NCBI GenBank assembly: GCA_026002935.1
Contig: BPGH01000001.1
Coordinates: 1,103,965 to 1,167,964, forward strand
Reading direction: 5' to 3'
DNA from: Acidimicrobiia bacterium
GTDB lineage: Bacteria > Actinomycetota > Acidimicrobiia > IMCC26256 > PALSA-610
Length of the DNA stretch: 64,000 nucleotides
The position numbers were made by a program, and so were the translations under genes. Shown here piece after piece: positions 1 to 64,000 of this stretch. The stretch's first letter is position 1, and every line of letters starts with the position of its first letter. A model generated the notes under the pieces. That model saw only the letters and a list, made by a program, of their open reading frames with translations, was not told the origin of the DNA and ran no database searches.

Positions 1-312
1 CGCGGCACCTATCTGATGCACGAGGGCGACCCGGGGCGCACGATGTACGTGATCCTGAGCGGACAGGTCCGCGTCACGCGCAAGGGCCGGAAGGTCGCGG
101 TGCTGGGACCGGGCGACACGGTGGGCGAGCTCGCGGTGATCAGTCCCGGGCCCCGGACGGCGACCGTCTACGCCGACACCGACCTCGAGGTCGCCGAGAT
201 CGCCAAGCGCGACTTCGGCGCCCTGGTCGACGAGGTGCCCGCCTTCGCCCGCAAGCTGCTCGAGGCGCTCGCCGAGCGCGTCCGGGAGCTCGACCGCCGC
301 GTGTTCGCGTGA
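1..312 (+). CDS. Cyclic nucleotide-binding domain protein, 3' part
   Basis: Only the C-terminal ~103 residues are in the window; the frame is open from base 1, so the gene starts upstream. The visible part is the beta-roll of a cNMP-binding domain: GTYLMHEGDPGRTMYVILSG, then the phosphate-binding-cassette-like stretch GELAVISPGPRTATVYA. It ends in a short helix (LLEALAERVRELDRR) right after the domain. No helix-turn-helix follows, so it is not a CRP-type transcription factor at this end. It is more likely a Crp-like stand-alone sensor or the regulatory tail of a larger protein. In the cassette the usual GE and R-TA residues are present, so nucleotide binding is possible but not shown. Confidence 0.8.
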   Translation, partial: RGTYLMHEGDPGRTMYVILSGQVRVTRKGRKVAVLGPGDTVGELAVISPGPRTATVYADTDLEVAEIAKRDFGALVDEVPAFARKLLEALAERVRELDRRVFA

Positions 313-345
313 TGTCCGCGTGAGCGCGGTCGTCTCCGGGCCGGC

Positions 346-1173
346 TCAGCCGAACTCGGGCATCACCTGCTCGGCGAACGCCGCGACGAGCTCCCGCCCC
401 TGGGCCGGCCAGCCGCACACGAGGTAACCGACCCCGGCGTCGCGCATCGCCTCGGCGTTGCGCCGGGCCTCGTCGAGCCCCTCCGACAACGACAGCGACG
501 ACGCCCGGACGATGGCACGCGGGTCGCGCCCGGCCTGCTCGGCGAGCTCGTCGATGCGGCGCGACAGGGCCGCGATCTGCGCCGCGTCTCCCCACGCGTG
601 CCATGCGTCCGCCCACTTCGCGACGAGCGGCAGCGTGCGGCGCGTACCGTTGCCCCCGATCCAGATCGGGGGCCGGGGCCGCTGCACGGGGAGGGGGCGC
701 ACCTGCGCGTCCTGCAGCGTGACGTGGCGGCCCGAGTAGGAGACACGCTCACCGGTCATGAGCCGCGTGACGATCTCGAGGGTGTCCTCGAGGAGGTCGA
801 ACCGCTCGCCGGTCGGCGGGAACGGGATCCCGAGCGCGCGGTGCTCGCGCTCGAACCAGGCGGCGCCGAGCGCGAGGTCGAGGCGGCCGTGCGAGGCGTG
901 GTCGACGGTGACCGCCTGGATCGCGAGCACCGACGGGTGCCGGTAGGTGACCCCGGTGACCAGCAGCCCGAGCCGGATGCGGGTCGTCGCCGAGGCCAGC
1001 GCCGCGAGCGTCGTCATCCCCTCGAAGCACTCGCCCGGCCCCTCGCCGTACATGGGCTGGAAGTGGTCGAAGCCCCACGCGCCCTCGAATCCGAGCTCCT
1101 CGACGAACCGGACACGCGAGACGAGCTCGTCCCACGGCATCCGCTGCTGGGCGACGTCGATCCCGAAGCGCAT
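346..1173 (-). CDS. LLM-class F420-dependent oxidoreductase
   Basis: A 275-residue luciferase-like monooxygenase-fold protein. The N-terminus MRFGIDVAQQRMPWDELV, the motif ELGFEGAWGFDHF and the later PPIWIGGNGTRRTLPLVAKWADAWH are typical of the actinobacterial LLM/F420 group, which use coenzyme F420 or FMN in a TIM barrel. Substrate unknown. The start is ATG at 1173; a TACGGT hexamer sits 7 nt upstream, so the mRNA may be leaderless. The reading frame is open far upstream, but that stretch is antisense to the PqqD/nucleotidyltransferase genes and reads as low-complexity Arg/Pro sequence, so I do not extend it. It converges with the preceding gene. Confidence 0.88.
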   Translation of the reverse strand: MRFGIDVAQQRMPWDELVSRVRFVEELGFEGAWGFDHFQPMYGEGPGECFEGMTTLAALASATTRIRLGLLVTGVTYRHPSVLAIQAVTVDHASHGRLDLALGAAWFEREHRALGIPFPPTGERFDLLEDTLEIVTRLMTGERVSYSGRHVTLQDAQVRPLPVQRPRPPIWIGGNGTRRTLPLVAKWADAWHAWGDAAQIAALSRRIDELAEQAGRDPRAIVRASSLSLSEGLDEARRNAEAMRDAGVGYLVCGWPAQGRELVAAFAEQVMPEFG

Positions 1174-1180
1174 GGCGCGC

Positions 1181-1186
1181 ACCGTA
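1181..1186 (-). promoter_or_regulatory. -10 element, LLM oxidoreductase
   Basis: TACGGT (TANNNT type) lies 7 nt before the ATG at 1173, the spacing expected for a leaderless actinobacterial transcript. No convincing -35 is visible. Confidence 0.45.
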
Positions 1187-1301
1187 CCAATCGGGCCCGG
1201 CGGCGCGGCGCCGGGGGTCGCCACCCGCGCCGCTTGCCACGGTGCACGCCGATCGCGGAACCTGAGCGGGTCCGGACCGCGGCTCGGAGAGGGGGTCCGC
1301 C

Positions 1302-1631
1302 TTGCCGGTCGGCGACGACGGCCGCCCCGACCCGCGGGGGGCCGGGGAACACGACAGCACGGTCGTGCACGCGCCCGGCGTGCTCGTGCGGCGGACCCCG
1401 TGGTCGGTGGTCGCGCTCGGCCCCGACGCGCCGGAGGCCGTCGTCCTGCGGGACGGCGCCGTCGAGGTGTGGGACGCGTTCGCAACGCCCGCGCGCGTCG
1501 CCGACGTCGCCGCCCGCGTCGCGACCGCGCGCGGCGCGACCGTCGCGGCCGTGTCGGGCGAGGTCGTGGAGGCCGTCCGCCGCCTCGTCGGCGCCGGAGT
1601 GCTGCACGTGGTGACCGACGGGGCGCGATGA
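1302..1631 (+). CDS. PqqD-like small protein (first of cassette)
   Basis: A 109-residue protein that resembles PqqD-family peptide chaperones: a winged-helix-like pattern in which VVLRDGAVEVWDAF matches the usual 'dG.vY.lN..a..iW' strand-turn-helix and VVEAVRRLVGAGVLHVV matches the closing helix. The match is weaker than that of the second PqqD-like gene at 3498. The TTG start at 1302 follows GAGAGGGGG by about 8 nt. It overlaps the next gene by ATGA, so the two are translationally coupled. It opens a four-gene cassette with a nucleotidyltransferase, an HprK-related kinase and another PqqD-like protein. Function unknown; a binding partner or chaperone role is inferred from family membership only. 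Confidence 0.6.
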   Translation: MPVGDDGRPDPRGAGEHDSTVVHAPGVLVRRTPWSVVALGPDAPEAVVLRDGAVEVWDAFATPARVADVAARVATARGATVAAVSGEVVEAVRRLVGAGVLHVVTDGAR

Positions 1632-2728
1632 GCGCCTCGGCCGCCTGGTTCGCCCGGGTCGTCGCGGCGCACGGCCTCCCGGGGGCCGGCCGCGCGCGGG
1701 CGCCGGGGGCGGCGCCGGCGTTCGCCGAGCTCCTCGCGGTCGCGACGCGCGAGGGCATGACCGGCCTGCTGTGCCGCGCGATCGACGCGGGCGCGGTCGA
1801 GGCCGACGGCGCGCAGCGGGAGCGGGCGCGCCGGGTGCACGAGGACGCGCTGGCCCGCGACCTGCGCCTCGAACGGCTGGCGGTGCGCACGAGCACGCTC
1901 CTGGCGGCCGAGGGCGTCGCGCACCGGGTGCTCAAGGGCCCGGTCGTCGCCCGCGTGGCGTACGAGGCGCCCGACCTGCGGTCGTTCCGTGACGTGGACG
2001 TGCTCGTCGGCAGGGACGCGTTCGAGCGCGCGGTGCGGTTGCTCACCGCCGAGGGCGGTACTCGCCGCTTCGGCGAGCCGCGCGCCGGGTTCGCGGCGCG
2101 CTACACGAAGGGCGTGTGCGTCGAGGGGGTCGACGGGTGCCAGGTCGACGTCCACGTGACGCTCGCGCCCGGGCCGTTCGGTCTCGCCATCCCGGTCGAG
2201 GAGCTCTTCGGCTCCCCGGACACGATCCGCGTCGGCGGCGTCGCGGTCCCGGTGCTCGGTCCGGTGCACCGCTTCCTCCACGCGTGCTACCACGCGGCGC
2301 TCGGCGACGACCCACCCCGCCTCGCGTCCCTGCGTGACGTCGTGGAGCTCGTGCGGCGCGGCGAGTCGCACGCCGACGCGGTGCTGGCGACGGCTCGCCG
2401 CTGGCGCGGGCGCGCGGTCGTGCAGCGCGCGCTCCGGCTCTCGGCCGCGACGCTCGGCGTGCCGGTGCCCGAGGCGTACGACGAGTGGGTGCAGCGATAC
2501 CGGCCGGCACCGCTCGAGGCGGCGGCGCTGCGGTCGTCGCTGCCGCCCGCCGCGGGGTACGCCCGGCAGGCCGCGGCCGGCCTGCTCCTGCTGCCCGGCG
2601 CCCGGGCGCGGTTGCACTACGCCGCGTCGCTGCTGTTCCCCGGCCGTGAGTACCTCGCGGACCGCGAGGGTTCCTACCTGCGGCGGGCACGCCGCGCCCT
2701 CGGCCTCGCGCGGGGGAGCGCACGGTGA
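1628..2728 (+). CDS. Nucleotidyltransferase family protein (NTP_transf_5 type)
   Basis: A 366-residue protein of the uncharacterised nucleotidyltransferase group (Pfam NTP_transf_5). The diagnostic region is HRVLKGPVVARVAYEAPDLR followed by SFRDVDVLV, where the DxD pair (about residues 122-124) would bind metal and nucleotide. A helical C-terminal half with YHAALGDDPPRLASLRDVVELV follows, also usual in this family. The ATG at 1628 overlaps the previous stop; its own stop overlaps the next GTG at 2725. The family often sits beside HprK-like kinases and PqqD-like proteins in polysaccharide or peptide-modification loci. No substrate is known. Confidence 0.75.
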   Translation: MSASAAWFARVVAAHGLPGAGRARAPGAAPAFAELLAVATREGMTGLLCRAIDAGAVEADGAQRERARRVHEDALARDLRLERLAVRTSTLLAAEGVAHRVLKGPVVARVAYEAPDLRSFRDVDVLVGRDAFERAVRLLTAEGGTRRFGEPRAGFAARYTKGVCVEGVDGCQVDVHVTLAPGPFGLAIPVEELFGSPDTIRVGGVAVPVLGPVHRFLHACYHAALGDDPPRLASLRDVVELVRRGESHADAVLATARRWRGRAVVQRALRLSAATLGVPVPEAYDEWVQRYRPAPLEAAALRSSLPPAAGYARQAAAGLLLLPGARARLHYAASLLFPGREYLADREGSYLRRARRALGLARGSAR

Positions 2729-3501
2729 CCCACCGCTGTCTCGGCTTCCGCTTCACGCTGTCGGCCGACGACCGGACGGTGCGGGCGCGCCTCGACGACC
2801 TGTTCGCGGCCTGCCGGGACGACGGCGGACCGCCCGGGGCCCGCCTGCACGTCGGCGCGGCCGGCGCCCGCGGGCAGGTGGTCGTCACCGACGGCGGGCA
2901 GGTCCTGTTCGGGCCCGGCGACGTGGAGACGGCGCTCGCGTACGTGGTGTGGGAGGTCAACCGGCGGGCGGTCGGCGGCGCCGAGGGGTACCTGCTGGTG
3001 CACGGTGCGGCCGCGGCGCGCGGCGGCGGCGCCGTGGTCGTGGTGGCGGCCTCGGGCGGGGGGAAGTCCACCTTCGTGCACGCGCTCACGCGTGCGGGCT
3101 GGGGATACCTGACCGACGAGGCGGTCGCGGTCGACCTGTCGTCCGGTCTCGTCGTCCCGTACCCGAAGCCGATCGCGCTCGCGGGCGAGGGCGGGCGCGA
3201 ACGGCTCGTCGCCCCCGGGGAGCTCGTCGCGGGCGTCGCGCCGCCGAGCCCGCCGCGGCTGGTGCTCGTGCCGGAGCGCCGCGAGGGCGTGCCCGTGTCG
3301 TTCGAGCCCGTGGGGCGCGCGGCCGCGCTGGTGCACCTCGCCGAGCACTCGTTCAACTTCCGCCGGGCGGGGTGTGCGGCGTTCGACGCCGCGGCCGCGG
3401 TCGTCCGCGGGTCGGAGTGCCTGCGCGTTCGGTACGCCGAGGCCGACGATGCCGTCGCCGCGCTGGGCCGCGATCCGTCCGTGTGGGGAGGGCCCGCGTG
3501 A
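2725..3501 (+). CDS. HprK-related kinase
   Basis: A 258-residue P-loop protein related to the C-terminal half of HPr(Ser) kinase/phosphorylase. The Walker A is AASGGGKST (about residues 108-116) and the following YLTDEAVAVD supplies the acidic residues (D131/E132) at the place of the HprK DD pair. A LVLVPERREGVPVSFEPV strand and a helical tail follow. It lacks the N-terminal DRTGG-like domain of true HprK, and no HPr gene is nearby, so classical carbon regulation is unlikely. It matches the HprK-related kinase A type found with PqqD-like and nucleotidyltransferase genes. The GTG start overlaps the previous stop (GTGA), and its stop overlaps the next GTG. Confidence 0.75.
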   Translation: MTHRCLGFRFTLSADDRTVRARLDDLFAACRDDGGPPGARLHVGAAGARGQVVVTDGGQVLFGPGDVETALAYVVWEVNRRAVGGAEGYLLVHGAAAARGGGAVVVVAASGGGKSTFVHALTRAGWGYLTDEAVAVDLSSGLVVPYPKPIALAGEGGRERLVAPGELVAGVAPPSPPRLVLVPERREGVPVSFEPVGRAAALVHLAEHSFNFRRAGCAAFDAAAAVVRGSECLRVRYAEADDAVAALGRDPSVWGGPA

Positions 3502-3806
3502 CCCCCGGGCCCGGCCGGCCGCGCCGGCGGGCGGGCCTGTGCAGCGCGGTGCTCGACGGCGAGGCCGTCGTCTACGACCCCGGCGACGGGTCGCTGCACC
3601 ACCTCGACCGCGCGGCCACGCAGGTGTGGCTCCGCTGCGACGGCGGCCACACGCTCGAGGAGATGGTCGCCGCGATCTCGGCCGAGCACGGGGCGCCGCC
3701 CGCCGAGGTCCGCGCGGGCGTGGCCGCGGTGCTCGGGCGCCTCGCCGGGCTCGGTCTGGTCAGCGGCGCGCCGTCGGCGAGTGGTCCCGCGCCCGCAGGT
3801 CGATGA
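3498..3806 (+). CDS. PqqD-like protein (second of cassette)
   Basis: A 102-residue PqqD-family protein. The pattern AVVYDPGDGSLHHLDRAATQ VWLRCDGGHTLEEMV is the family signature (value, aspartate/asparagine turn, then Ala-x2-vW helix), followed by a helix and VLGRLAGLGLVSG. PqqD homologues bind peptides or act as small docking domains. Here the partner is unknown; a direct neighbour is the HprK-like kinase, whose stop it overlaps (GTGA). Its last 47 nt overlap the 3' end of the convergent fusion gene at 3760, giving a sense-antisense tail overlap. Confidence 0.75.
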   Translation: MTPGPGRPRRRAGLCSAVLDGEAVVYDPGDGSLHHLDRAATQVWLRCDGGHTLEEMVAAISAEHGAPPAEVRAGVAAVLGRLAGLGLVSGAPSASGPAPAGR

Positions 3807-6800
3807 CGCGGCGCGGGCCGCCGTGCGGGACCGTGCGCAGGAGGTCGTCGAGCGCCTCCGCGTGACGGTGCGCGCCCGCGACCACCTCGATGACCCGGTC
3901 GACGTCGTCGTCGGCCATCTCGGCGTGCAGCGGGAGCGACACGACGCTGCTCGCGACCCGGTCGGTCACGGGCAGCTCGACGGGATCGAGATACGCGTAC
4001 GACTGCTGCCGGTGCACCGGCGGGTCGAAGTAGTTGCGGGTGTCGATCCCCTCCGCCGACAGCACGGCGACGAGCTGGTTGCGCGTGAGCCCGAAGCGGT
4101 CCGCGTCGATCGAGATCGTGAAGTCCTTGAACGTCGAGACGAAGTGGGCGGGGACGATCTGCACGGAGACACCCGGGACGGCCGACAGCGCGAGGCGGTA
4201 GCGCCGTGCGATCTCACGCCGGCGTTCCAGGGTCTCGTCCAGCGTCTCGAGCGATTCGAGCGCGACGGCGGCGTGGAACTCCGACATGCGGGCGTTGAGG
4301 CCGACGAACCGGGTGTCGTAGTCGCCCGGGTTGCCGTAGTCACGGCCGACCCGGACCGCCTCGGCGAGCCCGCTGTCGTCGGTGGCGACGAGGCCGCCCT
4401 CGCCGGCGACGAGCGGCTTGGTCGGCGTCAGGCTGAACACCTCGGCCACGCCGAACCGCCCGACCGGCTGGCCGTCGGCGAGCGCCCCCATCGCGTGCGC
4501 GGCGTCGAACAGCACCGGGACGCCGTAGCGCTCCGCGCGCCGGACCAGTTCCTCGGGGTCGCAGGGCGAGCCGAAGACGTGGGTCGCGAGCACCGCACTC
4601 GCGCCGTCGAGCGCGGCCATCGCGTCGTCCAGGTCGATCTGGAAGGTGTCCGGGTCGCACTCGACGAAGCGCGGGAGGCGGCCGTTCCAGGCGACGGCGT
4701 GGGCGGACGCGGAGAACGTGAAGCTCGGGACGACCACGTGGCCGGGCCGGTCGTCGACGATCGCCCGCACGGCGAGCATGAGGCCGGCGGTGCACGAGCT
4801 CGTCGCGATCACCTCCGAGACCCCGAGCCGGGTCGCGATCCGGTCCTCGAGCTCGGCGACGAGCGGCCCGTTGGTGAGCATCCCCCGCTCGTAGGAGGGC
4901 TCGACCCGCTTCATGACGCGCTCGAGCGGCGGCCGGGCGGGCCGGGCGAACGGGAGGCCGGCCTGGAACGCGGGGCGGCCGCCGAGCAGCGCGGGGAGGC
5001 GGGTCGCGTGGCGCGTCCGGCGGACCGTCACCTCCTGCGCATGCTCCTCGAGGTCGATCTCCACCTGGAGCCGGCAGTCGACACCGGCCTGCCGGAGGAG
5101 CTGGCCGAGCAGCGACGTCACCGCGGCGCCCGCCCCCGGCTCGGTGCACTTCTTCTCCAGCAGCTCGAGGAAGAAGTAGAGCGTCGCCTCGTCGAGGGTC
5201 GACTTCGGCGTGACGGCGCGGATCGACGGGTGCGCCGTCGCCTCGATCGTCTCGGCGTCGTCGTGGAGCTGCTCGTGGAGCCGCTCGCCGGGCCGCGGCC
5301 CCGTGATCTCGATCTCGATGTCGTCGTCGGGTCGCAGGCCCGCGAGCCGGATCATCTGCCGTGCGAGGTGGAGGATCGACACGGGCTTGCCCATGTCGAG
5401 GAGGAACACCTTGGCCTCGTGGGCCATCGCCCCCGCCTGGAGCACGAGGCTCACCGCCTCGGGGATCGTCATGAAGTACCGCGTCATCTCCGGGTCGGTG
5501 ACCGTGACCGGGCCCCCGTCGAGGATCTGGCGCAGGAACGTCGGCACGACGCTGCCGCGGCTGCCGAGCACGTTGCCGAAGCGCACGGCGGCGAACGGCA
5601 GGTCGTTCTTCGACCCGACGGTGAGCACGACGCCCTCGGCCGCGCGCTTGGTCGCCCCCATCACCGAACACGGGCTCGCGGCCTTGTCCGTCGAGATGTG
5701 CACCAGCCGGCAGCCGTGCTGTGCGGCGAGCCGGGCGAGCCACCACGTGCCGAGCAGGTTCGTCGTGACCGCCTCGACCGGGTACCGCTCGAGGATCGGG
5801 ACGTGCTTGTGGGCCGCGGCGTGGAACACGACGTCGGGCCGGTACCGCTCGAAGATGTCGCGCAGCCGGGACTCGTCGCGGATGTCGGCCAGGATCGGCT
5901 CGCCGGCGGTCAGCTCGCCGCAGACGAGGTCGTGCAGCAGGCTCTCGTCCCGGTCGAGCAGCAGCAACCGGGCGGGCCGGTACCGCAGCACCTGCCGGGC
6001 GATCTCGCTGCCGATCGACCCGCCCGCCCCGGTGACGAGGACGGTCGCCCCCTCGAGGTAGTCGGCGATCTCGTCGTTGTCGACGGGTGCGTGCTCCCGC
6101 CCGAGCAGGTCGGCGAGGTCGAGGTCGCGCAGGCTCCGCAGGAGCGGGCCGTTGACGATCTCGGACGCGGGCGGCAGCACCTTGACCTGCGCGTCGGTCC
6201 GCAGCGCGCGGTCGATCACCTCCTGGATCTGCTCGCGCTGGGCGTACGGCAGCGCGACCAGGATCCGTGCGATCCGGTGCCTCGAGCACAGTGTCTCGAG
6301 CTCGTCGGTGGCTCCGAGCACGCGCAGGCCGCGCACGCGCCGGCCGCGCAGGTCGGGGTCGTCGTCGACGAAGCCGACGAGCTCGATCTCGTCGCGCTTG
6401 GACGAGGTCAGCTCGAGCGCCAGCGACGCGCCGGCGCTGCCCGCGCCGACGATCAGCGTCCGCAACCGCTCGGTGCCGTCCTGCGCACGGGAGCGCTGCC
6501 GCTCGAGCGCGAAGAGACGGGCCTGGAACCGGATCCCGCCGCAGCCGAGCAGCGTGATCAGTGCGGCGACCGCCGGCGCGGTGAGCAGCGGCAGCGTGGT
6601 GCCGGTGAGGTCCGAGACGCCGGCGAGCAACGCGGTCGTCGTGAGCGCGCCGATCGCGGTGGCCGCGACGACCCGTACCGCCTCGTCGACCGACGCGTAC
6701 CGCCACACCGGCCCGTAGAGGCCCACGAGCTGGTTCGTGACGAGCTGCACGACGACGGGGAGGCCGACGTACAGCAGCGCGCCACGCGCCACGTCCGCGG

Positions 6801-7017
6801 GCACGTCGAGCTCGAATCCGGCCGCGTACGCGAGCAGCCACGCGACGAAGACGACGCCGGCGTCGAGGATCCGCAGCGACGCGTTGCCGCGCCGCCGTGC
6901 GACCCGGTACACCGCACGCGGCAGACGCGCCTCGTCACCCTGCTGCGTGCCCGGCAGCGGTGCTGCGTCGCTCAACGGTCGCTCCCCAGCCGTGGTTGAT
7001 GCGCGGACGGGCCCCAT
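3760..7017 (-). CDS. Fused nucleotide-sugar 4,6-dehydratase / DegT aminotransferase
   Basis: One uninterrupted frame of 1085 residues joins two enzymes. Residues ~50-165: four hydrophobic segments. ~186-285: CoA/NAD-binding domain (TLIVGAGSAGASLALEL). ~320-600: FlaA1/CapD/PglF-like SDR with VLVTGAGGSIGSEIARQ, STDKA at 442-446 and MGATK (M453, K457), the Met-Lys version of the catalytic pair typical of membrane 4,6-dehydratases. ~690-1070: DegT/DnrJ/EryC1 fold-type-I aminotransferase with SFTFSASAH and PLP lysine K867 in SLTPTKPLVAGEGG. Expected chemistry: UDP-sugar to 4-keto-6-deoxy to 4-amino-4,6-dideoxy sugar, as by separate PglF and PglE. An alternative TTG start at 6975 has a good GGGGAG ribosome site 6 nt upstream, whereas the ATG at 7017 has none; the shorter form (1071 aa) may be the true one. 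Confidence 0.88.
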   Translation of the reverse strand: MGPVRASTTAGERPLSDAAPLPGTQQGDEARLPRAVYRVARRRGNASLRILDAGVVFVAWLLAYAAGFELDVPADVARGALLYVGLPVVVQLVTNQLVGLYGPVWRYASVDEAVRVVAATAIGALTTTALLAGVSDLTGTTLPLLTAPAVAALITLLGCGGIRFQARLFALERQRSRAQDGTERLRTLIVGAGSAGASLALELTSSKRDEIELVGFVDDDPDLRGRRVRGLRVLGATDELETLCSRHRIARILVALPYAQREQIQEVIDRALRTDAQVKVLPPASEIVNGPLLRSLRDLDLADLLGREHAPVDNDEIADYLEGATVLVTGAGGSIGSEIARQVLRYRPARLLLLDRDESLLHDLVCGELTAGEPILADIRDESRLRDIFERYRPDVVFHAAAHKHVPILERYPVEAVTTNLLGTWWLARLAAQHGCRLVHISTDKAASPCSVMGATKRAAEGVVLTVGSKNDLPFAAVRFGNVLGSRGSVVPTFLRQILDGGPVTVTDPEMTRYFMTIPEAVSLVLQAGAMAHEAKVFLLDMGKPVSILHLARQMIRLAGLRPDDDIEIEITGPRPGERLHEQLHDDAETIEATAHPSIRAVTPKSTLDEATLYFFLELLEKKCTEPGAGAAVTSLLGQLLRQAGVDCRLQVEIDLEEHAQEVTVRRTRHATRLPALLGGRPAFQAGLPFARPARPPLERVMKRVEPSYERGMLTNGPLVAELEDRIATRLGVSEVIATSSCTAGLMLAVRAIVDDRPGHVVVPSFTFSASAHAVAWNGRLPRFVECDPDTFQIDLDDAMAALDGASAVLATHVFGSPCDPEELVRRAERYGVPVLFDAAHAMGALADGQPVGRFGVAEVFSLTPTKPLVAGEGGLVATDDSGLAEAVRVGRDYGNPGDYDTRFVGLNARMSEFHAAVALESLETLDETLERRREIARRYRLALSAVPGVSVQIVPAHFVSTFKDFTISIDADRFGLTRNQLVAVLSAEGIDTRNYFDPPVHRQQSYAYLDPVELPVTDRVASSVVSLPLHAEMADDDVDRVIEVVAGAHRHAEALDDLLRTVPHGGPRRVIDLRARDHSPTARR

Positions 7018-7032
7018 CCGTGCGGCTGCCAA

Positions 7033-7061
7033 ATCCTGGCTATAGGCCGGGGCGAGGTCAA
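7033..7061 (-). promoter_or_regulatory. Candidate promoter of the fusion gene
   Basis: Reading leftwards: TTGACC (7061-7056), 17 nt, CAGGAT (7038-7033). Transcription would begin near 7026, leaving only ~9 nt before ATG 7017 but ~50 nt with a Shine-Dalgarno sequence before TTG 6975, which favours the TTG start. Confidence 0.4.
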
Positions 7062-7423
7062 CACGTTGCAAGGGCAATGTGAAGCCGGCGCGGGAAAAAC
7101 CCCCAGGGTGATGAAATCGCTGGTCGCGCCGTTGTCGCGTTCGGCGCGCTTTGGCCGATTCGACGCACCGGCCGGGCCGTCCGGGCCCTCGACGTTTCGG
7201 GCGCGTGGACATCCCGTGAAGCGTCGGGATCGGCATCGCGAGGTCGCGGCGCCGAGGACGCGCGCCCGTGCCGGGCCGCGCATGGGCCGCCGGGGAGGGA
7301 GAGAGCTGGGCGGGGACTGCTTCCCCCTCCCCGACGGCTTCGAGCATGCCCCGCGGGCGCGCGCGGCGGCCACGCCAAGATTGAGGATCGGCCCGCGGGC
7401 ACGCACGCGTGCCCCGGGGGCCG
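7062..7423. other. Non-coding stretch with a locally AT-richer patch
   Basis: About 360 nt between the promoter of the fusion gene and the end of the response regulator. Around 7090-7130 the sequence is distinctly less GC-rich (runs of A and of C, then GATGAAATCGC). A 123-codon frame crosses it on the plus strand, but its composition (Arg/Pro/Gly-rich, no motif) looks like chance. I see no riboswitch or RNA consensus that I recognise. Confidence 0.4.
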
Positions 7424-8116
7424 TCAGCCGGTCGTGACCTGCGCGGGCGGCCGCCAGCCGTTGCGGCGCGCGACGGCCACCGCCGCGAGCTGCGAGTTGA
7501 CGCCGAGCTTCGAGAGGATGCCGCGGATGTGCGAGCGCACCGTCGCGACCGAGACGTAGGTCGAGGACGCGATGAACTCGGCCGAGTGCCCCTCGAGGAG
7601 GTGCGCGAGCACCTCCTCCTCGCGGCGGCTCAGGCGCGAGAAGGGCTCGAGCCGCTCACGCTCTCGCGCGCGGTGCGAGCGGAGCAGGTCGAGCAGTTCC
7701 TCGCGCCTCGGCGCCGGCATCGCGCGCTCGCCGTGCAGCACGCACTCGACCGAGTCGAGCAGCTCGTCGAGCGGCGCGGTCTTCGAGACGACGCTCGACG
7801 CACCGGCCTCGACGCACTCCGCCCAGGCCGTCTCCGACGTGGACCCCGTCATCACCACGACCTCGACGCCACGCGCGCGCAGCGCCGGGATCACCGGCAG
7901 CGACGTCGCGGTGTTCCCGAGCTGGAGGTCGACCAGCGCGAGATCGGGCGCGCCCGCGGCGATGCGGTCGGCGAGGTCCTCGACGGGCTCGACGTCGACG
8001 ACCGAGGCCTCGATGCCGCGGCGCGAGAACGCGAACACGAGCGACTCGGCGAGCAGCTCGTGGTCCTCCACGATCGCGACGCGCGGGCGCGGGCTGGGTG
8101 CGGCGGCTGCGGTCAT
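7424..8116 (-). CDS. LuxR-type two-component response regulator
   Basis: 230 residues. Receiver domain: acidic pair E17/D18 (VAIVEDHE), phospho-acceptor D63 in LALVDLQLGN, the switch Thr in VVMTGSTSE and the Lys in SKTAPLDEL. The C-terminal LuxR/GerE helix-turn-helix reads LSRREEEVLAHLLEGHSAEF, with VSVATVRSHIRGILSKLGV as the recognition part. It is a NarL-type DNA-binding regulator. The ATG overlaps the stop of the histidine kinase gene upstream (ATGA), so the pair is one transcription unit and presumably one phosphorelay. Targets are not evident from the window. Confidence 0.93.
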   Translation of the reverse strand: MTAAAAPSPRPRVAIVEDHELLAESLVFAFSRRGIEASVVDVEPVEDLADRIAAGAPDLALVDLQLGNTATSLPVIPALRARGVEVVVMTGSTSETAWAECVEAGASSVVSKTAPLDELLDSVECVLHGERAMPAPRREELLDLLRSHRARERERLEPFSRLSRREEEVLAHLLEGHSAEFIASSTYVSVATVRSHIRGILSKLGVNSQLAAVAVARRNGWRPPAQVTTG

Positions 8117-9747
8117 GTGGCGATCCTCGGGTCGGCGGGGGTGGGGACGCGGCGGCGCTGCCCGGGCCGGGCGAGACGCCGGACGGGCACGGGTGCCGCG
8201 ACGCGCGCCCCGTCGGGGGCGGGACCGTCCGCGAGCCCGGCCCGCTCCTCGGGGGCGGCCGCCGGCTGGTGGGCGGCCGGCAGTGCGACGACGAAGCGGG
8301 CGCCCCCGCCCGGGCGCGGCTCGGCCCACAGCTCGCCACCGTGCGACCGCACGAGCGACCGTGCGATGTAGAGGCCGAGACCCTGCCCGTCGGGGCATCG
8401 CGCGCCGTCACCCCGGGCGCCGCGCTCGAATATGCGCTCCCGCTCGTGGTGGGGCACACCCGGACCGCGGTCGGCGACCTCGACGAGGACGAAGCCGCCG
8501 TCGCGCCGCGCGGTCACCTCGATCGCCGAGCCCGGGGCGTACCGGTAGGCGTTGCTGACGAGCCCGTGCACGACCTGTGCCAGGTCGGCCGGCTCGCCGT
8601 GCACCGCGAGCCGGGGCAGCCTCCAGCGCACCGGCATCCCGCCCGCGTGGCACACCGTGAGCATCGGCTCGAGTGCGTCGCCGATGCAGAAGGTCCGCCG
8701 CCCGCGGTCGCGCGGATCCATCGAGACCAGCGACCGCAGCCGCTCGATCTCCGCGACGAGCGCGCGCGCGAGGCGGGCGTCGAGGTGGTCACGTTCCTCG
8801 GCCGCGACGTCGAGCCGCCGCACGCCGCCCTCCAGCGCGACGACGGTGGAGCGCACCTCGTGGAGGGTCTCGGCGACGCGGGTCTCGAGGTCCTGGCGCT
8901 GGTGTTCGGCGACGTCGCGGAGGCGGTGCGACTGGTGGGCCGCGGCCCGCTGCACCGAGGCCGCGAGCTGGAGGTCCCCCGCCGCGGCGAACGCGGTGAG
9001 TGCCATCGCGACCGTGCGGACGATCGCCGGGGCTCCCCCCTGCAGGCCGTCGCCGCCGGGCAGGGCGAGCGCCAGCGCGGCCGACGACGCCATGCCGGCG
9101 AGCGCCGGTGCGAACGCGCCGAGCGCCGAGCCGGTGTCCTCCCGGTCGCGCAGCGCGAGCGCGCCGGTGAGCACCGCGAACGCGGCGGCGATCGCGGCGT
9201 GGACCGACGCCTCCGGCACGGGGCCGGTGATCGCCGCCCGGGCGACGGCGAACGCGGGGACGAGCGCGGCGATCGCGACGGTGGTGGCGAGCAGGGGCCG
9301 GATCGCGGTGTCGACCTGCGGACTCGTGAGGGCGACGGCGAGCGCCACGGTCGCGACCGCGCACGCCGCACCGAGCAGCGCGACGAAGGTGGGACCGTCC
9401 GACGCGTCGACGACGCCGGGGATGCCGAGCACCACGAGCGCGACCCCCGCCCAGAACGCGGGCGCCGCGCCGTCGACGCGCCAGCGGACGATCCCCGCCG
9501 CGCCGGCGAGGACGGCCATGCCGCCCGCGGCGGCGTCGAGCCGGTGCAGGTCGACCGTCCGGAACCCGAGCGGCCCGGACGCGTCCCCGCCGAACGCGGC
9601 CGCGAGCGCGAGTGCGGCCGCGAGCGCGAGGAGGGCGACCACGTAGGGCGCGATCCGCCGCTGCGGACGCAGCGCGCGCAGGGCTCGTCGATCCGGGCCG
9701 CGATATCCGGTTGGCGCCGACCTCGGGCACATCCGCCCAGCAGTCAT
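8113..9747 (-). CDS. Membrane sensor histidine kinase
   Basis: 544 residues from ATG 9747, chosen because GGGAAG lies 7 nt upstream; the frame is open for a further 42 codons without a better site. Residues ~33-260 are a string of Ala/Val/Leu-rich segments, roughly eight to ten transmembrane helices with no large extracytoplasmic domain, suggesting a membrane-internal or energy-state signal. The H-box is LHEVRST (His at ~296). The ATPase has N-box LVSNAYRYAP, G1 DRGPGVP and G2 GQGLGLYIARSLVRSHGGEL. A Pro/Ala-rich tail of ~45 residues ends the protein. It pairs with the overlapping LuxR-type regulator. Confidence 0.9.
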   Translation of the reverse strand: MTAGRMCPRSAPTGYRGPDRRALRALRPQRRIAPYVVALLALAAALALAAAFGGDASGPLGFRTVDLHRLDAAAGGMAVLAGAAGIVRWRVDGAAPAFWAGVALVVLGIPGVVDASDGPTFVALLGAACAVATVALAVALTSPQVDTAIRPLLATTVAIAALVPAFAVARAAITGPVPEASVHAAIAAAFAVLTGALALRDREDTGSALGAFAPALAGMASSAALALALPGGDGLQGGAPAIVRTVAMALTAFAAAGDLQLAASVQRAAAHQSHRLRDVAEHQRQDLETRVAETLHEVRSTVVALEGGVRRLDVAAEERDHLDARLARALVAEIERLRSLVSMDPRDRGRRTFCIGDALEPMLTVCHAGGMPVRWRLPRLAVHGEPADLAQVVHGLVSNAYRYAPGSAIEVTARRDGGFVLVEVADRGPGVPHHERERIFERGARGDGARCPDGQGLGLYIARSLVRSHGGELWAEPRPGGGARFVVALPAAHQPAAAPEERAGLADGPAPDGARVAAPVPVRRLARPGQRRRVPTPADPRIAT

Positions 9748-9787
9748 GAGTGTGCTTCCCTGCCCGATCTGCCCACTGACAGTGCAT

Positions 9788-9816
9788 GTTGTGCCTGGCC
9801 GAGTGGCTGCGGTCAA
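9788..9816 (-). promoter_or_regulatory. Candidate promoter of the sensor kinase operon
   Basis: TTGACC (9816-9811), 17 nt, CACAAC (9793-9788) reading leftwards; transcription would begin near 9780, ~33 nt before the ATG with its Shine-Dalgarno sequence. The -10 matches the consensus at only three positions. Confidence 0.3.
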
Positions 9817-9887
9817 GGGCGTTCGCCCCGGCGATCCGGACGAAACGGCACATCGAGGACGCGAACACCGCAAAAATTCGCGCCCTT

Positions 9888-9903
9888 CGTGACGGCCGTC
9901 ACA
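9888..9903. promoter_or_regulatory. CRP/GlxR-like palindrome
   Basis: CGTGACGGCCGTCACA contains a perfect 14-bp palindrome and fits GTGA-N6-TCAC, the CRP/GlxR half-site arrangement. It lies between the end of the DUF2237 gene and the kinase operon promoter, centred ~115 nt upstream of the proposed transcription start, which is far for classical activation. Confidence 0.35.
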
Positions 9904-9941
9904 CTCGGCCCGTTACCACCCGACGTGGTGGACCGGTGGCG

Positions 9942-10304
9942 TCACCCGTCGCGGGCGTGCGCGCGGAGCGCGTCCAGCGTGCACCACTCGAGCGCGCGCA
10001 CGTGCGTCGCGGCGAGGTGCACCGGCGGCGCGACGCCGGCCTCGAACGCCTCCTGCCAGCGCGACGCGCAGACACACCAGCGGTCGCCCTCCCGCAGGCC
10101 GGGGAACCCGATCTCCGGCCGCGGGGTGACCAGGTCGTTGCCGCGCAGCTGCGAGAACGCGAGGAAGTCCGCGGTCATCTCGGCGCACACGACGTGGACG
10201 CCGACGTCCTCCCCGCCGGTGTCGCAGCACCCGTTGCGGAAGAAGCCGGTCAGGGGGTCGAACCCGCACGGCTCGAGGTCACCGCCGAGCACGTTCTTCG
10301 CCAT
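9942..10304 (-). CDS. DUF2237 family protein
   Basis: 120 residues, the usual length of the family. The conserved core is NVLGGDLEPCGFDPLTGFFR followed by NGCCDTG, then HVVCAEMTADFLAFSQLRGNDL and the tail GDRWCVCASRWQEAFEAG; the Cys- and aromatic-rich blocks are the DUF2237 hallmark. The family has no established biochemical role. The ATG at 10304 follows GGGAGC. Not obviously in an operon; the kinase operon lies 195 nt downstream on the same strand. Confidence 0.85.
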   Translation of the reverse strand: MAKNVLGGDLEPCGFDPLTGFFRNGCCDTGGEDVGVHVVCAEMTADFLAFSQLRGNDLVTPRPEIGFPGLREGDRWCVCASRWQEAFEAGVAPPVHLAATHVRALEWCTLDALRAHARDG

Positions 10305-10379
10305 GCTCCCGATCCAACCACGGAGTGACCGGCGCCGCACGCCGGTCCCGGTGCCCGCCGTCCCGGGCCGGCGGGCCCG

Positions 10380-11090
10380 TCACGCCGGGCCGTCGCCCGG
10401 CTCCGGCTCCGTCGCCGCGCGAGCCTCCTGCAGTTCGGCGGCGAGCTCCGAGGGCGTCTCGATCTCGTCGCGGCCGCGGCGCGCCGAGCGCCACACCAGC
10501 ACCGCTACGACCGCGAAGGTGAGGGCGGTGAGCCAGAGGCGGTTGTCGCCCACCCAGTCGTTGAACGCGAGGATCGGGTCGGAGAACGCCGCCCCGAGCA
10601 GCCGGACGCCGAGCACCCGCACGAACGTCCCGCCGAGGTTCACCAGGGCGAACCCCCACCAGGCCATCCCGGCGGCGCCGGCGAGGAGGCAGATCCAGTT
10701 GTTCGGCACGATCGCGACGGCCGGCCAGGCGGCCCTGGCGAAGAACCGCTCGAACCACAGCACGATGCCGGCGCCCGACCCGAGGCGCCGCTCCATCCAG
10801 CGGATCGAGACGTCCCCGTAACGGCGCCCGAACCAGTAGAAGAGCGGGTCGCTCACGACCAGCCGGAGCACGGCCACGGCGACGAACGGCGCGAAGTCGA
10901 CCGTCGGGGAGACCAGGACCAGGTTCCGCAGACGCGGGTTGCACGCGAGCAGCAGCAGCGGCGCGTCGACGAGCAGGGTCGGCGCGAACGCGTCGCCGAC
11001 CCAGCCGAGGACCGTGAGCACGGCCATCGGCACCGCGAACAGCGCGACCCCCTTCGCGTCGATCGGGGCCGGAGCCGGCCGGTCGCTCAC
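10380..11090 (-). CDS. DedA/VTT-like membrane protein
   Basis: 236 residues from GTG 11090 (a second GTG at 11108 would add six residues). Hydrophobic segments surround a re-entrant-like core, DPLFYWFGRRYGDVSIRWME and the later VPNNWICLLAGAAGMAWWGF, which resembles the SNARE-associated/DedA arrangement of a charged loop followed by a Gly-rich helix and VNLGGTFVRV. The C-terminal ~35 residues are Glu/Ala-rich and cytoplasmic. DedA proteins help maintain membrane lipid topology and the proton gradient; here that role is inferred. CATGCT lies 6 nt before GTG 11090 and could be a weak -10. Confidence 0.6.
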   Translation of the reverse strand: MSDRPAPAPIDAKGVALFAVPMAVLTVLGWVGDAFAPTLLVDAPLLLLACNPRLRNLVLVSPTVDFAPFVAVAVLRLVVSDPLFYWFGRRYGDVSIRWMERRLGSGAGIVLWFERFFARAAWPAVAIVPNNWICLLAGAAGMAWWGFALVNLGGTFVRVLGVRLLGAAFSDPILAFNDWVGDNRLWLTALTFAVVAVLVWRSARRGRDEIETPSELAAELQEARAATEPEPGDGPA

Positions 11091-11139
11091 GGACCGAGCA
11101 TGGCACACGCGCGCGAACGGCCGGCCGCGGGCGCTCGGC

Positions 11140-11145
11140 TACGAT
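11140..11145 (+). promoter_or_regulatory. -10 element of the terC leader
   Basis: TACGAT lies 7-8 nt before the first conserved bases of the riboswitch (CCAGAGGGGGAGTA), so transcription would start right at the aptamer, near 11152. Confidence 0.5.
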
Positions 11146-11152
11146 CGCCGGG

Positions 11153-11312
11153 CCAGAGGGGGAGTACCCCATCACGGCGGCGTCGTCAGGACGGGTCCGG
11201 TCCGGCGTGACCGGCCCCGGCGCCGCCGGGCCGAGGCACGCGTCGGCCGGCACCGGCTCGCCCGGTGGTCGGCGTGGGTACACGGTCGGGGAAGACCTTC
11301 GGATCACGTCCG
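11153..11312 (+). promoter_or_regulatory. yybP-ykoY (manganese) riboswitch
   Basis: The leader of the TerC gene carries both conserved loops of the yybP-ykoY aptamer: AGAGGGGGAGTACCCC at the 5' side (loop L1, GGGGAGUA) with GGCGGCGTCGTCAGG after it, and GTGGGTACACGGTCGGGGAA followed by GACCTTCGG at the 3' side (loop L3, GGGGAAGACC). The family senses Mn2+ and classically precedes TerC/Alx-type exporters, as here. After the aptamer, CACCTC lies directly beside the ribosome site GAGGTG (11324-11335), which may be the expression platform at the translation level. Confidence 0.85.
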
Positions 11313-11340
11313 ACCCAACCGTGCACCTCGAGGTGGCCCC

Positions 11341-12387
11341 TTGGCATCGCTGGCTGCGGCATCGTCCTCCGCGAGAGACGCGTTCGTCGATCTCGACGTG
11401 CCCGCGTTCGCGTGGGCGGCACTGCTCGCCCTGATCGTCGCGATGCTGTCGGTCGACCTGTACCTGCACCGGGGCCACAGCGAACCGACGCCGCGGCGCG
11501 CGCTCGTCGAGTCGCTGGTGTGGGTGGCGTTCGGGCTCGGGTTCGTGTTCGTCGTGTGGGCGGCCTTCGGCGGCCAGGCGTCGGGCGAGTACCTCGCGGG
11601 CTATCTCGTCGAGAAGTCCCTCTCGGTCGACAACGTGTTCGTCTGGGCGGTCATCTTCTCGACGTTCGCGATCCCGCTGCGCTACCAGCACCGCGTCCTG
11701 TTCTGGGGCATCTTCGGCGCCCTGGTGCTGCGGGCGATCTTCATCTTCGCCGGCGTCGCGCTGATCAACCGGTTCTGGTGGCTGCTCGTGGTCTTCGGCG
11801 TGTTCCTCGTGTACACGGGGGTCAAGGTCCTGCGCCACCGCGAGGACGAGGGGACGCACGGCCACGACCGCGCCGTGAAGCTGCTCGAGCGGTTCATGCC
11901 CGTGTCGCGCACGCTCGACGGACACCACTTCTTCACGCGGATCGACGGCAAGCGCGCCGCCACGCCGTTGCTCGCGACGCTCGTCGTCGTCGAGTTCACC
12001 GACGTCGTCTTCGCGGTCGACTCCGTGCCCGCCGTGCTCGCGGTCAGCCACGAGCCGTTCCTCGTCTTCGCGTCGAACGCCTTCGCGATCCTCGGCCTGC
12101 GGGCCGCCTACTTCCTGCTGGCCGGCTGGCGCGAGCGCCTCCACTACCTCGGCCACGGCCTCGGGCTCATCCTCGTGTTCGTCGGCGTGAAGATGTCGAT
12201 CTCGCACTGGTACCACTTCCCGACCGCGGTCTCCCTCGGGGTGATCGTGGTGCTGCTGACGGGCGCGGTCGTCGCGTCGCGCGTCCGCGAGCGGCGGATG
12301 GCGTTCGCCGCGCAGGACGTGGGCGGGCCCGGCGCGGAGGCGGCCGGGACCGTGGCGCCGAGCGAGGCGCCCGGGCCGCGGCCCTGA
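11341..12387 (+). CDS. TerC/Alx-family membrane protein (likely Mn2+ exporter)
   Basis: 348 residues with about nine transmembrane segments. TerC hallmarks are EKSLSVDNVFVWAVIFSTF and LVVVEFTDVVFAVDSVPAVL, each with the acidic residues (SxDN, EFTDxxFAxDS) thought to coordinate metal in the membrane. I place the start at TTG 11341 because GAGGTG sits 5 nt upstream and nothing better lies in frame; this puts the ribosome site just beyond the riboswitch. Members (Alx, MntP partners, TerC) export manganese or load it into secreted enzymes. The Mn-type riboswitch ahead of it supports manganese export when the metal is in excess. Confidence 0.92.
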   Translation: MASLAAASSSARDAFVDLDVPAFAWAALLALIVAMLSVDLYLHRGHSEPTPRRALVESLVWVAFGLGFVFVVWAAFGGQASGEYLAGYLVEKSLSVDNVFVWAVIFSTFAIPLRYQHRVLFWGIFGALVLRAIFIFAGVALINRFWWLLVVFGVFLVYTGVKVLRHREDEGTHGHDRAVKLLERFMPVSRTLDGHHFFTRIDGKRAATPLLATLVVVEFTDVVFAVDSVPAVLAVSHEPFLVFASNAFAILGLRAAYFLLAGWRERLHYLGHGLGLILVFVGVKMSISHWYHFPTAVSLGVIVVLLTGAVVASRVRERRMAFAAQDVGGPGAEAAGTVAPSEAPGPRP

Positions 12388-12476
12388 CCCGGCCCGCTCC
12401 CGACGTTTCGCGTCCCCGCCGCGGCGGGTACCGGTGGCCCCGGCGGGGAGGGAGCGGGCGGAGCGGGGAGGCAGTG

Positions 12477-12830
12477 GTGCTCGAGCTCACGGTGCAGGCC
12501 GAGCCCCGCGAGCTCGCCCGGGTCCGCGCCCGCGTCGGCGAGGCCCTGCGGGCCCGGGGCCGGACCGAGGACCACCGCTGGAGGGTGAGCCTCGTGGCGT
12601 CCGAGCTGCTCACCCTCTCGATGCTGCAGGGCAACGAGACCGGCGCGGTGCTCCGCGTCGTCGAGCTCGCCGACGGGACCCGGGTCGAGCTCGTCGACGG
12701 CCTCGCCGGCGACGCCGCGTTCGACAACGACTCGGGCCACCTCGTCACCCGCCTCGCCTCGATCTGGGGTGTCGTGCGCGAGCCGTCGGGGACCCGAACC
12801 GTGTGGTGCGACGTCGGGCGCGGCCCCTAG
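12477..12830 (+). CDS. Anti-sigma-factor-like ATPase domain protein
   Basis: 117 residues with the outline of an RsbW/SpoIIAB-type HATPase: an N-terminal strand (LELTVQAEPREL), a helix, VSLVASELLTLSMLQGNE in the position of the N-box helix, and then VLRVVELADGTRVELVDGLA. The classical N-box Asn (SELVxNA) is not kept and the G-box is degenerate, so ATP binding is doubtful. GTG 12477 follows GGGGAGG by 5 nt. It stands alone; the STAS protein at 47818 is far away. It could also be a remnant regulator with protein-protein function only. Confidence 0.5.
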   Translation: MLELTVQAEPRELARVRARVGEALRARGRTEDHRWRVSLVASELLTLSMLQGNETGAVLRVVELADGTRVELVDGLAGDAAFDNDSGHLVTRLASIWGVVREPSGTRTVWCDVGRGP

Positions 12831-12891
12831 CGGGCGCGCCGGGCCCGGGTGCGGTGCACCGTGCGCGGTGCAGCGCGTGGCGCCGAGCGCG

Positions 12892-12897
12892 TACGTT
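12892..12897 (+). promoter_or_regulatory. -10 element, PhyH-like gene
   Basis: TACGTT ends 6 nt before the GTG start at 12904, giving a leaderless arrangement. Confidence 0.45.
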
Positions 12898-12903
12898 GGC
12901 GGC

Positions 12904-13725
12904 GTGATCCGGAGGCTGGCGAAGAACCTCGGCCTGCGCGAGGGGGACGCGCCCGCGGCGAGCGTCGCGCTCGAGCGCGACGGTTGGGCGCTGCTCCCCG
13001 GGGTGTTCGACCCGCCGGCGGTCGCCCGGCTGCGCGAGGAGATCGACGCCGTCTTCGCGACCCACCCGCCCGAGCGGTTCCGCGCCGACCGCGAGCACTA
13101 CCGCTACGAGATGCTGAACCGCAGCGCGGCGTGCCAGGAGGCGGTCGGGCACCCCCGGATCCTCGAGGTGGTCGAGCCGCTGCTCGGCGAGGACTGTCAC
13201 GTGCTCGCGAACACCGCGTGGCGGAACCCGCCCGACCACGAGGGCGGACCCTGGCACTGCGACGCCGGCCCGCACGTACCGCGTCCCGAGGGCGTGCCGT
13301 GGGACGACCGGATCCCGTACCCCGTCTTCGCGGTCGGCGCGCACTGCTACCTGCAGGACTGCACCGTCGACGACGGGCCGACGGCCGTCGTGCCGGGCAG
13401 CCACCGCTCGGGTCGCCTCCCGCCGTTCGACCGGATGTTCGACGACGACCTCGACCACGAGGGGCGGTCGCGCGTCGTGATCGAGGCGGCGGCGGGCGAC
13501 GTCGCGCTGTTCGTCTCCGACGTCTGGCACCGCGGACTCCCCGCGCGCGCCGGCGGCCGCGGCCGGTACTTCCTCCAGGTGCACTACGGGCGACGCGACA
13601 TCGCGCAGCGCCTGCGTCCTCCCGACGCCGCGCACCAGCTCTCCCCCGAGGCGGTCGCGCGGGCGACGACCCCGCGCGCCCGGACGCTCGTCGGGCTGCA
13701 CGACCCCTTCTTCTACGACGCCTGA
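12904..13725 (+). CDS. Phytanoyl-CoA dioxygenase (PhyH) family protein
   Basis: 273 residues, a 2-oxoglutarate/Fe(II) oxygenase of the PhyH family. The iron ligands are visible as H118-x-D120 in GGPWHCDAGPH and H209 in SDVWHRG; the co-substrate arginine is in GGRGRYFLQVHYGRR. VVPGSHRSG is the PhyH signature loop. Substrate unknown; relatives hydroxylate lipids or small natural products. The GTG start at 12904 is directly preceded by a TANNNT box. It runs convergently into a second Fe(II)/2OG oxygenase gene, but the two are on opposite strands and need not act together. Confidence 0.88.
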   Translation: MIRRLAKNLGLREGDAPAASVALERDGWALLPGVFDPPAVARLREEIDAVFATHPPERFRADREHYRYEMLNRSAACQEAVGHPRILEVVEPLLGEDCHVLANTAWRNPPDHEGGPWHCDAGPHVPRPEGVPWDDRIPYPVFAVGAHCYLQDCTVDDGPTAVVPGSHRSGRLPPFDRMFDDDLDHEGRSRVVIEAAAGDVALFVSDVWHRGLPARAGGRGRYFLQVHYGRRDIAQRLRPPDAAHQLSPEAVARATTPRARTLVGLHDPFFYDA

Positions 13726-13774
13726 CGGGCGCGCGACCCGAGGGGCGCGCGGCCCGCCCGCCCGGCGTGCCGGC

Positions 13775-14695
13775 TCAACCGGACGCCACCGGGACCGGGG
13801 CCTCGCCGGCGACCGTCGTGCGGTGCATGTGGCGGCGGTGCCCCGACACGTCGGCCATCACCATGTGTTGCACGCAGCGGTTGTCCCAGAACGCGACGTC
13901 ACCCGCCTCCCAGCGCCAACGGCAGGTGAACGCCTCCTGGGTGGAGTGCCGGAACAGGTGGTCGAGCAGGAGCCTCGCCTCGTGCGGGTGGAAGTCGGCC
14001 AGCCCGATCGTGTACTGCTGGTTCACGAACAGCGCGCGCTCGCCGGTCTCGGCGTGGACGCGCACGACCGGGTGCTCGCGCGTCTCGTGGGCCTCGTCGC
14101 CGGTGCGCACCGTCATCCCGGTGAACAGGTCGTGGACGGGCTGCATCTTCGGCGAGTAGGCGTTGACCGCGCTGTGCACGCAGCGCAGCCCGCACACGAG
14201 GCGCCGCATCCCCCGCGACAGCGCGCGGTAGGCGAGGTACTGGTTCGCCCAGATGGTGTCGCCCCCGTAGGGGGGCACCTCGATCGCGTGGAGGATCGAG
14301 CCCATCGGCGGCTCGGGCAGGAACGAGAAGTCCGAGTGCCAGATCCCACCGAAGGCGAAGCCCTGGCGCTCGGTCGGCTCGCGCACGACCGCGATCACCT
14401 CGGGGTGCTCGGGGATCGGCTGCACGAACGGGACGGGGCTGTACGGGCCGAACCGCCGGCTGAACGCGACCTGCCGCTCGGGCGTGAGCGACTGGCGCCG
14501 GAAGAACACGACCCCGTGGTCGAGCAGCGCCCGGCGGATCTCCGCGACCACGTCGTCGTCGAGGTCGCTCGCGAGGTCGACGCCGGACAGCACGGCGCCG
14601 CACGGCCCCGCGTACCGCTCGACGGTGAGGTGGCGGTACTCGTGACCCGGGGGAGCGGCCGGGACGGGGACCAGTGGGGGCCCGGTCGTGGTCAC
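13775..14695 (-). CDS. TauD/TfdA-family dioxygenase
   Basis: 306 residues. The jelly-roll oxygenase carries H120-x-D122 in GGIWHSDFSF, the distal H277 in DNRCVQHMVMADVSGH and the arginine-rich co-substrate stretch RRHMHRTTVAGE just after it; PPYGGDTIWANQYLAY is the conserved loop. These enzymes hydroxylate substrates such as taurine, alkyl sulfates or herbicide ethers and decompose them; which one is unknown here. The GTG at 14695 has TAGGCT 7 nt upstream (leaderless type). Divergent from the TIGR03086 gene; no sulfonate transporter is nearby. Confidence 0.9.
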   Translation of the reverse strand: MTTTGPPLVPVPAAPPGHEYRHLTVERYAGPCGAVLSGVDLASDLDDDVVAEIRRALLDHGVVFFRRQSLTPERQVAFSRRFGPYSPVPFVQPIPEHPEVIAVVREPTERQGFAFGGIWHSDFSFLPEPPMGSILHAIEVPPYGGDTIWANQYLAYRALSRGMRRLVCGLRCVHSAVNAYSPKMQPVHDLFTGMTVRTGDEAHETREHPVVRVHAETGERALFVNQQYTIGLADFHPHEARLLLDHLFRHSTQEAFTCRWRWEAGDVAFWDNRCVQHMVMADVSGHRRHMHRTTVAGEAPVPVASG

Positions 14696-14702
14696 GGCGC
14701 CG

Positions 14703-14708
14703 AGCCTA
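14703..14708 (-). promoter_or_regulatory. -10 element, TauD-like gene
   Basis: TAGGCT ends 7 nt before GTG 14695 on the minus strand. Confidence 0.45.
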
Positions 14709-14814
14709 AGCCCGCGGCCGGCGGCGGGCGAGGGTCGCGCGCTTGACCGTCCCGGCCCGCCCGGCGAGCATGCGCCCGGGCGCACCCCGGCGCCCCCGAC
14801 GAGAGGGTGCGACC

Positions 14815-15381
14815 GTGGAGACCACCGTGCTGCTCGAGCGGGTCGTCGACGAGACGACCCGCATCGTCGACGACGTCGCCGACGACCAGCTCGCGAACGC
14901 GTCCCCGTGCGACGGGTGGACCGTGCGGGACGTGATCAACCACATCACGGCGGGGGCGACGATGTTCGCCGTCAGCGCCGAACAGGGCGCCCTGCCCGAC
15001 GACGTGTTCGCACGACTCATGGGCGACAACCTCGGGGACGACCACCGGGCCGCCTGGGGTGCCGCGTCACGGCGGGCCGTCGAGGCGTTCGGGCAGCCCG
15101 GCGTGCTCGACCGGACGGTCACGCTGCCGTTCGGCACCATGCCCGCGGGCGTCGCACTGACGATCGCCGTGTTCGACCTCGCCGTCCACGCGTGCGACAT
15201 CGCGCAGGCGACCGGCCAGGCGATCGGCGACGAGGACACGTTCGCGGCGGCCCTCGAGGTCGGCCGGCAGATCGTGACCGACGACCTCCGCCAGCCGGGC
15301 CTGTTCGACCCCGCGCAGCCGGTCGCGGACGTTGCGCCGCTGCAGGAACGGATGCTCGCGTTCGCGGGTCGGCGGGTCTGA
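14815..15381 (+). CDS. TIGR03086-type / MDMPI N-terminal-like metal-binding protein
   Basis: 188 residues with the DinB-like four-helix layout of the mycothiol-dependent maleylpyruvate isomerase N-domain: [19 protein letters not shown] (the W-x-V-x-D-x2-x-H-I motif) and [16 protein letters not shown] with the second histidine-aspartate region. These proteins bind a divalent metal and some use mycothiol, the actinobacterial thiol. The substrate is unknown. GTG 14815 is preceded by GAGAGGG at ~8 nt. It converges with cspA; a strong hairpin separates them. Confidence 0.8.
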
Positions 15382-15415
15382 CGCCGGGGGCCGCGCCGCG
15401 TTCCCCGACGCGGAC

Positions 15416-15440
15416 GAGCCGCCGGGTGCACCGGCGGCTC
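15416..15440. terminator. Hairpin between convergent genes
   Basis: GAGCCGCCGG, five-base loop GTGCA, CCGGCGGCTC: a perfect 10-bp stem between the ends of the TIGR03086 gene (15381) and cspA (15466). No T-run follows on either side, so it would be a non-canonical, stem-only terminator serving both strands. Confidence 0.55.
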
Positions 15441-15465
15441 GGACGCGAAGACGACGAGTCGTCTA

Positions 15466-15666
15466 CTAGATGACGCGGACGTTCTGGGCCTCGTCGCCCT
15501 TGCGCCCGGGGGCCACGTCGAACTCGACGCGCTGACCCTCCTCGAGGGTGCGGTACCCCGCACCCTGGATGTTGGAGTAGTGGACGAAGATGTCCTTGTC
15601 GCCGTCGCGCGAGATGAACCCGTAGCCCTTCTCGGCGTTGAAGAACTTCACAGTGCCTTGTGCCAA
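15466..15666 (-). CDS. cspA: Cold shock protein
   Basis: 66 residues, full length for a CspA-type single-domain OB fold that binds single-stranded RNA and DNA. RNP1 is KGYGFIS and RNP2 is DIFVHYS. The start is TTG at 15666 with AGGAAAGAG 8 nt upstream. A TAGCCT -10 (15726-15721) predicts a ~48-nt leader, longer than most genes in this window. Divergent from typA, another protein linked to cold growth and ribosome function. Confidence 0.95.
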
Positions 15667-15720
15667 CGCAATTGCTCTTTCCTGAACGCGAGCGGTCTGT
15701 CCACCCGCTCGTCGCCCGCC

Positions 15721-15726
15721 AGGCTA
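15721..15726 (-). promoter_or_regulatory. -10 element of cspA
   Basis: TAGCCT on the minus strand, giving a ~48-nt untranslated leader. No clear -35. Confidence 0.35.
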
Positions 15727-15730
15727 CCCC

Positions 15731-15761
15731 GTCGCGGCGCACCGCCGGTCGCGGCGCACCG
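15731..15761. repeat. 14-bp direct repeat between cspA and typA
   Basis: GTCGCGGCGCACCG occurs at 15731-15744 and again at 15748-15761 (period 17 nt, under two helical turns), between the divergent cspA and typA -10 elements. Possibly a protein-binding pair; no known motif. Confidence 0.4.
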
Positions 15762-15794
15762 GCACCCGCTCCGGGGGCGGCGCGGCGGCGCCGG

Positions 15795-15800
15795 TAGCCT
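15795..15800 (+). promoter_or_regulatory. -10 element of typA
   Basis: TAGCCT ends 6 nt before the GTG start at 15807; the same hexamer serves cspA on the other strand. Confidence 0.45.
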
Positions 15801-15806
15801 GACCCG

Positions 15807-17627
15807 GTGCCGGTCCGTGCCGACCTGAGGAACCTCGCGATCGTCGCCCACGTGGACCACGGCAAGACGACGCTGGTCGACGCGCTCCTCTGGCAGTCCG
15901 GCGCCTTCCGTGCCAACCAGGACGTCGCGGAGCGCGTGCTCGACTCCAACGACCTCGAGCGCGAGAAGGGCATCACGATCCTCGCGAAGAACACCGCCGT
16001 CCGCTACGGCGACGTGACGTTCAACATCGTCGACACGCCCGGCCACGCCGATTTCGGGGGCGAGGTCGAGCGCGGGCTGGCGATGGTCGACGGCGTGCTG
16101 CTGCTGGTCGACGCGAGCGAGGGGCCGCTGCCGCAGACGCGCTTCGTGCTGCGCAAGGCGCTCGCGGCGCGCCTGCCCGTGATCCTGGTGGTCAACAAGG
16201 TCGACCGGCCCGACGCGCGGATCGCCGAGGTCGTCGACGAGGTCTACGAGCTGTTCATTGACCTCGACGCGAGTGAGGACCAGATCGACTTCCCGATCGT
16301 CTACACGAACGCGCGTGCCGGGTGGGCGTCGCTCGACCCGGGGGTCGAGGGTTCGGACCTGAAGCCGCTGTGCGAGCTCGTGCTGGAGCACGTCCCCCCG
16401 CCGTCCCACGAGGAAGGTCACCCGTTCCAGGCGCTCGTCGCGAACCTCGACGCGTCGCCCTACGTCGGCCGCCTCGCGATCTGCCGGGTCCGCAACGGGA
16501 CCGTGTGGCGCGGCCAGCCGGTCGCGTGGTGTCGCGCCGACGGCACGATCGGGCGCGCGCGCGTCTCCGAGCTGTACGTGACCGAGGCGTTGGCGCGCGT
16601 CGAGGTCGCCGAAGCGGGCCCGGGCGACATCGTCGCGGTGGCCGGGATCCCGGAGGTCGGGATCGGCGACACGCTCGCCGATCCCGACGACCCCCGGCCG
16701 CTCCCGCCCCTCGCCGTCGACGAGCCGAGCCTGTCGATGACCGTCGGCGTCAACACGTCCCCGCTCGCCGGCCAGCACGGCGACAAGCTGACCGCCCGCC
16801 TCGTCGAGGCACGCCTGCGCCAGGAGCTCGTGGGCAACGTCTCGCTGCGCGTCCTGCCGACCGACCGTCCCGACCGCTGGGAGGTGCAGGGGCGGGGGGA
16901 GCTGCAGCTCGCCGTGCTGGTCGAGACGATGCGGCGCGAGGGCTACGAGCTCACGGTCGGCAAGCCGCAGGTGGTCACCCGCGAGGTGGACGGGAGGCTG
17001 CACGAGCCGTTCGAGGTCCTCACCGTCGACGTCCCCGAGGAGTACCTCGGTGTCGTCTCGCAGCTCCTGGCGCTGCGCAAGGGGCGGATGGAGCAGCTCG
17101 TCAACCACGGCACCGGCTGGGTGCGCATGGACTTCCGGGTCCCCGCCCGGGGCCTCGTCGGGTTCCGCACCGAGTTCCTGACCGAGACCCGCGGCACCGG
17201 GGTGCTCCACCACGTCTTCGACGGCTACGGGCCCTGGTGCGGCGAGCTGCGCACGCGCCGGCGGGGCAGCATGGTCGCCGACCGACGCGGACTCACCACC
17301 ACCTACGCGCTGATGAACCTGCAGGAGCGCGGCGCGATGTTCGTCGGGCCGGGCACCGAGGTCTACGAGGGGATGATCGTCGGCGAGAACGCGCGCGACG
17401 ACGACATGGACGTCAACCCGACGAAGGAGAAGAAGCTCACCAACATGCGTGCCGCGAGCGCCGAGGAGCTCGTGCGGCTCGTGCCCCCGCGGGTGATGTC
17501 GCTGGAGCAGGCCCTCGAGTTCATCGCCGAGGACGAGTGCATCGAGGTGACGCCGGCGACGGTGCGGCTCCGGAAGGTCGTGCTGCCGGCGAGCGAGCGC
17601 GCCGCCCGGCGGCGCACCGACCGCTGA
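15807..17627 (+). CDS. typA: Translational GTPase TypA/BipA
   Basis: 606 residues, normal for BipA. G-domain: [17 protein letters not shown] (G1), [11 protein letters not shown] (G2), [15 protein letters not shown] (G3), [11 protein letters not shown] (G4). The central region [22 protein letters not shown] and the C-terminal [19 protein letters not shown] and [15 protein letters not shown] blocks are diagnostic of TypA rather than EF-G or LepA. It acts on the ribosome in 50S assembly and stress adaptation. The start GTG 15807 is 6 nt after TAGCCT, so the mRNA should be leaderless. Monocistronic; the downstream gene is convergent. Confidence 0.97.
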
Positions 17628-17651
17628 CCCGCGCGGACGCACCCCGGCCGG

Positions 17652-18314
17652 TCAGCGGCGGGAGAAGTCGCGGGGTGCCCGGTACGACGGGCCGATCTCG
17701 GGGCGCCCGCGCCGCGAGGTCCAGCGCCACTGGGCGGAGACGCGGGCGAGGCGCCCGGTCGCCCCGGGCACCCGGGGGACGCCGTGCTCCCAGTCGGCCT
17801 GCGCGCGCCCGCCCATCACGAGCAGGTCGCCCGCCGCGGGCGCGAGGTCGAGCACCGCGCCACCGTGGGGTGCGATCCACTTGTCGGCGCGGTCGCGCGG
17901 GCGCAGCAGCCACGGGCGGCGCGAACCGAACGTGACGACCGCGACGAGCGTGTCGTCGAGGTAACGCAGGTCGCGGTCGCGGTGGAACGCCTGGCCGTCG
18001 TGCCCGTCGCGGTAGTAGGCGAGGCCGACGCCGCCGAGGTCGACGCCGTAGCGGTCCCGGAGCGCGCGGTGGATCTCCGTGAACACCGGGTGCGGCACGC
18101 GCCCCGCCGGGAAGCCGGCCCCGAGGCGCGGCTCGTCGACCCACCGCTCGTACCGCCAGAGCCGGCCCTGCCGCCACGCGACCGTCGTGACGAGGTGCTC
18201 GAACACCTCCTGGGCGCCGGTCACCCAGCCGCGCGCGACGTCGACCCACGACGTGGCGTCGAGCGGGATGCGTTCGAACGGGACGTCGCGATCGACGGCG
18301 GGCGTGGGCGCCAC
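17652..18314 (-). CDS. AlkB-like alpha-ketoglutarate-dependent dioxygenase
   Basis: 220 residues. GVGLAYYRDGHDGQAFHRDR gives the AlkB core with Fe ligands H111 and D113, H177 in DWEHGVPRV, and the 2-oxoglutarate arginines R191/R197 in RVSAQWRW. VVTFGSRRPWLLRPR and GDLLVMGG are further family blocks. AlkB enzymes remove methyl groups from damaged bases by oxidation. The nucleotide-recognition lid is short, so protein or small-molecule substrates cannot be excluded. GTG 18314 is 6 nt after TACGGT. Confidence 0.88.
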   Translation of the reverse strand: MAPTPAVDRDVPFERIPLDATSWVDVARGWVTGAQEVFEHLVTTVAWRQGRLWRYERWVDEPRLGAGFPAGRVPHPVFTEIHRALRDRYGVDLGGVGLAYYRDGHDGQAFHRDRDLRYLDDTLVAVVTFGSRRPWLLRPRDRADKWIAPHGGAVLDLAPAAGDLLVMGGRAQADWEHGVPRVPGATGRLARVSAQWRWTSRRGRPEIGPSYRAPRDFSRR

Positions 18315-18320
18315 GGGCCC

Positions 18321-18326
18321 ACCGTA
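18321..18326 (-). promoter_or_regulatory. -10 element, AlkB-like gene
   Basis: TACGGT ends 6 nt before GTG 18314. Confidence 0.45.
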
Positions 18327-18338
18327 CCCGTATCCGTC

Positions 18339-19166
18339 TCAGCCGCCGCTGCCCGCCGTGCGGTCGAGCAGCCGCCGCGCCGTCCCTCCGAGGAACAGCG
18401 CCATCGCCTCCTCGTCGAGCGGCAGCGCGCGCGCCTCCGCGAGCGACCTGCGCATCGGGAACCACGGCTCGTCGCTGCCCCAGAGGACGCGGCCGCGGTA
18501 CGTGCGGGAGTTCATGAACCGCACGAGGCCCGGGTCCATGTACTTCGGCGCGTACGCGGTGCACGAGAGGTAGAGGTTCGGCCACTTGCGCATGTAGTTC
18601 ATGAGCAGCTCCTCGTAGGGGTGCCCCATGTGCGCGCCGATGACGACGAGTTCGGGGAAGTCGATGAGCACGTCCTCCAGCAGCTCGGGGTGCTGGACGC
18701 GCGACCGGACGCGCGGGCCGGGGATCCCGACGTTGATCGCGACGGGGATCCCGAGCTCCTCGCAGGTCTGGTAGACGGGGTAGTGCTTGGGGTCCGGGAT
18801 CGGCACCTGCGTCGCGAGCGGGCAGACCCGCACCATGCAGAACCGCGGGTGTTGCGCGAAGTCGCGGATGGCGGCGACGACCCGGGTCGGCCGGGCCGGG
18901 TCGTGGACGACGCCCGCGACGAGGAACCGGCCCGGGTGCGCGTCGGCGACGTCGAGCGATGCCTGCAGCCCGTGGTCGAGCGCCGGCGTCAGGACCCCGG
19001 TCGCGACGCCGAGCTCGTCCATCAGCGCGAGCAGTTCGTCGGGGCCCGCGCCGCCGCGACCGTCGCCGCCGAGGTAGGCGGGGATGTGCGCGTTCGCCTC
19101 GTCGCCGAGGAAGCGCGCGGCCGACGACGGCGTCACGAGGTTCACCCACAGGTCGAGCACGTCCAC
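18339..19166 (-). CDS. Amidohydrolase family protein
   Basis: 275 residues, PF04909-type TIM-barrel metal-dependent hydrolase or decarboxylase. PELVVIGAHMGHPYEELLMN supplies the conserved GAHxG...P segment, RVLWGSDEPWFP the metal-binding Asp near the C-terminus, and LGGTARRLL the closing motif. The first metal-binding HxH near the N-terminus is absent (DVLDLWVNLV), as in the gamma-resorcylate decarboxylase-like subset where one ligand set changes. Substrate unknown. The GTG at 19166 is 7 nt from TACCGT. Divergent from the ParD-like gene, whose -10 box overlaps its own. Confidence 0.82.
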   Translation of the reverse strand: MDVLDLWVNLVTPSSAARFLGDEANAHIPAYLGGDGRGGAGPDELLALMDELGVATGVLTPALDHGLQASLDVADAHPGRFLVAGVVHDPARPTRVVAAIRDFAQHPRFCMVRVCPLATQVPIPDPKHYPVYQTCEELGIPVAINVGIPGPRVRSRVQHPELLEDVLIDFPELVVIGAHMGHPYEELLMNYMRKWPNLYLSCTAYAPKYMDPGLVRFMNSRTYRGRVLWGSDEPWFPMRRSLAEARALPLDEEAMALFLGGTARRLLDRTAGSGG

Positions 19167-19173
19167 GGTGCCG

Positions 19174-19183
19174 ACGGTACTGT
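19174..19183. promoter_or_regulatory. Overlapping divergent -10 elements
   Basis: TACCGT (19179-19174, minus strand, amidohydrolase) and TACTGT (19178-19183, plus strand, ParD-like gene) share two bases. RNA polymerase could occupy only one at a time. Confidence 0.4.
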
Positions 19184-19215
19184 CGGGCCGTCGGACGCCG
19201 CCAAGGGGGCCCGCG

Positions 19216-19707
19216 ATGGAGATCACGCTGCCCGCGAAGCTCGAACAGTTCGTGAGCTCCCAGGTGCGTGCGGGCCGGTACGTCGACGCGCAGGAGGTCG
19301 TGCGCGACGCGCTTCGCCGGATGCAGGAGGTGGAGGCGCCCGAGGTCCCGACGGGCCTCGTCGGCGACGCCGTGAACCTCGCCCGCCAGGCGCAGCGCGA
19401 CGTGCTCGCGCTGTTGCAGCGCGCCGACCGCGAGACCGACGTGTTCCACCAGGTGCTCGGGCTCGCGACGCACGCGGTGGACGCGTCCTTCGAGGTGGCG
19501 CGCCGCGTCCCGGTCGCACGCGAGGTGGAGAAGGTCGTGCGGGGCTCGCTCGAGCAGGTGACCAGGACGGCCCAACGCGGCGAGGCCGAGGCACGCCAGA
19601 TCCGGCAGGGCCTGGAGGCGACGGCGAAGCTGCTCGGTGTCCTCACCGGCGTGCTCGAACGGGTGAACGGCGCGTCGGCCGCCATCAACCGGGTGGGCGC
19701 CCCCTGA
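19216..19707 (+). CDS. ParD-like ribbon-helix-helix protein with long helical tail
   Basis: 163 residues. Residues 1-38 (MEITLPAKLEQFVSSQVRAG then YVDAQEVVRDALRRM) match the ParD/CopG ribbon-helix-helix DNA-binding antitoxin domain. Instead of the usual short toxin-binding tail there follow ~120 residues of helix, ending with LLGVLTGVLERVNGASAAIN. No ParE/RelE toxin is present on either side: the next gene is convergent and encodes a PAP2 protein. So it is an orphan, possibly a transcription factor or membrane-associated protein rather than an antitoxin. ATG 19216 follows AAGGGGG at ~9 nt. Confidence 0.7.
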   Translation: MEITLPAKLEQFVSSQVRAGRYVDAQEVVRDALRRMQEVEAPEVPTGLVGDAVNLARQAQRDVLALLQRADRETDVFHQVLGLATHAVDASFEVARRVPVAREVEKVVRGSLEQVTRTAQRGEAEARQIRQGLEATAKLLGVLTGVLERVNGASAAINRVGAP

Positions 19708-19735
19708 GCGAGCGTGGCGGCGTCGTGCCCCGTGC

Positions 19736-20515
19736 TCAGGCCGCCGCCGCCACCCGCCGGGCCGGCGCCGCGTGCCCGGGCGCCGGCGGCCGCGACCGCG
19801 AGGCGCCCGGCGGGTACAGGCGCCACGCGGCGCCGGTGACGAGCGCCGCCGCGACGGCCCCGTCGAGCCAGTAGTGGTTGGCGGTCAGGGTCACCGCCGC
19901 GAACGTGAGGACGGGGTGCACCAGCGCGAGCCACCGCCAGGGGGAACGGGCGAGCTGCACCACGCCGTACGCGACGACCAGCGACCACCCGACGTGCAGG
20001 GACGGCATCGCGGCGTACTGGTTCGCGAAGCCGGAGACCGCCTCCGACCGGTACGGGTTCGGGCCCCACAGCGCCATCGTGTCGACGAACCCCGGCATCA
20101 TGCGGGGCGGGGCGAGCGGGAACGCGACGTGGATCGCGAGGGCCGCGGCGGACACGGCAACCAGGACGCGTCGCAGCTTCGTATAGTCGGCATGGGACCT
20201 GACGTAGGCCCACACGAGGAAGGCGACCGTCCCCGCGAAGTGCGCGGTGACGTAGTAGCGGTTCATCCCCCGGAGCAACGCTTCGTGGGGCAGGGCCAGC
20301 CGCTGGAGGGCGGCTTCGAAATCGAGACCCAGCAGTCCCTCGATCCGCAGGACGGTCTGCGCGTTGCGGAAGGCCGTGTCCACCTGGTCGCGCGCGGCGA
20401 AGCGCACGAGCCGGTAGACCCAGAGCATCGCCGCCAGCAGCGCGACCTCGCGGACGAGCGCGCCGCCGAACCGTGCGCGCCAGAACCGGCCGAGGCGACC
20501 GTGATCCTGTCCCAC
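19736..20515 (-). CDS. PAP2-superfamily membrane protein (inositolphosphotransferase-like)
   Basis: 259 residues with about six transmembrane helices. The PAP2 signatures are YAAMPSLHVGWSLVVAYG (motif 2 with PSLH) and ANHYWLDGAVAAALV (motif 3, H-x3-D). The N-terminal half (LGLDFEAALQRLALP, then NRYYVTAHFAGT) is characteristic of the PF14378 branch, which contains Aur1/Ipt1-like inositolphosphoceramide synthases and phosphatases. It probably acts on a lipid phosphate or transfers a polar head group. The start is uncertain; I take GTG 20515. Divergent from the crtQ-crtO pair, 182 nt away. Confidence 0.8.
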   Translation of the reverse strand: MGQDHGRLGRFWRARFGGALVREVALLAAMLWVYRLVRFAARDQVDTAFRNAQTVLRIEGLLGLDFEAALQRLALPHEALLRGMNRYYVTAHFAGTVAFLVWAYVRSHADYTKLRRVLVAVSAAALAIHVAFPLAPPRMMPGFVDTMALWGPNPYRSEAVSGFANQYAAMPSLHVGWSLVVAYGVVQLARSPWRWLALVHPVLTFAAVTLTANHYWLDGAVAAALVTGAAWRLYPPGASRSRPPAPGHAAPARRVAAAA

Positions 20516-20697
20516 CGTGGCGCGCGCCTCCCCGACCCGACGTCCCCGGGGGGAGCCGCCGCCCGCCGGCGCCCCGTCGTGGAAGGGATGTGTACCCCCT
20601 GCGGCCGGTCGCGCGCACCTGGGCGGCGCCGCCGCCCGCCCGCGGCCCGCGCGGGCGCCGGGACCCGGGTCCCGGCCGGGCGTCACGGCGGCCCCGC

Positions 20698-21786
20698 GTG
20701 AGGTGGTCGGTCCTCGTCGTGGCCCTCGGCCTCGCGGCCGGCGCGTGGTCGCTCGCACGCGTTCGCGGCCCCCGGCCGGCGCCGCGGCCCGGCCGGCCGG
20801 CCGGCGCCGTCACCGTGATCGTCCCGTCGCGTGACGAGGCGCGGGCGCTCCCGCTGCTGCTCGGCTCGTTGCGGTCCCAGACGCTGGCGCCCGCGCGCGT
20901 GGTCGTCGTCGACGACGGGTCGACGGACGGGACCGCGGCGGTCGCGGCCCGCCTGGGCGCCGAGGTCGTCGCGGCGGGGCCGCTTCCGGCCGGGTGGACC
21001 GGCAAGGCGCACGCGTGCTGGGTCGGGGCACGGCTCGCGCGCACGGACCTGCTCGTGTTCCTCGACGCCGACACCGCGCTCGCGCGCGACGGCATCGAGC
21101 GCCTCGTCGCCGAGCACGCCCGGTCCGGCGGGCTCCTGTCGGTCCAGCCGTACCACACGACGGTGCGTCCCTACGAGCAGCTCTCGCTGTACTTCAACGT
21201 GGTCGCCGCGATGGGCGTCGGCGCGTTCGGTCCGCGCGAGCGCGCGGGCGTGGCCGCGTTCGGGCCCTGCGTCGTGTGCCGCCGCGCGGACTACGAGGCG
21301 GTGGGCGGGCACCGCGCCGTCCGAGGCGAGGTCGTCGAGGACGTCGCGCTCGCACGGCGGTTCCACGCCCACGGGTACCCCGTGCGGCTCCTCGCCGGGC
21401 GGGGCACCGTACGGTTCCGCATGTACCCCGGCGGGTTCCGGCAGCTCGTGGAGGGATGGACGAAGAATTTCGCTGCCGGTGCGCGCCTCACCCGGGTGCC
21501 CGACCTCGTCCGCTCGGTCCTGTGGGTGACCGCGACGGGATCCGGCGCGATCGAGCTCGTGACCCGACGCGATCTCGCCGCCGCGTCGCTGTATGCGGCC
21601 TGTGCGGGATCCGTGGCGTGGTCGGCGCGGCGGCTCGGCGATTTCCGGTGGTGGGTCATCGCCGCCTACCCGCTCGCGCTCGCGTGCTTCCTCGCGGTGT
21701 TCGCGCGGTCGCTGTGGCACACCTACGTACGGGGCTCGGTCGAGTGGCGGGGGCGGCGGATCCCGACGCGGGGTCACGCGGCATGA
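20698..21786 (+). CDS. crtQ: Family 2 glycosyltransferase, CrtQ-like
   Basis: 362 residues. An N-terminal anchor (VRWSVLVVALGLAAGAW) precedes a GT2 domain: VIVPSRDEARALPLLL, VVVDDGSTDGTAA, LVFLDADTAL (metal-binding DxD) and GEVVEDVALARRFHAHG. The later segment QLVEGWTKNFAAGARL and the C-terminal membrane helices resemble staphylococcal CrtQ, which glucosylates 4,4'-diaponeurosporenoate. The next gene is a CrtO-like acyltransferase overlapping by ATGA, which strengthens the call. No CrtM, CrtN or CrtP gene is in the window, so the acceptor could be another polyprenoid acid or lipid. Start GTG 20698 is a best guess. Confidence 0.8.
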   Translation: MRWSVLVVALGLAAGAWSLARVRGPRPAPRPGRPAGAVTVIVPSRDEARALPLLLGSLRSQTLAPARVVVVDDGSTDGTAAVAARLGAEVVAAGPLPAGWTGKAHACWVGARLARTDLLVFLDADTALARDGIERLVAEHARSGGLLSVQPYHTTVRPYEQLSLYFNVVAAMGVGAFGPRERAGVAAFGPCVVCRRADYEAVGGHRAVRGEVVEDVALARRFHAHGYPVRLLAGRGTVRFRMYPGGFRQLVEGWTKNFAAGARLTRVPDLVRSVLWVTATGSGAIELVTRRDLAAASLYAACAGSVAWSARRLGDFRWWVIAAYPLALACFLAVFARSLWHTYVRGSVEWRGRRIPTRGHAA

Positions 21787-22262
21787 GCCCCGGCACCTCC
21801 GCGGTCGTCGACGCGGTCGCGTGGTTCGTCATCCAGGTCGGGACCGGGTACCTCGTGCACCGGCTACCGGCGTCCACCTTCGAGCACGACGGTCCGCTGT
21901 GGCGCGCCCGGGCCTTCGAGCGGGGAGGCCGCTTCTACGAGCGGTGGTTCCGGGTGCGGCGCTGGAAGCACCTCCTGCCCGAGGGCGGTGCGGTGTTCGC
22001 CGGCGGGATCTCGAAGCGGCGGCTGCCGGGTCGCGACCAGTCGTCCCTCCTGGTGTACGCGCGCGAGACGCGCCGCGGCGAGACGGGGCACTGGCTGGCG
22101 ATGGCGTTCCTCCCGCTGTTCGCGCTCTGGAACCCCTGGTGGCTCGTGCCCTACATGGCGGCGTACGCGCTGGTCACCAACGTGCCGTGCATCGTCGCGA
22201 TGCGGTACAACCGGCTGCGCATCGAGCGGATCTGCGCGCGGGCCCGGGCGCGGGCGGCATAG
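21783..22262 (+). CDS. crtO: Glycosyl-4,4'-diaponeurosporenoate acyltransferase-like, CrtO
   Basis: 159 residues, about the length of staphylococcal CrtO. Family blocks recognisable from memory are FERGGRFYERWFRVRRWKH, RRGETGHWLAMAFLPLF and VTNVPCIVAMRYNRLRIERI, in the same order and spacing as in CrtO. Hydrophobic segments lie at both ends. CrtO esterifies the glucosyl C6 hydroxyl with a fatty acid in staphyloxanthin synthesis. The ATG overlaps the crtQ stop, so the two steps (glycosylation then acylation) are coupled. Substrate identity in this organism is inference. Confidence 0.85.
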   Translation: MSPGTSAVVDAVAWFVIQVGTGYLVHRLPASTFEHDGPLWRARAFERGGRFYERWFRVRRWKHLLPEGGAVFAGGISKRRLPGRDQSSLLVYARETRRGETGHWLAMAFLPLFALWNPWWLVPYMAAYALVTNVPCIVAMRYNRLRIERICARARARAA

Positions 22263-22295
22263 GGCGCCGTCGCCCGCCGGCGTGCCGCCCGGGCT

Positions 22296-23993
22296 GTGAC
22301 CGATGTCTCAAGCCGGGTGCGGCTCCCGGCCGACAATCGAGACGTGGCCGCCCCGAGCACTCCGCCGTCCCGGCCGGTGGGGCGCTCCGGCGCGTCCCGC
22401 AGGGTGCTGCTCGGCGAGATCGGCGGCGCACCGGTCGAGCCGCCGCCCCGGCCGGCCCTGACCGTCGATCCCGTCCCGCTCGAGGCGCTGCCGACCGCTC
22501 GCGGCCGGCGCCGGCCGCACGACCTCGAGGAGGCCGTGCGCCGCAACCTCCGCGCGGCGGAGGAGGCGCGACGCGCGGTCCAGGAGCAGCACCAGCGGCT
22601 CGAACACGAGGTGCGGCTGCGCGGCCGTCTGCAACAGGAGGCGGCCCGCCTCCGCCGGGAGCTCGACGACCTGCGGGCATCCGAGCTCGACCGGGTGCGG
22701 CGCGCCCGCGAGGCGGCGGAGGAGGAGGCGCGCGCGGCGGTGCGCGACGAGGTGGCGCGCATCGAGGGGGAGCAGGCGCGGACCCGCCAGGAGGTGGAGC
22801 GGCTCCGCCGCGCGCTCGACGAGGACCGCGCGCTCATGGCCGAGTTCGCGGAGCGGGTCCGCGAGGAACAGGAGGAGCGGGCCCGCGAGCGCGCGGAGCT
22901 CGAGCGTGCCGTCCAGGCGCGCCGCACGGCGGAGCGCAACCTCGAGCTGGCGGCCGAGGCGTCGCGGCGGCGCGCCGAGGAGCAGCTGCACCGGTTGGCG
23001 GAGGCGGAGGCGGCCACCCGCGCCGCGATCGACGAGCGCGACCGGCTCGCGGCCGAGCTGGCTCGGTTGCGCTCGGGCGAGCACGAGGCGCTGCGCCGCC
23101 GCGCCGAGGCGCTCGAGCGCGACGTCGCCGGGCTGCGCGAGGCGCTCGCGGCGGAGCAGGAGCGTGCGGACGCGGCGCGCGCCCGCGAGGTGGTCCTGCG
23201 CTCGCAGGTCGAGGATCTCGAGGCGCACGCGGACGCGATCCGCCACAACCTCGAGCACGCCCGGGCCGCGGCGGCCGACCGGGACCGGCTCGCGGCGCGG
23301 GTCGACGAGCTGGCGCGCGCGCTCGACGAGGTGCGCGGGCGCCAGGGGGAGCTCGCGGAGCAGCTGCGGGTCGCGCTGGCCGCCCGCGACGCGCTCGCCG
23401 CGGATGCCGAGGGGCTCCGGGCGCGCGCGGAGGAGGCGGAGCGGCGCCGCGCGGAGGCCGAGCACCGGGCCGAGGAGGTGGGGCGGGCGCTCCTGGCGGA
23501 GCAGGCCCGGGTCCGTGACGCGGCCGAGGAGCTCGCGCGCCTGCGCGCCGCAGCGGCGACCGACGCGCGGGTCGTCGCCGGCGGGCGCGCCGAGGTCGAG
23601 GCGATGCGGGCGCAGATCGCGTCGATGAACGACGAGCTGCGCCGGCTCGGCGGGGTGCCGGTGCCCGGCCCTCCGGGCGCGGACGCGGGCGAGGGGTCCG
23701 CCGCAAGCGGGAGCGCGGGCGAGGGGCCGGCCGCGCGCGGGGACGCCCCCGGCGGACCCGGGGAGGCCGAGGGTGCGCACCTTGAGCCCGCGGCGCCCGC
23801 CGAGAACGTCGCCGCCGACCTGGCCGAGGCCGAGGCCGAGGTGCCGGCCGAGGACGGTCCCGCGCCGGACGGCCGCGAGGGGCCCGCACCGGGCGGGCCG
23901 GCGCCCCGCCGCGGCCGCGTGCCCGACGGGTTCCGCCGCTCCGCGATGGCCGAGCTCACCGCGATCGCCGGCGTCCCGCCCTCGCGCCGGTAG
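22296..23993 (+). CDS. Long coiled-coil protein of unknown function
   Basis: 565 residues. Residues ~1-70 are Pro/Ala/Arg-rich with VLLGEIGGAPVE; ~75-470 is an almost unbroken Glu/Arg/Ala heptad coiled coil (for example EEARRAVQEQHQRLEHEVR); ~470-550 is Gly/Ala/Glu/Pro low complexity; the end is GRVPDGFRRSAMAELTAIAG. No enzyme motif, signal peptide or membrane helix. Such proteins in actinobacteria may be cytoskeletal or polarity factors, but I recognise no family. GTG 22296 is the furthest reasonable start. It lies 33 nt after crtO on the same strand and could be co-transcribed. Confidence 0.75.
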   Translation: MTDVSSRVRLPADNRDVAAPSTPPSRPVGRSGASRRVLLGEIGGAPVEPPPRPALTVDPVPLEALPTARGRRRPHDLEEAVRRNLRAAEEARRAVQEQHQRLEHEVRLRGRLQQEAARLRRELDDLRASELDRVRRAREAAEEEARAAVRDEVARIEGEQARTRQEVERLRRALDEDRALMAEFAERVREEQEERARERAELERAVQARRTAERNLELAAEASRRRAEEQLHRLAEAEAATRAAIDERDRLAAELARLRSGEHEALRRRAEALERDVAGLREALAAEQERADAARAREVVLRSQVEDLEAHADAIRHNLEHARAAAADRDRLAARVDELARALDEVRGRQGELAEQLRVALAARDALAADAEGLRARAEEAERRRAEAEHRAEEVGRALLAEQARVRDAAEELARLRAAAATDARVVAGGRAEVEAMRAQIASMNDELRRLGGVPVPGPPGADAGEGSAASGSAGEGPAARGDAPGGPGEAEGAHLEPAAPAENVAADLAEAEAEVPAEDGPAPDGREGPAPGGPAPRRGRVPDGFRRSAMAELTAIAGVPPSRR

Positions 23994-24036
23994 GGGGCCG
24001 AGCGCGCCGTGGCGCGCCGCGATCAGGTGGACGCGA

Positions 24037-24507
24037 TCAGGTGAAGATGATCTGGCCGCCCGCCGCGAGCTCGTAGAACTCGCCGACGGTGATGATGCCC
24101 TGCACCTGCTCGACGAAGTCGTCCTTCGTCAGGCCGAACATGTCGACGGTCGCCTGGCAGGCCCACAGCCCGGCGCCGGTGTCGGCGATCATCTCGACGA
24201 ACTCGGGGACCGGCGGGATGTCGAGCTTCTCCATCCGCCGCTGCATCGCCCGCGTCAGCAGCGCCGACACGCCCGGGATCGTCCCGACCCAGGTCGGCAG
24301 GTGCAGGCCGGGGTTGCCCACGGCGGCGACCTTGATCCGGTCCCAGCGCCGCTTCGTGATCGCGTCGAGACCGAAGAACGTGAAGAACACGTTCGCCTCG
24401 ATCCCTTCGGCGCGCGCGCCGTTGGCCATGATCAGGCCGGGCATCACCCCCTCGAGCGACCCCTTCGAGATGATGACGGAGACCTTCTGGATCGGTTCGG
24501 CGGTCAT
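24037..24507 (-). CDS. DsrE/DsrF-like family protein
   Basis: 156 residues of the DsrE2/DrsE-like sulfur-carrier fold. VSVIISKGSLEGVMPGLIMA and EANVFFTFFGLDAI are the beginning of the fold, and GAGLWACQATVDMFGL contains the conserved cysteine in the position of the DsrE active Cys. A hydrophobic patch (VPEFVEMIADTG) precedes it. DsrE-type proteins pass persulfide sulfur. It is the last gene of an SQR-like, TusE-like, DsrE-like run on the minus strand, 21 nt after the TusE-like gene, so it probably handles sulfane sulfur released by the flavoprotein. Confidence 0.85.
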   Translation of the reverse strand: MTAEPIQKVSVIISKGSLEGVMPGLIMANGARAEGIEANVFFTFFGLDAITKRRWDRIKVAAVGNPGLHLPTWVGTIPGVSALLTRAMQRRMEKLDIPPVPEFVEMIADTGAGLWACQATVDMFGLTKDDFVEQVQGIITVGEFYELAAGGQIIFT

Positions 24508-24528
24508 CGGGCCCTCCTCGGCGGCCGG

Positions 24529-24846
24529 CTAGACGCAGCCGCGCGGCTTCGGGATGCCGGCGATCTTCGCGGCGAGCTTCGCCGGACCCTTGGGGAACAG
24601 CTCGTACAGCTCCTTGACGCTCACCCCGGAGCTCTTGCCGAGGGCGCGGACCGTCGGGCCGGTCCCCTTCTCGGCGTACTCCTTGCGCATGTACCGGATG
24701 ACCTGCCAGTGGCGGTCGGTGAGCTCCGTGATGCCGGCCTCCCGCGCCAGTTCGGCCGCGAGCTCCTCGTCCCACTGGCCCGGGTCCTCGAAGAAGCCCT
24801 CGTCGTCGACCCGGACGGTCCGGCCGGCGATCGTCCTCGTCGTCAT
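24529..24846 (-). CDS. TusE/DsrC-family sulfur relay protein
   Basis: 105 residues. GFFEDPGQWDEELAAELARE and the ITELTDRHWQVIRYMRKEY block are the DsrC/TusE core; the flexible arm ends IPKPRGCV, with the penultimate Cys104 (CysA). The second arm cysteine of DsrC (CysB, eleven residues upstream) is alanine here (A93 in KLAAKIAG), so it cannot form the intramolecular trisulfide of dissimilatory DsrC and is TusE-like in chemistry. It could carry one persulfide. The ATG overlaps the stop of the flavoprotein gene (ATGA). Confidence 0.88.
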   Translation of the reverse strand: MTTRTIAGRTVRVDDEGFFEDPGQWDEELAAELAREAGITELTDRHWQVIRYMRKEYAEKGTGPTVRALGKSSGVSVKELYELFPKGPAKLAAKIAGIPKPRGCV

Positions 24847-26096
24847 CGTCCCGCTCCTCGGTTCCTCGCGAGGGACTTGCCCGCGGTCGGCATGTCGGGG
24901 CCGAGCCCGGGGAGGTCGCGCCCGGGGAGCAGGGTGTGCCAGTAGAACCACTGGAACATCAGCTTCCCGAGGTGGTTGAGACGCGACTCCTTGAGCAACG
25001 GGAGCCCCACCGGACCGGGGTAGTGGCCCCCGACCGGTTCGGTGTCGTAGTTGAAGTCGATCATCAGGGCCTTGTGGAAGCCCGTCTCGATGAAGCAGTT
25101 CGCGTGGCCGTCGTATTCCGCGTCGAGGGGTTCGCCGGCGAGGAACCGGCCGACGTTCTCGACGAGCACCTCGCCCTCGAAGTGGGTGACCGATCCGGCC
25201 TTCGACGTCGGCACGCTCGCTGCGTCACCGATCACGAAGACGTTCGGCTTCGCCGTGGACTGCAACGTGCGCGGGTCGGCGGGCACGAAGTCGAGGTCGT
25301 CACCCAGCCCGGGTGACCGGCCGACGTACTCGGCGCCGCCGTGCAACGGCACGACCACGGCGAGGTCGAACGGGACCTCGCGACCGTCGAATGAGGTGAG
25401 CGTCCCCGACTCGCCGTCCACCTGGCCGGTGTTGAACTCGGTGACGAGCTCGATGCCCTTCTCGTCGAGCAGCCCGGCGAGCGCGCGCGCGGCGACGGGC
25501 TTCGTGAACGCGGCGTCGAGTGGCGTCACGTACGTGATCTCGACGCGGTCGCGCGTCCCGCGCTCCTCGAGGAACCAGTCGGCCAGCATCGCGAACTCGA
25601 GGGGCGCGACCGGGCACTTGATCGGCATGTCGATCACGTTCACGACGAGCCGGCCGCCCTCGAAGGTCGCGAGCCGCGCGGCGAGGGCCGCCGCGCCGGC
25701 CAGGTCGTAGAACGTGAAGACGTCGCGCATCCAACCGGGGCCGAGCAGCCCCTCGGTCTCGCCGGGCAGGAGGCGGGCGCCGGTGGCGACGACGAGGACG
25801 TCGTAGGCGAGCTCGGTGCCGTCGGCGAGGCGCACGGAGTCGGTCCCGAGGTCGACGCGGTCGACGGGCTGTTCGAGGAAGGCGATGCCGCCGAGGAGCT
25901 GGCGGTCCCGGGGGCGCACGATCTCCTCCGGGGTGGCCAGGCCGAAGGGGACGAACAGGAGCCCCGGCTGGTACACGTGCGCGCGGTCCTGGTCGACCAC
26001 GGTGATCTCCAGCTCGCGTCCGGGGTGCCGGCGCCGGAGCCGGTTCGCGGCCAGGGTGCCGCCGGTCCCGCCGCCGAGGATCACGACTCGTCGCAC
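24843..26096 (-). CDS. Sulfide:quinone oxidoreductase-like flavoprotein
   Basis: 417 residues. FAD Rossmann motif VVILGGGTGGTLAANRLRRR, later VLVVATGARLLP and NVFVIGDAASVPTSKAG. Cys161 (IKCPVAPLEF) and Cys334 (HANCFIETGF) correspond by position to the two redox cysteines of SQR; the third cysteine of some SQRs is not evident. The C-terminal WFYWHTLLPG could be the amphipathic membrane anchor. Role: oxidation of sulfide, or another low-potential sulfur donor, to sulfane sulfur with electrons to quinone. It heads a coupled run with TusE-like and DsrE-like genes that could accept the product. Confidence 0.85.
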   Translation of the reverse strand: MRRVVILGGGTGGTLAANRLRRRHPGRELEITVVDQDRAHVYQPGLLFVPFGLATPEEIVRPRDRQLLGGIAFLEQPVDRVDLGTDSVRLADGTELAYDVLVVATGARLLPGETEGLLGPGWMRDVFTFYDLAGAAALAARLATFEGGRLVVNVIDMPIKCPVAPLEFAMLADWFLEERGTRDRVEITYVTPLDAAFTKPVAARALAGLLDEKGIELVTEFNTGQVDGESGTLTSFDGREVPFDLAVVVPLHGGAEYVGRSPGLGDDLDFVPADPRTLQSTAKPNVFVIGDAASVPTSKAGSVTHFEGEVLVENVGRFLAGEPLDAEYDGHANCFIETGFHKALMIDFNYDTEPVGGHYPGPVGLPLLKESRLNHLGKLMFQWFYWHTLLPGRDLPGLGPDMPTAGKSLARNRGAGR

Positions 26097-26189
26097 GGGT
26101 GCAGTCCAACATCGCCGGCCGGCGGCGGGACGGGCCGAAAGACCGCGATCGCGCCCGCCCTGGGTCCGATCGGGGCGCGGGCGCGACCG

Positions 26190-26195
26190 TAGGAT
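26190..26195 (+). promoter_or_regulatory. -10 element, thioesterase gene
   Basis: TAGGAT ends 8 nt before the GTG at 26204. Confidence 0.4.
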
Positions 26196-26203
26196 CGCGG
26201 CCC

Positions 26204-26608
26204 GTGACCGTGCCCGCGCGCGAGCCCGTCGTGCCCATCGAGCAGAGCTTCGTCGGTCTCCTCGGCCTGGCGGTCGACGAGACCGAGGAGATCGGGCGGA
26301 TCAGCGGCCGGCTGCCGGTCGGGCCCCGCGTGATGCAACCGATGGGCATCGTTCACGGCGGCGTGTACGCGTCGATCGCGGAGACGCTCGCGTCGATGGG
26401 GACGGCCGCCGCGGTCGTCGGGCGCGGGAACGTCCCGCTCGGCATGGCGAACAACACGAGCTTCCTGCGCCCGGTCACCGGGGGGACGGTCCACGCCACG
26501 GCCACCGCGATCCACCGGGGACGGACGAGCTGGATCTGGGACGTCGAGATGCGCGACGACGAGGGTCGTCTCTGCGCGACCTCGCGCGTGACGATCGCGG
26601 TGCGCTGA
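26204..26608 (+). CDS. PaaI-family thioesterase
   Basis: 134 residues, a single hotdog domain. QPMGIVHGGVYASIAETLAS is the PaaI/4HBT signature (HGGxxxxxxE/D), with MANNTSFLRPVTGGTVHATA following and TSWIWDVEMRDDEGRLCATS as the last strands. It hydrolyses acyl-CoA or aryl-CoA thioesters; family members clear blocked CoA in aromatic degradation. GTG 26204 is chosen because a -10-like TAGGAT lies 8 nt upstream; a longer frame exists but is antisense to the flavoprotein 5' region. It is followed after 2 nt by an EthD-like gene. Confidence 0.88.
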   Translation: MTVPAREPVVPIEQSFVGLLGLAVDETEEIGRISGRLPVGPRVMQPMGIVHGGVYASIAETLASMGTAAAVVGRGNVPLGMANNTSFLRPVTGGTVHATATAIHRGRTSWIWDVEMRDDEGRLCATSRVTIAVR

Positions 26609-26610
26609 CC

Positions 26611-27291
26611 GTGCCGCGGGTGCGGGCCGGGTTCTTCTCGTTCACCGAGGTCACCGACCCGCGCGAGCACCGCTCGTACAACGAGTGGCACATGCTCGAC
26701 CACATGCCCGAGCAGTACCCGCTCCCCGGGATCGTGTACGGACAGCGCTGGGTCGCGGCACCGGACTGCGCCCGCGCGCGCGCGGCGGCCGAACCCCCGT
26801 TCGGCGCCGTCCACTACGTCACGTGCTACCTCATGAGCGACCCGCTCGACGAGACGCTGCGCGCCTTCTACGCGCGCGGGCGGGAGCTGCACCGGCTCGG
26901 CCGCTTCCATCGCCACCGGCGGGCGCACCGGTCCGGGCCGTTCGAGGTGGTCGGCCGGGTGAGCGCGCCCCGGGTGCTCGTGTCGGCCGACGCCGTGCCG
27001 TTCCGGCCGCACCGCGGCGTCTACGTCGTCGTCGGCCCCGGGGTCGACCTCGACGCGGCGGTCGCGGTGCCCGGCGTCGCCGGGGCGTGGGGTTTCCGGC
27101 CCGCCGCCGTGCCCGGCGACCTGCCCTGGCGCACCGGCGACGACGGGATCACCGTCTGCTGGCTGGACGAGGAGCCGCTCGCGGTCGCGCCGTCGCTCGC
27201 GCCGCTCGTGCCCCCGGGCGCCCGGCTCGCCGGGCCGCTCCGGTCGATCGTGCCCTGGCAGTGGGACTGGTTCGACGCGCCCGCGCCCTGA
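26611..27291 (+). CDS. Hypothetical protein with EthD/ABM-like fold
   Basis: 226 residues. The opening FFSFTEVTDPREHRSYNEWH followed by LDHMPEQYPLPGIVYGQRW is typical of small dimeric alpha-beta-barrel proteins (EthD-like), here seemingly duplicated: a second, weaker half begins near VYVVVGPGVDLDAAVAVPG. A 'NEWHMLDHMPEQY' histidine pair could be functional. No cofactor motif. The GTG starts 2 nt after the thioesterase stop, so the two are co-translated. Function not assigned. Confidence 0.7.
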   Translation: MPRVRAGFFSFTEVTDPREHRSYNEWHMLDHMPEQYPLPGIVYGQRWVAAPDCARARAAAEPPFGAVHYVTCYLMSDPLDETLRAFYARGRELHRLGRFHRHRRAHRSGPFEVVGRVSAPRVLVSADAVPFRPHRGVYVVVGPGVDLDAAVAVPGVAGAWGFRPAAVPGDLPWRTGDDGITVCWLDEEPLAVAPSLAPLVPPGARLAGPLRSIVPWQWDWFDAPAP

Positions 27292-27330
27292 CCGTGCGCC
27301 CGGTGCCGCCCTGCGGCGCGCGCGGGCCGT

Positions 27331-28668
27331 TCACCACAGGACCGGCGTGGCCGACAGCGCCGTCGGGGGCCGCACGTGGGTCACCCGCCCGGTGCGCATC
27401 AGCAGGTCCTCGACGTCTGCGGGGCGCGGGTCGGGGACGCCGGTGTGGTCCACCCGCCCGAGCTCCTCGAGCCATTCGCGGGTCCGCGCGAGGGAGCACG
27501 TGATCCGGGCCCCCGCGCCGTCGCGCCGGCGCCGCGCGAGCGCGAGCATCGTCGCCGCGGCGGCGAGGTGGCCGGTCGCGTGGTCGAGGACCTGCGCGGG
27601 GAGGTGGCGGGGCCGCTCGTCGCCGAACGCCGCCGCCTCCTCGCACGCGACCCCCGTCGCGGTCTGGACGAGGCTGTCGTACCCACGGCGCCCGCCCCAC
27701 GGCCCGCGTTCGCCGTACGCGGAGATCGCGACGTGCACGATCCCGGGGCGGAGCCGCACGACGTCGTCGGCCCCGAAGCCGAGCGCACCGAGCGCGCCCG
27801 GCCGGTACGAGTCCACGAAGACGTCGGCCTCGGCGGTCATCTCGCGCAGGCGTGCCGCGTCGTCGCGGTCGCGCAGGTCGAGCACGACCGTGCGCTTGCC
27901 GAGCGCCGTGTCGGGCAGCACGGCCTCGACCTCGGGGAGGTGGGGTGCGACCACGCGCACGACGTCGGCCCCGTGGCCGGCGAGCGTGCGCGCGCACACC
28001 GGCCCCGCCAGGACGCGGGTGAGGTCGAGGACGCGCAGGCCGGCGAGCGGGCGGTGCGCGGTGAGCCCGGGAAGGGGGGCGGCCGTCCCCGTCGGCTCGA
28101 CGCCGACGAGCGGCTCCCCGGCGACGAACGGGAAGTGCGGGTGCGCGCACCACTCGGCGCGGGTGCGCGCCAGCGCGGCGCAGCCGCCGGCCGCCGTCAC
28201 CTCTTCCTCCAGCCGTTGCGCCGGCCACGCGGCGACGGCCCTCGCCACCGCCTCGGCGTCCTCCGGCACGCCGAGCACCGCGAGCGCCGCCTCCAGATGG
28301 TGCGGGAAGTTCACGTGGAGCTGCACGTAGCGGCCGTCGCCGGCGCGGTACGTCCCGCCGACCGGGTGCCAGGGGTCGCCGGGCCGCGCGCCGTCGACGA
28401 GGACGAGCCGCTCGCTGCGGAACGAGATCGCGGCGTTGCGCACGTCCACCACGACGTCCTGGCGTTCGCCGGACCGGGCGTACCACAGTTCGGCGGCGGC
28501 GGTCGCGGCCACGCCCGTCGCCGCGGCCGCCGCCTCGTCGACGGCGAAGGACGACGGCAGGACCGGGCCCGTCCCCACCGTCCGGACGAAGCTGAGCGCG
28601 CCGGCCTCGCCCCCCAGCGCGGTCCACGTCGACCGCAGGGCCTGGGCGGCGCCGCTCACCGGTCCCAC
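27331..28668 (-). CDS. CaiB/BaiF-type CoA transferase (family III)
   Basis: 445 residues. PLAGLRVLDLTRVLAGPVCA is the strongest block (family III start of the CoA-binding domain), followed by GADVVRVVAPHLPEVE, LGKRTVVLDLRDRDDAARL and PGIVHVAISAYGERGPWGGR. Here that canonical N-terminal region begins around residue 208, after ~200 residues that themselves look like the C-terminal half of a family III protein. So the domain order resembles a circular permutation or a fusion of two halves, known for some actinobacterial members. The catalytic Asp of the family (a D in the 'GYDSLVQTATG' vicinity) is retained. Substrate unknown. Confidence 0.82.
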   Translation of the reverse strand: MGPVSGAAQALRSTWTALGGEAGALSFVRTVGTGPVLPSSFAVDEAAAAATGVAATAAAELWYARSGERQDVVVDVRNAAISFRSERLVLVDGARPGDPWHPVGGTYRAGDGRYVQLHVNFPHHLEAALAVLGVPEDAEAVARAVAAWPAQRLEEEVTAAGGCAALARTRAEWCAHPHFPFVAGEPLVGVEPTGTAAPLPGLTAHRPLAGLRVLDLTRVLAGPVCARTLAGHGADVVRVVAPHLPEVEAVLPDTALGKRTVVLDLRDRDDAARLREMTAEADVFVDSYRPGALGALGFGADDVVRLRPGIVHVAISAYGERGPWGGRRGYDSLVQTATGVACEEAAAFGDERPRHLPAQVLDHATGHLAAAATMLALARRRRDGAGARITCSLARTREWLEELGRVDHTGVPDPRPADVEDLLMRTGRVTHVRPPTALSATPVLW

Positions 28669-28822
28669 CCGCCCGGGCCGGGTCGGGTCGCGGCGGCGGG
28701 GCCGCCGCGCGCGGTCCGCGCGCCGCCGCGCTGTCCGGTGCGGTTGATGGCGGCCACCTCGCCTGCGATTCTGGCACGCAGGGGCCGCCCGGCGGACGGG
28801 GGGTCGGCGAGCCGAGGTGGCG

Positions 28823-29650
28823 ATGGGCGACGATCGACCCGACGAGCGCGTGGCCCCGGCGGGATCGGTCGGCTACCGGGCGCCCGACGACGGGGCCGCC
28901 GCCGAGGCCGAGCGGCTCGCGCACCTCGGTGCGCTCTTCGACGGGCCGACGATCGCCCGCCTGCGGCGCCTGGGGGTCGGGCCCGGGTGGGAGTGCCTGG
29001 AGGTCGGTGCCGGGAGCGGCTCCGTCGCGCGTGCGCTGGCGTCGCTGGTCGCGCCGACCGGCCGGGTGGTCGCCACCGACATCGACCTCCGGTTCCTCGA
29101 CGGCATCGACGAGCCCCACGTCGAGGTGCGGCGCCACGACGTCGCGACCGAGGACCTGCCGCCGGCGGCGTTCGACCTCGCGCACGCGCGGGGGGTGCTC
29201 GAGCACGTGCGCGAGCGCGAGTGCGCGCTCGCGCGGATGGTCGCGGCGACCCGGCCGGGGGGCGCGGTCGTGGTCGAGGACGTCGACTGGCTCGTGTTCG
29301 ACGCGCAGGAGCTGCCGCGCGCGTTCGCCCGTGTCCACCGCAGCATCCAGGACGCGTACGCGGCATCCGCCGGCTACGACCCCCACCTCGGTCGCCGTCT
29401 GCCCCGCCTGCTCGAACGCGCCGGTCTCGTGGACGTGGAGGCCGAGGGCCGTGTGTTCACGATGATCGGCGGGACGGCCTCGATGGAGTGGTACGTGCTG
29501 GGGATCGAGCGGTCGCTGCCGGTGCTGGTCGACGCGGGGATCGTGGACGCGCGCGACGCCGCCGACGCGCTCGCGGAGGTGCGCGAGCCCGCGTGCCGGC
29601 TGCTGTCGCCGCTGCAGGTCACCGCGTGGGGGCGCGTACCGCGCCGGTGA
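28823..29650 (+). CDS. Class I SAM-dependent methyltransferase
   Basis: 275 residues. Motif I CLEVGAGSGSVARALASLV, motif II acidic end GRVVATDIDLRFL, DVATEDLPPAAFDLAHARG (motif post-I) and LARMVAATRPGGAVVVEDVD (motif III) define a Rossmann methyltransferase of the UbiE/MenG-like superfamily. The C-terminal part (FTMIGGTASMEWYVLGIER) is a substrate cap of unknown specificity. ATG 28823 follows GAGGTGG closely; an in-frame GTG lies at 28817. Monocistronic; the divergent CoA transferase lies 154 nt upstream. Confidence 0.88.
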   Translation: MGDDRPDERVAPAGSVGYRAPDDGAAAEAERLAHLGALFDGPTIARLRRLGVGPGWECLEVGAGSGSVARALASLVAPTGRVVATDIDLRFLDGIDEPHVEVRRHDVATEDLPPAAFDLAHARGVLEHVRERECALARMVAATRPGGAVVVEDVDWLVFDAQELPRAFARVHRSIQDAYAASAGYDPHLGRRLPRLLERAGLVDVEAEGRVFTMIGGTASMEWYVLGIERSLPVLVDAGIVDARDAADALAEVREPACRLLSPLQVTAWGRVPRR

Positions 29651-29682
29651 GGCGCGCGGTAGCGGGCGCGGGGCACCCGAAA

Positions 29683-29688
29683 TAGTCT
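29683..29688 (+). promoter_or_regulatory. -10 element, mycothiol dehydrogenase operon
   Basis: TAGTCT ends 6 nt before ATG 29695 (leaderless spacing). Confidence 0.45.
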
Positions 29689-29694
29689 CGGCGC

Positions 29695-30783
29695 ATGGCT
29701 CAGCGGGTGCGGGGTGTCGTCGCGACGGAGGCCGGTGCCCCGGTCACGGTGGAGACCGTCGTGGTGCCCGATCCCGGGCCGGGTGAGGCGCTCGTGCGCG
29801 TGCAGGCGTGCGGCGTGTGCCACACCGACCTGCACTACCGCGAGGGTGGAATCAGCGACGACTTCCCCTTCCTCCTCGGACACGAGGCGGCCGGTGTCGT
29901 GGAAGCGGTCGGCCCGGGGGTCACGGGGGTCGCGCCGGGCGACTTCGTCGTCCTGAACTGGCGCGCCGTGTGCGGCGAGTGCCGCTCGTGCCGGCGCGGC
30001 CGTCCGTGGTACTGCTTCTCGACGCACAACGCGCGCCAGGCGATGACGCTCGCGGACGGCACACCGCTGTCGCCGGCGCTCGGCATCGGCGCGTTCGCGG
30101 AGAAGACGCTCGTCGCGGCCGGGCAGGCCACGAAGGTCGACCCGGCCGCCCGGCCGGAGGCCGCCGGCCTCCTCGGGTGCGGGGTGATGGCCGGGTTCGG
30201 CGCGGCCGTGCACACCGGCCAGGTCGGGCGCGACGACCGCGTCGCGGTGTTCGGCTGCGGCGGCGTCGGCGACGCCGCCATCGCCGCGTCGCGCCTCGCC
30301 GGGGCGCGCCAGATCATCGCGGTCGACGTCGACGCCCGGAAGCTCGAGTGGGCGAAGGAGTTCGGCGCGACGCACACGGTCGACGCGTCGAGGGAGGACC
30401 CGGTCGAGCGCATCCGCGAGCTGACGGGCGGGGAGGGCGCGGACGTCTGCATCGAGGCCGTCGGCCGGCCCGAGGTGTTGAAGCAGGCCTTCTACGCGCG
30501 CGACCTCGCGGGAACGGTGGTGCAGGTCGGCGTCCCGACCCCCGACATGCCGTTCCCCGACATCCCGATGATCGACTTCTTCGGCCGGGGCGGCCAACTG
30601 CGGCCGTCGTGGTACGGCGACTGCCTGCCGTCGCGCGACTTCCCGACCCTCGTCGACCTGTACCTGCAGGGCCGCTTCGACCTCGACCGCTTCGTCTCCG
30701 AGACGATCCCGCTCGAGGGTGTCGAGGAGGCGTTCCACAAGATGGAGCGCGGCGAGGTGCTGCGATCCGTGGTCGTGCTGTGA
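29695..30783 (+). CDS. mscR: S-(hydroxymethyl)mycothiol dehydrogenase
   Basis: 362 residues, zinc-dependent medium-chain alcohol dehydrogenase. Catalytic zinc site [29 protein letters not shown], structural-zinc cysteines in [15 protein letters not shown], and NAD Rossmann [13 protein letters not shown]. The AVCGECRSC and [11 protein letters not shown] stretches match actinobacterial MscR, which oxidises the formaldehyde-mycothiol adduct (also reduces S-nitrosomycothiol). The following metallo-hydrolase overlaps by GTGA, the arrangement known for mscR. Regulation: leaderless -10 box; no repressor gene nearby. Confidence 0.9.
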
Positions 30784-31406
30784 GCGCGCGCATCGAGCTC
30801 GTCCGCACCCGCGGGGTGTTCAGCCTCGACGGTGAGGACTTCGACGTCGAGAACAACATCTGGCTCGTGGGTGACGACCACGAGGTGCTCGTGATCGACG
30901 CCGCGCACGACGCCGGGGTGATCGCCGCCGCCGTGGACGGACGGCGCGTGCGCGCCGTCGTGTGCACGCACGGCCACAACGACCACGTCAACGCCGCGGT
31001 GGACCTCGCGCAGCGGGTCGACGCGCCGGTGGCGCTCCACCCGGCCGACCGGATGCTCTGGGACGCCGTGCACCCCGGCCGCGCGCCGGACCGCGAGCTG
31101 CACGACGGTGACGAGCTGACGGTCGCCGGCACGCGGCTGCGGGTCCTGCACACGCCCGGACACAGCCCGGGCGGCGTCTCGCTGCTCGGACCCGACGGCC
31201 ACGTCTTCGCCGGCGACACCCTGTTCAAGGGCGGCCCGGGCGCGACGGGCCGTTCGTACTCCGACTTCGGCACGATCATCGCCTCGATCCGCGACCGGCT
31301 CCTCACGCTCCCGGCGGGCACCGTCGTGCACACCGGGCACGGCGACGACACGACCGTCGGCGACGAGGCGCCCCACCTCGGGGAGTGGATCGCGCGCGGG
31401 GGCTGA
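30780..31406 (+). CDS. MBL-fold metallo-hydrolase, partner of mscR
   Basis: 208 residues. Metal motif [14 protein letters not shown] (HxHxDH variant THGHNDH), [27 protein letters not shown] and the final [11 protein letters not shown] give a glyoxalase-II-like beta-lactamase fold. With mscR it would hydrolyse S-formylmycothiol to formate and mycothiol, closing the formaldehyde detoxification route; this role is inferred from the pairing. It starts at GTG 30780 overlapping the mscR stop. Confidence 0.88.
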
Positions 31407-31452
31407 GGCACCCGGACCGGAGCCGTCACACCGGGCGCCGCCCGAGCGTCGG

Positions 31453-31458
31453 TACCGT
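31453..31458 (+). promoter_or_regulatory. -10 element of the ABC operon
   Basis: TACCGT lies ~23 nt before GTG 31482, leaving room for the strong ribosome site AAGGAGG; thus a leadered transcript, unlike most nearby genes. Confidence 0.4.
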
Positions 31459-31481
31459 GCGGGGGGGCGAAGGAGGCATCC

Positions 31482-32468
31482 GTGCAGGTGGGGGAGACGG
31501 GACGTGGCGACGCACGCGTCGACCCGCAGACGCCGCCGCCCGTCGTGCGCCTGCGCGGCGTCGCCAAGCGCTACGGCCGGGTCGAGGCGCTCCGCCACGT
31601 GGATCTCGACGTCCGACCGGGGGTGACCGGCCTGCTGGGCCCGAACGGCGCGGGCAAGAGCACGCTCATCAAGCTGCTGCTCGGCCTCCTGCGGCGGGAC
31701 GCCGGCTCGGGCGAGGTGCTGGGCCGCCCGCTCGGTGCGGCCGACCGGGAGCTGCGGGGGCTCATCGGGTACGTGCCGGAGGAGGATTGCGTGCTGCCGC
31801 TGCTGTCGGGCGTGCAGGCCGTCGCGTTCGCGGGTGAGCTGTGCGGGCTGGGCCGGCTCGAGTCGCTGCGGCGCGCCCACGAGGTGCTCGACTTCTGCGG
31901 CATCGAGGACGAGCGCTACCGGCCGGCCGAGAGCTACTCGCGCGGCATGCGCCAGAAGCTGAAGCTCGCCCAGGCGATCGTCCACGACCCGCGGCTCCTC
32001 GTGCTCGACGAGCCGACCTCGGGCCTCGACCCGGTCGAGCGCACCGTCACGCTGCGGCGGCTGCGCGCGCTGGCCGACGGGGCCGGGATGCACGTGCTGC
32101 TGTCGACGCACGTGCTGCCGGACGTGCAGCAGGTCTGCGACCGGATCGCGGTGCTCGCCGCCGGCGAGGTCCGACTCGAGGGATCGGTGGAGGAGCTGTG
32201 CCGTCCCGCCCGTCCCGAGACGGTCGCGGCGACCGACGGTGACGCCGCGCCGCTCGTCGCGGCGCTCGTCGCCGCCGGGCTCGACGCGTCCCTCCGGTCG
32301 GCCGACCGCCTCGTCGTCGCGGGTGCCGGCGCCGACGTCTCCGCCGCGCTCTTCGAGCACGCGACGCGCTGCGGGCTGCGGATCCGCGCCCTGCGCCCCG
32401 GTCGCTCGTCGATCGAGGAGGTCTTCCTGCGCGCCGTGGCGGAGCCCCACGCCGAGGATGCGTCGTGA
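31482..32468 (+). CDS. ABC transporter ATP-binding protein 1
   Basis: 328 residues, ABC-2 exporter type ATPase. Walker A GLLGPNGAGKSTLIKLLLG, signature ESYSRGMRQKLKLAQAIV (SYSRG-type), Walker B LLVLDEPTSGLDPVE and the H-loop STHVLPDVQQVCDRI. The ~80-residue C-terminal part is a regulatory/accessory domain usual in DrrA/CcmA-like exporters. GTG 31482 has the strongest Shine-Dalgarno site seen here (AAGGAGG, 5 nt spacer). First gene of a four-gene coupled operon with its permease (GTGA overlap). Confidence 0.92.
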   Translation: MQVGETGRGDARVDPQTPPPVVRLRGVAKRYGRVEALRHVDLDVRPGVTGLLGPNGAGKSTLIKLLLGLLRRDAGSGEVLGRPLGAADRELRGLIGYVPEEDCVLPLLSGVQAVAFAGELCGLGRLESLRRAHEVLDFCGIEDERYRPAESYSRGMRQKLKLAQAIVHDPRLLVLDEPTSGLDPVERTVTLRRLRALADGAGMHVLLSTHVLPDVQQVCDRIAVLAAGEVRLEGSVEELCRPARPETVAATDGDAAPLVAALVAAGLDASLRSADRLVVAGAGADVSAALFEHATRCGLRIRALRPGRSSIEEVFLRAVAEPHAEDAS

Positions 32469-33418
32469 GCGACGCCGCGCTGGGCTACCGCCACTGGGAG
32501 GGCGCGCGTACGGGTCGGGTCGCGCGTGCCGTCGCGATCGCCCGGGTCGGGGTCGCCGTCGCGTGGCGGAGCGTCTGGCTGCGGCGAATCGTCTACACGG
32601 CGTGGTTCCCGCTGCTGTGGTGGGGCGCCGGGTTCCTCGCCTTCGAGTCGCTCGACGTGGTCGACGGCCTCGTCGTGGGCGGGAGCGACGCAGCCCGCTC
32701 GTTCTTCGAGGAGATCACGTCCACGCTGCGCGACGGGCGCCCGTTGCCGGCCGACCCGGACTCGGCGCGTCACCTCGTCTGGTCGTTCCTGACGCTGCAG
32801 TTCTTCTCCTCGACACAGACGTTCTTCCTGTTCCTCATCGTGGGGCAGGTCGCCCCGCCCCTCGTCAGCCGCGACCTCGCGACGCGCGCGCACCTCCTGT
32901 ACTTCTCCCGGCCGGTCGACCGGGTCCAGTACGTGTGCGGGAAGATGGCGACGATCGGCGTGTACGTCGTGGCGGTCACGACGTTGCCGTCCCTCGGCCT
33001 GTACGTCGTCGCCCTGCTCGCCGCGTCGGACGCGGGTGCGCTGGTCGCGACCTGGGACATCCCCTTGCGGATCGTCGCGTCGTCGCTGCTGCTCGTGATC
33101 CCGATGTCGGCGCTCGCGCTCGCGATGTCGGCGGCGACGCGCCGTCCTCGCTTCGCCCAGGCCGGTTGGTTCGCACTGTGGATCGGCGGCTGGATGTGCT
33201 ACGGCGCCGCGCGTGCCGGTGAGATCGCGGGTGAAGGGGCGGACGGCGGCTCGGCCGCGCACCTCCTGTCGTTCTTCCACACGCTGCGGCGGGCGCAGTC
33301 GTCGGTGTTCGGGCTCCCCGAGGGCCCGTCGGGCGCCGCGTTCGCGCTGCTCGCGGCGCTCACGGTCGCGTCGCTCGCCTACGTGGTGCACCGGGTGCAC
33401 GCGCCGGTGCGGGAGTAG
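32465..33418 (+). CDS. ABC-2-type permease 1
   Basis: 317 residues with about six membrane helices, including VVTTLPSLGLYVVALLAASD and LLVIPMSALALAMSAATRR. LLYFSRPVDRVQYVCGKMA is the 'coupling' region seen in ABC-2 permeases (cytoplasmic TRPV-like loop after the second helix). It should export a substrate with the ATPase it overlaps (GTGA). Substrate unknown. Its stop lies 2 nt before the second ATPase gene. Confidence 0.82.
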   Translation: MSDAALGYRHWEGARTGRVARAVAIARVGVAVAWRSVWLRRIVYTAWFPLLWWGAGFLAFESLDVVDGLVVGGSDAARSFFEEITSTLRDGRPLPADPDSARHLVWSFLTLQFFSSTQTFFLFLIVGQVAPPLVSRDLATRAHLLYFSRPVDRVQYVCGKMATIGVYVVAVTTLPSLGLYVVALLAASDAGALVATWDIPLRIVASSLLLVIPMSALALAMSAATRRPRFAQAGWFALWIGGWMCYGAARAGEIAGEGADGGSAAHLLSFFHTLRRAQSSVFGLPEGPSGAAFALLAALTVASLAYVVHRVHAPVRE

Positions 33419-33420
33419 CC

Positions 33421-34347
33421 GTGATCGAGCTCGACCACGTCACGAAGCTGTACGGGACCGTCGTGGGCGTCAACGACCTCGACATCCGTCTGGGTCCGGG
33501 CGCCTGGGGTCTCCTGGGCCCGAACGGCGCGGGGAAGACGACGCTCGTCTCCCTGCTCGCGGGGCACGCGTCGCCGACGATGGGGCGGGTGCGCGTGTTC
33601 GGTGCGGACCCCCGACGCGAGCCGGACGTGCTGCGCCGCATCGGGTTCTGCCTCGACGTCGACCTGCGCCTCCCGGACGTGAGCGCGCTGGACTGGGTGA
33701 CCGCGTGCACGGGCCTGTACGGCGTCCCGCGCGCCGAGGCGCGGGCGCGGGCGCGGGACGCCCTCGACCGCCTCGGGCTGGGCGACCGGGCGAACGAGCC
33801 GTCGAGCGGGTTCTCGAAGGGGATGCGCCAGCGGGTGAACCTCGCGCAGGCCGTCGCGCACGACCCCGACCTCCTGGTCCTCGACGAGCCGTTCAACGGG
33901 CTCGACCCCGTCGTGCGGCGCCTGCTCCTCGACTTCCTGCGCGAGTGGGTCGCGGCCGGCCGGTCGCTCGTCGTCTCCAGCCACGTCCTCCACGAGGTCC
34001 AGGCGATCGCGGACCGGTACCTGCTGGTCGCCCGGGGCCGCCTGCTCGCGGCCGGTTCGGCGGACGAGATCGGGGCGGTGCTGTCGGACCTGCCCGCGGA
34101 GGTGCGCGTCGTCTGCGACCGGCCTCGCGTGTTCGCGGCGCGCGTCGCGACGCTCCCCGACGTGCACGAGATCGCGCTCGCCGGCGGCGAGGTGCGCGTC
34201 CGCACCGCCGGCGTCCGCGCCCTGTGCGAGCGGCTCCCCGCGTGGATCCGCGAGGACGGGCTCGTGGTGCACGAGCTCGAGGTGCCCGACCGCTCGCTCG
34301 ACGAGCTGTTCGGCCGCCTGGTGCGGCGCCACCGGGGGGAGGACTGA
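33421..34347 (+). CDS. ABC transporter ATP-binding protein 2
   Basis: 308 residues. Walker A GLLGPNGAGKTTLVSLLAGH, signature SSGFSKGMRQRVNLAQAVA, Walker B LLVLDEPFNGLDPVVRRL and H-loop VSSHVLHEVQAIADRY. Related to but clearly different from the first ATPase (the Walker B loop reads FNGLD instead of TSGLD), so not a recent duplication. The start is GTG 33421, 2 nt after the first permease. Paired with the second permease at 34350. Confidence 0.92.
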   Translation: MIELDHVTKLYGTVVGVNDLDIRLGPGAWGLLGPNGAGKTTLVSLLAGHASPTMGRVRVFGADPRREPDVLRRIGFCLDVDLRLPDVSALDWVTACTGLYGVPRAEARARARDALDRLGLGDRANEPSSGFSKGMRQRVNLAQAVAHDPDLLVLDEPFNGLDPVVRRLLLDFLREWVAAGRSLVVSSHVLHEVQAIADRYLLVARGRLLAAGSADEIGAVLSDLPAEVRVVCDRPRVFAARVATLPDVHEIALAGGEVRVRTAGVRALCERLPAWIREDGLVVHELEVPDRSLDELFGRLVRRHRGED

Positions 34348-34349
34348 AC

Positions 34350-35114
34350 GTGCGCGCCGCGCTCGCGACGGCCTGCCGGTACGAGCTGCGGGCGTTGGGC
34401 TCGCAGTCCCGGCTCGCCTGGCTCGCCGGGTTCTGCGGCTTCGCGTTCCTGATCTCGCTGCTCTCGCGCGCCCCGATCGCGACCCTCGAGCGGCCGGCCC
34501 AGGGGCACCTGCTCGCGACGTTCGTCGTGGCGGTGGTCGCCGTTCCCGCGCTCGCGCTCGCGCTCGCCGCGGCGCCCGCGCTCGCCGCCGAGCTCGAAGC
34601 GGGCACCTGGTGGTACGTGACGGCCCGCCCCCGCGGGGCGGTGCTCGTCCTCGCCGCGAAGTACGTCGCGGCGGTGGTGTGGGCGACCGCCGCCGGACTC
34701 TGCGCACTCGCCGTCATGGTGGTCGTGTACCCCCTCGACGACCGTGGGGCGCTCGTGGGCGCGCTCGCGCCGCTCGTGCCGCTCGCCGTGCTCGCGTACG
34801 CCGGCCTCTTCCTGCTCCTCGGGGTGCTGAACCCGCGCCGGGCGATGCTGCTCGCCGTCACGTGGATGCTGCTCGTCGAGGGCCTCGTCGGGATCCTCCC
34901 GTCGGTCGCGCCGCGCTTCACCGTCCTGCGGCACGTCGCCAACGTCGGGTTGGCGCGCGTCGACCTCGCGTCGCGACCCGAGCTGCCCGAGCAGTTCGTC
35001 GGTGGGACGGTCGCCGGCCACGTCCTCGTGCTGACGGTCTACGCGGTGGCGACGCTGGTGGCCGCACTCGTGCTCGTGGCGCGTCGGCAATTCGCGCCCG
35101 GGCGCGTCGACTGA
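34350..35114 (+). CDS. ABC-2-type permease 2
   Basis: 254 residues, about six membrane helices (LLATFVVAVVAVPALALALA, LVPLAVLAYAGLFLLLGVLN and others). The segment AELEAGTWWYVTARPRGAVL resembles the conserved cytoplasmic block ERexGTl...PvrR of ABC-2/NosY-like permeases. It begins at GTG 34350 with GGGGGGAGG about 9 nt upstream, just after the ATPase stop. The gene order (ATPase, permease, ATPase, permease) suggests either two related exporters or one heteromeric complex. Confidence 0.82.
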   Translation: MRAALATACRYELRALGSQSRLAWLAGFCGFAFLISLLSRAPIATLERPAQGHLLATFVVAVVAVPALALALAAAPALAAELEAGTWWYVTARPRGAVLVLAAKYVAAVVWATAAGLCALAVMVVVYPLDDRGALVGALAPLVPLAVLAYAGLFLLLGVLNPRRAMLLAVTWMLLVEGLVGILPSVAPRFTVLRHVANVGLARVDLASRPELPEQFVGGTVAGHVLVLTVYAVATLVAALVLVARRQFAPGRVD

Positions 35115-35152
35115 CGACGCGCGGCCGCAGGGCGCGCACGCGGGTGGCGCGC

Positions 35153-36241
35153 CTACGGGGTGACGACCCCGTGCACCGGCGGGGGCTCGCCGTCACCGGC
35201 CATCGAGCGCAGGAGGTCTTCGACACCGTCGAGGCCGACCACCCGCCGGGGGAGCTGCGCGAACGGGTAGGTGTCACGCGCGAGCAGGTCGAGCGCGGCG
35301 CGGTACGCCGGGGCGTCCACGCCGAGCGCACCGAGGATGCGTAGCTCCTTGTAGACGACCAGGTCGGGCACGAACCCCGGCGTGTCGAGGCTCCCGCGCG
35401 TGCCGGCGACGACGACCGTCCCGCCGGCGCGCGCGAGCGCCACGGCCTGGCCGAGTGCGGCGGGGGCCTTCGCCGTGACGTCGACCACCACGTCGGCGAG
35501 GCGGCCCACCGCCCCGCGCAGCGCGCGTACCGGGTCGTCGCGTGCCACGTCGACGGTGAGGTCCGCGCCGAAGCGGGGCGCGAGCGCGAGCCGCGGTGCG
35601 TCGCGCTCGCCGTACCCGGTGACCATCACGAAACCGGCGCCCGCCTCCTTCGCCGCGGCGGCGGCACTCAGCCCGCGGATGCCCGGGCCGAGCACCGCGA
35701 CGACGTCTCCGGGACCGGTGCCGGGCACGGTCACCCCCCAGCGGATCCCGGCACCGAGGGGGTTGAAGGCCGTCGCGACCACGGGATCGAGGCCGTCGGG
35801 TACCGGCAGCAGCAGCGAGTCGGGCGCGAGGTACTGGTACTGCGCGAAGCCGCCCCACAGCCCCGGCGCGCGCTCGGCCCGCACGAAGCCGTACATGTCG
35901 GCGAGCCCGTGGCGCGTGCACCGGCGGTACTCGCCGGCCCGGCAGGCCGGGCACTCGCGGCACGACTGGAACACCTCGACGGCGACGCGGTCGCCGCGCC
36001 GGACCCCCCAGCGCTCGGCGGCGCGCGGGCCGACCTCGACGACGGTCCCGACCGTCTCGTGACCCGGCACGAACGCGTACCCGGGGTGGAGCTCGCCCGT
36101 GTACTGCTCGTGGTCCGTGCCGCAGCACCCGCACGCCTCGACGCGCAGGAGCCCGTCGTCCTCGCCGATCACCGGCAGCTCGTAGTCGCGCGCCTCGAAC
36201 GTGCGCGGCGCGGTGAGCACGAGCGCCCGGGCCGACGTCAC
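35153..36241 (-). CDS. Zinc-dependent alcohol dehydrogenase
   Basis: 362 residues, medium-chain dehydrogenase. Catalytic site CGCCGTDHEQYTGELH and GHETVGTVVEVGP; structural zinc cysteines in CRECPACRAGEYRRCTRHG; NAD-binding VVAVLGPGIRGLSAAAAAKE. The GIRGLSA turn and YGFVRAERAPGLWGGFAQY are typical of the group often misnamed threonine or sorbitol dehydrogenases. The GTG start is 4 nt after the stop of an acyl-CoA synthetase, so they form an operon; a joint role in oxidising an alcohol or aldehyde derived from a CoA-activated acid is inference. Confidence 0.9.
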   Translation of the reverse strand: MTSARALVLTAPRTFEARDYELPVIGEDDGLLRVEACGCCGTDHEQYTGELHPGYAFVPGHETVGTVVEVGPRAAERWGVRRGDRVAVEVFQSCRECPACRAGEYRRCTRHGLADMYGFVRAERAPGLWGGFAQYQYLAPDSLLLPVPDGLDPVVATAFNPLGAGIRWGVTVPGTGPGDVVAVLGPGIRGLSAAAAAKEAGAGFVMVTGYGERDAPRLALAPRFGADLTVDVARDDPVRALRGAVGRLADVVVDVTAKAPAALGQAVALARAGGTVVVAGTRGSLDTPGFVPDLVVYKELRILGALGVDAPAYRAALDLLARDTYPFAQLPRRVVGLDGVEDLLRSMAGDGEPPPVHGVVTP

Positions 36242-36245
36242 CGGC

Positions 36246-37916
36246 TCAACCGCGTCCCAGCAGGTGCTCGCGGCCGCGCTCGCGGAAGCGCGCCCGCAAC
36301 TCCTCGCGGTCGGCCGGCTCCAGCAGCCGGTACCGCAGGTCGCGGTCGGGACGCCACCAGACCTCGTCGGTGCACTCCCAGTGTTCGCGCCGCAGCACGC
36401 GCTTGAGCACCTTCTGCGTGGCCGTCGAGGGCAGCTCGCGCGCGATCCGCACATAGCGGGGCACCCATTTGGGGGAGAGGTCGGGCTGCGCGGCGAGGAA
36501 CTCCGCGAACCCCGCCATGTCGACGGTCGCCCCGTCGCGTACGTGCAGTGCGGCCATGACCTCGTCACCGACCTCGACCGAGGGCACCGCGTACACCGCG
36601 GCGAGCACCACGTCGGGATGCCGGGCGAGGACGTTCTCGACGGGCGCGGCCGCGAAGTTCTCCCCGTCGACGCGCAGCCACTCCGAGTTGCGGCCGGCGA
36701 AGTAGAACCAGCCCTGCTCGTCGCGATAGCCGAGGTCGCCGGTCCAGTACATGCCGCCGCGCAGCCGCTCCGCGTTGGCCTCCTCGTTGTTGTAGTACCC
36801 CTCGAAGGCGCCCGGCCCCTCGGTGTTGACGATCTCGCCGATCGCCTCGTCGGGGTTGAGGAACCGGCCGTGCTCGTCGAAGCGCGCGGGCGGGCACTCC
36901 TGCCCCGTCTCGGGGTCGAGCACCTTCGCCGTCCCCTGGTTGGGGACGCCGAGGCAGCCCGGCGGCGCGTCGGGCGGGCGGGACATCGTGATGCCGCCCT
37001 CCGTGGATCCGTACCCGTCCACGACGATGCAGCCGAACCGTTGCGCGAACCGGTCGATGTCGAGCGGCGCCGCCTCGTTGCCGAACGCGAACTTGAGCGG
37101 GTTGTCCGCGTCGTCCGGGCGCTCGGGCGTCGCGAGGATGTACGTGAGCGGCTTGCCGACGTAGTTGAAGAACGTGACTCCGTGGCGGCGCACGTCCGCC
37201 AGGAAGTTCGAGGCCGAGAAGCGGCGGCGCAGCACGCCGGTCGCACCGGACCGCAGCACGTTCGTGTACCCCGCGACCATGGCGTTCGAGTGGAACAGCG
37301 GCATGACCGAGTAGCACACGTCGGACGGCGAGAGGCCGAAGTTGTCGGCGAGCGCCGAGCCCCACCGGGCCAGCTTCCCGTGGCTCATCCGCACGGCCTT
37401 CGGCGCGCCCGTCGTGCCCGAGGTGAAGATCAGCATGAACACGTGGGACGGGTCGACGCCCACGTCGACCTCGGCCGCGCCCGTGCCCCGGTGGGGTGCG
37501 AGCGCCGCGGCCCACTCCTCGCGGTCCACGACGAAGGCGGCACCGGGCGGCACGACGTCGCCGGCGCCGTCGAGCAGCGGGAGGTGCGCGGTCTCGGTCA
37601 CGAGCAACGCGCAGTCGGTGTGCCGGACGTCGCGAGCGAGGTCGGCGCCGCGGCGCGTCGGGTTGACGCCGACGAGGGTCGCGCCCGAGAGCGCGCACGC
37701 GCCGAGCATGAACCAGAACTCGGGCACGTTGTCGAGGAGGACGCCGACGTGGAACGGCCCGTCGGCGGGGCGGTGCTCGAGCAGGAACGCGGCGCGGGCG
37801 GCGCACTCGTCGACCACCTCGGCCCACGTCCAGGTCTCGTCCTCGAACCGCAGGCCCGGGCCGGTACCGCCGTCGTGCGCGCGCAGGAGTGCGGTGATCG
37901 TCTCGGGTTCGTCCAC
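36246..37916 (-). CDS. Acyl-CoA synthetase (AMP-binding, FadD17-like)
   Basis: 556 residues. AMP-binding P-loop LIFTSGTTGAPKAVRMSHGK, A5 VDGYGSTEGGI, A7 MYWTGDLGYRDEQGWFYFAG, A8 RVDGENFAAAPVENVLARHP, and the A10 lysine in PSTATQKVLKRVL. It activates a carboxylic acid, probably a fatty or sterol-chain acid, to the CoA thioester; FadD17-like enzymes of mycobacteria act in steroid side-chain catabolism. The start is GTG 37916. The downstream zinc dehydrogenase is 4 nt away on the same strand. No sterol ring-cleavage genes are in the window. Confidence 0.9.
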   Translation of the reverse strand: MDEPETITALLRAHDGGTGPGLRFEDETWTWAEVVDECAARAAFLLEHRPADGPFHVGVLLDNVPEFWFMLGACALSGATLVGVNPTRRGADLARDVRHTDCALLVTETAHLPLLDGAGDVVPPGAAFVVDREEWAAALAPHRGTGAAEVDVGVDPSHVFMLIFTSGTTGAPKAVRMSHGKLARWGSALADNFGLSPSDVCYSVMPLFHSNAMVAGYTNVLRSGATGVLRRRFSASNFLADVRRHGVTFFNYVGKPLTYILATPERPDDADNPLKFAFGNEAAPLDIDRFAQRFGCIVVDGYGSTEGGITMSRPPDAPPGCLGVPNQGTAKVLDPETGQECPPARFDEHGRFLNPDEAIGEIVNTEGPGAFEGYYNNEEANAERLRGGMYWTGDLGYRDEQGWFYFAGRNSEWLRVDGENFAAAPVENVLARHPDVVLAAVYAVPSVEVGDEVMAALHVRDGATVDMAGFAEFLAAQPDLSPKWVPRYVRIARELPSTATQKVLKRVLRREHWECTDEVWWRPDRDLRYRLLEPADREELRARFRERGREHLLGRG

Positions 37917-37975
37917 GCCCGCCAGTTTCGGGCATCGCGCGCGGGGGGTGCCAGCGGACGGCGGGGCGCGGGTGG

Positions 37976-39829
37976 CTACCAGCTGCCGCCGCCCCCGCCG
38001 CCGCCGCCCCCGCCGGAGGAGCCACCCGAGAACCCGCTCGAACCCGATGACGACGGCGGGTTCGCGGCGAGCGTGCCGGTGGCGACCGTGTCGAAGTCGT
38101 CCATCGCCGCGGCGATGGTGGGCGCGTCGAGCCCGCCGGGCCCCGCGGTGCCTGAGTACCACCCGGCGGTGCCGAGCGCCTCGGCGCCGAGCCCCTCGAA
38201 CGCCCGTGCCCAGCGGTGCGTGCAGCCGAAGGCGATCGCGTACGGCAGGTACTCGGAGAAGATGCCCTGGCGCTCGGCGAAGCGCGCCCGCACGTCCTCC
38301 TCTCCCTCGTCGAAGAGCCGGCGGAACCCCCGCACCCGGGCGAGCATCGCCGAACCCTTCGCGGTGCGCGCCGGCATCCGGCCGGCGAGCGCGACGAGCG
38401 CGAGGCCGGTCGCCACCACGCCGAGCGGCACGATCCCCAGGGACGAGGTGGCGGCCGCGAGCGCCACGAGGCCCGCGCCGGCGACGGCGACCGCGATCCC
38501 CGCCGCCCGCCACACCGCACGCGTCCGGTCGGGGCGGGTGCGGAACCAGCCGCGCTCGACGACGTCCTCGTACAGCGCGCGCCGCACCCGTTCGAGGTGC
38601 GGCCGGAACCGGTACTTCAGCTCCGACAGGCGCACCGACGGGCCGTCCGCGAAGAGCGCGTCGAGCAGCACCTGTTCGTACCGGCGCGGCTCGCCGCGGC
38701 CCCCGCCGGCACGGTCGAGCCGGTAGTCGTGACGGCGGCGGAGGATGCCCTCCGGCTCGAGCTCGGTGATCGTCAGCCAGCCGCGCGTGGCGAGGTCGAC
38801 GATCGTCGCGGTGACGTCCGTCAGGTCGGCGCGCTCGTCGACCAGCGTGCCGACCTGCCCGGGTCGCAGTCCCTCGGGGGGCACGAACTCGACGGGACCC
38901 GCGTCCTGCGCCCCGAGGGGGACCGGTTCCTCGGCGCCGGTCGCGTTCCCGAACGCGGCGTCGGTCGGCGGGCCGGCGAAGCGGCGGTCGCGGCCGCGGC
39001 GCCAGGCCAGGGTGCCGACGGCGCCGAGGCCCGCGGCCGCGAGCAGCGCGGCCCCACCGACGGTCGCGGGCGTCACGGCGAAGGCGTCCTCGATCCCGCG
39101 GCGCTCGACGAGGATCGGTGCGGGCGGCGGCTCGATCGCGCCGGCCGGCACGGCCACGACGACGGTGAGGCCCCGCCCGGGGCCGAGCGCGCCCTGCGTG
39201 AACCGGGCGGAGCCGCCGTCGGCGGTCGTTTGCGCGCACGGCAGCGACGAGCCCTCGGCGCCGGCGAAGCACGCGGACCGTGTGACCGGCGCCGGCGTGC
39301 GCACCACGACGGACGCCCGGTCGATCGGGACCGGCCACTGCGTGCCGATCGCGTCCCAGTACAGCTCCACGTGCTCGGCGAACGACTGCAGCGCGCCCCG
39401 GACCCGGTAGCGGATGTCGTAGCGGTGCGGGCCCGTGACCGTACGCGCCGGGTCGCCGATGCGCAGCCGGAGGAAGGGGCCGTCGACCGAGGTCTCGTAG
39501 CCCGCGGGGGTGCCCTCGCTCGCCGAGACGCCGAGCACGTCGATCTCGTAGCGGCGGTCGTGGTCCTCGTCGTAACGCTCGCGCCGGACCAGGTCGCGCA
39601 CGATGCCGTGGCGCGGGGTCGTGCCGAAGTCGTAGGTGATCGCCTCGTGCACCACGAGCGTGCCGTCGGCCCCGACGTCGAGCTCGACGGCGTAGTCGGT
39701 GATGCGCTCGCCGGCCTGCGCGGCGCCCGGTCCGGCGGCGAGCGCGAACGCGACGGTGAACGCGAGCGTGAGCACGCAGGCGAGGGCGGCGCACGCGGCC
39801 GGCGCGCGGCCTGCTGACCTGCCCACCAC
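37976..39829 (-). CDS. DUF2207 domain membrane protein
   Basis: 617 residues. An N-terminal signal/anchor (ACVLTLAFTVAFALAAGPGA) is followed by an extracytoplasmic domain (ITDYAVELDVGADGTLVVHE then ITYDFGTTPRHGIVRDLVRR) which is the DUF2207 signature; a helix at ~250-270, a cytoplasmic winged-helix-like region, a helical hairpin near 445-490, and a Gly/Ser tail ending in a run of Gly before SW. The family (YciQ-like) is often secreted or membrane-anchored with unknown role. GTG 39829 has TAGGGT 7 nt upstream. Located between an acyl-CoA synthetase and an LLM gene, with no evident link. Confidence 0.85.
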   Translation of the reverse strand: MVGRSAGRAPAACAALACVLTLAFTVAFALAAGPGAAQAGERITDYAVELDVGADGTLVVHEAITYDFGTTPRHGIVRDLVRRERYDEDHDRRYEIDVLGVSASEGTPAGYETSVDGPFLRLRIGDPARTVTGPHRYDIRYRVRGALQSFAEHVELYWDAIGTQWPVPIDRASVVVRTPAPVTRSACFAGAEGSSLPCAQTTADGGSARFTQGALGPGRGLTVVVAVPAGAIEPPPAPILVERRGIEDAFAVTPATVGGAALLAAAGLGAVGTLAWRRGRDRRFAGPPTDAAFGNATGAEEPVPLGAQDAGPVEFVPPEGLRPGQVGTLVDERADLTDVTATIVDLATRGWLTITELEPEGILRRRHDYRLDRAGGGRGEPRRYEQVLLDALFADGPSVRLSELKYRFRPHLERVRRALYEDVVERGWFRTRPDRTRAVWRAAGIAVAVAGAGLVALAAATSSLGIVPLGVVATGLALVALAGRMPARTAKGSAMLARVRGFRRLFDEGEEDVRARFAERQGIFSEYLPYAIAFGCTHRWARAFEGLGAEALGTAGWYSGTAGPGGLDAPTIAAAMDDFDTVATGTLAANPPSSSGSSGFSGGSSGGGGGGGGGGSW

Positions 39830-39836
39830 GGGGCGG

Positions 39837-39842
39837 ACCCTA
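39837..39842 (-). promoter_or_regulatory. -10 element, DUF2207 gene
   Basis: TAGGGT ends 7 nt before GTG 39829. Confidence 0.4.
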
Positions 39843-39916
39843 CCGCCGTGGCGTCCGGCGACGGCGGAACGGGCGCGTTCGCACCCTCACGGCGCAATGT
39901 AGTAGTCCGGGGCGCG

Positions 39917-40921
39917 ATGAAGCTCGGACTGCAACTCGGCTACTGGGGCGCGCAGCCCAACCCGTTCGCCGTCTCGCTGGCCCAGGAGGCCGAGCGGCTC
40001 GGCTTCGACTCGGTCTGGACGGGAGAGGCGTGGGGCTCCGACGCGTTCACACCGCTCGCGTGGATCGGCGCGCACACCGAGCGCATACGCCTGTGCACCG
40101 GTGTCGTGCAGCTCTCGGCACGCACGCCCGCCGCGACCGCGATGCACGCGCTCACCCTCGACCACCTGAGCGGCGGGCGCTTCACCCTCGGGCTCGGCGT
40201 GAGCGGCCCGCAGGTCGTGGAGGGCTGGTACGGCCAGCCCTTCGGCAAGCCGCTCGCGCGCACCCGCGAGTACGTCGAGATCGTGCGACGGATCCTGCGG
40301 CGGGACGAGCCGGTCGAATTCCACGGCGAGCACTACCGCATGCCCTACGACGGGCCGGGGTCGTGGGGGCTCGGCAAGCCGCTGCGCTCCATCACGCACC
40401 CGTTGCGGGCCGACCTGCCGATCCTGCTCGGTGCGGAGGGCCCGAAGAACGTCGCGCTCGCCGGCGAGATCGCCGACGGCTGGATCCCGCTCTACTACTC
40501 GCCCTTCCGTCCCGACGTGTACGGCTCGCTCGGCGCGACCAAGCCGGGCTTCGAGGTGTGCGTCACCGTGATGGGCTGCTCCATCACCGACGACATCGAG
40601 GCGGGCCTGATGCCGACGAAGGCCGCGCTCGCGTTCTACATCGGGGGCATGGGCGCGAAGAGCCGGAACTTCCACATGGAGCTCATGAGCCGCATGGGCT
40701 TCGAGGGCGCCGCGCAGCGCATCCAGGAGCTGTTCTTCGAGGGCCGGCGCGACGAGGCGATCCCCCTCGTGCCGACCGAGTTCGCCGACGAGATCTCGCT
40801 CGTCGGCCCCAAGGAGCGCATCCGCGACCGGCTGCAGGTCTGGGAGGAGAGCATCGTCACGACCATGATCGTGAACGCCGACGTCGAGACGCTGCGCACG
40901 CTCGCCGAGCTCGCGCTCTGA
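39917..40921 (+). CDS. LLM-class F420-dependent oxidoreductase
   Basis: 334 residues. The opening MKLGLQLGYWGAQPNPFAVS with ERLGFDSVWTGEAWGSDAFT, LSGGRFTLGLGVSGPQVVEG and PILLGAEGPKNVALAGEIAD are the standard blocks of F420/FMN TIM-barrel oxidoreductases, here of the MER/F420-dependent hydroxylase-like subgroup. Substrate unknown. ATG 39917 is chosen as the residue before the conserved KLGLQLGY; an upstream in-frame ATG would add 23 non-conserved residues. It converges with the superoxide dismutase gene, 13 nt apart. Confidence 0.9.
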   Translation: MKLGLQLGYWGAQPNPFAVSLAQEAERLGFDSVWTGEAWGSDAFTPLAWIGAHTERIRLCTGVVQLSARTPAATAMHALTLDHLSGGRFTLGLGVSGPQVVEGWYGQPFGKPLARTREYVEIVRRILRRDEPVEFHGEHYRMPYDGPGSWGLGKPLRSITHPLRADLPILLGAEGPKNVALAGEIADGWIPLYYSPFRPDVYGSLGATKPGFEVCVTVMGCSITDDIEAGLMPTKAALAFYIGGMGAKSRNFHMELMSRMGFEGAAQRIQELFFEGRRDEAIPLVPTEFADEISLVGPKERIRDRLQVWEESIVTTMIVNADVETLRTLAELAL

Positions 40922-40933
40922 GGGCGGCGCGGC

Positions 40934-41557
40934 TCAGCGCGGCTGCTCGACGAGCACCAGCTCCCGGGCGCGGTCGAACCGCCGGGCGACGTCCTCCCAG
41001 TCGACGACGTTCCAGATCGCGTCGACGTACTCGGCGCGGCGGTTCTCGTACTGCAGGTAGTACGCGTGTTCCCACGCGTCGACGACGAGGAGCAGCACGC
41101 CGCTCTGGCCGACGTTGCCCTGGTGGTCGTAGATCTGTTCGACGAACAGGCGCTGGCCGAGCGGCTCCCACGACAGGGCGCCCCAGCCGGATCCCTGCAC
41201 CGTGTTCGCCGCCTCGGAGAGCTGGGCCCGGAAGGCGTCGAAGCTCCCGAAGCCGTCGTCGATGGCGGCGGCGAGCTCACCCTCGGGCCTCCCGCCGCCG
41301 TCGGGCGAGAGGTTCTGCCAGAAGATCGTGTGGAGCACGTGGCCCGACAGGTTGAACGCGAGGGTCTTCTCGAGGCCGACGATCGAGCTGAGGTCCCCGG
41401 CCGCGCGGGCCGCGTCGAGCCGTTCGATCGTCGTGTTCAGGCCCTTCACGTAGGCCGCGTGGTGCTTCCCGTGGTGCAGCTCGAGGACGCGGGCCGAGTA
41501 GTGCGGCTCGAGCGCGCCGTGGTCGTAGGGGAGGTCGGGCAGCTCGTAGGGTCTCAC
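40934..41557 (-). CDS. Superoxide dismutase (Fe/Mn type)
   Basis: 207 residues. Metal ligands H28 (LELHHGKHH), H76 (VLHTIFW), D160 and H164 ([13 protein letters not shown]), all present. [10 protein letters not shown] and NLSPDGGG match Mn/Fe-SODs; the residues before D160 are of the mixed type, so the metal cannot be called (manganese would fit the Mn-sensing riboswitch at 11153). GTG 41557 has AAGGAGCC about 5 nt upstream, a clear ribosome site. Divergent from the FAD oxidase gene across a 185-nt region with notable repeats. Confidence 0.95.
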
Positions 41558-41630
41558 GGCGGCTCCTTCGTGCCGGGGACGGGCACGTCGTGCAACCGCG
41601 CGCCGGTCCGGTTCGTTCCCTACCCCGCGC

Positions 41631-41658
41631 CGCGTGACCCGACCCGCGTGACCCGACC
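41631..41658. repeat. 14-bp perfect tandem repeat
   Basis: CGCGTGACCCGACC occurs twice head to tail (41631-41644, 41645-41658) in the region between divergent superoxide dismutase and FAD-oxidase genes, directly followed by the long inverted repeat. Confidence 0.6.
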
Positions 41659-41669
41659 CCCGTGGGCCG

Positions 41670-41706
41670 AGCACCCGCGGGCCCGGACGCCGGGCCCGCG
41701 GGTGCT
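41670..41706. repeat. Perfect 17-bp inverted repeat
   Basis: AGCACCCGCGGGCCCGG, loop ACG, then its exact complement ending at 41706. The flanking genes diverge, so a terminator role is unlikely. Its last base is the first T of the -35 hexamer TTGACC of the FAD-oxidase promoter, which would place the hairpin directly upstream of polymerase. Possibly an operator or a cruciform. Confidence 0.7.
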
Positions 41707-41735
41707 TGACCGGCTCCGGCGCCGGCGCCTACACA
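41706..41735 (+). promoter_or_regulatory. Promoter of the FAD oxidase gene
   Basis: TTGACC (41706-41711), 18 nt, TACACA (41730-41735). Transcription would begin at about 41742-41743, coinciding with the GTG start: a leaderless mRNA. Confidence 0.5.
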
Positions 41736-41742
41736 CGGCGCG

Positions 41743-43113
41743 GTGAGCGACCTCGTCGAACGCCTCTCCGCCGCCGTCGGGCCCGGGAACGTGCTGGTGG
41801 GGGACGCGATCCCCGAGGAGGTCACCCACGACGAGGCGCTCACGGCCGCCCCCGTCGTGCCGCTCGCGCTGGTGCGGCCGGCGGCCACGGCCGAGGTCGC
41901 GGCCGTGCTGCGCGTCGCGGACGAGCTGCGGGTGCCGGTGACCGCCCGCGGATCCGGGACGGGCCTGTCGGGCGGCTGCGTCCCCCGCCCCGACGGCATC
42001 GTCGTCGCGTTCGACCGCATGGACCGGATCCTCGAGATCGACACCGACAACCACGTCGCCGTCGTCCAGCCGGGGGTCACCCTCGACCGGCTCGACGAGG
42101 CCCTCCGGCCGCTCGGGCTCGTCTACCCGGTCGCGCCCGGCGAGAACAGCGCCTCGCTCGGCGGGAACGTCGCGACGAACGCGGGCGGGATGCGGGCCAT
42201 CAAGTACGGCGTGACCCGCCACCAGGTGCTCGGGATCGAGGCCGTCCTGCCGACCGGCGAGGTCGTCCGCTGCGGCGGCAAGTTCGTGAAGGCGACCACC
42301 GGGTACGACCTCACCCAGCTCGTCATCGGCTCCGAGGGGACGCTCGCCCTGGTCACCGAGGCGACGCTGCGCGTCTACCCGCGGCCCGCGCACACCGCGA
42401 CCGCGCTCGTCCCGTTCGCGTCGCTCGAGGAGGTCACCGCCGCCGTCCCGGCGATCGTGCGCAGCGGCGTCGGGCCGCTCGTGCTCGAGTACGTCGACGG
42501 CGGGGGTCTCGCGCTGCTCGCGGCGAACGTGGGGCTCGAGCTCGGCGTCGACGCGAAGGTGCAGGAGGCGGCGGCCGCCTACCTCGTCGTCGTCCTCGAG
42601 GGGCACCACGAGGCGCGGGTGGAGGAGGACCTCGCGGCCCTCTCCGAGCTCGTCGGTGCGCTCGGCGCGCTCGACGTGTACGTGCTCCCGCCGCACTCGT
42701 CCGCGTTGCTGCTCGAGGCGCGCGAGAAGGCGTTCTGGGTCGTCAAGCAGATGGGGGCGAACGACATCATCGACGTGGTCGTGCCGCGCGCGTCGGTGCC
42801 CGAGTACCTCGCGAAGGTGCGGGCCGTCGGCGAGGAGCACGGCACGTACATCGCGGCGGCCGGTCACGCCGGGGACGGCAACATCCACCTCTCGGTGTTC
42901 CAGCCCGACCCCGAGGTGCGCAAGCAGGTGATGCGCGCGGTGCTGCGGGCCGGTGTCGAGATGGGCGGCGCGATCTCCGCCGAGCACGGGATCGGCACCG
43001 AGAAGCGCGGCTACTTCCTCGAGCTCGAGGACCCCGCCAAGCTCGCGCTCATGCGGCGCATCAAGGCCGCGTTCGACCCGAACGGCATCCTCAACCCCGG
43101 TACCCTCCTCTGA
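41743..43113 (+). CDS. FAD-linked oxidase, GlcD-like (2-hydroxyacid oxidase)
   Basis: 456 residues. FAD-binding PCMH fold: PVTARGSGTGLSGGCVPR, PGENSASLGGNVATNAGGMR (covalent/FAD loop region) and YDLTQLVIGSEGTLALVTEA; the C-terminal cap has AAAGHAGDGNIHLS and SAEHGIGTEKRGYF with its histidines. This is the glycolate oxidase GlcD/D-lactate dehydrogenase group, which oxidise 2-hydroxyacids to 2-oxoacids. A ThDP enzyme that could act on 2-oxoacids follows 49 nt downstream. GTG 41743 is the +1 base of a good promoter. Confidence 0.9.
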   Translation: MSDLVERLSAAVGPGNVLVGDAIPEEVTHDEALTAAPVVPLALVRPAATAEVAAVLRVADELRVPVTARGSGTGLSGGCVPRPDGIVVAFDRMDRILEIDTDNHVAVVQPGVTLDRLDEALRPLGLVYPVAPGENSASLGGNVATNAGGMRAIKYGVTRHQVLGIEAVLPTGEVVRCGGKFVKATTGYDLTQLVIGSEGTLALVTEATLRVYPRPAHTATALVPFASLEEVTAAVPAIVRSGVGPLVLEYVDGGGLALLAANVGLELGVDAKVQEAAAAYLVVVLEGHHEARVEEDLAALSELVGALGALDVYVLPPHSSALLLEAREKAFWVVKQMGANDIIDVVVPRASVPEYLAKVRAVGEEHGTYIAAAGHAGDGNIHLSVFQPDPEVRKQVMRAVLRAGVEMGGAISAEHGIGTEKRGYFLELEDPAKLALMRRIKAAFDPNGILNPGTLL

Positions 43114-43162
43114 TCCGGCGCGGCCCTCCGCGGCCCGGACGGAACCACGATCGGAGAAGGTG

Positions 43163-44722
43163 ATGAACGGCGCGCACGTCCTGATCCGCACGCTCGTCGC
43201 CAACGGCGTCGACGTGTGCTTCTCCAACCCGGGCACCTCGGAGATGCAGTTCGTCGCCGCGCTCGACGACGTCCCGGAGATGCGGGCCGTCCTCGCGCTC
43301 TTCGAGGGCGTCGCCACGGGCGCCGCCGACGGGTACGGGCGCATGGCGGGCCGCCCGGCCGCGACGCTGCTGCACCTCGGCCCGGGCCTCGGCAACGGCA
43401 TCGCGAACCTGCACAACGCGCGTCGCGCCCGCACGCCGGTCGTCAACGTCGTCGGCGACCACGCGACCTACCACCGGCCGTTCGACGCACCCCTCACGTC
43501 CGACATCGAGGCGCTGGCCCGCAACGTCTCGGGGTGGATCCGCGACACGACGCGTCCCGGGGACGTCGCACGTGACGCGGTCGAGGCGGTGCGCGCGGCC
43601 GTCGGGCCGCCCGGTTGCGTCGCGACCATGATCCTGCCGGCCGACGTCACCTGGGAGGAGGCGGGTGAGCCCCTCGGCCCCGCCGCGCCTGCCGGGGCCC
43701 GCGGGGTCGACGACGCCGCGCTCGAGACGGTCGTGAAGGCCCTGCGGGGCGGCGAGCCCGCCGCGCTGCTCCTCGGCGGCCGCGCGACGCGCGGCCGGGC
43801 GCTCGTCGCCGCGGCCCGCGTCGCGCGCGCGGCGGGTGCGAAGCTGCTCGGCGAGGTGTTCCCCGCGCGCCTGGAACGCGGCGCGGGGTTGCCGCCGGTC
43901 GAGCGCCTCGGCTACTTCGCCGAGTTCGCGACCGCGCAGCTCGAGGGGCTGCGCCACCTGGTGCTCGTCGACGCGCCGCCGCCCGTGTCCTTCTTCGCGT
44001 ACCCCGGCAGGCCGAGCGGGCTCGTGCCGCCGGGGTGCGAGGTGCACGCGCTCGTCCCGCCGGACGGCGACGCCGCGCTCGCCCTCGAGCACGTCGCCGA
44101 CGCGCTCGGCGCGCCGCCGGGGGAGTACGTGCGTCAGCCCGCGGGGCGCCCCGCCCGTCCGACCGGCGGGCTCACCGCGCAGAGCCTCGCCGACGCCGTC
44201 GGCGCCGTGCTGCCGGAGGGGGCGATCGTCGTCGACGAGGCCCAGACCGGTGGCCTGTTCGTGCCCGGCGCGACCGCCGGCGCGCCCCCGCACGACTGGT
44301 TGACCCTCACGGGCGGGGCGATCGGCCAGGGCCTGCCGGTCGCGACCGGCGCGGCGATCGCGTGCCCCGACCGCAAGGTGCTGTGCCTCGAGGCCGACGG
44401 CAGCGCGATGTACACGCTGCAGGCGCTGTGGACGCAGGCCCGCGAAGGGCTCGACGTCACGACCGTGCTGCTCGACAACCGCTCCTACGCGATCCTCGAG
44501 ATCGAGCTGGCGCGCGTCGGCGCCGCGGGGGGCGGCGGGCCCCGCGCCCGCTCGCTGCTCGAGCTGGACGACCCGGAGCTCGACTTCGTCGCGCTCGCCC
44601 GCGGGATGGGGGTCGGGGCCACGCGCCCGGCGGACGCGCAGGAGCTGACGGTCGCGCTGGAGCGGGCGCTCGCCGAGCCCGGGCCGCACCTCGTCGACGT
44701 CCGCCTCCCCGCCCGGCTGTAG
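43163..44722 (+). CDS. Thiamine diphosphate enzyme (acetolactate synthase-like)
   Basis: 519 residues. Catalytic Glu of the cofactor in AVLALFEGVATGAADGYGRM; ThDP-binding VLCLEADGSAMYTLQALWTQ with DNRSYAIL closing the motif (a GDG-N28-NN variant reading ADG and DN). The N-terminal NGVDVCFSNPGTSEMQFV is like that of benzoylformate decarboxylase and acetolactate synthase-like proteins. Lacking an FAD-binding signature, it may be a 2-oxoacid decarboxylase or lyase instead of a true acetolactate synthase. With the upstream 2-hydroxyacid oxidase it could remove one carbon from a 2-hydroxyacid; that is inference. ATG 43163 follows GGAGAAGG. Confidence 0.85.
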   Translation: MNGAHVLIRTLVANGVDVCFSNPGTSEMQFVAALDDVPEMRAVLALFEGVATGAADGYGRMAGRPAATLLHLGPGLGNGIANLHNARRARTPVVNVVGDHATYHRPFDAPLTSDIEALARNVSGWIRDTTRPGDVARDAVEAVRAAVGPPGCVATMILPADVTWEEAGEPLGPAAPAGARGVDDAALETVVKALRGGEPAALLLGGRATRGRALVAAARVARAAGAKLLGEVFPARLERGAGLPPVERLGYFAEFATAQLEGLRHLVLVDAPPPVSFFAYPGRPSGLVPPGCEVHALVPPDGDAALALEHVADALGAPPGEYVRQPAGRPARPTGGLTAQSLADAVGAVLPEGAIVVDEAQTGGLFVPGATAGAPPHDWLTLTGGAIGQGLPVATGAAIACPDRKVLCLEADGSAMYTLQALWTQAREGLDVTTVLLDNRSYAILEIELARVGAAGGGGPRARSLLELDDPELDFVALARGMGVGATRPADAQELTVALERALAEPGPHLVDVRLPARL

Positions 44723-44821
44723 CACGCGGCGGCGGTCCGCTCGCCCGCCCGCCGCCGGGCGCCGCCGCCGGGTCGCGAGGGTGGCCGGCGGCGTGGCGGG
44801 CGGCGCGGCCGGCGGGCGGCG

Positions 44822-44827
44822 TACGCT
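44822..44827 (+). promoter_or_regulatory. -10 element, VOC gene
   Basis: TACGCT ends 6 nt before ATG 44834. Confidence 0.45.
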
Positions 44828-44833
44828 GCGCGC

Positions 44834-45295
44834 ATGCCCCGGCGCTTCAACCACATGGAACTGACCTTCCCGCGCGGCGCGCTCGACGACTCGGCGCGGC
44901 GCGACATCGCGGCGTTCTACGGCGAGATGTTCGGGTGGGCGGCGGTGCCCGTCGAGCTGTTCGGCCAGCAGAACCTGCTCCTGGCGGCCGACGACGGCGC
45001 GCAGCACTTCATCCTCCTCGCCGAGGCCGACGAGCCGATGCGCGCGCCGGGGTACGACCACCTCGGGATCCTCTGCGATACGCGCGAGGAGGTCGACGAG
45101 CTGCTGGAGCGGGCGAAGCGCTACCGCGACAAGGACGACCGGGTGCAGATCCTCGAGTTCGACCAGGATCTCGTGCAGGGCCCGGTCACGGTGCACGCCT
45201 TCTACGTGCGGTACCTGCTGCCGATCCAGTTCGACGTGCAGTCGATCGAGTACGCGCCGGGCAGCGAGCCGGAGCGCCGCTGGACGTTCGCCTGA
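44834..45295 (+). CDS. VOC-superfamily (glyoxalase-like) protein
   Basis: 153 residues, one vicinal-oxygen-chelate unit. FNHMELTFPRGALDD and ARRDIAAFYGEMFGWAAVPV give the first betaalphabeta element (H7 as a candidate metal ligand), YDHLGILCDTREEVDELLERA the second, with VHAFYVRYLLPIQFDVQSIEY as the end. Metal ligands at the family positions: H in NHMEL, H in YDHLG, and E in SIEYAP. Substrate unknown. It converges with an acyl-CoA dehydrogenase gene only 9 nt away. Confidence 0.8.
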   Translation: MPRRFNHMELTFPRGALDDSARRDIAAFYGEMFGWAAVPVELFGQQNLLLAADDGAQHFILLAEADEPMRAPGYDHLGILCDTREEVDELLERAKRYRDKDDRVQILEFDQDLVQGPVTVHAFYVRYLLPIQFDVQSIEYAPGSEPERRWTFA

Positions 45296-45304
45296 GTCCG
45301 CGGC

Positions 45305-46510
45305 TCAGCGCTCGAGCTTCAGGGCGCGGTCGGCGATGATGTTCTTCTGCACCTCGGTGGGCCCGGCGCCGATCGTCGTGTAGCGCTGCCACACGTAGTT
45401 GCGCGCCCACACGCCCCCGTCGATCGCGCCGGGCGCGCCCTTCAGGATCGTGCCGGTCGGGCCGAGGACGTCGAGCGCGAGCTCGGCGAGCCACAACGAC
45501 ACGTAGCCCCACTGCAGCTTCGCGAGCGGCACCTCGGGCCAGCCCTTCTCACCCTTGAGCACCTTCGACAGCGCGCGTGCGATGAGCAGCCGCGTGTACT
45601 CGATCTGCGTGTGCAGCCGCGCGACGCGCTCGCGCACGAGGGGGTCGCGCAGGGCCTCGGGGTTCTCGGCCTTCGCGGTCTGCAGGAGCCGGCGCAGGTC
45701 CTGGGCCATCGAGATCGCCTGGCCCGCGCTGCCCACGCGCTCCTTGCCGAGCGCCCCCATCGACACCATCCAGCCGAGGCCCTCGTCGCCGAGCCGGTCG
45801 CCGACGGGCACCCGCACGTCGTGGAAGAAGACCTCGCAGAACATGGAGTCGCCGGTGATCTCGCGGATCGGTCGCACCTCGATGCCGGGCGACTCCATGT
45901 CGACGACGAACGCGGTGATGCCCTCGTGCTTCGCGCCACGGCCGATCGCGCCGGGGTCGGTGCGGAAGAGGAACAGTCCCCACTTCGCGATCTGCGCCGT
46001 CGACGTCCAGGTCTTCTGGCCGTTCACGACGTAGTGCGTGCCGTCCTCGGAGAGGAGCGCAGTGGTGCGGAGGTTGGCGAGGTCGGATCCCGCCTGCGGC
46101 TCGCTGAACCCCTGGCACCAGTGCTCGCTCGCGTCGAGGATGCCGGGCAGCCAGCGGGCCTTCTGCTCGTCGGTGCCCCAGGCGATGATCGACGGGCCGA
46201 TCTGCACGATGCCGTTCGCGTTGAAGATCCCGGGGGTGCGGTATCGCGCCATGATCTGCGTGTAGAGCACCTGCTGCGAGACCGTCGCGTCGCGACCGCC
46301 CCACTCCTGCGGCCACAACGGAGCGGCCCAGCGGCCCTCGTTCAGCTTGCGCTGCCACGCCCGGCGCTTCTCCATCGCGCCCGTCACGCCGCGTGACGCC
46401 TCGGCCTCGTCGTCGGCCCACTCCTCGAGGAACGGGGGCAGCTCCTTGTCGAGGAACGCCTCGAGCTCCTGCCCGAACGCGACGTCCTCGGGCGACCAGG
46501 AGAAGTCCAT
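45305..46510 (-). CDS. Acyl-CoA dehydrogenase
   Basis: 401 residues. CQGFSEPQAGSDLANLRTTA is the FAD/substrate signature 1 region, GQKTWTSTAQIAKWGLFLFR the central sheet, FEVFFHDVRVPVGDRLGD-type motif EVFFHDVRVPVGDRLGDEGL the hinge, and VWARNYVWQRYTTIGAGPTE the C-terminal FAD-binding block. The catalytic Glu of short-chain enzymes is not obvious. It has the size and start (MDFSWSPEDVAFGQELEAFL) of the larger partner in actinobacterial FadE heteromers; the smaller, divergent ACAD gene is the likely companion. ATG 46510 follows AAGGGA. Confidence 0.9.
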   Translation of the reverse strand: MDFSWSPEDVAFGQELEAFLDKELPPFLEEWADDEAEASRGVTGAMEKRRAWQRKLNEGRWAAPLWPQEWGGRDATVSQQVLYTQIMARYRTPGIFNANGIVQIGPSIIAWGTDEQKARWLPGILDASEHWCQGFSEPQAGSDLANLRTTALLSEDGTHYVVNGQKTWTSTAQIAKWGLFLFRTDPGAIGRGAKHEGITAFVVDMESPGIEVRPIREITGDSMFCEVFFHDVRVPVGDRLGDEGLGWMVSMGALGKERVGSAGQAISMAQDLRRLLQTAKAENPEALRDPLVRERVARLHTQIEYTRLLIARALSKVLKGEKGWPEVPLAKLQWGYVSLWLAELALDVLGPTGTILKGAPGAIDGGVWARNYVWQRYTTIGAGPTEVQKNIIADRALKLER

Positions 46511-46581
46511 GCGGGTGTCCCTTGCTCGGAGCCCGGCCCCGGCGGGCCGGACCGGCCGGTGCGGTGCGGCGCGGCGCCGGA

Positions 46582-46599
46582 CCTGACATTAGCGTCAGG
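46582..46599. promoter_or_regulatory. Palindromic operator between divergent acyl-CoA dehydrogenases
   Basis: CCTGACATTAGCGTCAGG: perfect 6-bp arms around ATTAGC. It contains the -35 of the rightward promoter and the -10 of the leftward one, so one repressor could silence both genes. A further GTCAGG half-site lies at 46610-46615. TetR-type binding is the usual control of such genes in actinobacteria, but no regulator gene is adjacent. Confidence 0.55.
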
Positions 46600-46611
46600 G
46601 TTCGGTACCGT
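46583..46611 (+). promoter_or_regulatory. Promoter of the rightward acyl-CoA dehydrogenase
   Basis: CTGACA (46583-46588), 17 nt, TACCGT (46606-46611); the GTG at 46619 is 7 nt further (leaderless). Confidence 0.5.
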
Positions 46612-46614
46612 CAG
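46586..46614 (-). promoter_or_regulatory. Promoter of the leftward acyl-CoA dehydrogenase
   Basis: Reading leftwards CTGACG (46614-46609), 17 nt, TAATGT (46591-46586). It almost exactly mirrors the rightward promoter; leader ~68 nt. Confidence 0.45.
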
Positions 46615-46618
46615 GCCC

Positions 46619-47716
46619 GTGGACTTCACGTTCTCGCCCGAGCAGGAGGCGTTGCGCGCCGCGGTGCGCGCGTTCCTCGAGGCCGAGGCGCCCCGCGAGT
46701 ACGTGCGGCGCATGGCCGAGCACGACGAGGCCGGGATCGATCCCTCGGTCTGGAGCCGGATCGTCGACCTGGGGTGGACCGGCCTGCTGGTCCCCGAGGA
46801 GCACGGTGGGCTCGGGCTCGGCATCGTCGACGCGGTCGTCGTCCAGGAGGAGATGGGGCGCGCCACGTTCCCCGGGCCGTGGTTCTCCTCGGCGGTCCTC
46901 GCGACGCTCGCCGCGCGGGCGCTCGGGCTGGCCGAGCAGCTCGGCGCGCTGGCGTCGGGCGCGCAGCGCGGCACGGTCGCGCTCGAGGAGCCGGGCCGCG
47001 GCGACCCGGTCGAGCGGGTCCGGACGCGTGCGAGCGGGCGGGGGAGCCGCACCCGGCTCGACGGGGTGAAGCCGATGGTGCCCGACGGGCACACCGCCGA
47101 CTTCGTGCTCGTCGCCGCCCGCACCCGTGAGGGTCTCCAGACGTTCCTGGTGGAGCACCCGCCCGCCGTCCCCGTCGCGACGCTCGACATCACGCGCAAG
47201 TTCGCCCGCATCGAGCTCGACGGCACCCCGGCCGTGCCGGTCGGCCCGCCCGGCGACCACACGGCGCTGTGGCGCCGCGTCGTCGACGACGCGGCCGTGC
47301 TCCTCGCGGCCGAGCTGATCGGGGTGAGCGAGGCCGCGAACCGGCTGGCGCTCGACTACGCGCAGGCGCGGGAGGTGTTCGGCAAGCCCCTGTCGAAGTT
47401 CCAGGTGACGCGTCACAAGGCGGTCGACATGCTGCGCGACATCGAGCTCGCCCGCGTCGGGGTGCACTACGCGGCCTGGGCCTGCGACACCGACGCGCCC
47501 GACCGCGAATCCGCGGTGGCGATGGCGAAGGCCCACGCCGCGGAGGCGGCGAACCACGTGACCGCCGAGTGCATCCAGATCCACGGCGGCGTCGGGTACA
47601 CCTGGGACTGCGACGCCCACCTGTACCTCCGGCGGGCGAAGGTGGACGACCTGCTGCTCGGCGACCAGGGCTGGCAGCGCACCCGCGTCGCCGACCTGTA
47701 CTTCGCCGGCCTGTAG
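46619..47716 (+). CDS. Acyl-CoA dehydrogenase (smaller subunit type)
   Basis: 365 residues. The N-terminus VDFTFSPEQEALRAAVRAFL is the ACAD helix bundle; GWTGLLVPEEHGGLGLGIVD, DYAQAREVFGKPLSKFQVTR and CIQIHGGVGYTWDCDAHLYL (end FAD/GG motif) are standard. The catalytic-base position before the last motif and the FAD signature YxxTEP are poor (central region Arg/Gly-rich), typical of the degenerate beta chain in FadE alpha2beta2 complexes. The divergent gene at 45305 could be the alpha chain. GTG 46619 is directly positioned by the -10 box. Confidence 0.88.
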   Translation: MDFTFSPEQEALRAAVRAFLEAEAPREYVRRMAEHDEAGIDPSVWSRIVDLGWTGLLVPEEHGGLGLGIVDAVVVQEEMGRATFPGPWFSSAVLATLAARALGLAEQLGALASGAQRGTVALEEPGRGDPVERVRTRASGRGSRTRLDGVKPMVPDGHTADFVLVAARTREGLQTFLVEHPPAVPVATLDITRKFARIELDGTPAVPVGPPGDHTALWRRVVDDAAVLLAAELIGVSEAANRLALDYAQAREVFGKPLSKFQVTRHKAVDMLRDIELARVGVHYAAWACDTDAPDRESAVAMAKAHAAEAANHVTAECIQIHGGVGYTWDCDAHLYLRRAKVDDLLLGDQGWQRTRVADLYFAGL

Positions 47717-47817
47717 CGGGCCGCGGGACACCCCGCCCGGCCTGACCAGGAATTCTCATCCGCGCGCGCCCCGGCGCTCGGATCGGGGGGCGAACCGTAC
47801 GGGAGGAGCGTGCCACC

Positions 47818-48117
47818 GTGTCCGTCGCTTCGCCGGTCGAACACCAGACCTCGCCCTACGTGCGTCTCGAGGGCCGGCTCGACGCCGAGACGTCGCCGAC
47901 CACCTTGTGCCGGCTCGCGAAGCACCTCCGCCGGGGCGGTCGCCTGTTCGTGGACGCGTCGCGGCTCGAGTCGTGCGACGTCTCGGGGTTGGAGATGCTG
48001 CGCCGGCTGCACGACGTCGCCGCGTACCGGGGTGCGTCGATCCGCCTGGTCCGCCCGTCACCGCCGGTGCGCCGGGCGCTGCAGCGCTGCGGCCTCGGCG
48101 GCATCGTCCTGTTCTGA
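47818..48117 (+). CDS. STAS-domain protein
   Basis: 99 residues, a single STAS fold of the anti-sigma-factor antagonist type: YVRLEGRLDAETSPTTLCRL, GGRLFVDASRLESCDVSGLE (Ser in DVSG aligning with the phosphorylatable Ser of SpoIIAA) and VRRALQRCGLGGIVLF. Such proteins bind anti-sigma kinases. No kinase or sigma gene is next to it; the only RsbW-like gene in the window is at 12477. GTG 47818 follows GGGAGGAG at ~10 nt. Confidence 0.8.
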   Translation: MSVASPVEHQTSPYVRLEGRLDAETSPTTLCRLAKHLRRGGRLFVDASRLESCDVSGLEMLRRLHDVAAYRGASIRLVRPSPPVRRALQRCGLGGIVLF

Positions 48118-48149
48118 CCTCCGTCCGCGGCGCGCCGCGGGGTTCGGTG

Positions 48150-48620
48150 CTACGCGTGGAGCTGCTGCGCGAGGTAGTGCGCCTCGCCGAGCTCGCCGAT
48201 CAGGTGGAGCTGCGTCTCGAGCCAGTCGGCGTGCGACTCCTCGCCCTCGAGGATCTCCTCCAGCAGCTCCCGGGTGCCGTTGTCGCCCTCCTCGACGCAC
48301 GCCGCGATCGCGCGGTTGAGGCGGGCGATCGCCTCGCGCTCGACCTCGAGGTCGAGGCGGAGCTGCTCGGGGACGTTCTCGCCGACCATCACCGAGCCGA
48401 GCCGTTGGAGGTTCGGCGCGCCCTCCAGGTACAGGATCCGGTCGATGAGCGCCTCGGCGTCCTTCATCTCGCCGATCGACTCCTCGCGGTTGTGGCGCGC
48501 GAGCCGCTCGTAGCCCCAGTTCTCGCACATCTTGGCGTGGAGGAAGTACTGGTTGACGGCCGTCAGCTCGGCGGTCAGCACCTCGTTGAGGAGCTCGATG
48601 ACCCGTCGTGTCCCCTGCAT
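48150..48620 (-). CDS. bfr: Bacterioferritin with substituted ferroxidase ligand
   Basis: 156 residues, colinear with E. coli Bfr without gaps in the first 90 positions. Haem ligand M52 and ferroxidase ligands E18, E51, E94, E127 and H130 are all present, but the His54 ligand is Asp here (EMKDAE where EMKHAD is usual). Iron is stored as a ferrihydrite core in a 24-mer cage. The Asp could still bind Fe(II) but should change oxidation kinetics. The gene lies 5 nt after bfd and also has its own -10 (TAGCCT, 7 nt before the ATG) inside the bfd end. Confidence 0.95.
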
Positions 48621-48625
48621 CGCGC

Positions 48626-48820
48626 TCAGGCTACGGCAGGGACCCCGTCCTCACAGGGCAGGCGGTGCTCGCGCAGCAGCCGCTCCAGCGTGCGGTGGCA
48701 GCCGCCGCACTCGGTGCCCGCGCCGCAGCCCGCGGCCAGGTCGTCGATCCCGCCCGCGCCCGCGAGCACGGCGGCCCGGACGGTGCGGTCGTCGACCTCT
48801 CGGCAGTGGCAGGCGATCAC
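48626..48820 (-). CDS. bfd: Bacterioferritin-associated ferredoxin
   Basis: 64 residues. The BFD-type [2Fe-2S] cysteines are C4, C6 (MIACHCREV) and C38/C41 in ECGGCHR, with [14 protein letters not shown] as the usual C-x32-C-x2-C spacing. Bfd donates electrons to Bfr to release stored iron. GTG 48820 follows GGGGGG. It is upstream of bfr and expressed from a promoter whose -10 lies inside a DtxR/IdeR-like box, so iron starvation should induce it. Confidence 0.92.
48628..48633 (-). promoter_or_regulatory. -10 element of bfr
   Basis: TAGCCT ends 7 nt before ATG 48620, within the last codons of bfd; lets bfr be transcribed apart from bfd. Confidence 0.4.
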
Positions 48821-48858
48821 GGTCCCCCCGCAGGGCGAGCGGCGGCACGACTGAACGG

Positions 48859-48877
48859 TCAGGGCAGGCTACCCTCA
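48859..48877 (-). promoter_or_regulatory. DtxR/IdeR-type iron box
   Basis: TGAGGGTAGCCTGCCCTGA matches the IdeR consensus TTAGGTTAGCCTAACCTAA at 14 of 19 positions. It covers the -10 of the bfd promoter, the expected arrangement for repression under iron-replete conditions. Confidence 0.6.
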
Positions 48878-48894
48878 CCGTTCCGGGCCGTCAA
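48866..48894 (-). promoter_or_regulatory. Promoter of bfd
   Basis: TTGACG (48894-48889), 17 nt, TAGCCT (48871-48866); start near 48859, ~38 nt before GTG 48820. The -35 lies inside the end of the oxidoreductase gene upstream. Confidence 0.6.
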
Positions 48895-49837
48895 CCGGGG
48901 GGTGCCGGCGGGCCCGCGCCTGCGCCTCCAGGCACAGGCGGGTCACCGTGAACACGTGCTCCTGGGGGAACGGGGGCCGGCCCGCGAGGAGATCCGCGGC
49001 CCAGGTGGGCGCGTCGCCGGCGCACGCCACGGTCTCGGTCCGCTCGCCGTCGACGACCGTGACCGTCTGGTCCACCTGGCGCACCTCCAGCGAGCCCGCC
49101 GTGCCGACCACCGTGAAGCGGACGTCGCCCCAGGCGCCGAGCCCGGCGGGGGACAGGTAGTCGACGCGCGCGTATCCGGTCGCGCCGCCGGCCGCGAGCA
49201 GCACCTCCCCGAGCACCTCGACGCCCGCGTGCGCGGCGTGCGGCCGGACCGTCGACGCGACGACCTCGGCGTCGGCCGCACCGGTGAACGCGAGGAACTG
49301 GTCGACCTGGTGCGAGCCGATGTCGACGAGGATCCCCCCGTAGCGGTCGGGGTCGGAGAACCAGCCCGGCCGGCGGTCGAGCGCGAGCGTGTGCGGGCCG
49401 AGCCCGACCGTGTGCACGACGCGCCCGATGCGGCCCGACGCGACGACCGCCTGCGCGTGCAGCATCGCCGGCGAACCGAGCCGCTCCGAGAACACGACCG
49501 TGTAGCGCCGCCCGGTCCGCGCGCAGGCCCGGCGCAGCGCGTCGAGCTGGTCGAGGGTGGTGGCGCCGGGCTTGTCCGCGACCACGTCCTTGCCCGCCTC
49601 CATCGCCTCGACCGCGATCGCCGCGCGCTCGTCCGGGACCGCGGCGGTCACGACGAGGTCGACGTCCGCGTCGAACGGGCGCTCCGCCCGTGCGTCGGGG
49701 TACCGGGACGCGAGCCACGGCCCGATCGCGTCCTCGGTCGGGACGACGGCGACGACCTCGCCGCCCGCGTCCCGCAGTCGCGCCGTCAGCTCGACCACGT
49801 GGAGGTGGTCGGTGCCGACCACGGCGATCCTCGTCAC
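48875..49837 (-). CDS. Gfo/Idh/MocA-family oxidoreductase
   Basis: 320 residues. N-terminal NAD(P) Rossmann domain TRIAVVGTDHLHVVELTARL, EAGKDVVADKPGATTLDQLD (the conserved EKP-type motif, here DKP) and the C-terminal alpha/beta domain with GILVDIGSHQVDQFLAFTGA, which contains the catalytic D/H pair (D...H of DxxxH). These enzymes oxidise or reduce sugars, inositols or pseudo-sugars. Neighbouring sugar-like catabolic genes (old-yellow-enzyme, DHDPS-like aldolase) are on the other strand. GTG 49837. Its last codons contain the -35 of bfd. Confidence 0.88.
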   Translation of the reverse strand: MTRIAVVGTDHLHVVELTARLRDAGGEVVAVVPTEDAIGPWLASRYPDARAERPFDADVDLVVTAAVPDERAAIAVEAMEAGKDVVADKPGATTLDQLDALRRACARTGRRYTVVFSERLGSPAMLHAQAVVASGRIGRVVHTVGLGPHTLALDRRPGWFSDPDRYGGILVDIGSHQVDQFLAFTGAADAEVVASTVRPHAAHAGVEVLGEVLLAAGGATGYARVDYLSPAGLGAWGDVRFTVVGTAGSLEVRQVDQTVTVVDGERTETVACAGDAPTWAADLLAGRPPFPQEHVFTVTRLCLEAQARARRHPPVDGPER

Positions 49838-49869
49838 GGTCCGATTCTGCTCGCTAGCGTCGGGCGGCG

Positions 49870-51234
49870 ATGCCGGCCGGACGCGAGCGCTTCACCCAGG
49901 TGCGCACCCTGCGGAGCGCGACCGGCTTCCTCGCCCACTGCGCACGCGTCGGCGCCCGCCTGCCGTTCGCGGCTCGGGTCGACCCGGGCGGCGCCCTCGC
50001 GCGGCCGGTCGAGGTCGCGGGCCGCACGCTCGCCAACCGCCTCGCGGTCCTCCCGATGGAAGGGTGGGACGCGACCCCCGGCGGCGCCCCGACCGAGCTC
50101 GTCCGGCGACGCTGGCGGCGCTTCGGGGCGGGCGGCGCCGCGCTCGTCTGGGGCGGCGAGGCGGTCGCGGTGGTGCCGGAGGGGCGCGCGAACCCCCGCC
50201 AGCTCCTCGTGGGCGCGCACCTCGCCTCGCTGCGCGCCGAGCTCGGTGACGCGCCCGGCCGGCTCGTCGGGCTGCAACTGACCCACTCGGGCCGCTGGGC
50301 ACGGCCCGACGGCCGGCCGCGGCCGCAGGTGGCGGCGCGCAACCCGCTGCTCGACGCCCGGGTCGGCGGTGACGTCGAGGTGCTCACCGACGCCCAGCTC
50401 GACGATCTCGTCGGGCGGTTCGTCGCCGCGGCGGTCGCGGCGCGCGAGGCCGGGTTCGACTTCGTGGACGTGAAGCACTGCCACGGCTACCTCGCGCACG
50501 AGCTGCTGTCGGCGCGGGACCGGCCCGGCCGCTACGGCGGCGACCTCGCCGGGCGGACGCGGTTCCTCGCCGAGGTGGTCGGCGGGATCCGGCGCGACGC
50601 CCCCGGCCTGCTCGTCGGCGTCCGGCTCAGCGCGTTCGACCTCGCCCCGCACCGTGACGGCCGCCCCGAGACGGCCGACTACCCGTACGCGTTCGGCGGC
50701 GACGGCACCGGCACGGGCGTCGACCTGCGCGAGCCGCACGCGTTCGTCGAGCGGTGCGCGGCGCTCGGCGTGCGCCTCCTGTGCGTGTCGGCCGGCAGCC
50801 CCTACTACTGCCCGCACGTGCAGCGCCCCGCGTACTTCCCGCCGTCGGACGGCTACGACGCCCCTCACGACCCGCTCGTCGACGTCGCCCGGCTGCTGGA
50901 GGTGACCCGCGAGCTGAAGGTGCACCACCCGGGCACCGTGTTCGTCGGCTCGGGATTCTCGTACCTGCAGGAGTGGTTGCCGAACGTCGCGCAGGGCGCC
51001 GTCGAGCAGGGGTGGGTCGACTGCGTCGGGATCGGCCGCATGGCGCTGCCGTACCCCGACCTGCCCGCGGACGTGCTGGCGGGCCGGCCGCTCGACCGGC
51101 GGCGCCTGTGCCGGACCTTCAGCGACTGCACCACCGCGCCCCGCAACGGGCTCGTGTCCGGCTGCTACCCGCTCGACGACTTCTACCGGCGCCGGCCCGA
51201 GCGGGCGCGGCTCGCGGCGGCGAAGCGCCCGTGA
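49870..51234 (+). CDS. NADH:flavin oxidoreductase (old yellow enzyme family)
   Basis: 454 residues. GLQLTHSGRWARPDG, AGFDFVDVKHCHGYLAHELL (the H-x2-HGYL active-site block), LLSARDRPGRYGGDLAGR (FMN loop typical GG-R) and DCVGIGRMALPYPDLPAD (FMN phosphate GxGR) place it in the OYE/NADH:flavin oxidoreductase class. An N-terminal ~55-residue extension (FTQVRTLRSATGFLAHC) is unusual. It uses FMN to reduce an activated C=C. TAGCGT 9 nt before the ATG is a possible -10. Followed immediately by the DHDPS-like gene (GTG overlapping the stop by 4 nt). Confidence 0.85.
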   Translation: MPAGRERFTQVRTLRSATGFLAHCARVGARLPFAARVDPGGALARPVEVAGRTLANRLAVLPMEGWDATPGGAPTELVRRRWRRFGAGGAALVWGGEAVAVVPEGRANPRQLLVGAHLASLRAELGDAPGRLVGLQLTHSGRWARPDGRPRPQVAARNPLLDARVGGDVEVLTDAQLDDLVGRFVAAAVAAREAGFDFVDVKHCHGYLAHELLSARDRPGRYGGDLAGRTRFLAEVVGGIRRDAPGLLVGVRLSAFDLAPHRDGRPETADYPYAFGGDGTGTGVDLREPHAFVERCAALGVRLLCVSAGSPYYCPHVQRPAYFPPSDGYDAPHDPLVDVARLLEVTRELKVHHPGTVFVGSGFSYLQEWLPNVAQGAVEQGWVDCVGIGRMALPYPDLPADVLAGRPLDRRRLCRTFSDCTTAPRNGLVSGCYPLDDFYRRRPERARLAAAKRP

Positions 51235-52175
51235 CGCGCCGCCGGATCACCGGGATGGCGGCGGTGCTCCTGCCGTTCGCCGCCGACGGGACGATCGACT
51301 GGGACGGGTTCGCCGCCCACGTCGCGCGCACGCACGAGGCGGGGCTCGTCCCCGCGGTGAACATGGACACCGGGTTCGGGCCGGTCCTCGCGCCGGCCGA
51401 CCGTACACGCGCGCTCCGGATCGCGGCGCAGGCCGGGGGTCGGTTCGTCGCGGGCGCGCACGCCGACGACCGGCCCGGTGCACCGTTCGGCGCGGACGCG
51501 CACCTCCGGGCGATGGAGGAGATCGCTCGCCACGGGGGGACGCCGGTCGTGTTCCCGTCGTGGGGGCTGCGCTCGCTGGCCGAGGGCGACCTGCCGGGCG
51601 CGTTCGCGTCGCTCGCCCGCGGGTGCGACCGCTTCTACGCCTTCGAGCTGTCCGAGGCGTTCCTCCCGCAGGGCCGGGTCTTCACGCCCGCGACGTTCGA
51701 GGCGCTGCTGGGCATCCCCGAGTGCGTCGGCGTGAAGCACTCGTCGCTGCTGCGCGGCCCGGAGCTGGAGCGACTCGCCCTGCGCGACCGGCTGCGGCCC
51801 GGGTTCTCGGTGCTCACCGGCAACGACCGCGCGATCGACATGGTGGTGCACGGCAGCGACTACCTGCTCGGCCTCGCGACGCTCGCACCCGACTGGTTCG
51901 CGGCGCGTGACGCCGCATGGCACCACGGCGACGACGTGGCGTTCGCGCAGCGCAACGACCTGCTGCAGTACCTGGGGCAGTTCGCGTTCCGCGACCCGGT
52001 GCCCGCCTACCGGCACTCGGCCGCGCAGTTCCTATCGATGCGGGGCTGGATCGCCTGCGACGCGACGCACCCGTCGTCTCCCCGCCGCCCCGCGACCGAC
52101 CTGGAGGTGCTGGCCGAGATCCTCCGCCGGGGTGCGGCGCTGTTCGGGGGCGGGCTCAGCCGATCGGCGTGTTGA
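51231..52175 (+). CDS. Dihydrodipicolinate synthase-family aldolase
   Basis: 314 residues, TIM-barrel class I aldolase family. Schiff-base Lys169 in CVGVKHSSLLRG. The GTTGE-type pyruvate-binding motif of DHDPS is replaced (NMDTGFGPVLAPADRTRALR), so the donor is probably not pyruvate in the standard pose or the enzyme is a related dehydratase or hydratase. Coupled to the old-yellow-enzyme gene by overlap (GTGA). Its last 20 nt overlap the convergent amidohydrolase gene. A sugar-acid or pseudo-sugar substrate is an inference from the Gfo/Idh gene nearby. Confidence 0.82.
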   Translation: MTRRRITGMAAVLLPFAADGTIDWDGFAAHVARTHEAGLVPAVNMDTGFGPVLAPADRTRALRIAAQAGGRFVAGAHADDRPGAPFGADAHLRAMEEIARHGGTPVVFPSWGLRSLAEGDLPGAFASLARGCDRFYAFELSEAFLPQGRVFTPATFEALLGIPECVGVKHSSLLRGPELERLALRDRLRPGFSVLTGNDRAIDMVVHGSDYLLGLATLAPDWFAARDAAWHHGDDVAFAQRNDLLQYLGQFAFRDPVPAYRHSAAQFLSMRGWIACDATHPSSPRRPATDLEVLAEILRRGAALFGGGLSRSAC

Positions 52176-53340
52176 GCTCGCGGACGTTGTCGCGCAGGAT
52201 CCTGCGGCGCGTCTCGTCGTCGAACGCCTTCAGCTCCGCCACGTAGTCGAGCGGCCGCGGCATCCCCTCGATGTGCGGCCAGTCCGAGCCGAAGATCACG
52301 CGCTCCGCGCCCATCAGCTCGACCACCTCGTGGACGTCGTCCTCCCAGAACGGGTTGATCCAGACGTTGCGGCGGAACGTCTCGACCGGGTCCTCGGCGA
52401 AGTAGCCGGGCATCTTGTAGGCGGTCGAGCGGAGCTTCTTGAACAGGTCGCGCAGGAAGTCGGACCCGTTCTCGACCGACGCGACGCGCACGTTCGGGAA
52501 GCGTTCGAACAGCTTGTCGAACACGAGGGTGATGAGGAAGTCGAACGCGGCGCGCTCGATGTGGAACGCCTTGATCGTCGGGGCCCAGCGGCCGCCCGCC
52601 GCGAATTGCGCCGAGAACCCGTCGGGGGCATAGCCGTTCGACGAGTAGCCGCTGTCGCCGGCGTGGGCGACGACCGTGATGCCCGCCTCGTTCACGCGCG
52701 CCCAGAACGGGTCGAAGACCGGGTCGCTGACGGCGCGCCGGCCCTCGCGCGTGAGCGGGGCGGCCGGCAGCATCACCACGCAGCGGGCGCCGCGGTCGAG
52801 CGCCCACTCGAGCTCGCGCACCGCCCATTCGGGGTCGGCGAGCGTGAGGTAGGGCGCGGCGAAGATGCGGTCGCGGTACGCGAAGCCCCAGTCCTCCTCG
52901 AGCCAGCGGTTGAACCCACCGAACAGGGTCGTGACGGCCTCGATGTCGTCGCGGAGCGGCTCCTCGTACAGCATCCCGAGCGTCGGGAACATCCACACGG
53001 CCTCGAGGCCGAACTCGTCGAGCCGCGCGACGCGCGCGTCGCGGTCGCGGTACTCGGCCGGGATGGGCTCCCGCTCCTGGAGGAACTCCCACGGCTGGCG
53101 CCCCTGCGGGTTGCCCCGGAAGTAGTCGTGCATCGCACCGGCCTTCGCGACCGGGTCGAACGTCGGGTTCGTCACGGCGCGGCTCAGCCGCCCGCCGACG
53201 AGGTGGTACCGGCGGCCGCCGATCTCGCACCACTGCACGCACCGGGGTTGCATCGCGGGCGGGACGTGGCGGGTGAACGCGTCGATCGCCTCGTAGTAGT
53301 GGTTGTCCGCGTCGAAGGCGAGGTAGTCGAGCTCGGTCAC
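52156..53340 (-). CDS. Amidohydrolase family protein (PF04909)
   Basis: 394 residues. The start VTELDYLAFDADNHYYEAID contains the early metal residue pair (DxDNH rather than HxH), VVAHAGDSGY the metal-binding His, ERVIFGSDWPHIEGMPRP the late Asp. This is a predicted metal-dependent hydrolase or decarboxylase like those encoded with phenolic-acid degradation genes. GTG 53340 is 6 nt after TAGCCT. Convergent and overlapping with the aldolase at its 3' end. Divergent from the HalD-like operon. Confidence 0.88.
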   Translation of the reverse strand: MTELDYLAFDADNHYYEAIDAFTRHVPPAMQPRCVQWCEIGGRRYHLVGGRLSRAVTNPTFDPVAKAGAMHDYFRGNPQGRQPWEFLQEREPIPAEYRDRDARVARLDEFGLEAVWMFPTLGMLYEEPLRDDIEAVTTLFGGFNRWLEEDWGFAYRDRIFAAPYLTLADPEWAVRELEWALDRGARCVVMLPAAPLTREGRRAVSDPVFDPFWARVNEAGITVVAHAGDSGYSSNGYAPDGFSAQFAAGGRWAPTIKAFHIERAAFDFLITLVFDKLFERFPNVRVASVENGSDFLRDLFKKLRSTAYKMPGYFAEDPVETFRRNVWINPFWEDDVHEVVELMGAERVIFGSDWPHIEGMPRPLDYVAELKAFDDETRRRILRDNVRELNTPIG

Positions 53341-53346
53341 GGCCCC

Positions 53347-53352
53347 AGGCTA
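53347..53352 (-). promoter_or_regulatory. -10 element, amidohydrolase gene
   Basis: TAGCCT ends 6 nt before GTG 53340. Confidence 0.45.
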
Positions 53353-53400
53353 CCGGCGGTCCGGCCGGGCGCGTCCGTGCCCCGCCCGGGTGGCCCGCCG

Positions 53401-53406
53401 TACGAT
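53401..53406 (+). promoter_or_regulatory. -10 element, HalD-like operon
   Basis: TACGAT ends 6 nt before the GTG at 53413. Confidence 0.45.
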
Positions 53407-53412
53407 GCCCCT

Positions 53413-54171
53413 GTGACGGTCCGGGACCTCGTCGAGCTCGACTGGTCGTCGGTCGGGGAGCGGGCCGCCGAGTTCGCGCGCACCGGGGCGTGCGGGATCC
53501 CCGGGTTCGTGCGCCCCGACGCGCTCGCGCCGCTGGTGGAGGACGCGCGCCGCCTCGCGCCGCTCGCGCACCGCAGCGCCGGGCTCGGCACCGTCTACCT
53601 CGACCTCCCCGACCCCGCGGCACCGCCCGGCCACCCGCGCGCCTGGCTCGGCCGCTACTCGTTGGGTGCCGTCGCCTACGACCTGTTCCCCGCCGGCTCG
53701 CCGATCCGGCGGCTGTACGAGTCGGACGAGCTGGCGGCGTACGTCGCCGCGATCCTCGGCCACCGCGCGCTGCACCGGTACGCCGACCCCCTCGGTGCCC
53801 TCAACCTGGCGGTGATGGCCGACGGCGACGAGTTGCAGTGGCACTTCGACCAGACGGACTTCGTCGTGTCGCTCGCCCTGCAGGACGCCGACGGCGGCGG
53901 CGACCTCGAGGTCGTGCCCCACGTCCGCACCGGCGACGACGAGCGGTACGCCGACGTCGCGGCGGTGCTCGCCGGCGCGCGGGGGCGGGTCGTCACCCTG
54001 CCGATGCGGCCCGGGACGCTGCTCGTGTTCGCGGGCCGGCACTCCCTGCACCGGGTGAGCCCCGTGCGGGGCGCGACCGCCCGCATCGTCGCGCTGCTCG
54101 GCTACGACACGCGGCCCGGCACGGTGTCGAGCGACCTGCTGAAGGCCGTCCGGTACGGACGCGTGGCATGA
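53413..54171 (+). CDS. HalD/BesD-family Fe(II)/2OG oxygenase (hydroxylase type)
   Basis: 252 residues. The jelly-roll core resembles HalD/BesD halogenases: GDELQWHFDQTDFVVSLALQ, ADGGGDLEVVPHVR and GTLLVFAGRHSLHRVSPV. Iron ligands are H144 and D146 (WHFDQ) and H213. Halogenases have Gly in place of the Asp, so this one should hydroxylate, not chlorinate. Substrate probably a free amino acid or similar small acid, by family. GTG 53413 is fixed by the -10 box. It begins a run of same-strand genes ending with the molybdoenzyme at 58580. Confidence 0.85.
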   Translation: MTVRDLVELDWSSVGERAAEFARTGACGIPGFVRPDALAPLVEDARRLAPLAHRSAGLGTVYLDLPDPAAPPGHPRAWLGRYSLGAVAYDLFPAGSPIRRLYESDELAAYVAAILGHRALHRYADPLGALNLAVMADGDELQWHFDQTDFVVSLALQDADGGGDLEVVPHVRTGDDERYADVAAVLAGARGRVVTLPMRPGTLLVFAGRHSLHRVSPVRGATARIVALLGYDTRPGTVSSDLLKAVRYGRVA

Positions 54172-54887
54172 CGCCGGAACAGGCTGCTCACGAGTTGGCC
54201 CCCTTCCTCGTCGGGGTCGCCGGGCGGTTCATGGCGGACCCCGCGACGTTCGCGCGGGGCGCAGAGCTCGGCTTCGAGGGGTTCGACTTCTACGTCGCCG
54301 GGCGGGCGGGCGTGCTGGGCGACGTGCCCGGCGAGGTCGCCGCGGCCGCGCTCGTGTTCTTCGCGCCCGGCGTCGTGGTGCCCGCGTGGGAGCACGCGGC
54401 GCAAGTGATGCCGGTGCGCCGGGCCGCGCAGGAGTTCGCCCGTTGCGGCCACGTGCACGCGCGCGAGCAGTTCTCGGACGCGACCGACTACGCGCGCCTC
54501 GCCGACCTCCTCGGCCGGGCGGTGGCGGCCGCGGACGCCGCGGGGGCGCCGATCTTCGCCGGGCTGCGCGCGCTCGACGAGCCCGGCGACCCGAAGGCGC
54601 TCGCGCTGCACCGGGCGAACGCCCTGCGGGAGCTGCGCGGCGCGCTCCACGCCGCCGCGATCCTGACCGTCGGGCTCACGCCCCACGAGGCGGTCGCGGT
54701 GCGCTCGCCCGGGGTGGCCGCGCTGTTCGGGTGGCCCGACCCGCTGCCCGACGCCGGCCCGCTGCGCGACCGCTGGGCGCTCGCGGAGGCCCGCACCGAC
54801 CGCATGGCGGGCCGGGCGCTGGCCGTCCTCTCGCCGGACGAGCGGCGCGAGCTCGTCGACTTGACCGCACCGCTGCTCGCGGGCTGA
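54168..54887 (+). CDS. SCO6745-family protein
   Basis: 239 residues. The layout, LGFEGFDFYVAGRAGVLGDV then VVPAWEHAAQVMP and the later DPLPDAGPLRDRWALAEARTDRM, resembles the SCO6745 family (uncharacterised, helical, sometimes called helix-turn-helix proteins). No catalytic motif is seen. ATG 54168 overlaps the previous stop (ATGA), so it is coupled to the HalD-like oxygenase. Function unknown. Confidence 0.72.
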   Translation: MTPEQAAHELAPFLVGVAGRFMADPATFARGAELGFEGFDFYVAGRAGVLGDVPGEVAAAALVFFAPGVVVPAWEHAAQVMPVRRAAQEFARCGHVHAREQFSDATDYARLADLLGRAVAAADAAGAPIFAGLRALDEPGDPKALALHRANALRELRGALHAAAILTVGLTPHEAVAVRSPGVAALFGWPDPLPDAGPLRDRWALAEARTDRMAGRALAVLSPDERRELVDLTAPLLAG

Positions 54888-54928
54888 TCTGCGGCCGTGC
54901 CGTACCCGACCGGCGAGCCGAGGCCCGT

Positions 54929-55288
54929 GTGAGCTGGCTGCCCGGCCGCGCCGAGCTCGCGCCCGAGCCGCTCGCCCGGTACCGCGAGCTGTACGACGGC
55001 CTGTGGCGCACCGGCGTCGACCCCGGGGTCCTGTCGTGGTGCGAGCGGAGGGTGCACGCGCTCGTGCGCTGCGAACCCGACCCGACGGCCGGCGCGCCGC
55101 TCACGGGCGCGCAGCGCGCGTGCCTCGCGTTCGCCGAGCAGTACGTGCTCGACCCGCACGGGCTGCGCGACGCGGACTTCGCGGCGCTGCGCGAGCACCT
55201 CGACGACGCAGGGATCGCGGCGCTGGTGCTCGCGGTCGCGATGTTCGACGCCCGGGCCCGGTTCGAGGTCGCCCTGGAGGTGGACTGA
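54929..55288 (+). CDS. Carboxymuconolactone decarboxylase-like protein, Cys-poor
   Basis: 119 residues, all-helical CMD/AhpD-like. AGAPLTGAQRACLAFAEQYV and DFAALREHLDDAGIAALVLA match the core; the redox CxxC of AhpD is absent (only single cysteines). It overlaps the next gene by one base (stop TGATG), whose product has the CxxC, so the two may be unequal partners of one assembly. GTG 54929 chosen as first suitable start after the previous stop. Confidence 0.7.
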   Translation: MSWLPGRAELAPEPLARYRELYDGLWRTGVDPGVLSWCERRVHALVRCEPDPTAGAPLTGAQRACLAFAEQYVLDPHGLRDADFAALREHLDDAGIAALVLAVAMFDARARFEVALEVD

Positions 55289-55770
55289 TGCGGTGCGCGC
55301 CCCCGCCCGGCGGCGCGATGCCGTTCGATCACCACCCGGAGGTGTGGGCGGCGTTCAACCGCTACTACGGCACCCTGTGGTCGCGCGGTGTCGTCGACCA
55401 GGCCACCAAGGAGGTCGGCCGGCTCCGCAACGCGCGCGTCACCGGGTGCGGGATCTGCAAGAACCTGCGCTTCGAGGGCGCGCGCGAGGCCGGGCTCGGC
55501 GAGGACCGGGTCGCCCTGATCGACGACGGCTACGAGCGGACCGAACTCCCGGAGCGCTGGAAGCTCGTGATCCGCCTCGCCGACGCGCTGATCGCGGACG
55601 CGCGCGTCGGCGAGGCACTGCGGGAGGACCTGCTCGGCGAGTTCACCCCCGAGGAGATCGTCGAGCTCGTCGCGACGATCACGACCGCCATCGCCTTCTC
55701 CAAGGCCGCGGTCGCGTTCGGCGCGCCGCCCGAGATGCCCCTCACGGTCGTCCCGACCCCGACCGTCTGA
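55288..55770 (+). CDS. Carboxymuconolactone decarboxylase-family protein with CxxC
   Basis: 160 residues. ARVTGCGICKNLRFEGA contains the CGIC redox pair; KLVIRLADALIADARVGEAL and TPEEIVELVATITTAIAFSK are the CMD helices. AhpD-like proteins use the pair in peroxide/disulfide chemistry or act as decarboxylases. ATG 55288 overlaps the previous stop; an internal ATG at 55318 is the alternative. Between the Cys-poor paralogue and a cupin dioxygenase gene, so it belongs to the same probable pathway. Confidence 0.85.
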   Translation: MRCAPPPGGAMPFDHHPEVWAAFNRYYGTLWSRGVVDQATKEVGRLRNARVTGCGICKNLRFEGAREAGLGEDRVALIDDGYERTELPERWKLVIRLADALIADARVGEALREDLLGEFTPEEIVELVATITTAIAFSKAAVAFGAPPEMPLTVVPTPTV

Positions 55771-55827
55771 CCCGTCCGTCGCCGGCGGCCGCCCGGGGCG
55801 GCGGGGCCACGATGCCGCGAACGGGGG

Positions 55828-55833
55828 TAGCCT
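55828..55833 (+). promoter_or_regulatory. -10 element, cupin dioxygenase gene
   Basis: TAGCCT ends 7 nt before ATG 55841. Confidence 0.45.
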
Positions 55834-55840
55834 CGGCGTC

Positions 55841-56305
55841 ATGACGGTGACCGAGATCCCGACGGCCATCCACCGCGGCGACGACGAGCTCCCCTGGGTC
55901 GACATCGGTGACGGCTCGCTCCTCAAGGTGCTCCAGATCAAGGAGCGCGAGGGCCTGTGGGTGATCCGCAACCGGTTCGCGCCGGGGTACCAGGTGCAGA
56001 CCCACAAGCACACCGGGCCGGTCTACGCGTTCACCACGAGCGGCGCGTGGCGCTACCGCGAGTCGGAGTTCGTCAACCGGGCCGGCTCGTTCCTGTACGA
56101 GCCGGCCGGGTCGGTCCACACGCTCGTCGTGCCCCCCGACAACACCGAACCGACCGACGTGTTCTTCGCGATCTGGGGCGCGAACCTCAACCTCGACGCG
56201 GACGGCAACGTCGAGAGCGTCTACGACGCCGGCTTCATCCTCCAGTCGTACTACCTGCTGTGCGAGGCGCAGGGGCTCCCGAAGCCCGACGTGATCGTCG
56301 AGTGA
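55841..56305 (+). CDS. Cupin, 2,4'-dihydroxyacetophenone dioxygenase-type
   Basis: 154 residues, one cupin barrel. GYQVQTHKHTGPVYAFTTSG has the metal-binding H-x-H, GSFLYEPAGSVHTLVVPPDN the third His, matching the DAD (2,4'-dihydroxyacetophenone dioxygenase) family, which cleaves a C-C bond in an aryl ketone side chain. The start is ATG 55841 behind its own -10, 71 nt after the CMD gene. The molybdoenzyme gene follows after 7 nt. Confidence 0.88.
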   Translation: MTVTEIPTAIHRGDDELPWVDIGDGSLLKVLQIKEREGLWVIRNRFAPGYQVQTHKHTGPVYAFTTSGAWRYRESEFVNRAGSFLYEPAGSVHTLVVPPDNTEPTDVFFAIWGANLNLDADGNVESVYDAGFILQSYYLLCEAQGLPKPDVIVE

Positions 56306-56312
56306 CCCGCAC

Positions 56313-58580
56313 GTGAGCATCCTCGGGACGAGGGTCCTGCGGGCCGAGGACGCGCGCCTGCTGACCACCGGCGGCACCTTCATCGACGGGCTCGCGCTCC
56401 CGGACGCGCTGCACGTCGCCTTCGTCCGCTCGCCCGTCGCGCACGCGCGCATCGAGTCGGTCGACACCACCGCGGCCCGGTCGCGGCCGGGTGTGGTCGC
56501 GGTACTCACCGCCGGCGACGTGGACCTGCCCCCCGAGCCGCGTTCCCACCGCCGGGTACCCGACGCGATGGAGCGGCCGCGCATCGCACGCGACGTGGTG
56601 CGGTTCGTCGGCGAGGTCGTCGCGGTCGTCGTCGCCGGTTCCCGGGCGCAGGCGGCCGACGCCGCCGAGGCCGTCGTCGTGGAGTACGACCCGCTGCCCG
56701 CCGTCGTCGACCCCGAGGCGGCGCGGCGCGACGAGGTGCTCCTCTTCCCCGACGCCGGCACCAACGTCGCCTTCTCGATGCCGTCGCGTGCCGGGGACGA
56801 CTTCTTCGCCGGCTGCGAGGTCGTCGTCGAGCAGCGGATCGTCAACCAGCGCGTCGCGCCCTGTCCCCTCGAGGTGCGGGCCGCGGCCGCCCGGTGGGAC
56901 GGGCGCCGGCTCACCCAGTGGGCCTGCACCCAGAACCCGCACGGCACCCGCGCCGGCCTCGCCGCCGCGCTCGGCCTCGACACCGGCGCCGTGCGCGTCG
57001 TCACGCCCGACGTGGGCGGCGGCTTCGGCGCGAAGCACGGGACCTACCCCGAGGAGGTGATCGTCGCGTGGCTCGCCCGGCGGCTCGCCCGGCCGGTGCG
57101 CTGGGTCGAGACGCGCGGCGAGAGCATGTGCGCGCTCGGGCACGGGCGCGCCCAGGTGCAGGTCGCGAGGCTGGGCGGCACGCGCGACGGCCGGCTGCTC
57201 GCGTACCGGTTGGAGGTGCTGCAGGACGTCGGCGCCTACCCGTCGGGGGCGACGCTGCTCCCCTACATGACCCGCATGATGGCGAGCGGCGTCTACGACA
57301 TCCCGGCCGTCGACGTCGACGTGGTCGACGTCGTGACGAACACGACGCCGGTCGAGGCCTACCGTGGCGCGGGGAGGCCCGAGGCGACCGCGGCCCTGGA
57401 GCGGGTGGTCGACCGCTTCGCCGCCGAGATCGGTCTCGACCCCGCCGAGGTCCGGCGGCGCAACCTCGTCGCGCCGGACCGGTTCCCGTTCACGACCCCG
57501 ACGAAGGCCACCTACGACAGCGGCGCGTACGAGGCCGCCCTCGACCGCGTGCTCGAGGCCGCCGGCTACCCGCGCCTGCGCGCCGAGCAGGCGGCACGCC
57601 GCGACCGCGGCGACACGCGCCAGCTCGGCATCGGCCTGTCGATGTACGTCGAGATCACGAACCCGGGCGGCGAGCCGGAGTACGGCAGCGTCGAGGTGCG
57701 CGCCGACGGCACCGCGGTCGCGCGCACCGGCACGTCGGCGCACGGCCAGGGCCACGACACCGCGTTCGCGATGATCGTGTCGGCCGCGACCGGGATCCCG
57801 TTCGAGGCGATCGAGGTCCGTCACGGCGACACCGACGACGTGCCCCGCGGTCACGGCACCGGCGGCTCCCGGTCGCTGCAGGCCGGTGGGAGCGCGATCT
57901 CGGGTGCGGTCGACCTGCTGATCGAGCGGGCCCGCGAGCGGGCGGCCGAGCTGCTCGAGGCGAACCCGGGCGACGTCGTGATCGACCCCGGGCGTGGCGT
58001 GTTCCACGTCGCGGGCACCCCGGCGCTCGCGCGCTCGTGGGCAGAGCTCGCGCGGCCGGGGCCGCTGGCGGCCGAGTACGACTTCGAGCCCCCCGGTGCG
58101 ACGTTCCCCTTCGGCGCCCACCTGGCCGTCGTCGAGGTCGACACCGAGACCGGCCGCGTCGAGCTGGTGCGGCACGTCGCCTGCGACGACGCGGGCACCG
58201 TCCTGAACCCGCTGCTGTTCGACGGGCAGGTGCACGGCGGCATCGCGCAGGGCGCCGCGCAGGCACTGTTCGAGGAGTTCGTGTACGACGCCGACGGCAA
58301 CCCCCGCACCGCCAACCTCGCCGACTACGCGTTCCCGTCGGCGGCGGAGCTGCCGAGCTTCGAGCGGGTGCCGATGGAGACGCCCACCCCGCTGAACCCG
58401 CTCGGCGCGAAGGGCGTCGGCGAGGCGGGCACCATCGGCGCCACGCCCGCGGTCCACAACGCGGTGGTCGACGCGCTCGCGCACCTGGGCGTCCGGCACG
58501 TCGACATGCCGTGCACGCCCGAGCACGTGTGGCTCGCCCTGCGGTCGGCGGCGCCGCCGCCCGCCCGGGCGGGGGAATAG
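56313..58580 (+). CDS. Molybdopterin-binding xanthine dehydrogenase-family large subunit (form II CoxL-like)
   Basis: 755 residues. [40 protein letters not shown], the active-site loop [14 protein letters not shown] (~349-362) and [20 protein letters not shown] (~690) show the MoCo large subunit. The loop reads AYRGAGR (form II), not AYRCSFR, so it is not a true CO dehydrogenase; an aldehyde or N-heterocycle hydroxylase is likely. No FAD (medium) or 2Fe-2S (small) subunit genes are adjacent, so its partners are elsewhere. GTG 56313 is 7 nt after the cupin stop. Confidence 0.9.
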
Positions 58581-58608
58581 GCGCCGGGCGGCACCGGTTG
58601 GCGACCCC

Positions 58609-59472
58609 GTGACGAGCACCCGGCCGGTCGTGCAGGTCTCCGACGCCGTCGAGGCGCGGGAAGGCGCGGGATTCCTCGTGCGGCGACCCTTCGCCTCGGT
58701 GGACCTGCGCGACACCGACCCCTTCCTCCTGCTCGACGAGATGGGTCCGGTCGACTACGCCCCGGGCGAGGCGAAGGGGGCGCCCGACCATCCCCACCGC
58801 GGCTTCGAGACGGTCACCTACGTGCTCGAGGGTGCCATGGAGCACCGGGACTCGACCGGCGGCGGCGGGGTGATCGGCCCCGGCGACACGCAGTGGATGA
58901 CGGCCGGCGCCGGGCTCGTGCACTCCGAGGAGCCCACCCCGGAGATGCTGCGCGACGGCGGCCGGATGCACGGCCTGCAGCTGTGGGTCAACCTGCCGCG
59001 TGCCGAGAAGATGACGCCGCCGCGCTACCAGCTGATCGAGGCCGCGCGCGTCGCGCGGCTCGAGCGCGACGGCGTCGTCGTGCGCGTGATCGCGGGCGAC
59101 GTCGACGGCGTGCAGGGCCCGGGACGCACCCGCACGCCGATCACCTACGCGCACGCCAGCCTCGCGTCGGGCGCAATGCTCGACGTCGCGTGGCCCCGTG
59201 ACTTCAACGCGCTCGTCTACGTGCTCTCGGGGGAGGCGGAGATCGCGGGCCGCACGGTGCGCCGTGGCCAGTTGGCGGTGCTCGGTGACGGCGACCGGCT
59301 GCGGGTGCGGGCGGTCACCGAACTCGAGGCCATGCTGCTCGGCGGGCGGCCGATCCGCGAACCGATCGCGTGGTACGGGCCGTTCGTGATGAACACGAAG
59401 GCCGAGGTGATCGCCGCCATCGAGGACTACGAGGCCGGCCGCCTCGGCCGCATCGTCCCGTCGGGCTCCTAG
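58609..59472 (+). CDS. Pirin-family protein
   Basis: 287 residues, two cupin domains. The N-terminal domain has [20 protein letters not shown] (H-P-H-R-G metal motif) and [20 protein letters not shown] (H and E ligands). [17 protein letters not shown] joins to the second domain. Pirins bind Fe or Ni; some are quercetinases or regulatory. It starts GTG 58609, 29 nt after the molybdoenzyme gene on the same strand, and may be co-transcribed. Confidence 0.92.
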
Positions 59473-59531
59473 CGCGTCCCGTCGCGCGGCCGGGGCCGGC
59501 CGTGCCGGTGGCCGTCCCCGCACGCGTCCGT

Positions 59532-59537
59532 TACCGT
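59532..59537 (+). promoter_or_regulatory. -10 element, M55 peptidase gene
   Basis: TACCGT ends 7 nt before GTG 59545. Confidence 0.45.
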
Positions 59538-59544
59538 CGCCGGC

Positions 59545-60411
59545 GTGCGCATCTACCTCTCGGTCGACATGGAGGGCGTCAGCGGCGTGACCCGCTGGGC
59601 CGACGTGGTCACCCGCGGCCAGGACTACCAGGCGGCCCGCCGCTGGATGACCGGCGACGTCAACGCGGCCGTGGCCGGCGCGCGGGCGGCCGGCGCGACG
59701 GAGGTCGTCGTCGAGGAGAACCACGGCACCGAGATGCTGTGCAACCTGCTGCTCGACGAGATCGACGCCGACGTCGACGTGGTGCGCGGGCAGCCCCGCG
59801 GCGGCGCCACCACGATGTGGGCGCTCGACGGCTCGTTCGACGCCGTGTTCCTGGTCGGGCACCACGCGAGCGCCGGCGACTACCCGGGCATCTGCGCGCA
59901 CACGATCAGCCACACCCACTACAAGGACGTGCGCCTCGGCGGGCGATCGGTCAGCGAGGGCGAGATGTTCGCCCTCGCCGCCGCGCAGTACGGCGTGCCG
60001 ACGGCGCTGATCACCGGCGACGACGTCGTGTGCGGGATCCTGCAGAAGTGCTGCCCGGGGATCGAGACCGCCGTCGTGAAGCAGGCCGTGTCCCGGGAGG
60101 CCGCGCGGGTCGTGCCGCCGGCGCGCGCGCAGGTGATCATCCGCGACGCCGCCGCCCGGGCCGTCGAGCGGGTGCGTGCGGGCGCCGTCGACGCCCCGGA
60201 GCCGGACCCGCCGTTCGCGTTCGAGGTGGAGCTGCGCGAACCGGTCACCGACGAGGTGCGCGCGGCGGTCGCGCGGCGCTTCCCCGAGTTCTGGGTGTCG
60301 GCCGACGGGCGCGTCTTCGCGTTCTCCGCGGACGAGATGGGGCTCGCGTTCCGCATGGCCGCGATCGTGCAGTTCCTCGCCGAGCAGCCCGAACGGGTCC
60401 GGGCCTACTGA
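59545..60411 (+). CDS. dppA: M55-family D-aminopeptidase (DppA-like)
   Basis: 288 residues. Metal ligands of DppA fall at the expected places: D8 and E10 in YLSVDMEGVSGV, H60 in VEENHGTEML, H106 in LVGHHASAGDY and a later Glu in SVSEGEM. The family hydrolyses D-alanyl peptides, releasing D-Ala from cell-wall precursors or nutrients. GTG 59545 is 7 nt from TACCGT. Its 3' end overlaps the convergent acetyltransferase gene by 7 nt. No peptide transporter is beside it. Confidence 0.92.
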   Translation: MRIYLSVDMEGVSGVTRWADVVTRGQDYQAARRWMTGDVNAAVAGARAAGATEVVVEENHGTEMLCNLLLDEIDADVDVVRGQPRGGATTMWALDGSFDAVFLVGHHASAGDYPGICAHTISHTHYKDVRLGGRSVSEGEMFALAAAQYGVPTALITGDDVVCGILQKCCPGIETAVVKQAVSREAARVVPPARAQVIIRDAAARAVERVRAGAVDAPEPDPPFAFEVELREPVTDEVRAAVARRFPEFWVSADGRVFAFSADEMGLAFRMAAIVQFLAEQPERVRAY

Positions 60412-60992
60412 CCCGTTCCCTGCGGGTGCCCGCCGCGCGCGTCGGTGGCGACGGGGCGGTCGCGCATCCACACGAGCTGGCGGCCGGTCTCACCGGGGGC
60501 CGACGGTGCCACCTCCTCGACGCGCACCAGGGTGAAGCCGAGCTTGCGCGGGATCGCCGCGCTCGCCGCGTTCGCCTCGTCGCAGTAGACGAGGACCTTG
60601 CGGACGCCTCGCACGCGCAGGGCGGCGTCGGTCAGCGCGGCGACCGCCCGGGTCGCGAGCCCGCGGCCGACCTCGCCGGCATGGACCCAGTATCCGATCT
60701 CGAGGGTGCCCCGGCCTCGGCGCGTCATCAGGCCGAAGGAGCCGAGCACGCGCGCCCCGGCCCGGTCGAGCAGGACGTACTCGTAGCTCTCGCCGCTCGA
60801 CCACTGCTCCTGCAGCGTCTCGATCCGACCGCGCTGGAACTCGGGGTCGGTCGCCTCGGGTGCCGCCCAGGGCATGAACGGCCGCAGGTGGTCGAGGCTC
60901 TCCGCGACCGCCCGTGCGACGAGGGCCGCGTGCGCCGGGCGCACGCGCTCCAGCACGACGTCGCCGAGGTCGACGCGCTCCGGCGGGGTCAC
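60405..60992 (-). CDS. GNAT-family N-acetyltransferase (RimJ-like)
   Basis: 195 residues. VLERVRPAHAALVARAVAES, then DRAGARVLGSFGLMTRRGRG, LEIGYWVHAGEVGRGLATRA (motif A with GxGxA in EVGRGLAT) and ANAASAAIPRKLGFTLVRVE define the RimJ/RimL type that acetylates ribosomal proteins or aminoglycosides. GTG 60992 overlaps the ABM-type gene by GTGA. Function on a specific target is unknown. Confidence 0.88.
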   Translation of the reverse strand: MTPPERVDLGDVVLERVRPAHAALVARAVAESLDHLRPFMPWAAPEATDPEFQRGRIETLQEQWSSGESYEYVLLDRAGARVLGSFGLMTRRGRGTLEIGYWVHAGEVGRGLATRAVAALTDAALRVRGVRKVLVYCDEANAASAAIPRKLGFTLVRVEEVAPSAPGETGRQLVWMRDRPVATDARGGHPQGTGQ

Positions 60993-61318
60993 GGCACGCG
61001 CCCGCCGCCGTACGCGCGCTCGACCCGCGCGACCCGCACCGAGTAGCGCTCGTACCAGCGGGTGCGGCCTTCCTCCTGCGCCCATCGGTGCTCGGCCTCC
61101 TGTCTCCACGCCGCGATCGAGGCCTCGTCCGCCCAGTACGAGACGGTGATGCCGAGATCCTCACGGGCGGACTCGACGCCGAGGAAGCCCGGCTGGCGTG
61201 CCGCGAGCTCGAGCATCCGCGCGGCGGCCGCCTCGTAGCCGTCACCGGCCCGCGCGTCGCGCACCGAGGTGAAGACCACCGCGTAGTACGGCGGGTCGGG
61301 GGTGGTCGCGGGCTCCAT
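60989..61318 (-). CDS. Antibiotic biosynthesis monooxygenase-type (ABM) protein
   Basis: 109 residues. YYAVVFTSVRDARAGDGYEA then MLELAARQPGFLGVESARED and ITVSYWADEASIAAWRQEAE form the ferredoxin-like ABM/heme-degrading dimer fold; the R-x-RWYERYSVRVARV end is shared with small-molecule-binding members. The start ATG 61318 has GACAAT 6 nt upstream. It overlaps the acetyltransferase start. Role unknown; possibly quinone or haem handling. Confidence 0.85.
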   Translation of the reverse strand: MEPATTPDPPYYAVVFTSVRDARAGDGYEAAAARMLELAARQPGFLGVESAREDLGITVSYWADEASIAAWRQEAEHRWAQEEGRTRWYERYSVRVARVERAYGGGRVP

Positions 61319-61324
61319 CGCCCC

Positions 61325-61330
61325 ATTGTC
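61325..61330 (-). promoter_or_regulatory. -10-like element, ABM gene
   Basis: GACAAT ends 6 nt before ATG 61318. Confidence 0.35.
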
Positions 61331-61367
61331 GCCCGCGCCGGGCGACCCCTGCCGACGGCGATGACGC

Positions 61368-61397
61368 TTGGGTGCCGCGCCCGCCGGCTCCTACTGT
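61368..61397 (+). promoter_or_regulatory. Promoter of the aminotransferase/amidase pair
   Basis: TTGGGT (61368-61373), 18 nt, TACTGT (61392-61397); GTG 61404 follows 6 nt later (leaderless). Confidence 0.5.
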
Positions 61398-61403
61398 GGC
61401 GGG

Positions 61404-62564
61404 GTGAGCGAGTACCTGGCGTCGCGCCTGCGCGGCTTCGGCACGACGATCTTCGCCGAGATGTCGGCCCTCGCGGCCGCCACCGGGTCGATCAACCTCG
61501 GCCAGGGGTTCCCCGACGAGGACGGCCCCGACGCGGTGAAGCGGGCCGCGGTCGAGGCCATCGAACGGGGGTGCAACCAGTACCCGCCGGGGATCGGCGT
61601 CGCCGAGCTCCGCCGGGCGGTCGCCCGCCACCAGCAACGGTTCTACGGCCTCACCTACGACCCCGACACCGAGGTGCTCGTGACGGCGGGCGCCACCGAG
61701 GCGATCGCGGCGGCGCTGCTCGCCCTGTGCGAGCCGGGCGACGAGGTCGTGACGTTCGAGCCCTACTACGACTCGTACGCGGCGTGCGTCGCGCTCGCGT
61801 GCGCCGGCCGGCGCGTCGTGCAGCTCCGCCCGCCCGACTACGCGTTCGACCCCGACGAACTGCGGGCGGCGGTCACGCCCCGTACCCGGCTCGTGCTGCT
61901 CAACTCGCCGCACAACCCGACCGGGAAGGTGTTCACCCGCGAAGAGCTGCAGGTCGTCGCGGACGTGTGCCTCGAGCACGACCTGCTCGCGGTCACCGAC
62001 GAGGTGTACGAGCACCTCGTGTACGACGGCGAGCACGTGCCGCTCGCGACGCTGCCCGGGATGCGGGACCGCACGGTGACGATCTCGTCGGGCGGCAAGA
62101 CGTTCTCGTTCACCGGCTGGAAGGTCGGCTGGGTGTGCGCCCCGCCCGGGCTCGTCGCCGCGGTGCGCACGACGAAGCAGTTCCTCACCTACGTCAGCGG
62201 CGGCCCCTTCCAGTACGCGATCGCGGTCGGGCTCGACCTGGGCGACGACTACTACGCGTCGTTCCTCGCGGGGATGCGCGAGCGGCGTGACCGGCTGTGC
62301 GCCGGGTTGGCCGACGCCGGGTTCGAGGTGTTCGTGCCGCAGGGCACGTACTTCGTGACGACCGACATCCGCCCGCTCGGCGAGCGCGACGGCCTCGCGT
62401 TCTGCCGCGCCCTGCCGCACCGGTGCGGGGTCGTGGCCGTCCCGAACGTCGTGTTCTACGACGACGAGGCCGCGGGCGCGCCGCTCGTGCGCTGGGCGTG
62501 CTGCAAGCGCCCCGAGGTGCTCGACGAGGCGGTCACGCGGCTGAAGGCGGCGGCCCGTGGCTGA
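61404..62564 (+). CDS. Class I/II PLP aminotransferase (methionine/glutamine type)
   Basis: 386 residues. NLGQGFPDEDGPDAV, NQYPPGIGVAELRRAV, TAGATEAIAAAL, LNSPHNPTGKVF and the PLP lysine K232 in SSGGKTFSFTGWK are the aspartate-aminotransferase-fold motifs of the YbdL/kynurenine-glutamine transaminase group. It would transaminate methionine, glutamine or related amino acids. The next gene (overlap 8 nt) is an omega-amidase-like nitrilase, giving the glutamine transaminase/omega-amidase pair known in methionine salvage. GTG 61404 is set by the promoter. Confidence 0.9.
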   Translation: MSEYLASRLRGFGTTIFAEMSALAAATGSINLGQGFPDEDGPDAVKRAAVEAIERGCNQYPPGIGVAELRRAVARHQQRFYGLTYDPDTEVLVTAGATEAIAAALLALCEPGDEVVTFEPYYDSYAACVALACAGRRVVQLRPPDYAFDPDELRAAVTPRTRLVLLNSPHNPTGKVFTREELQVVADVCLEHDLLAVTDEVYEHLVYDGEHVPLATLPGMRDRTVTISSGGKTFSFTGWKVGWVCAPPGLVAAVRTTKQFLTYVSGGPFQYAIAVGLDLGDDYYASFLAGMRERRDRLCAGLADAGFEVFVPQGTYFVTTDIRPLGERDGLAFCRALPHRCGVVAVPNVVFYDDEAAGAPLVRWACCKRPEVLDEAVTRLKAAARG

Positions 62565-63405
62565 CCGTCCGGGCGGGCGCGCTCCGGTGCTGCGCGTCGC
62601 GGCGGTCCAGCACGACATCGTCTGGGAGCGCCCGGCCGAGAACTTCGCGCGGCTCGCGCCGCTCGTCGCCGCGGCGGCCGGGCGCGGGGCGCGGCTGGTC
62701 GCGTGCACCGAGATGTTCTCCACCGGTTTCTCGATGGCCTCGCAGCGCATCGCGGAGCCGGAGGACGGCCCGAGCAGCGGGTTCCTGCGCGACCAGGCGC
62801 GCACGCACGGGGTGTGGGTGTGCGGCTCGGTGCCGGTGCGACCGCGGGGCGCCGATCTGCCCCACAACCGCCTGCTGGTCGCGGCGCCCGACGGGAGCCT
62901 GCGCCACTACGACAAGATCCACCCGTTCAGCTACAGCGGCGAGCACGAGCACTACGCGGCCGGCGACACCTCCCTGACCCTCGACGTCGAGGGGCTCCGG
63001 ATCAGCTTCTTCGTCTGCTACGACCTGCGGTTCGCCGACGAGTTCTGGGTGCTCGCCCGGGAGACCGACTGCTACGTCGTCGTCGCGAACTGGCCGCGTT
63101 CGCGCCGGGCGCACTGGCGGACGTTGCTCGCGGCGCGGGCCATCGAGAACCAGGCCTACGTCGTCGGCGTGAACCGGGTGGGCGAGGGGGGCGGCACGCA
63201 GTACGCCGGCGACTCGATGATCGTCGACCCCTTCGGGGAGGTCGTCGCCGAGGCGCCCCCCGTCGAGTGCGTCGTGGACGCCGAGGTGAGCGCGGCGCGC
63301 GTGCGCGAGGTCCGGGAGCGGTACCCGTTCCTCGCCGACCGCCGTCCGCCGTCCGCCGTCGGCGCTCGGGAGTCATCCGCCGACCCGGAACCCCGCCGAC
63401 CCTGA
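62557..63405 (+). CDS. Carbon-nitrogen hydrolase, omega-amidase-like
   Basis: 282 residues, nitrilase superfamily. The triad E52 (ACTEMFSTGFSM), K120 (HYDKIHPFSYSGE) and C154 (SFFVCYDLRFADEF) is intact. FTGFSM and HPFSYSGEHEHY are typical of the YafV/Nit2 branch, which hydrolyses the 2-oxoacid amides (2-oxoglutaramate, 2-oxosuccinamate) produced by glutamine or asparagine transaminases. It overlaps the aminotransferase by 8 nt and shares its transcript. Confidence 0.92.
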   Translation: MADRPGGRAPVLRVAAVQHDIVWERPAENFARLAPLVAAAAGRGARLVACTEMFSTGFSMASQRIAEPEDGPSSGFLRDQARTHGVWVCGSVPVRPRGADLPHNRLLVAAPDGSLRHYDKIHPFSYSGEHEHYAAGDTSLTLDVEGLRISFFVCYDLRFADEFWVLARETDCYVVVANWPRSRRAHWRTLLAARAIENQAYVVGVNRVGEGGGTQYAGDSMIVDPFGEVVAEAPPVECVVDAEVSAARVREVRERYPFLADRRPPSAVGARESSADPEPRRP

Positions 63406-63423
63406 ACCCGGCCGACCGCCCGG

Positions 63424-64000
63424 TCAGGTGGTGGTCATCCAGTAGCCGTCGCCCTGGGGACGCGGCGCGACGTCGACCGTGCGGCGGCCGATCGCCGAGC
63501 CGTCGGCGGCCAGGCTGCCGAAGAACCGCGCGTCCCCGAACGAGAACACCCCGCCGTCACGCGCCACCATCCAGTAGCCGCGTCCGGTGGGGGTGGCGGC
63601 GATGCCGACGATGGGTTGGTTGAGGCGGACGCCGCCCATGCTGCCGTGGAATCGGGCGTCCCCGAACGAGAACACCCCGCCGTCGCTGGCGACCATCCAG
63701 TAGCCGCGTCCGGTGGGGGTGGCGGCGATGCCGACGATGGGTTGGTTGAGGCGGACGCCGCCCATGCTGCCGTGGAATCGGGCGTCCCCGAACGAGAACA
63801 CCCCGCCGTCGCTGGCGACCATCCAGTAGCCGCGTCCGGTGGGGGTGGCGGCGATGCCGACGATGGGTTGGTTGAGGCGGACGCCGCCCATGCTGCCGTG
63901 GAATCGGGCGTCGCCGAAGCTGAAGATGCCGCCGTCGCTGGCGACCATCCAGTAGCCGTTGCCGGTGGGGGTGCGGGCCAGGTCGACCACCGGCCGGTTC
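63424..64000 (-). CDS. GYW repeat protein, C-terminal part (cut by window edge)
   Basis: About 192 residues visible; the frame remains open to base 64000, so the gene continues upstream of the visible part. Four 42-residue repeats, consensus [20 protein letters not shown] followed by [20 protein letters not shown], end in a degenerate last unit and GYWMTTT. The pattern is that of beta-propeller-like or beta-solenoid repeats seen in secreted Acidimicrobiia-type proteins; each repeat probably forms one blade. No enzymatic motif is visible. The C-terminus has no anchor or sorting signal, so it is probably secreted or attached through the missing N-terminal region. Confidence 0.75.
63601..63978 (-). 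repeat. 126-bp tandem repeats within the GYW protein gene
   Basis: Units 63601-63726 and 63727-63852 appear identical base for base; the unit at 63853 is identical for its first 60 nt and then differs mostly by synonymous changes. Recent unequal exchange or gene conversion is the simplest explanation. Confidence 0.85.

Follow-up and report, generated by a model that had tools for sequence, protein, structure and literature searches.

Genes for HprK-like kinases, PqqD proteins and NTP_transf_5 proteins are common, and most of them have no assigned role. The closest described systems are peptide pathways, in which the kinases PadeK, ThcoK, PsmK and LppK phosphorylate one serine of the precursor, at times repeatedly; PsmN, annotated as a nucleotidyltransferase, is required for a hexose on the precursor phosphate, and LppB is a discrete RRE that holds the precursor (PMC9266682, PMC13381572). 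The lasso kinases require a His-Lys-Asp-Asp set (review, PMC9266682), and PqqD/RRE domains bind peptides (PMC7470986). Two further systems invite comparison, namely the HPr-rel-A set (TIGR04352 HprK_rel_A, TIGR04353 PqqD_rel_X) and the SynChlorMet cassette. In the open-access literature we found no paper that mentions 'HPr-rel-A', none that has HprK, PqqD and a nucleotidyltransferase together, and no description of a version of the set linked to exopolysaccharide (EPS).

Here we analyse such a set in a window, that is a whole stretch of 64,000 nucleotides from an Acidimicrobiia bacterium. An earlier note on this DNA had held the biochemistry of such genes to be unknown, whereas homologues in clusters for lasso peptides and for linear polyphosphorylated peptides (LPP) phosphorylate serine and add a hexose (PMC9266682, PMC13381572).

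Results

The set consists of four genes on the forward strand. PqqD1 (1302–1631, +) is a PqqD/RRE-like protein of 109 aa when read from a TTG start, although its true start is uncertain. It is followed by a nucleotidyltransferase-like protein of the NTP_transf_5 family (1628–2728, +; 366 aa; PF14907, E=1.1e-35 over the full profile), an HprK-related kinase with a GTG start (2725–3501, +; 258 aa) and PqqD2, a second PqqD/RRE-like protein, also with a GTG start (3498–3806, +; 102 aa). The four ORFs at 1302–3806 that the earlier note had reported were found again together with their overlaps, ATGA at position 1628 and GTGA at positions 2725 and 3498. In all four, GC content by codon position is coding-like (0.93–0.96 at the third position, 0.57–0.63 at the second), and this base composition is that of real genes of a GC-rich host. 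Because the same arrangement recurs in relatives, it is not a product of chance.

The kinase contains the Walker A motif AASGGGKST that had been read from the window before, the residues H93, P-loop K114, D131 and E132, and a PYPKPI motif. Its best model is TIGR04352 (HprK_rel_A), with similarity over the full length and 114.4 bits; the cut-off of 200 is not reached, and seven related kinases of the same clade tested against this model all fall below it as well (69–141 bits). Against Pfam, neither Hpr_kinase_N nor Hpr_kinase_C is matched, which bears out the previous description of a kinase without the N-terminal HprK domain. When solved structures are searched with a profile built from the kinase together with its relatives, HPr kinases rank first (E=8e-8), the next convincing matches are also HprK, and the profile alignment takes in the P-loop, the Asp after it and the conserved His. 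A structure model of moderate confidence (pLDDT 82.7, four input sequences) matches the fold of PEP carboxykinases and HprK, mainly over the P-loop core, with TM-scores of 0.3–0.5.

The transferase is the only PF14907 copy found in the host genome. Its conserved residues (K103-G104, R118, D122-x-D124 and D174-x-H176) are invariant over 20 relatives. Comparison with solved structures by sequence gave no meaningful relative, and the structure predicted from the single sequence (pLDDT 44) is too poor for use.

PqqD2 matches Pfam PqqD (PF05402) with 54 bits and E=1.7e-14 and, with 41.1 bits against a cut-off of 35, passes TIGR04353, the model for the PqqD protein of the HPr-rel-A system. PqqD1 does not match TIGR04353, and its score against Pfam PqqD (19.6 bits, E=0.0011) is below the cut-off of 23.4. 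An HMM built only from the PqqD1 proteins of relatives matches it with E=4.7e-14, and on the strength of this profile match we count PqqD1 as a confirmed PqqD-like protein. PqqD genes unaccompanied by a radical-SAM gene had seemed odd in the earlier note; the oddity falls away, since PqqD proteins can work without a radical-SAM partner and many belong to other peptide pathways. Furthermore, PqqD2 carries a C-terminal extension of about 270 aa in five other loci (L078:11414–12529, L079:11476–12582, L083:6353–7438, L084:1334–2422 and L087:3733–4857). The extension is weakly like the first half of the kinase, has no P-loop, and is possibly a pseudokinase fused to the RRE.

To describe how the set recurs, we used 61 whole genomes, comprising the host's own genome and 60 relatives, and left out weak matches. 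The tally is 43 transferase genes, 38 kinase genes and 61 places with PqqD. Both a kinase and a PqqD gene lie within 5 kb of 28 of the 43 transferase genes, so that the three classes do recur together as previously stated; 36 of the 38 kinases have PqqD within 5 kb, 15 of them with two PqqD. Genes were called and proteins clustered in 40 stretches around set members. The commonest order in relatives is c5, PqqD1, transferase, c3, kinase and PqqD2, where c5 is a Wzc-like chain-length/tyrosine-kinase protein and c3 a membrane protein of about 500 aa. This commonest arrangement sits inside EPS loci, and the genes around the sets of relatives encode PglF-like dehydratases and a UDP-sugar dehydrogenase as well as GT4 glycosyltransferases and a polysaccharide deacetylase. 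A second arrangement, seen in L067, L071 and L073, keeps PqqD1, transferase, kinase and PqqD2 directly next to each other, like the window, with c3 and c5 facing this block; the four-gene order thus co-occurs across genomes, absence of which the earlier note had named as counting against it.

The c3 family is present in 45 of 198 genomes of the class. The transferase occurs in 40 of the 45 genomes with c3 versus 22 of the 153 without it (Fisher p=1.5e-20, uncorrected for kinship). The first c3 member examined belongs to no Pfam family, a weak match to Wzy_C appears in one of 21 members, and comparison with solved structures found no relative. The C-terminal tails of c3 in L078–L087 carry repeated DPYxRF motifs, a possible recognition or phosphorylation site. 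The tail of the Wzc-like protein (YAHPGEVS) and that of c3 (DPYxRF) were considered as substrates of the set; because each motif is limited to part of the clade, either tail is only a lead.

In the host genome, the set is not inside an EPS locus. The host EPS locus (C1:1.797–1.810 Mb) is 0.69 Mb away and contains glycosyltransferase, deacetylase, acetyltransferase, sugar-phosphate-transferase and UDP-sugar dehydrogenase families, as in relatives, together with a weak Wzc-like match (C1:1.80 Mb); no set members were seen in the 20 kb read there. A relative of c3 lies at C1:471 kb, 0.63 Mb from the set and beside gyrase genes. Neither c3 nor the Wzc-like gene adjoins the set in this genome, which we read as a set that has moved away from its partner genes and which may have an independent function here.

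The only glycan gene beside the set is its convergent neighbour (3760–7347, −), a fusion of a sugar-nucleotide 4,6-dehydratase (Polysacc_synt_2, PF02719, E=3.5e-101) with a DegT-family aminotransferase (PF01041, E=1.2e-89). It overlaps the end of the set by 47 bases. Both domains lie in one ORF of 1195 codons, as had been proposed, with an uncertain start that is perhaps near 7017. Homologues occur in set-carrying loci of several relatives, and the fusion is possibly functionally linked to the set. The PglF-like NDP-sugar 4,6-dehydratase and the DegT domain represent two consecutive steps of an amino-sugar pathway, and in relatives the dehydratase is a separate protein of about 615 aa. The role in glycan assembly suggested from this one neighbour is backed far more by the EPS loci of relatives.

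The previous observation of an HprK-like kinase without an HPr gene as substrate extends to the whole host genome, in which HPr (PF00381) was not found, the assembly being about 85% complete and containing indel errors; the same search detects HPr in 7 of 14 control genomes. Because of this incompleteness and the frame errors, the absence is strong and not absolute, and absent or broken genes in the host genome therefore have to be read with care. At C1:466–473 kb (L112/L113), for instance, gyrA and the c3 homologue switch frame several times.

Maximum-likelihood trees of kinases and transferases were used to assign clades. The window kinase falls in a clade of 21 EPS-type kinases (support 100/100) and the window transferase in a clade of 16 EPS-type transferases (support 99/97). 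Outside these clades are the lasso-type sets (L092 and L093), sets with fusions of PqqD to a peptide-like tail (L090, L091, L099 and L103) and sets accompanied by small YxxP peptides in arrays (L095, L097 and L098). All 21 kinases of the EPS-type clade have an H-K-D-E signature, with Asp-Glu after the P-loop, whereas all 11 kinases of the lasso, fusion and array types have H-K-D-D, with Asp-Asp at this place; the L102 kinase, on a long branch outside the EPS-type clade, has Asp-Glu too. Most EPS-type kinases have a (P/F)xKPI motif in addition. Since their catalytic set ends with Glu, and that of lasso kinases with Asp, the activity and the substrate of the EPS-type kinases may differ.

Two of the other versions in the same bacterial order have features of their own. 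In the first, PqqD is fused to a C-terminal tail, YxxP...LLLLDPIHEVDEAGWP (L091:10331–10762, L090:8385–8831, L099:8177–8614 and L103:10871–11260), with YxxP restricted to L090 and L091 (YxxP...DPIHEVDEAGWP tail). Next to these fusions are genes for an HprK-like kinase and a GT2 glycosyltransferase, some fusions also have an NTP_transf_5 gene in the vicinity, and each fusion looks like an RRE joined to its own substrate; the LLLLDPIHEVDEAGWP tail motif was not found in the literature searched. In the second, tandem arrays (L097:7007–8742 and L098:814–2076) encode small proteins, five to six per array, in which YERPRV..T.V.EPLN or YEAPGVTRR motifs are repeated. Genes for PqqD, an HprK-like kinase and two JmjC/cupin-like proteins adjoin the arrays, an NTP_transf_5 gene is not far off, and the small proteins are candidate precursors of an unnamed family of phosphorylated or hydroxylated peptides.

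By contrast with these versions, we found no short precursor gene in EPS-type loci: in a six-frame comparison, PqqD1 is the sole conserved short protein and no YxxP-leader ORF recurs. The search for conserved extra small ORFs that the earlier note had advised thus returns a member of the set itself, and a hidden precursor beside the set was rejected. The lasso B2 peptidase (PF13471) was not detected in the host's own genome by a search that finds it in L092, L093 and G026, and among the neighbours of the set at 1–15 kb of the window there is no LppS-like peptidase or exporter. With no detectable B2 peptidase in the genome and a separate clade, a lasso cluster was likewise rejected.

Judged from its sequences, the set is by gene content of the HPr-rel-A kind, with a kinase that fails the family cut-off. 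Like HPr-rel-A, it has PqqD, kinase and transferase together, a PqqD2 that passes the model, and a kinase for which HprK_rel_A is the best model over the full length; the HPr-rel-A-like name given to it before is hence apt. Unlike in HPr-rel-A, its kinase (114 bits) and the seven clade relatives tested are all below the cut-off of 200 bits, it has a second, more divergent PqqD, and the sets of relatives include c3 and a Wzc-like gene. With the LPP clusters of Bacillota (lppKBSDN) it shares a discrete RRE, an HprK-like kinase and an NTP transferase, and similar biochemistry is expected; it differs in that a precursor, a signal-peptidase-like LppS and an MsbA-like exporter are all missing from beside the set, in the EPS genes that accompany the sets of relatives, and in having two PqqD proteins. 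The tailoring genes of paeninodin and pseudomycoidin (PadeK/PsmK, PsmN) likewise include an HprK-like kinase with a His-Lys-Asp-acid set and an annotated nucleotidyltransferase, and the lasso-type loci L092 and L093 of the same bacterial order have PF14907 transferases of the same family as the window's. Unlike them, the window set has no B2 peptidase, cyclase or precursor, carries H-K-D-E rather than H-K-D-D, and falls in separate clades. Similarity to SynChlorMet is weak (PqqD2 to ScmD, 30 bits; kinase to ScmC, 18 bits), far below the cut-offs of 100 and 125. In how it would work, the set is like the phosphotransfer part of the LPP and paeninodin-type clusters, and it belongs to neither.

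Discussion

We tentatively read the set as a peptide- or protein-modifying phosphotransfer set serving EPS assembly, a reading in which we place not quite half of our confidence. Its direct basis is which genes are present and the families they belong to, the conservation of catalytic residues, co-inheritance with EPS genes and clade membership. More specifically, by analogy with the described homologues, the two PqqD/RRE-like proteins would hold and display a stretch of polypeptide, the HprK-like kinase would add at least one phosphate to a hydroxyl side chain, probably of serine, and the NTP_transf_5 protein would then cap the phosphate with a sugar or a nucleotide. RRE-guided phosphorylation followed by capping is the most likely chemistry, because homologues have this biochemistry and both enzymes retain their catalytic residues. 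The target would, at a guess, probably belong to the EPS machinery, as one of its proteins or tails, or else be a glycan carrier peptide. We favour these targets because no short precursor gene recurs and because the set is co-inherited with EPS machinery, namely the Wzc-like protein and the membrane protein of about 500 aa. This reading, for which our confidence stays just short of half, is weakened by the absence of a visible substrate gene, by the separation of set, c3 relative and EPS locus in the host, and by Glu in place of the lasso Asp.

The EPS-locus context with its glycosyltransferases and c3, and the fact that no conserved peptide gene was found, would also fit a glycan target, with the kinase phosphorylating a sugar of a lipid-linked repeat unit, the transferase adding a nucleotidyl or sugar-phosphate group, and the PqqD proteins acting as scaffolds. 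We consider this unlikely, as the nearest characterised homologues of both enzymes use peptides (PMC9266682, PMC13381572), PqqD/RRE domains bind peptides (PMC7470986), and the presence of two PqqD proteins would be difficult to account for. We equally doubt that the set belongs to an undetected RiPP cluster, the precursor of which is elsewhere or was missed, making a phosphorylated, capped and secreted linear phosphopeptide of the LPP kind. The enzyme classes are those of the LPP core (RRE, HprK-like kinase and NTP transferase; PMC13381572), and within the same order peptide candidates are present in other versions (the tandem YxxP arrays of L097 and L098, the PqqD fusions of L090 and L091), but the EPS-type loci have no recurring precursor of the YxxP type, the B2 peptidase was not detected in the host genome, and EPS-type kinases and transferases form clades of their own.

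A regulatory switch, in which reversible phosphorylation and nucleotidylation of an EPS enzyme sets sugar-coat synthesis, would recall HprK, itself a regulatory kinase/phosphorylase, and would agree with the company of the Wzc-like tyrosine kinase and c3, whose tails carry repeated DPYxRF in part of the clade; we regard it as very unlikely, given that a regulatory domain is absent, that two PqqD proteins suggest substrate delivery, and that many c3 members are without DPYxRF. True HprK/HPr control of carbon metabolism is scarcely credible and was rejected, the HprK-like P-loop fold notwithstanding, since a genome search that works in 7 of 14 controls finds no HPr in the assembly, which is about 85% complete, neither Hpr_kinase_N nor Hpr_kinase_C is matched, and the best-scoring named family is HprK_rel_A.

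Returning to the phosphotransfer set serving EPS assembly, its most far-reaching form would be a RiPP-style machine (RRE, HprK-like kinase and phosphate-capping transferase) recruited to EPS assembly, where it would attach a sugar to a protein or peptide through a phosphodiester. We rate this quite unlikely; if true, a sugar-phosphodiester polypeptide would prime, anchor or ride on the sugar coat, and would represent a new linkage between glycan and polypeptide. Once a distinct clade is recognised by a separate active-site signature and an additional PqqD, and is seen to be inherited with an EPS module, a cassette without a name becomes a pathway that can be tested, and the EPS-type clade is set apart from the peptide-antibiotic versions that use the same enzymes.

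Follow-up and report, generated by a model that had tools for sequence, protein, structure and literature searches.

The window (the whole stretch of 64,000 nucleotides that was analysed) belongs to an Acidimicrobiia metagenome-assembled genome of 3.45 Mb in 4 contigs, 85% complete and 75% GC. Genes were called with a purpose-written codon-usage script, not a standard gene finder. The features treated here, listed in Table 1, center on the 185 bp gap between two divergent genes, sod and fad. Read from left to right, this gap contains the sod Shine-Dalgarno sequence, the hexamer TAGGGA, an array of 14-bp repeats that runs up to a 17-bp stem, the hexamer TTGACC, an 18-bp spacer, the hexamer TACACA, 7 bp, and the GTG start of fad. 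The gene that converges on sod from the left appears, by its sequence type, to be of the luciferase-like monooxygenase type.

Table 1. Coordinates of genes and sequence features around the sod/fad gap, numbered from the first base of the window.
Feature	Position	Strand	Remarks
Luciferase-like monooxygenase-type gene	39917..40921	+	Convergent with sod, 12 bp between stops
sod, Fe/Mn superoxide dismutase	40934..41557	-	207 aa; GTG start 41555-41557
sod Shine-Dalgarno AAGGAG	41563-41568	-	
TAGGGA, possible sod promoter -10	41617..41622	-	Weak candidate from sequence reading; leader ~50 nt
Tandem array, period 14, 2.5 copies	41630..41664	strandless	Found by TRF
Perfect 17-bp inverted repeat	41670..41706	strandless	Arms 41670-41686 / 41690-41706, 17/17 pairs; loop ACG 41687-41689
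fad promoter -35 hexamer TTGACC	41706..41711	+	Identical in G002, G008, G011 and G013
fad promoter -10 hexamer TACACA	41730..41735	+	7 nt 5' of fad start; identical in four g3 species
fad, FAD-linked oxidase	41743..43113	+	456 aa; FAD_binding_4 + FAD-oxidase_C; GTG start at 41743

An earlier note, made from the letters of this DNA, had described a flawless 17-bp stem with a 3-base loop, and all 17 pairs around the loop ACG are indeed there. The same note had the stem abutting TTGACC. The two are adjacent, and the description can be refined: they share a base, the T at 41706 being both the last base of the stem and the first of the hexamer. Extended without gaps, the arms reach 22 nt with 91% complementarity (41665-41711). 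Folded as single-strand DNA, the region 41660-41716 gives -31.2 kcal/mol, compared to -16.3 for shuffled sequences (z -6.85). The lowest 44-nt folds within 40701-41900 start at 41665 (-44.5 kcal/mol) and 41669 (-43.0), and the next separate low fold is at 41261 (-31.7). Intergenic sequence of this genome, 105.7 kb in all, contains 7 stems of at least 12 bp where 0.9 are expected, and two of 17 bp where the expectation for 15 bp or more is 0.0; expected values come from 10 first-order Markov replicas of the same 105.7 kb. The stem is real, rare, and far above chance.

The earlier note had suggested looking for the same repeats elsewhere in the genome, and no second copy of the stem was found. 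Searching the genome with a 201-bp query returned the query itself, its own palindrome, and one weak GC-rich stretch (80%, within a likely coding region), which rules out a repeated element; REP-like and other repeated palindromes are likewise GC-rich and intergenic, but the window stem occurs at a single place. A 14-mer from the arm has 4 exact places in the genome, both arms included, and 46 with at most one mismatch, compared to 21 for the reversed pattern. The tandem unit CGCGTGACCCGACC has 2 exact occurrences genome-wide, both at this locus, and 14 in total with at most one mismatch, against 3 for a reversed control; within the window, with at most two mismatches, its 7 occurrences are at chance level (7.87 expected). 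Matches to arm and repeat are at about the level that a 75% GC genome gives; codon use, or a site, may lie behind the genome-wide excess of CGCGTGACCCGACC. When the intergenic region was searched as DNA against 61 related genomes, this one included, 15 matches came from 11 of the 61, with 3 in this genome itself; those in relatives span just short parts of the query (28-73 bp, 75-93% identity) and are taken for GC-rich chance matches. Nothing in Rfam reached its gathering score, the top hit scoring 20.1 bits where 95 are required (E 0.85-2), which rules out a known structured RNA family.

TTGACC and TACACA together form a leaderless promoter for fad, and both are conserved in the nearest genus, g3, in all 4 of its 4 species (G002, G008, G011 and G013). 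Each of these has TACACA 6 nt before the fad ATG and TTGACC 17 bp before TACACA. Across 453 upstream regions of predicted genes in the window's own genome, the motif TANNNT occurs 90 times at -15 to -12 and twice at -22 to -16, a peak that marks leaderless transcripts. Such transcripts have been mapped in M. tuberculosis; their main -10 motif there is TANNNT, with no -35 consensus found (PMC3898074). The fad hexamer, at -13, fits the position of TANNNT but ends in A; TANNNA at -14 to -12 has 7 occurrences in upstream regions of this genome. A -35 element resembling TTGA or TTGC accompanies just 5 of 85 leaderless promoters here, which sets the fad promoter above most of them. The spacer between the two hexamers (41712-41729 in the window, and its equivalents in L005-L008) contains GC-rich near-palindromes in all five species, for example GGCGCCGGCGCC in the window and GGCGGCCGCC in G008, with GCC always preceding TACACA. 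It represents a candidate operator, better conserved than the stem.

Gene order in the relatives differs at one point. In G002, the luciferase-like gene on the plus strand converges on sod; marR follows on the same strand as sod, and fad, tpp, and voc then run rightward. G008, G013, and G011 agree for those parts that fit on their contigs. A MarR-family gene lies between sod and fad in all four g3 species (Pfam MarR, E 3e-16, one copy tested) and is absent from that position in the window. No marR occurs within 1500 bases of sod in three other genera of the family, nor at the fad loci of other families. The difference may be a loss in this genus or a gain in the sister genus. On the minus strand of G002, the hexamer TAGGAT precedes a marR GTG start by 8 bp and is found immediately upstream of the fad -35 (L007, 1425-1495); the divergent marR and fad promoters would therefore overlap, and marR in this species may also be leaderless. 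In G011, marR and sod overlap by their stop and start (L005, 615-618), suggesting that the regulator and the superoxide dismutase are cotranscribed.

These arrangements bear on the proposal, raised in the earlier note, of an operator. In such a system a dimeric or tetrameric regulator would bind the dyad or the 14-bp repeats beside the -35, blocking or helping RNA polymerase at fad, at sod, or at both. The dyad does sit over the -35 of a divergent gene pair, and the MarR-family gene of the relatives means that local regulation is part of this promoter pair's past. The gap, however, has no adjoining regulator gene; the relatives' marR is missing, and the best matches to it in this genome (85% complete, as noted) are 35% and 31% identical and located elsewhere. 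MarR-type operators in divergent promoters likewise contain a dyad, but here marR is missing where the dyad is present, and the dyad is missing from all four relatives that carry marR. Seventeen perfect pairs around a 3-base center also exceed what an operator needs, and no other site in the genome closely resembles the dyad. We regard the operator reading as possible, not favored, and on balance clearly unlikely.

The search for the stem was extended to the regions upstream of 56 other distinct fad loci, and it was found at 0 of the 56. (This count omits L046, L050, and L053, duplicates of L005, L015, and L017; it includes L014 with just 83 bp of upstream sequence, and L029 and L076 with fad starts extrapolated from partial matches.) A conserved, family-wide operator is thereby ruled out. 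Stems of any sequence with at least 12 bp, within 300 bp upstream, occur at 2 of the 56, both behind a plus-strand gene and both in other orders: in Streptomyces sp. STR69 (L061) the stem is 23 bp after an ORF stop, and in Mycobacterium sp. ENV421 (L069) it follows tRNA-Lys.

An element seen in one species may also be a product of neutral spacer growth, in which the sequence separating the divergent promoters is free to vary and, in this species, slippage produced the 14-bp array and template switching made an inverted copy of the -35 flank, neither with any function. The array adjoins the stem, and the two exact copies of CGCGTGACCCGACC reported in the earlier note are confirmed at 41631-41644 and 41645-41658. 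The 105.7 kb of intergenic sequence holds 9 perfect tandem duplications with periods of 12-16, against 0.0 expected, so that repeats like the 14-bp one are common in this genome. Among the four relatives, neither the length nor the sequence of the stretch just before TTGACC is constant, and only GCTTGACCG beside the -35 is kept; the right arm has an ancestral outer part (..GCT), for whose mirror in the left arm there is no counterpart. Against this account, a GC stem paired at 17 of 17 positions is expected 0.0 times in shuffled-like sequence and should decay when free of selection unless it is very young, and comparable stems in the genome otherwise lie systematically at gene ends. We consider neutral growth somewhat unlikely.

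The hairpin could instead act in the 5' UTR of sod, protecting or attenuating the mRNA, if the sod promoter lay to the right of the stem. A leader exists, because sod has a Shine-Dalgarno sequence, and the minus strand of a 188-nt region folds at -120.6 kcal/mol (z -2.1). The possible -10 TAGGGA, however, is to the left of the stem; to the right, the minus strand has nothing promoter-like except TAGGCG, and a scan found no sigma-70-type site. This role is quite improbable.

Stem-loops were then surveyed in 864 kb of the same genome with 832 predicted genes, made up of the window and 40 spaced stretches of 20 kb; two stems of at least 12 bp at stretch edges were excluded from the count. Seven intergenic stems of at least 12 bp were found. 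Six of the seven are downstream of a stop codon, by 1, 5, 7, 9, 26, and 33 bp, all in tandem gaps, and the seventh is the window stem. None of 19 gene-end stems (at least 10 bp, at most 60 bp from the stop) is followed by a T-run, the next 8 bases holding 0-2 T. Folds of 44 nt below -32 kcal/mol occur after stops in 31 of 243 regions versus 20 of 411 before starts (Fisher p 4e-4), a comparison that is not fully independent, since regions in tandem gaps share sequence. For convergent 3' sides versus divergent 5' sides, the counts of strong folds are 6 of 54 versus 8 of 222 (p 0.036). Among the 222 divergent sides the window stem has the strongest fold, -41.8, the runner-up being -36.2; divergent gaps have six other stems, of 10-11 bp, none with the layout seen in the window. 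In 400 kb of G002, each of the three intergenic stems of at least 11 bp follows the 3' end of a gene, and its 71 divergent pairs contain no such stem. The genome of the window also has two near-identical palindromes with the core GATGTTCCACGTGGAACATC, 70 bp apart (L083:6850-6875 and L083:6920-6945, C1 ~456.9 kb); they resemble the ParB site parS, which would place the replication origin region nearby.

The other 17-bp stem in the surveyed sequence (L084, 357-395) begins 9 bp after a stop codon; 19 bp, including TAGCGT, separate it from the next start. This gene-end stem thus covers the upstream region of a leaderless promoter, and is a precedent for the window stem. Among long intergenic stems of the genome, T-less, GC-only ones are the most frequent. 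The window stem belongs by its build to the gene-end stem-loops, and stands at a site where no same-strand gene ends.

Terminators are the known systems closest in build. According to a 2025 review (PMC12288462), mycobacterial genes have mainly I-shaped terminators, without poly-U and at most 50 bp from the stop codon, while intrinsic terminators are scarce and Rho is dominant. An RNA-seq based analysis of 13 genomes concludes that poly-U can be dispensed with (PMC8355165). The window stem is like the I-shaped terminators in its perfect, GC-only stem, its short loop, and its lack of a T-run. It differs in that it is not within 50 bp of a same-strand stop and lies behind a divergent promoter, and in that termination is a prediction. 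With the canonical (L-shaped) rho-independent terminator it shares a strong stem-loop, but a scan of the locus found no T-run beside the stem on either strand. Going by titles, no literature on stems between divergent promoters was on the point; PMC7154746, by its topic, deals with overlapping transcription from convergent genes.

The earlier note had argued that a terminator makes no sense here, the genes being divergent and a T-run lacking. Its description of the locus is right about the divergent genes, the TTGACC promoter, and the missing T-run. The argument built on it is weak, as stems of the same build follow stop codons by 1-33 bp in six of seven cases, and a T-run is absent from all 19 gene-end stems. 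Copies at convergent gene ends, which the note had treated as the sign of a generic terminator or repeat element, were not found as far as the sequence itself goes, but T-less stems of the same build do sit after stop codons. Furthermore, read-through from the luciferase-like gene is expected to reach the stem before fad, because the 12 bp gap between that gene and sod leaves no room for a hairpin.

We therefore prefer, tentatively, to view the stem as a T-less, GC-only, "I-shaped"-like stem-loop that stops transcription and insulates the leaderless fad promoter. RNA polymerase reading through from the luciferase-like gene would run on the plus strand, antisense over sod. On arrival it would make the hairpin RNA and then stop or release just before the fad promoter; without the stem, this antisense read-through would enter that promoter. 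Being symmetric, the stem would equally halt leftward RNA ahead of the sod start region.

Several observations weigh against insulation. The nearest plus-strand stop (40921) is 748 bp upstream, far from the position kept by gene-end stems; by position the window stem is not a gene-end terminator, and its minus-strand neighbor presents its 5' side. Convergent gaps shorter than 40 bp make up 90 of the 129 in the sample, and most convergent pairs have no hairpin at all, from which it follows that read-through is evidently handled otherwise, probably by Rho. The narrow gap between the luciferase-like gene and sod is common to the four relatives, yet these are stem-free. Our preference for the insulating stem-loop remains tentative because short convergent gaps are mostly without such a device and relatives with the same order lack the stem. 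A further proposal extends it: the stem-loop would have taken over part of the role of marR, which separates and regulates sod and fad in the sister genus and was lost or never gained here. It would separate the divergent promoters by stopping antisense RNA from the convergent neighbor and perhaps by forming, at the -35, an extruded structure that senses supercoiling, so as to couple an oxidase and an oxidative-stress enzyme without a protein regulator. This we hold to be highly improbable.

The element, real but mostly ordinary, is a variant of a common type of stem-loop, present once in one species. If the stem is neutral, it is a caution against taking each dyad at a promoter for an operator. 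If it does stop RNA polymerase, T-less stem-loops would also insulate leaderless promoters in high-GC actinobacteria, serving where the gap between convergent genes is too narrow for a terminator, and such a role would help to annotate transcription units in uncultured bacteria.
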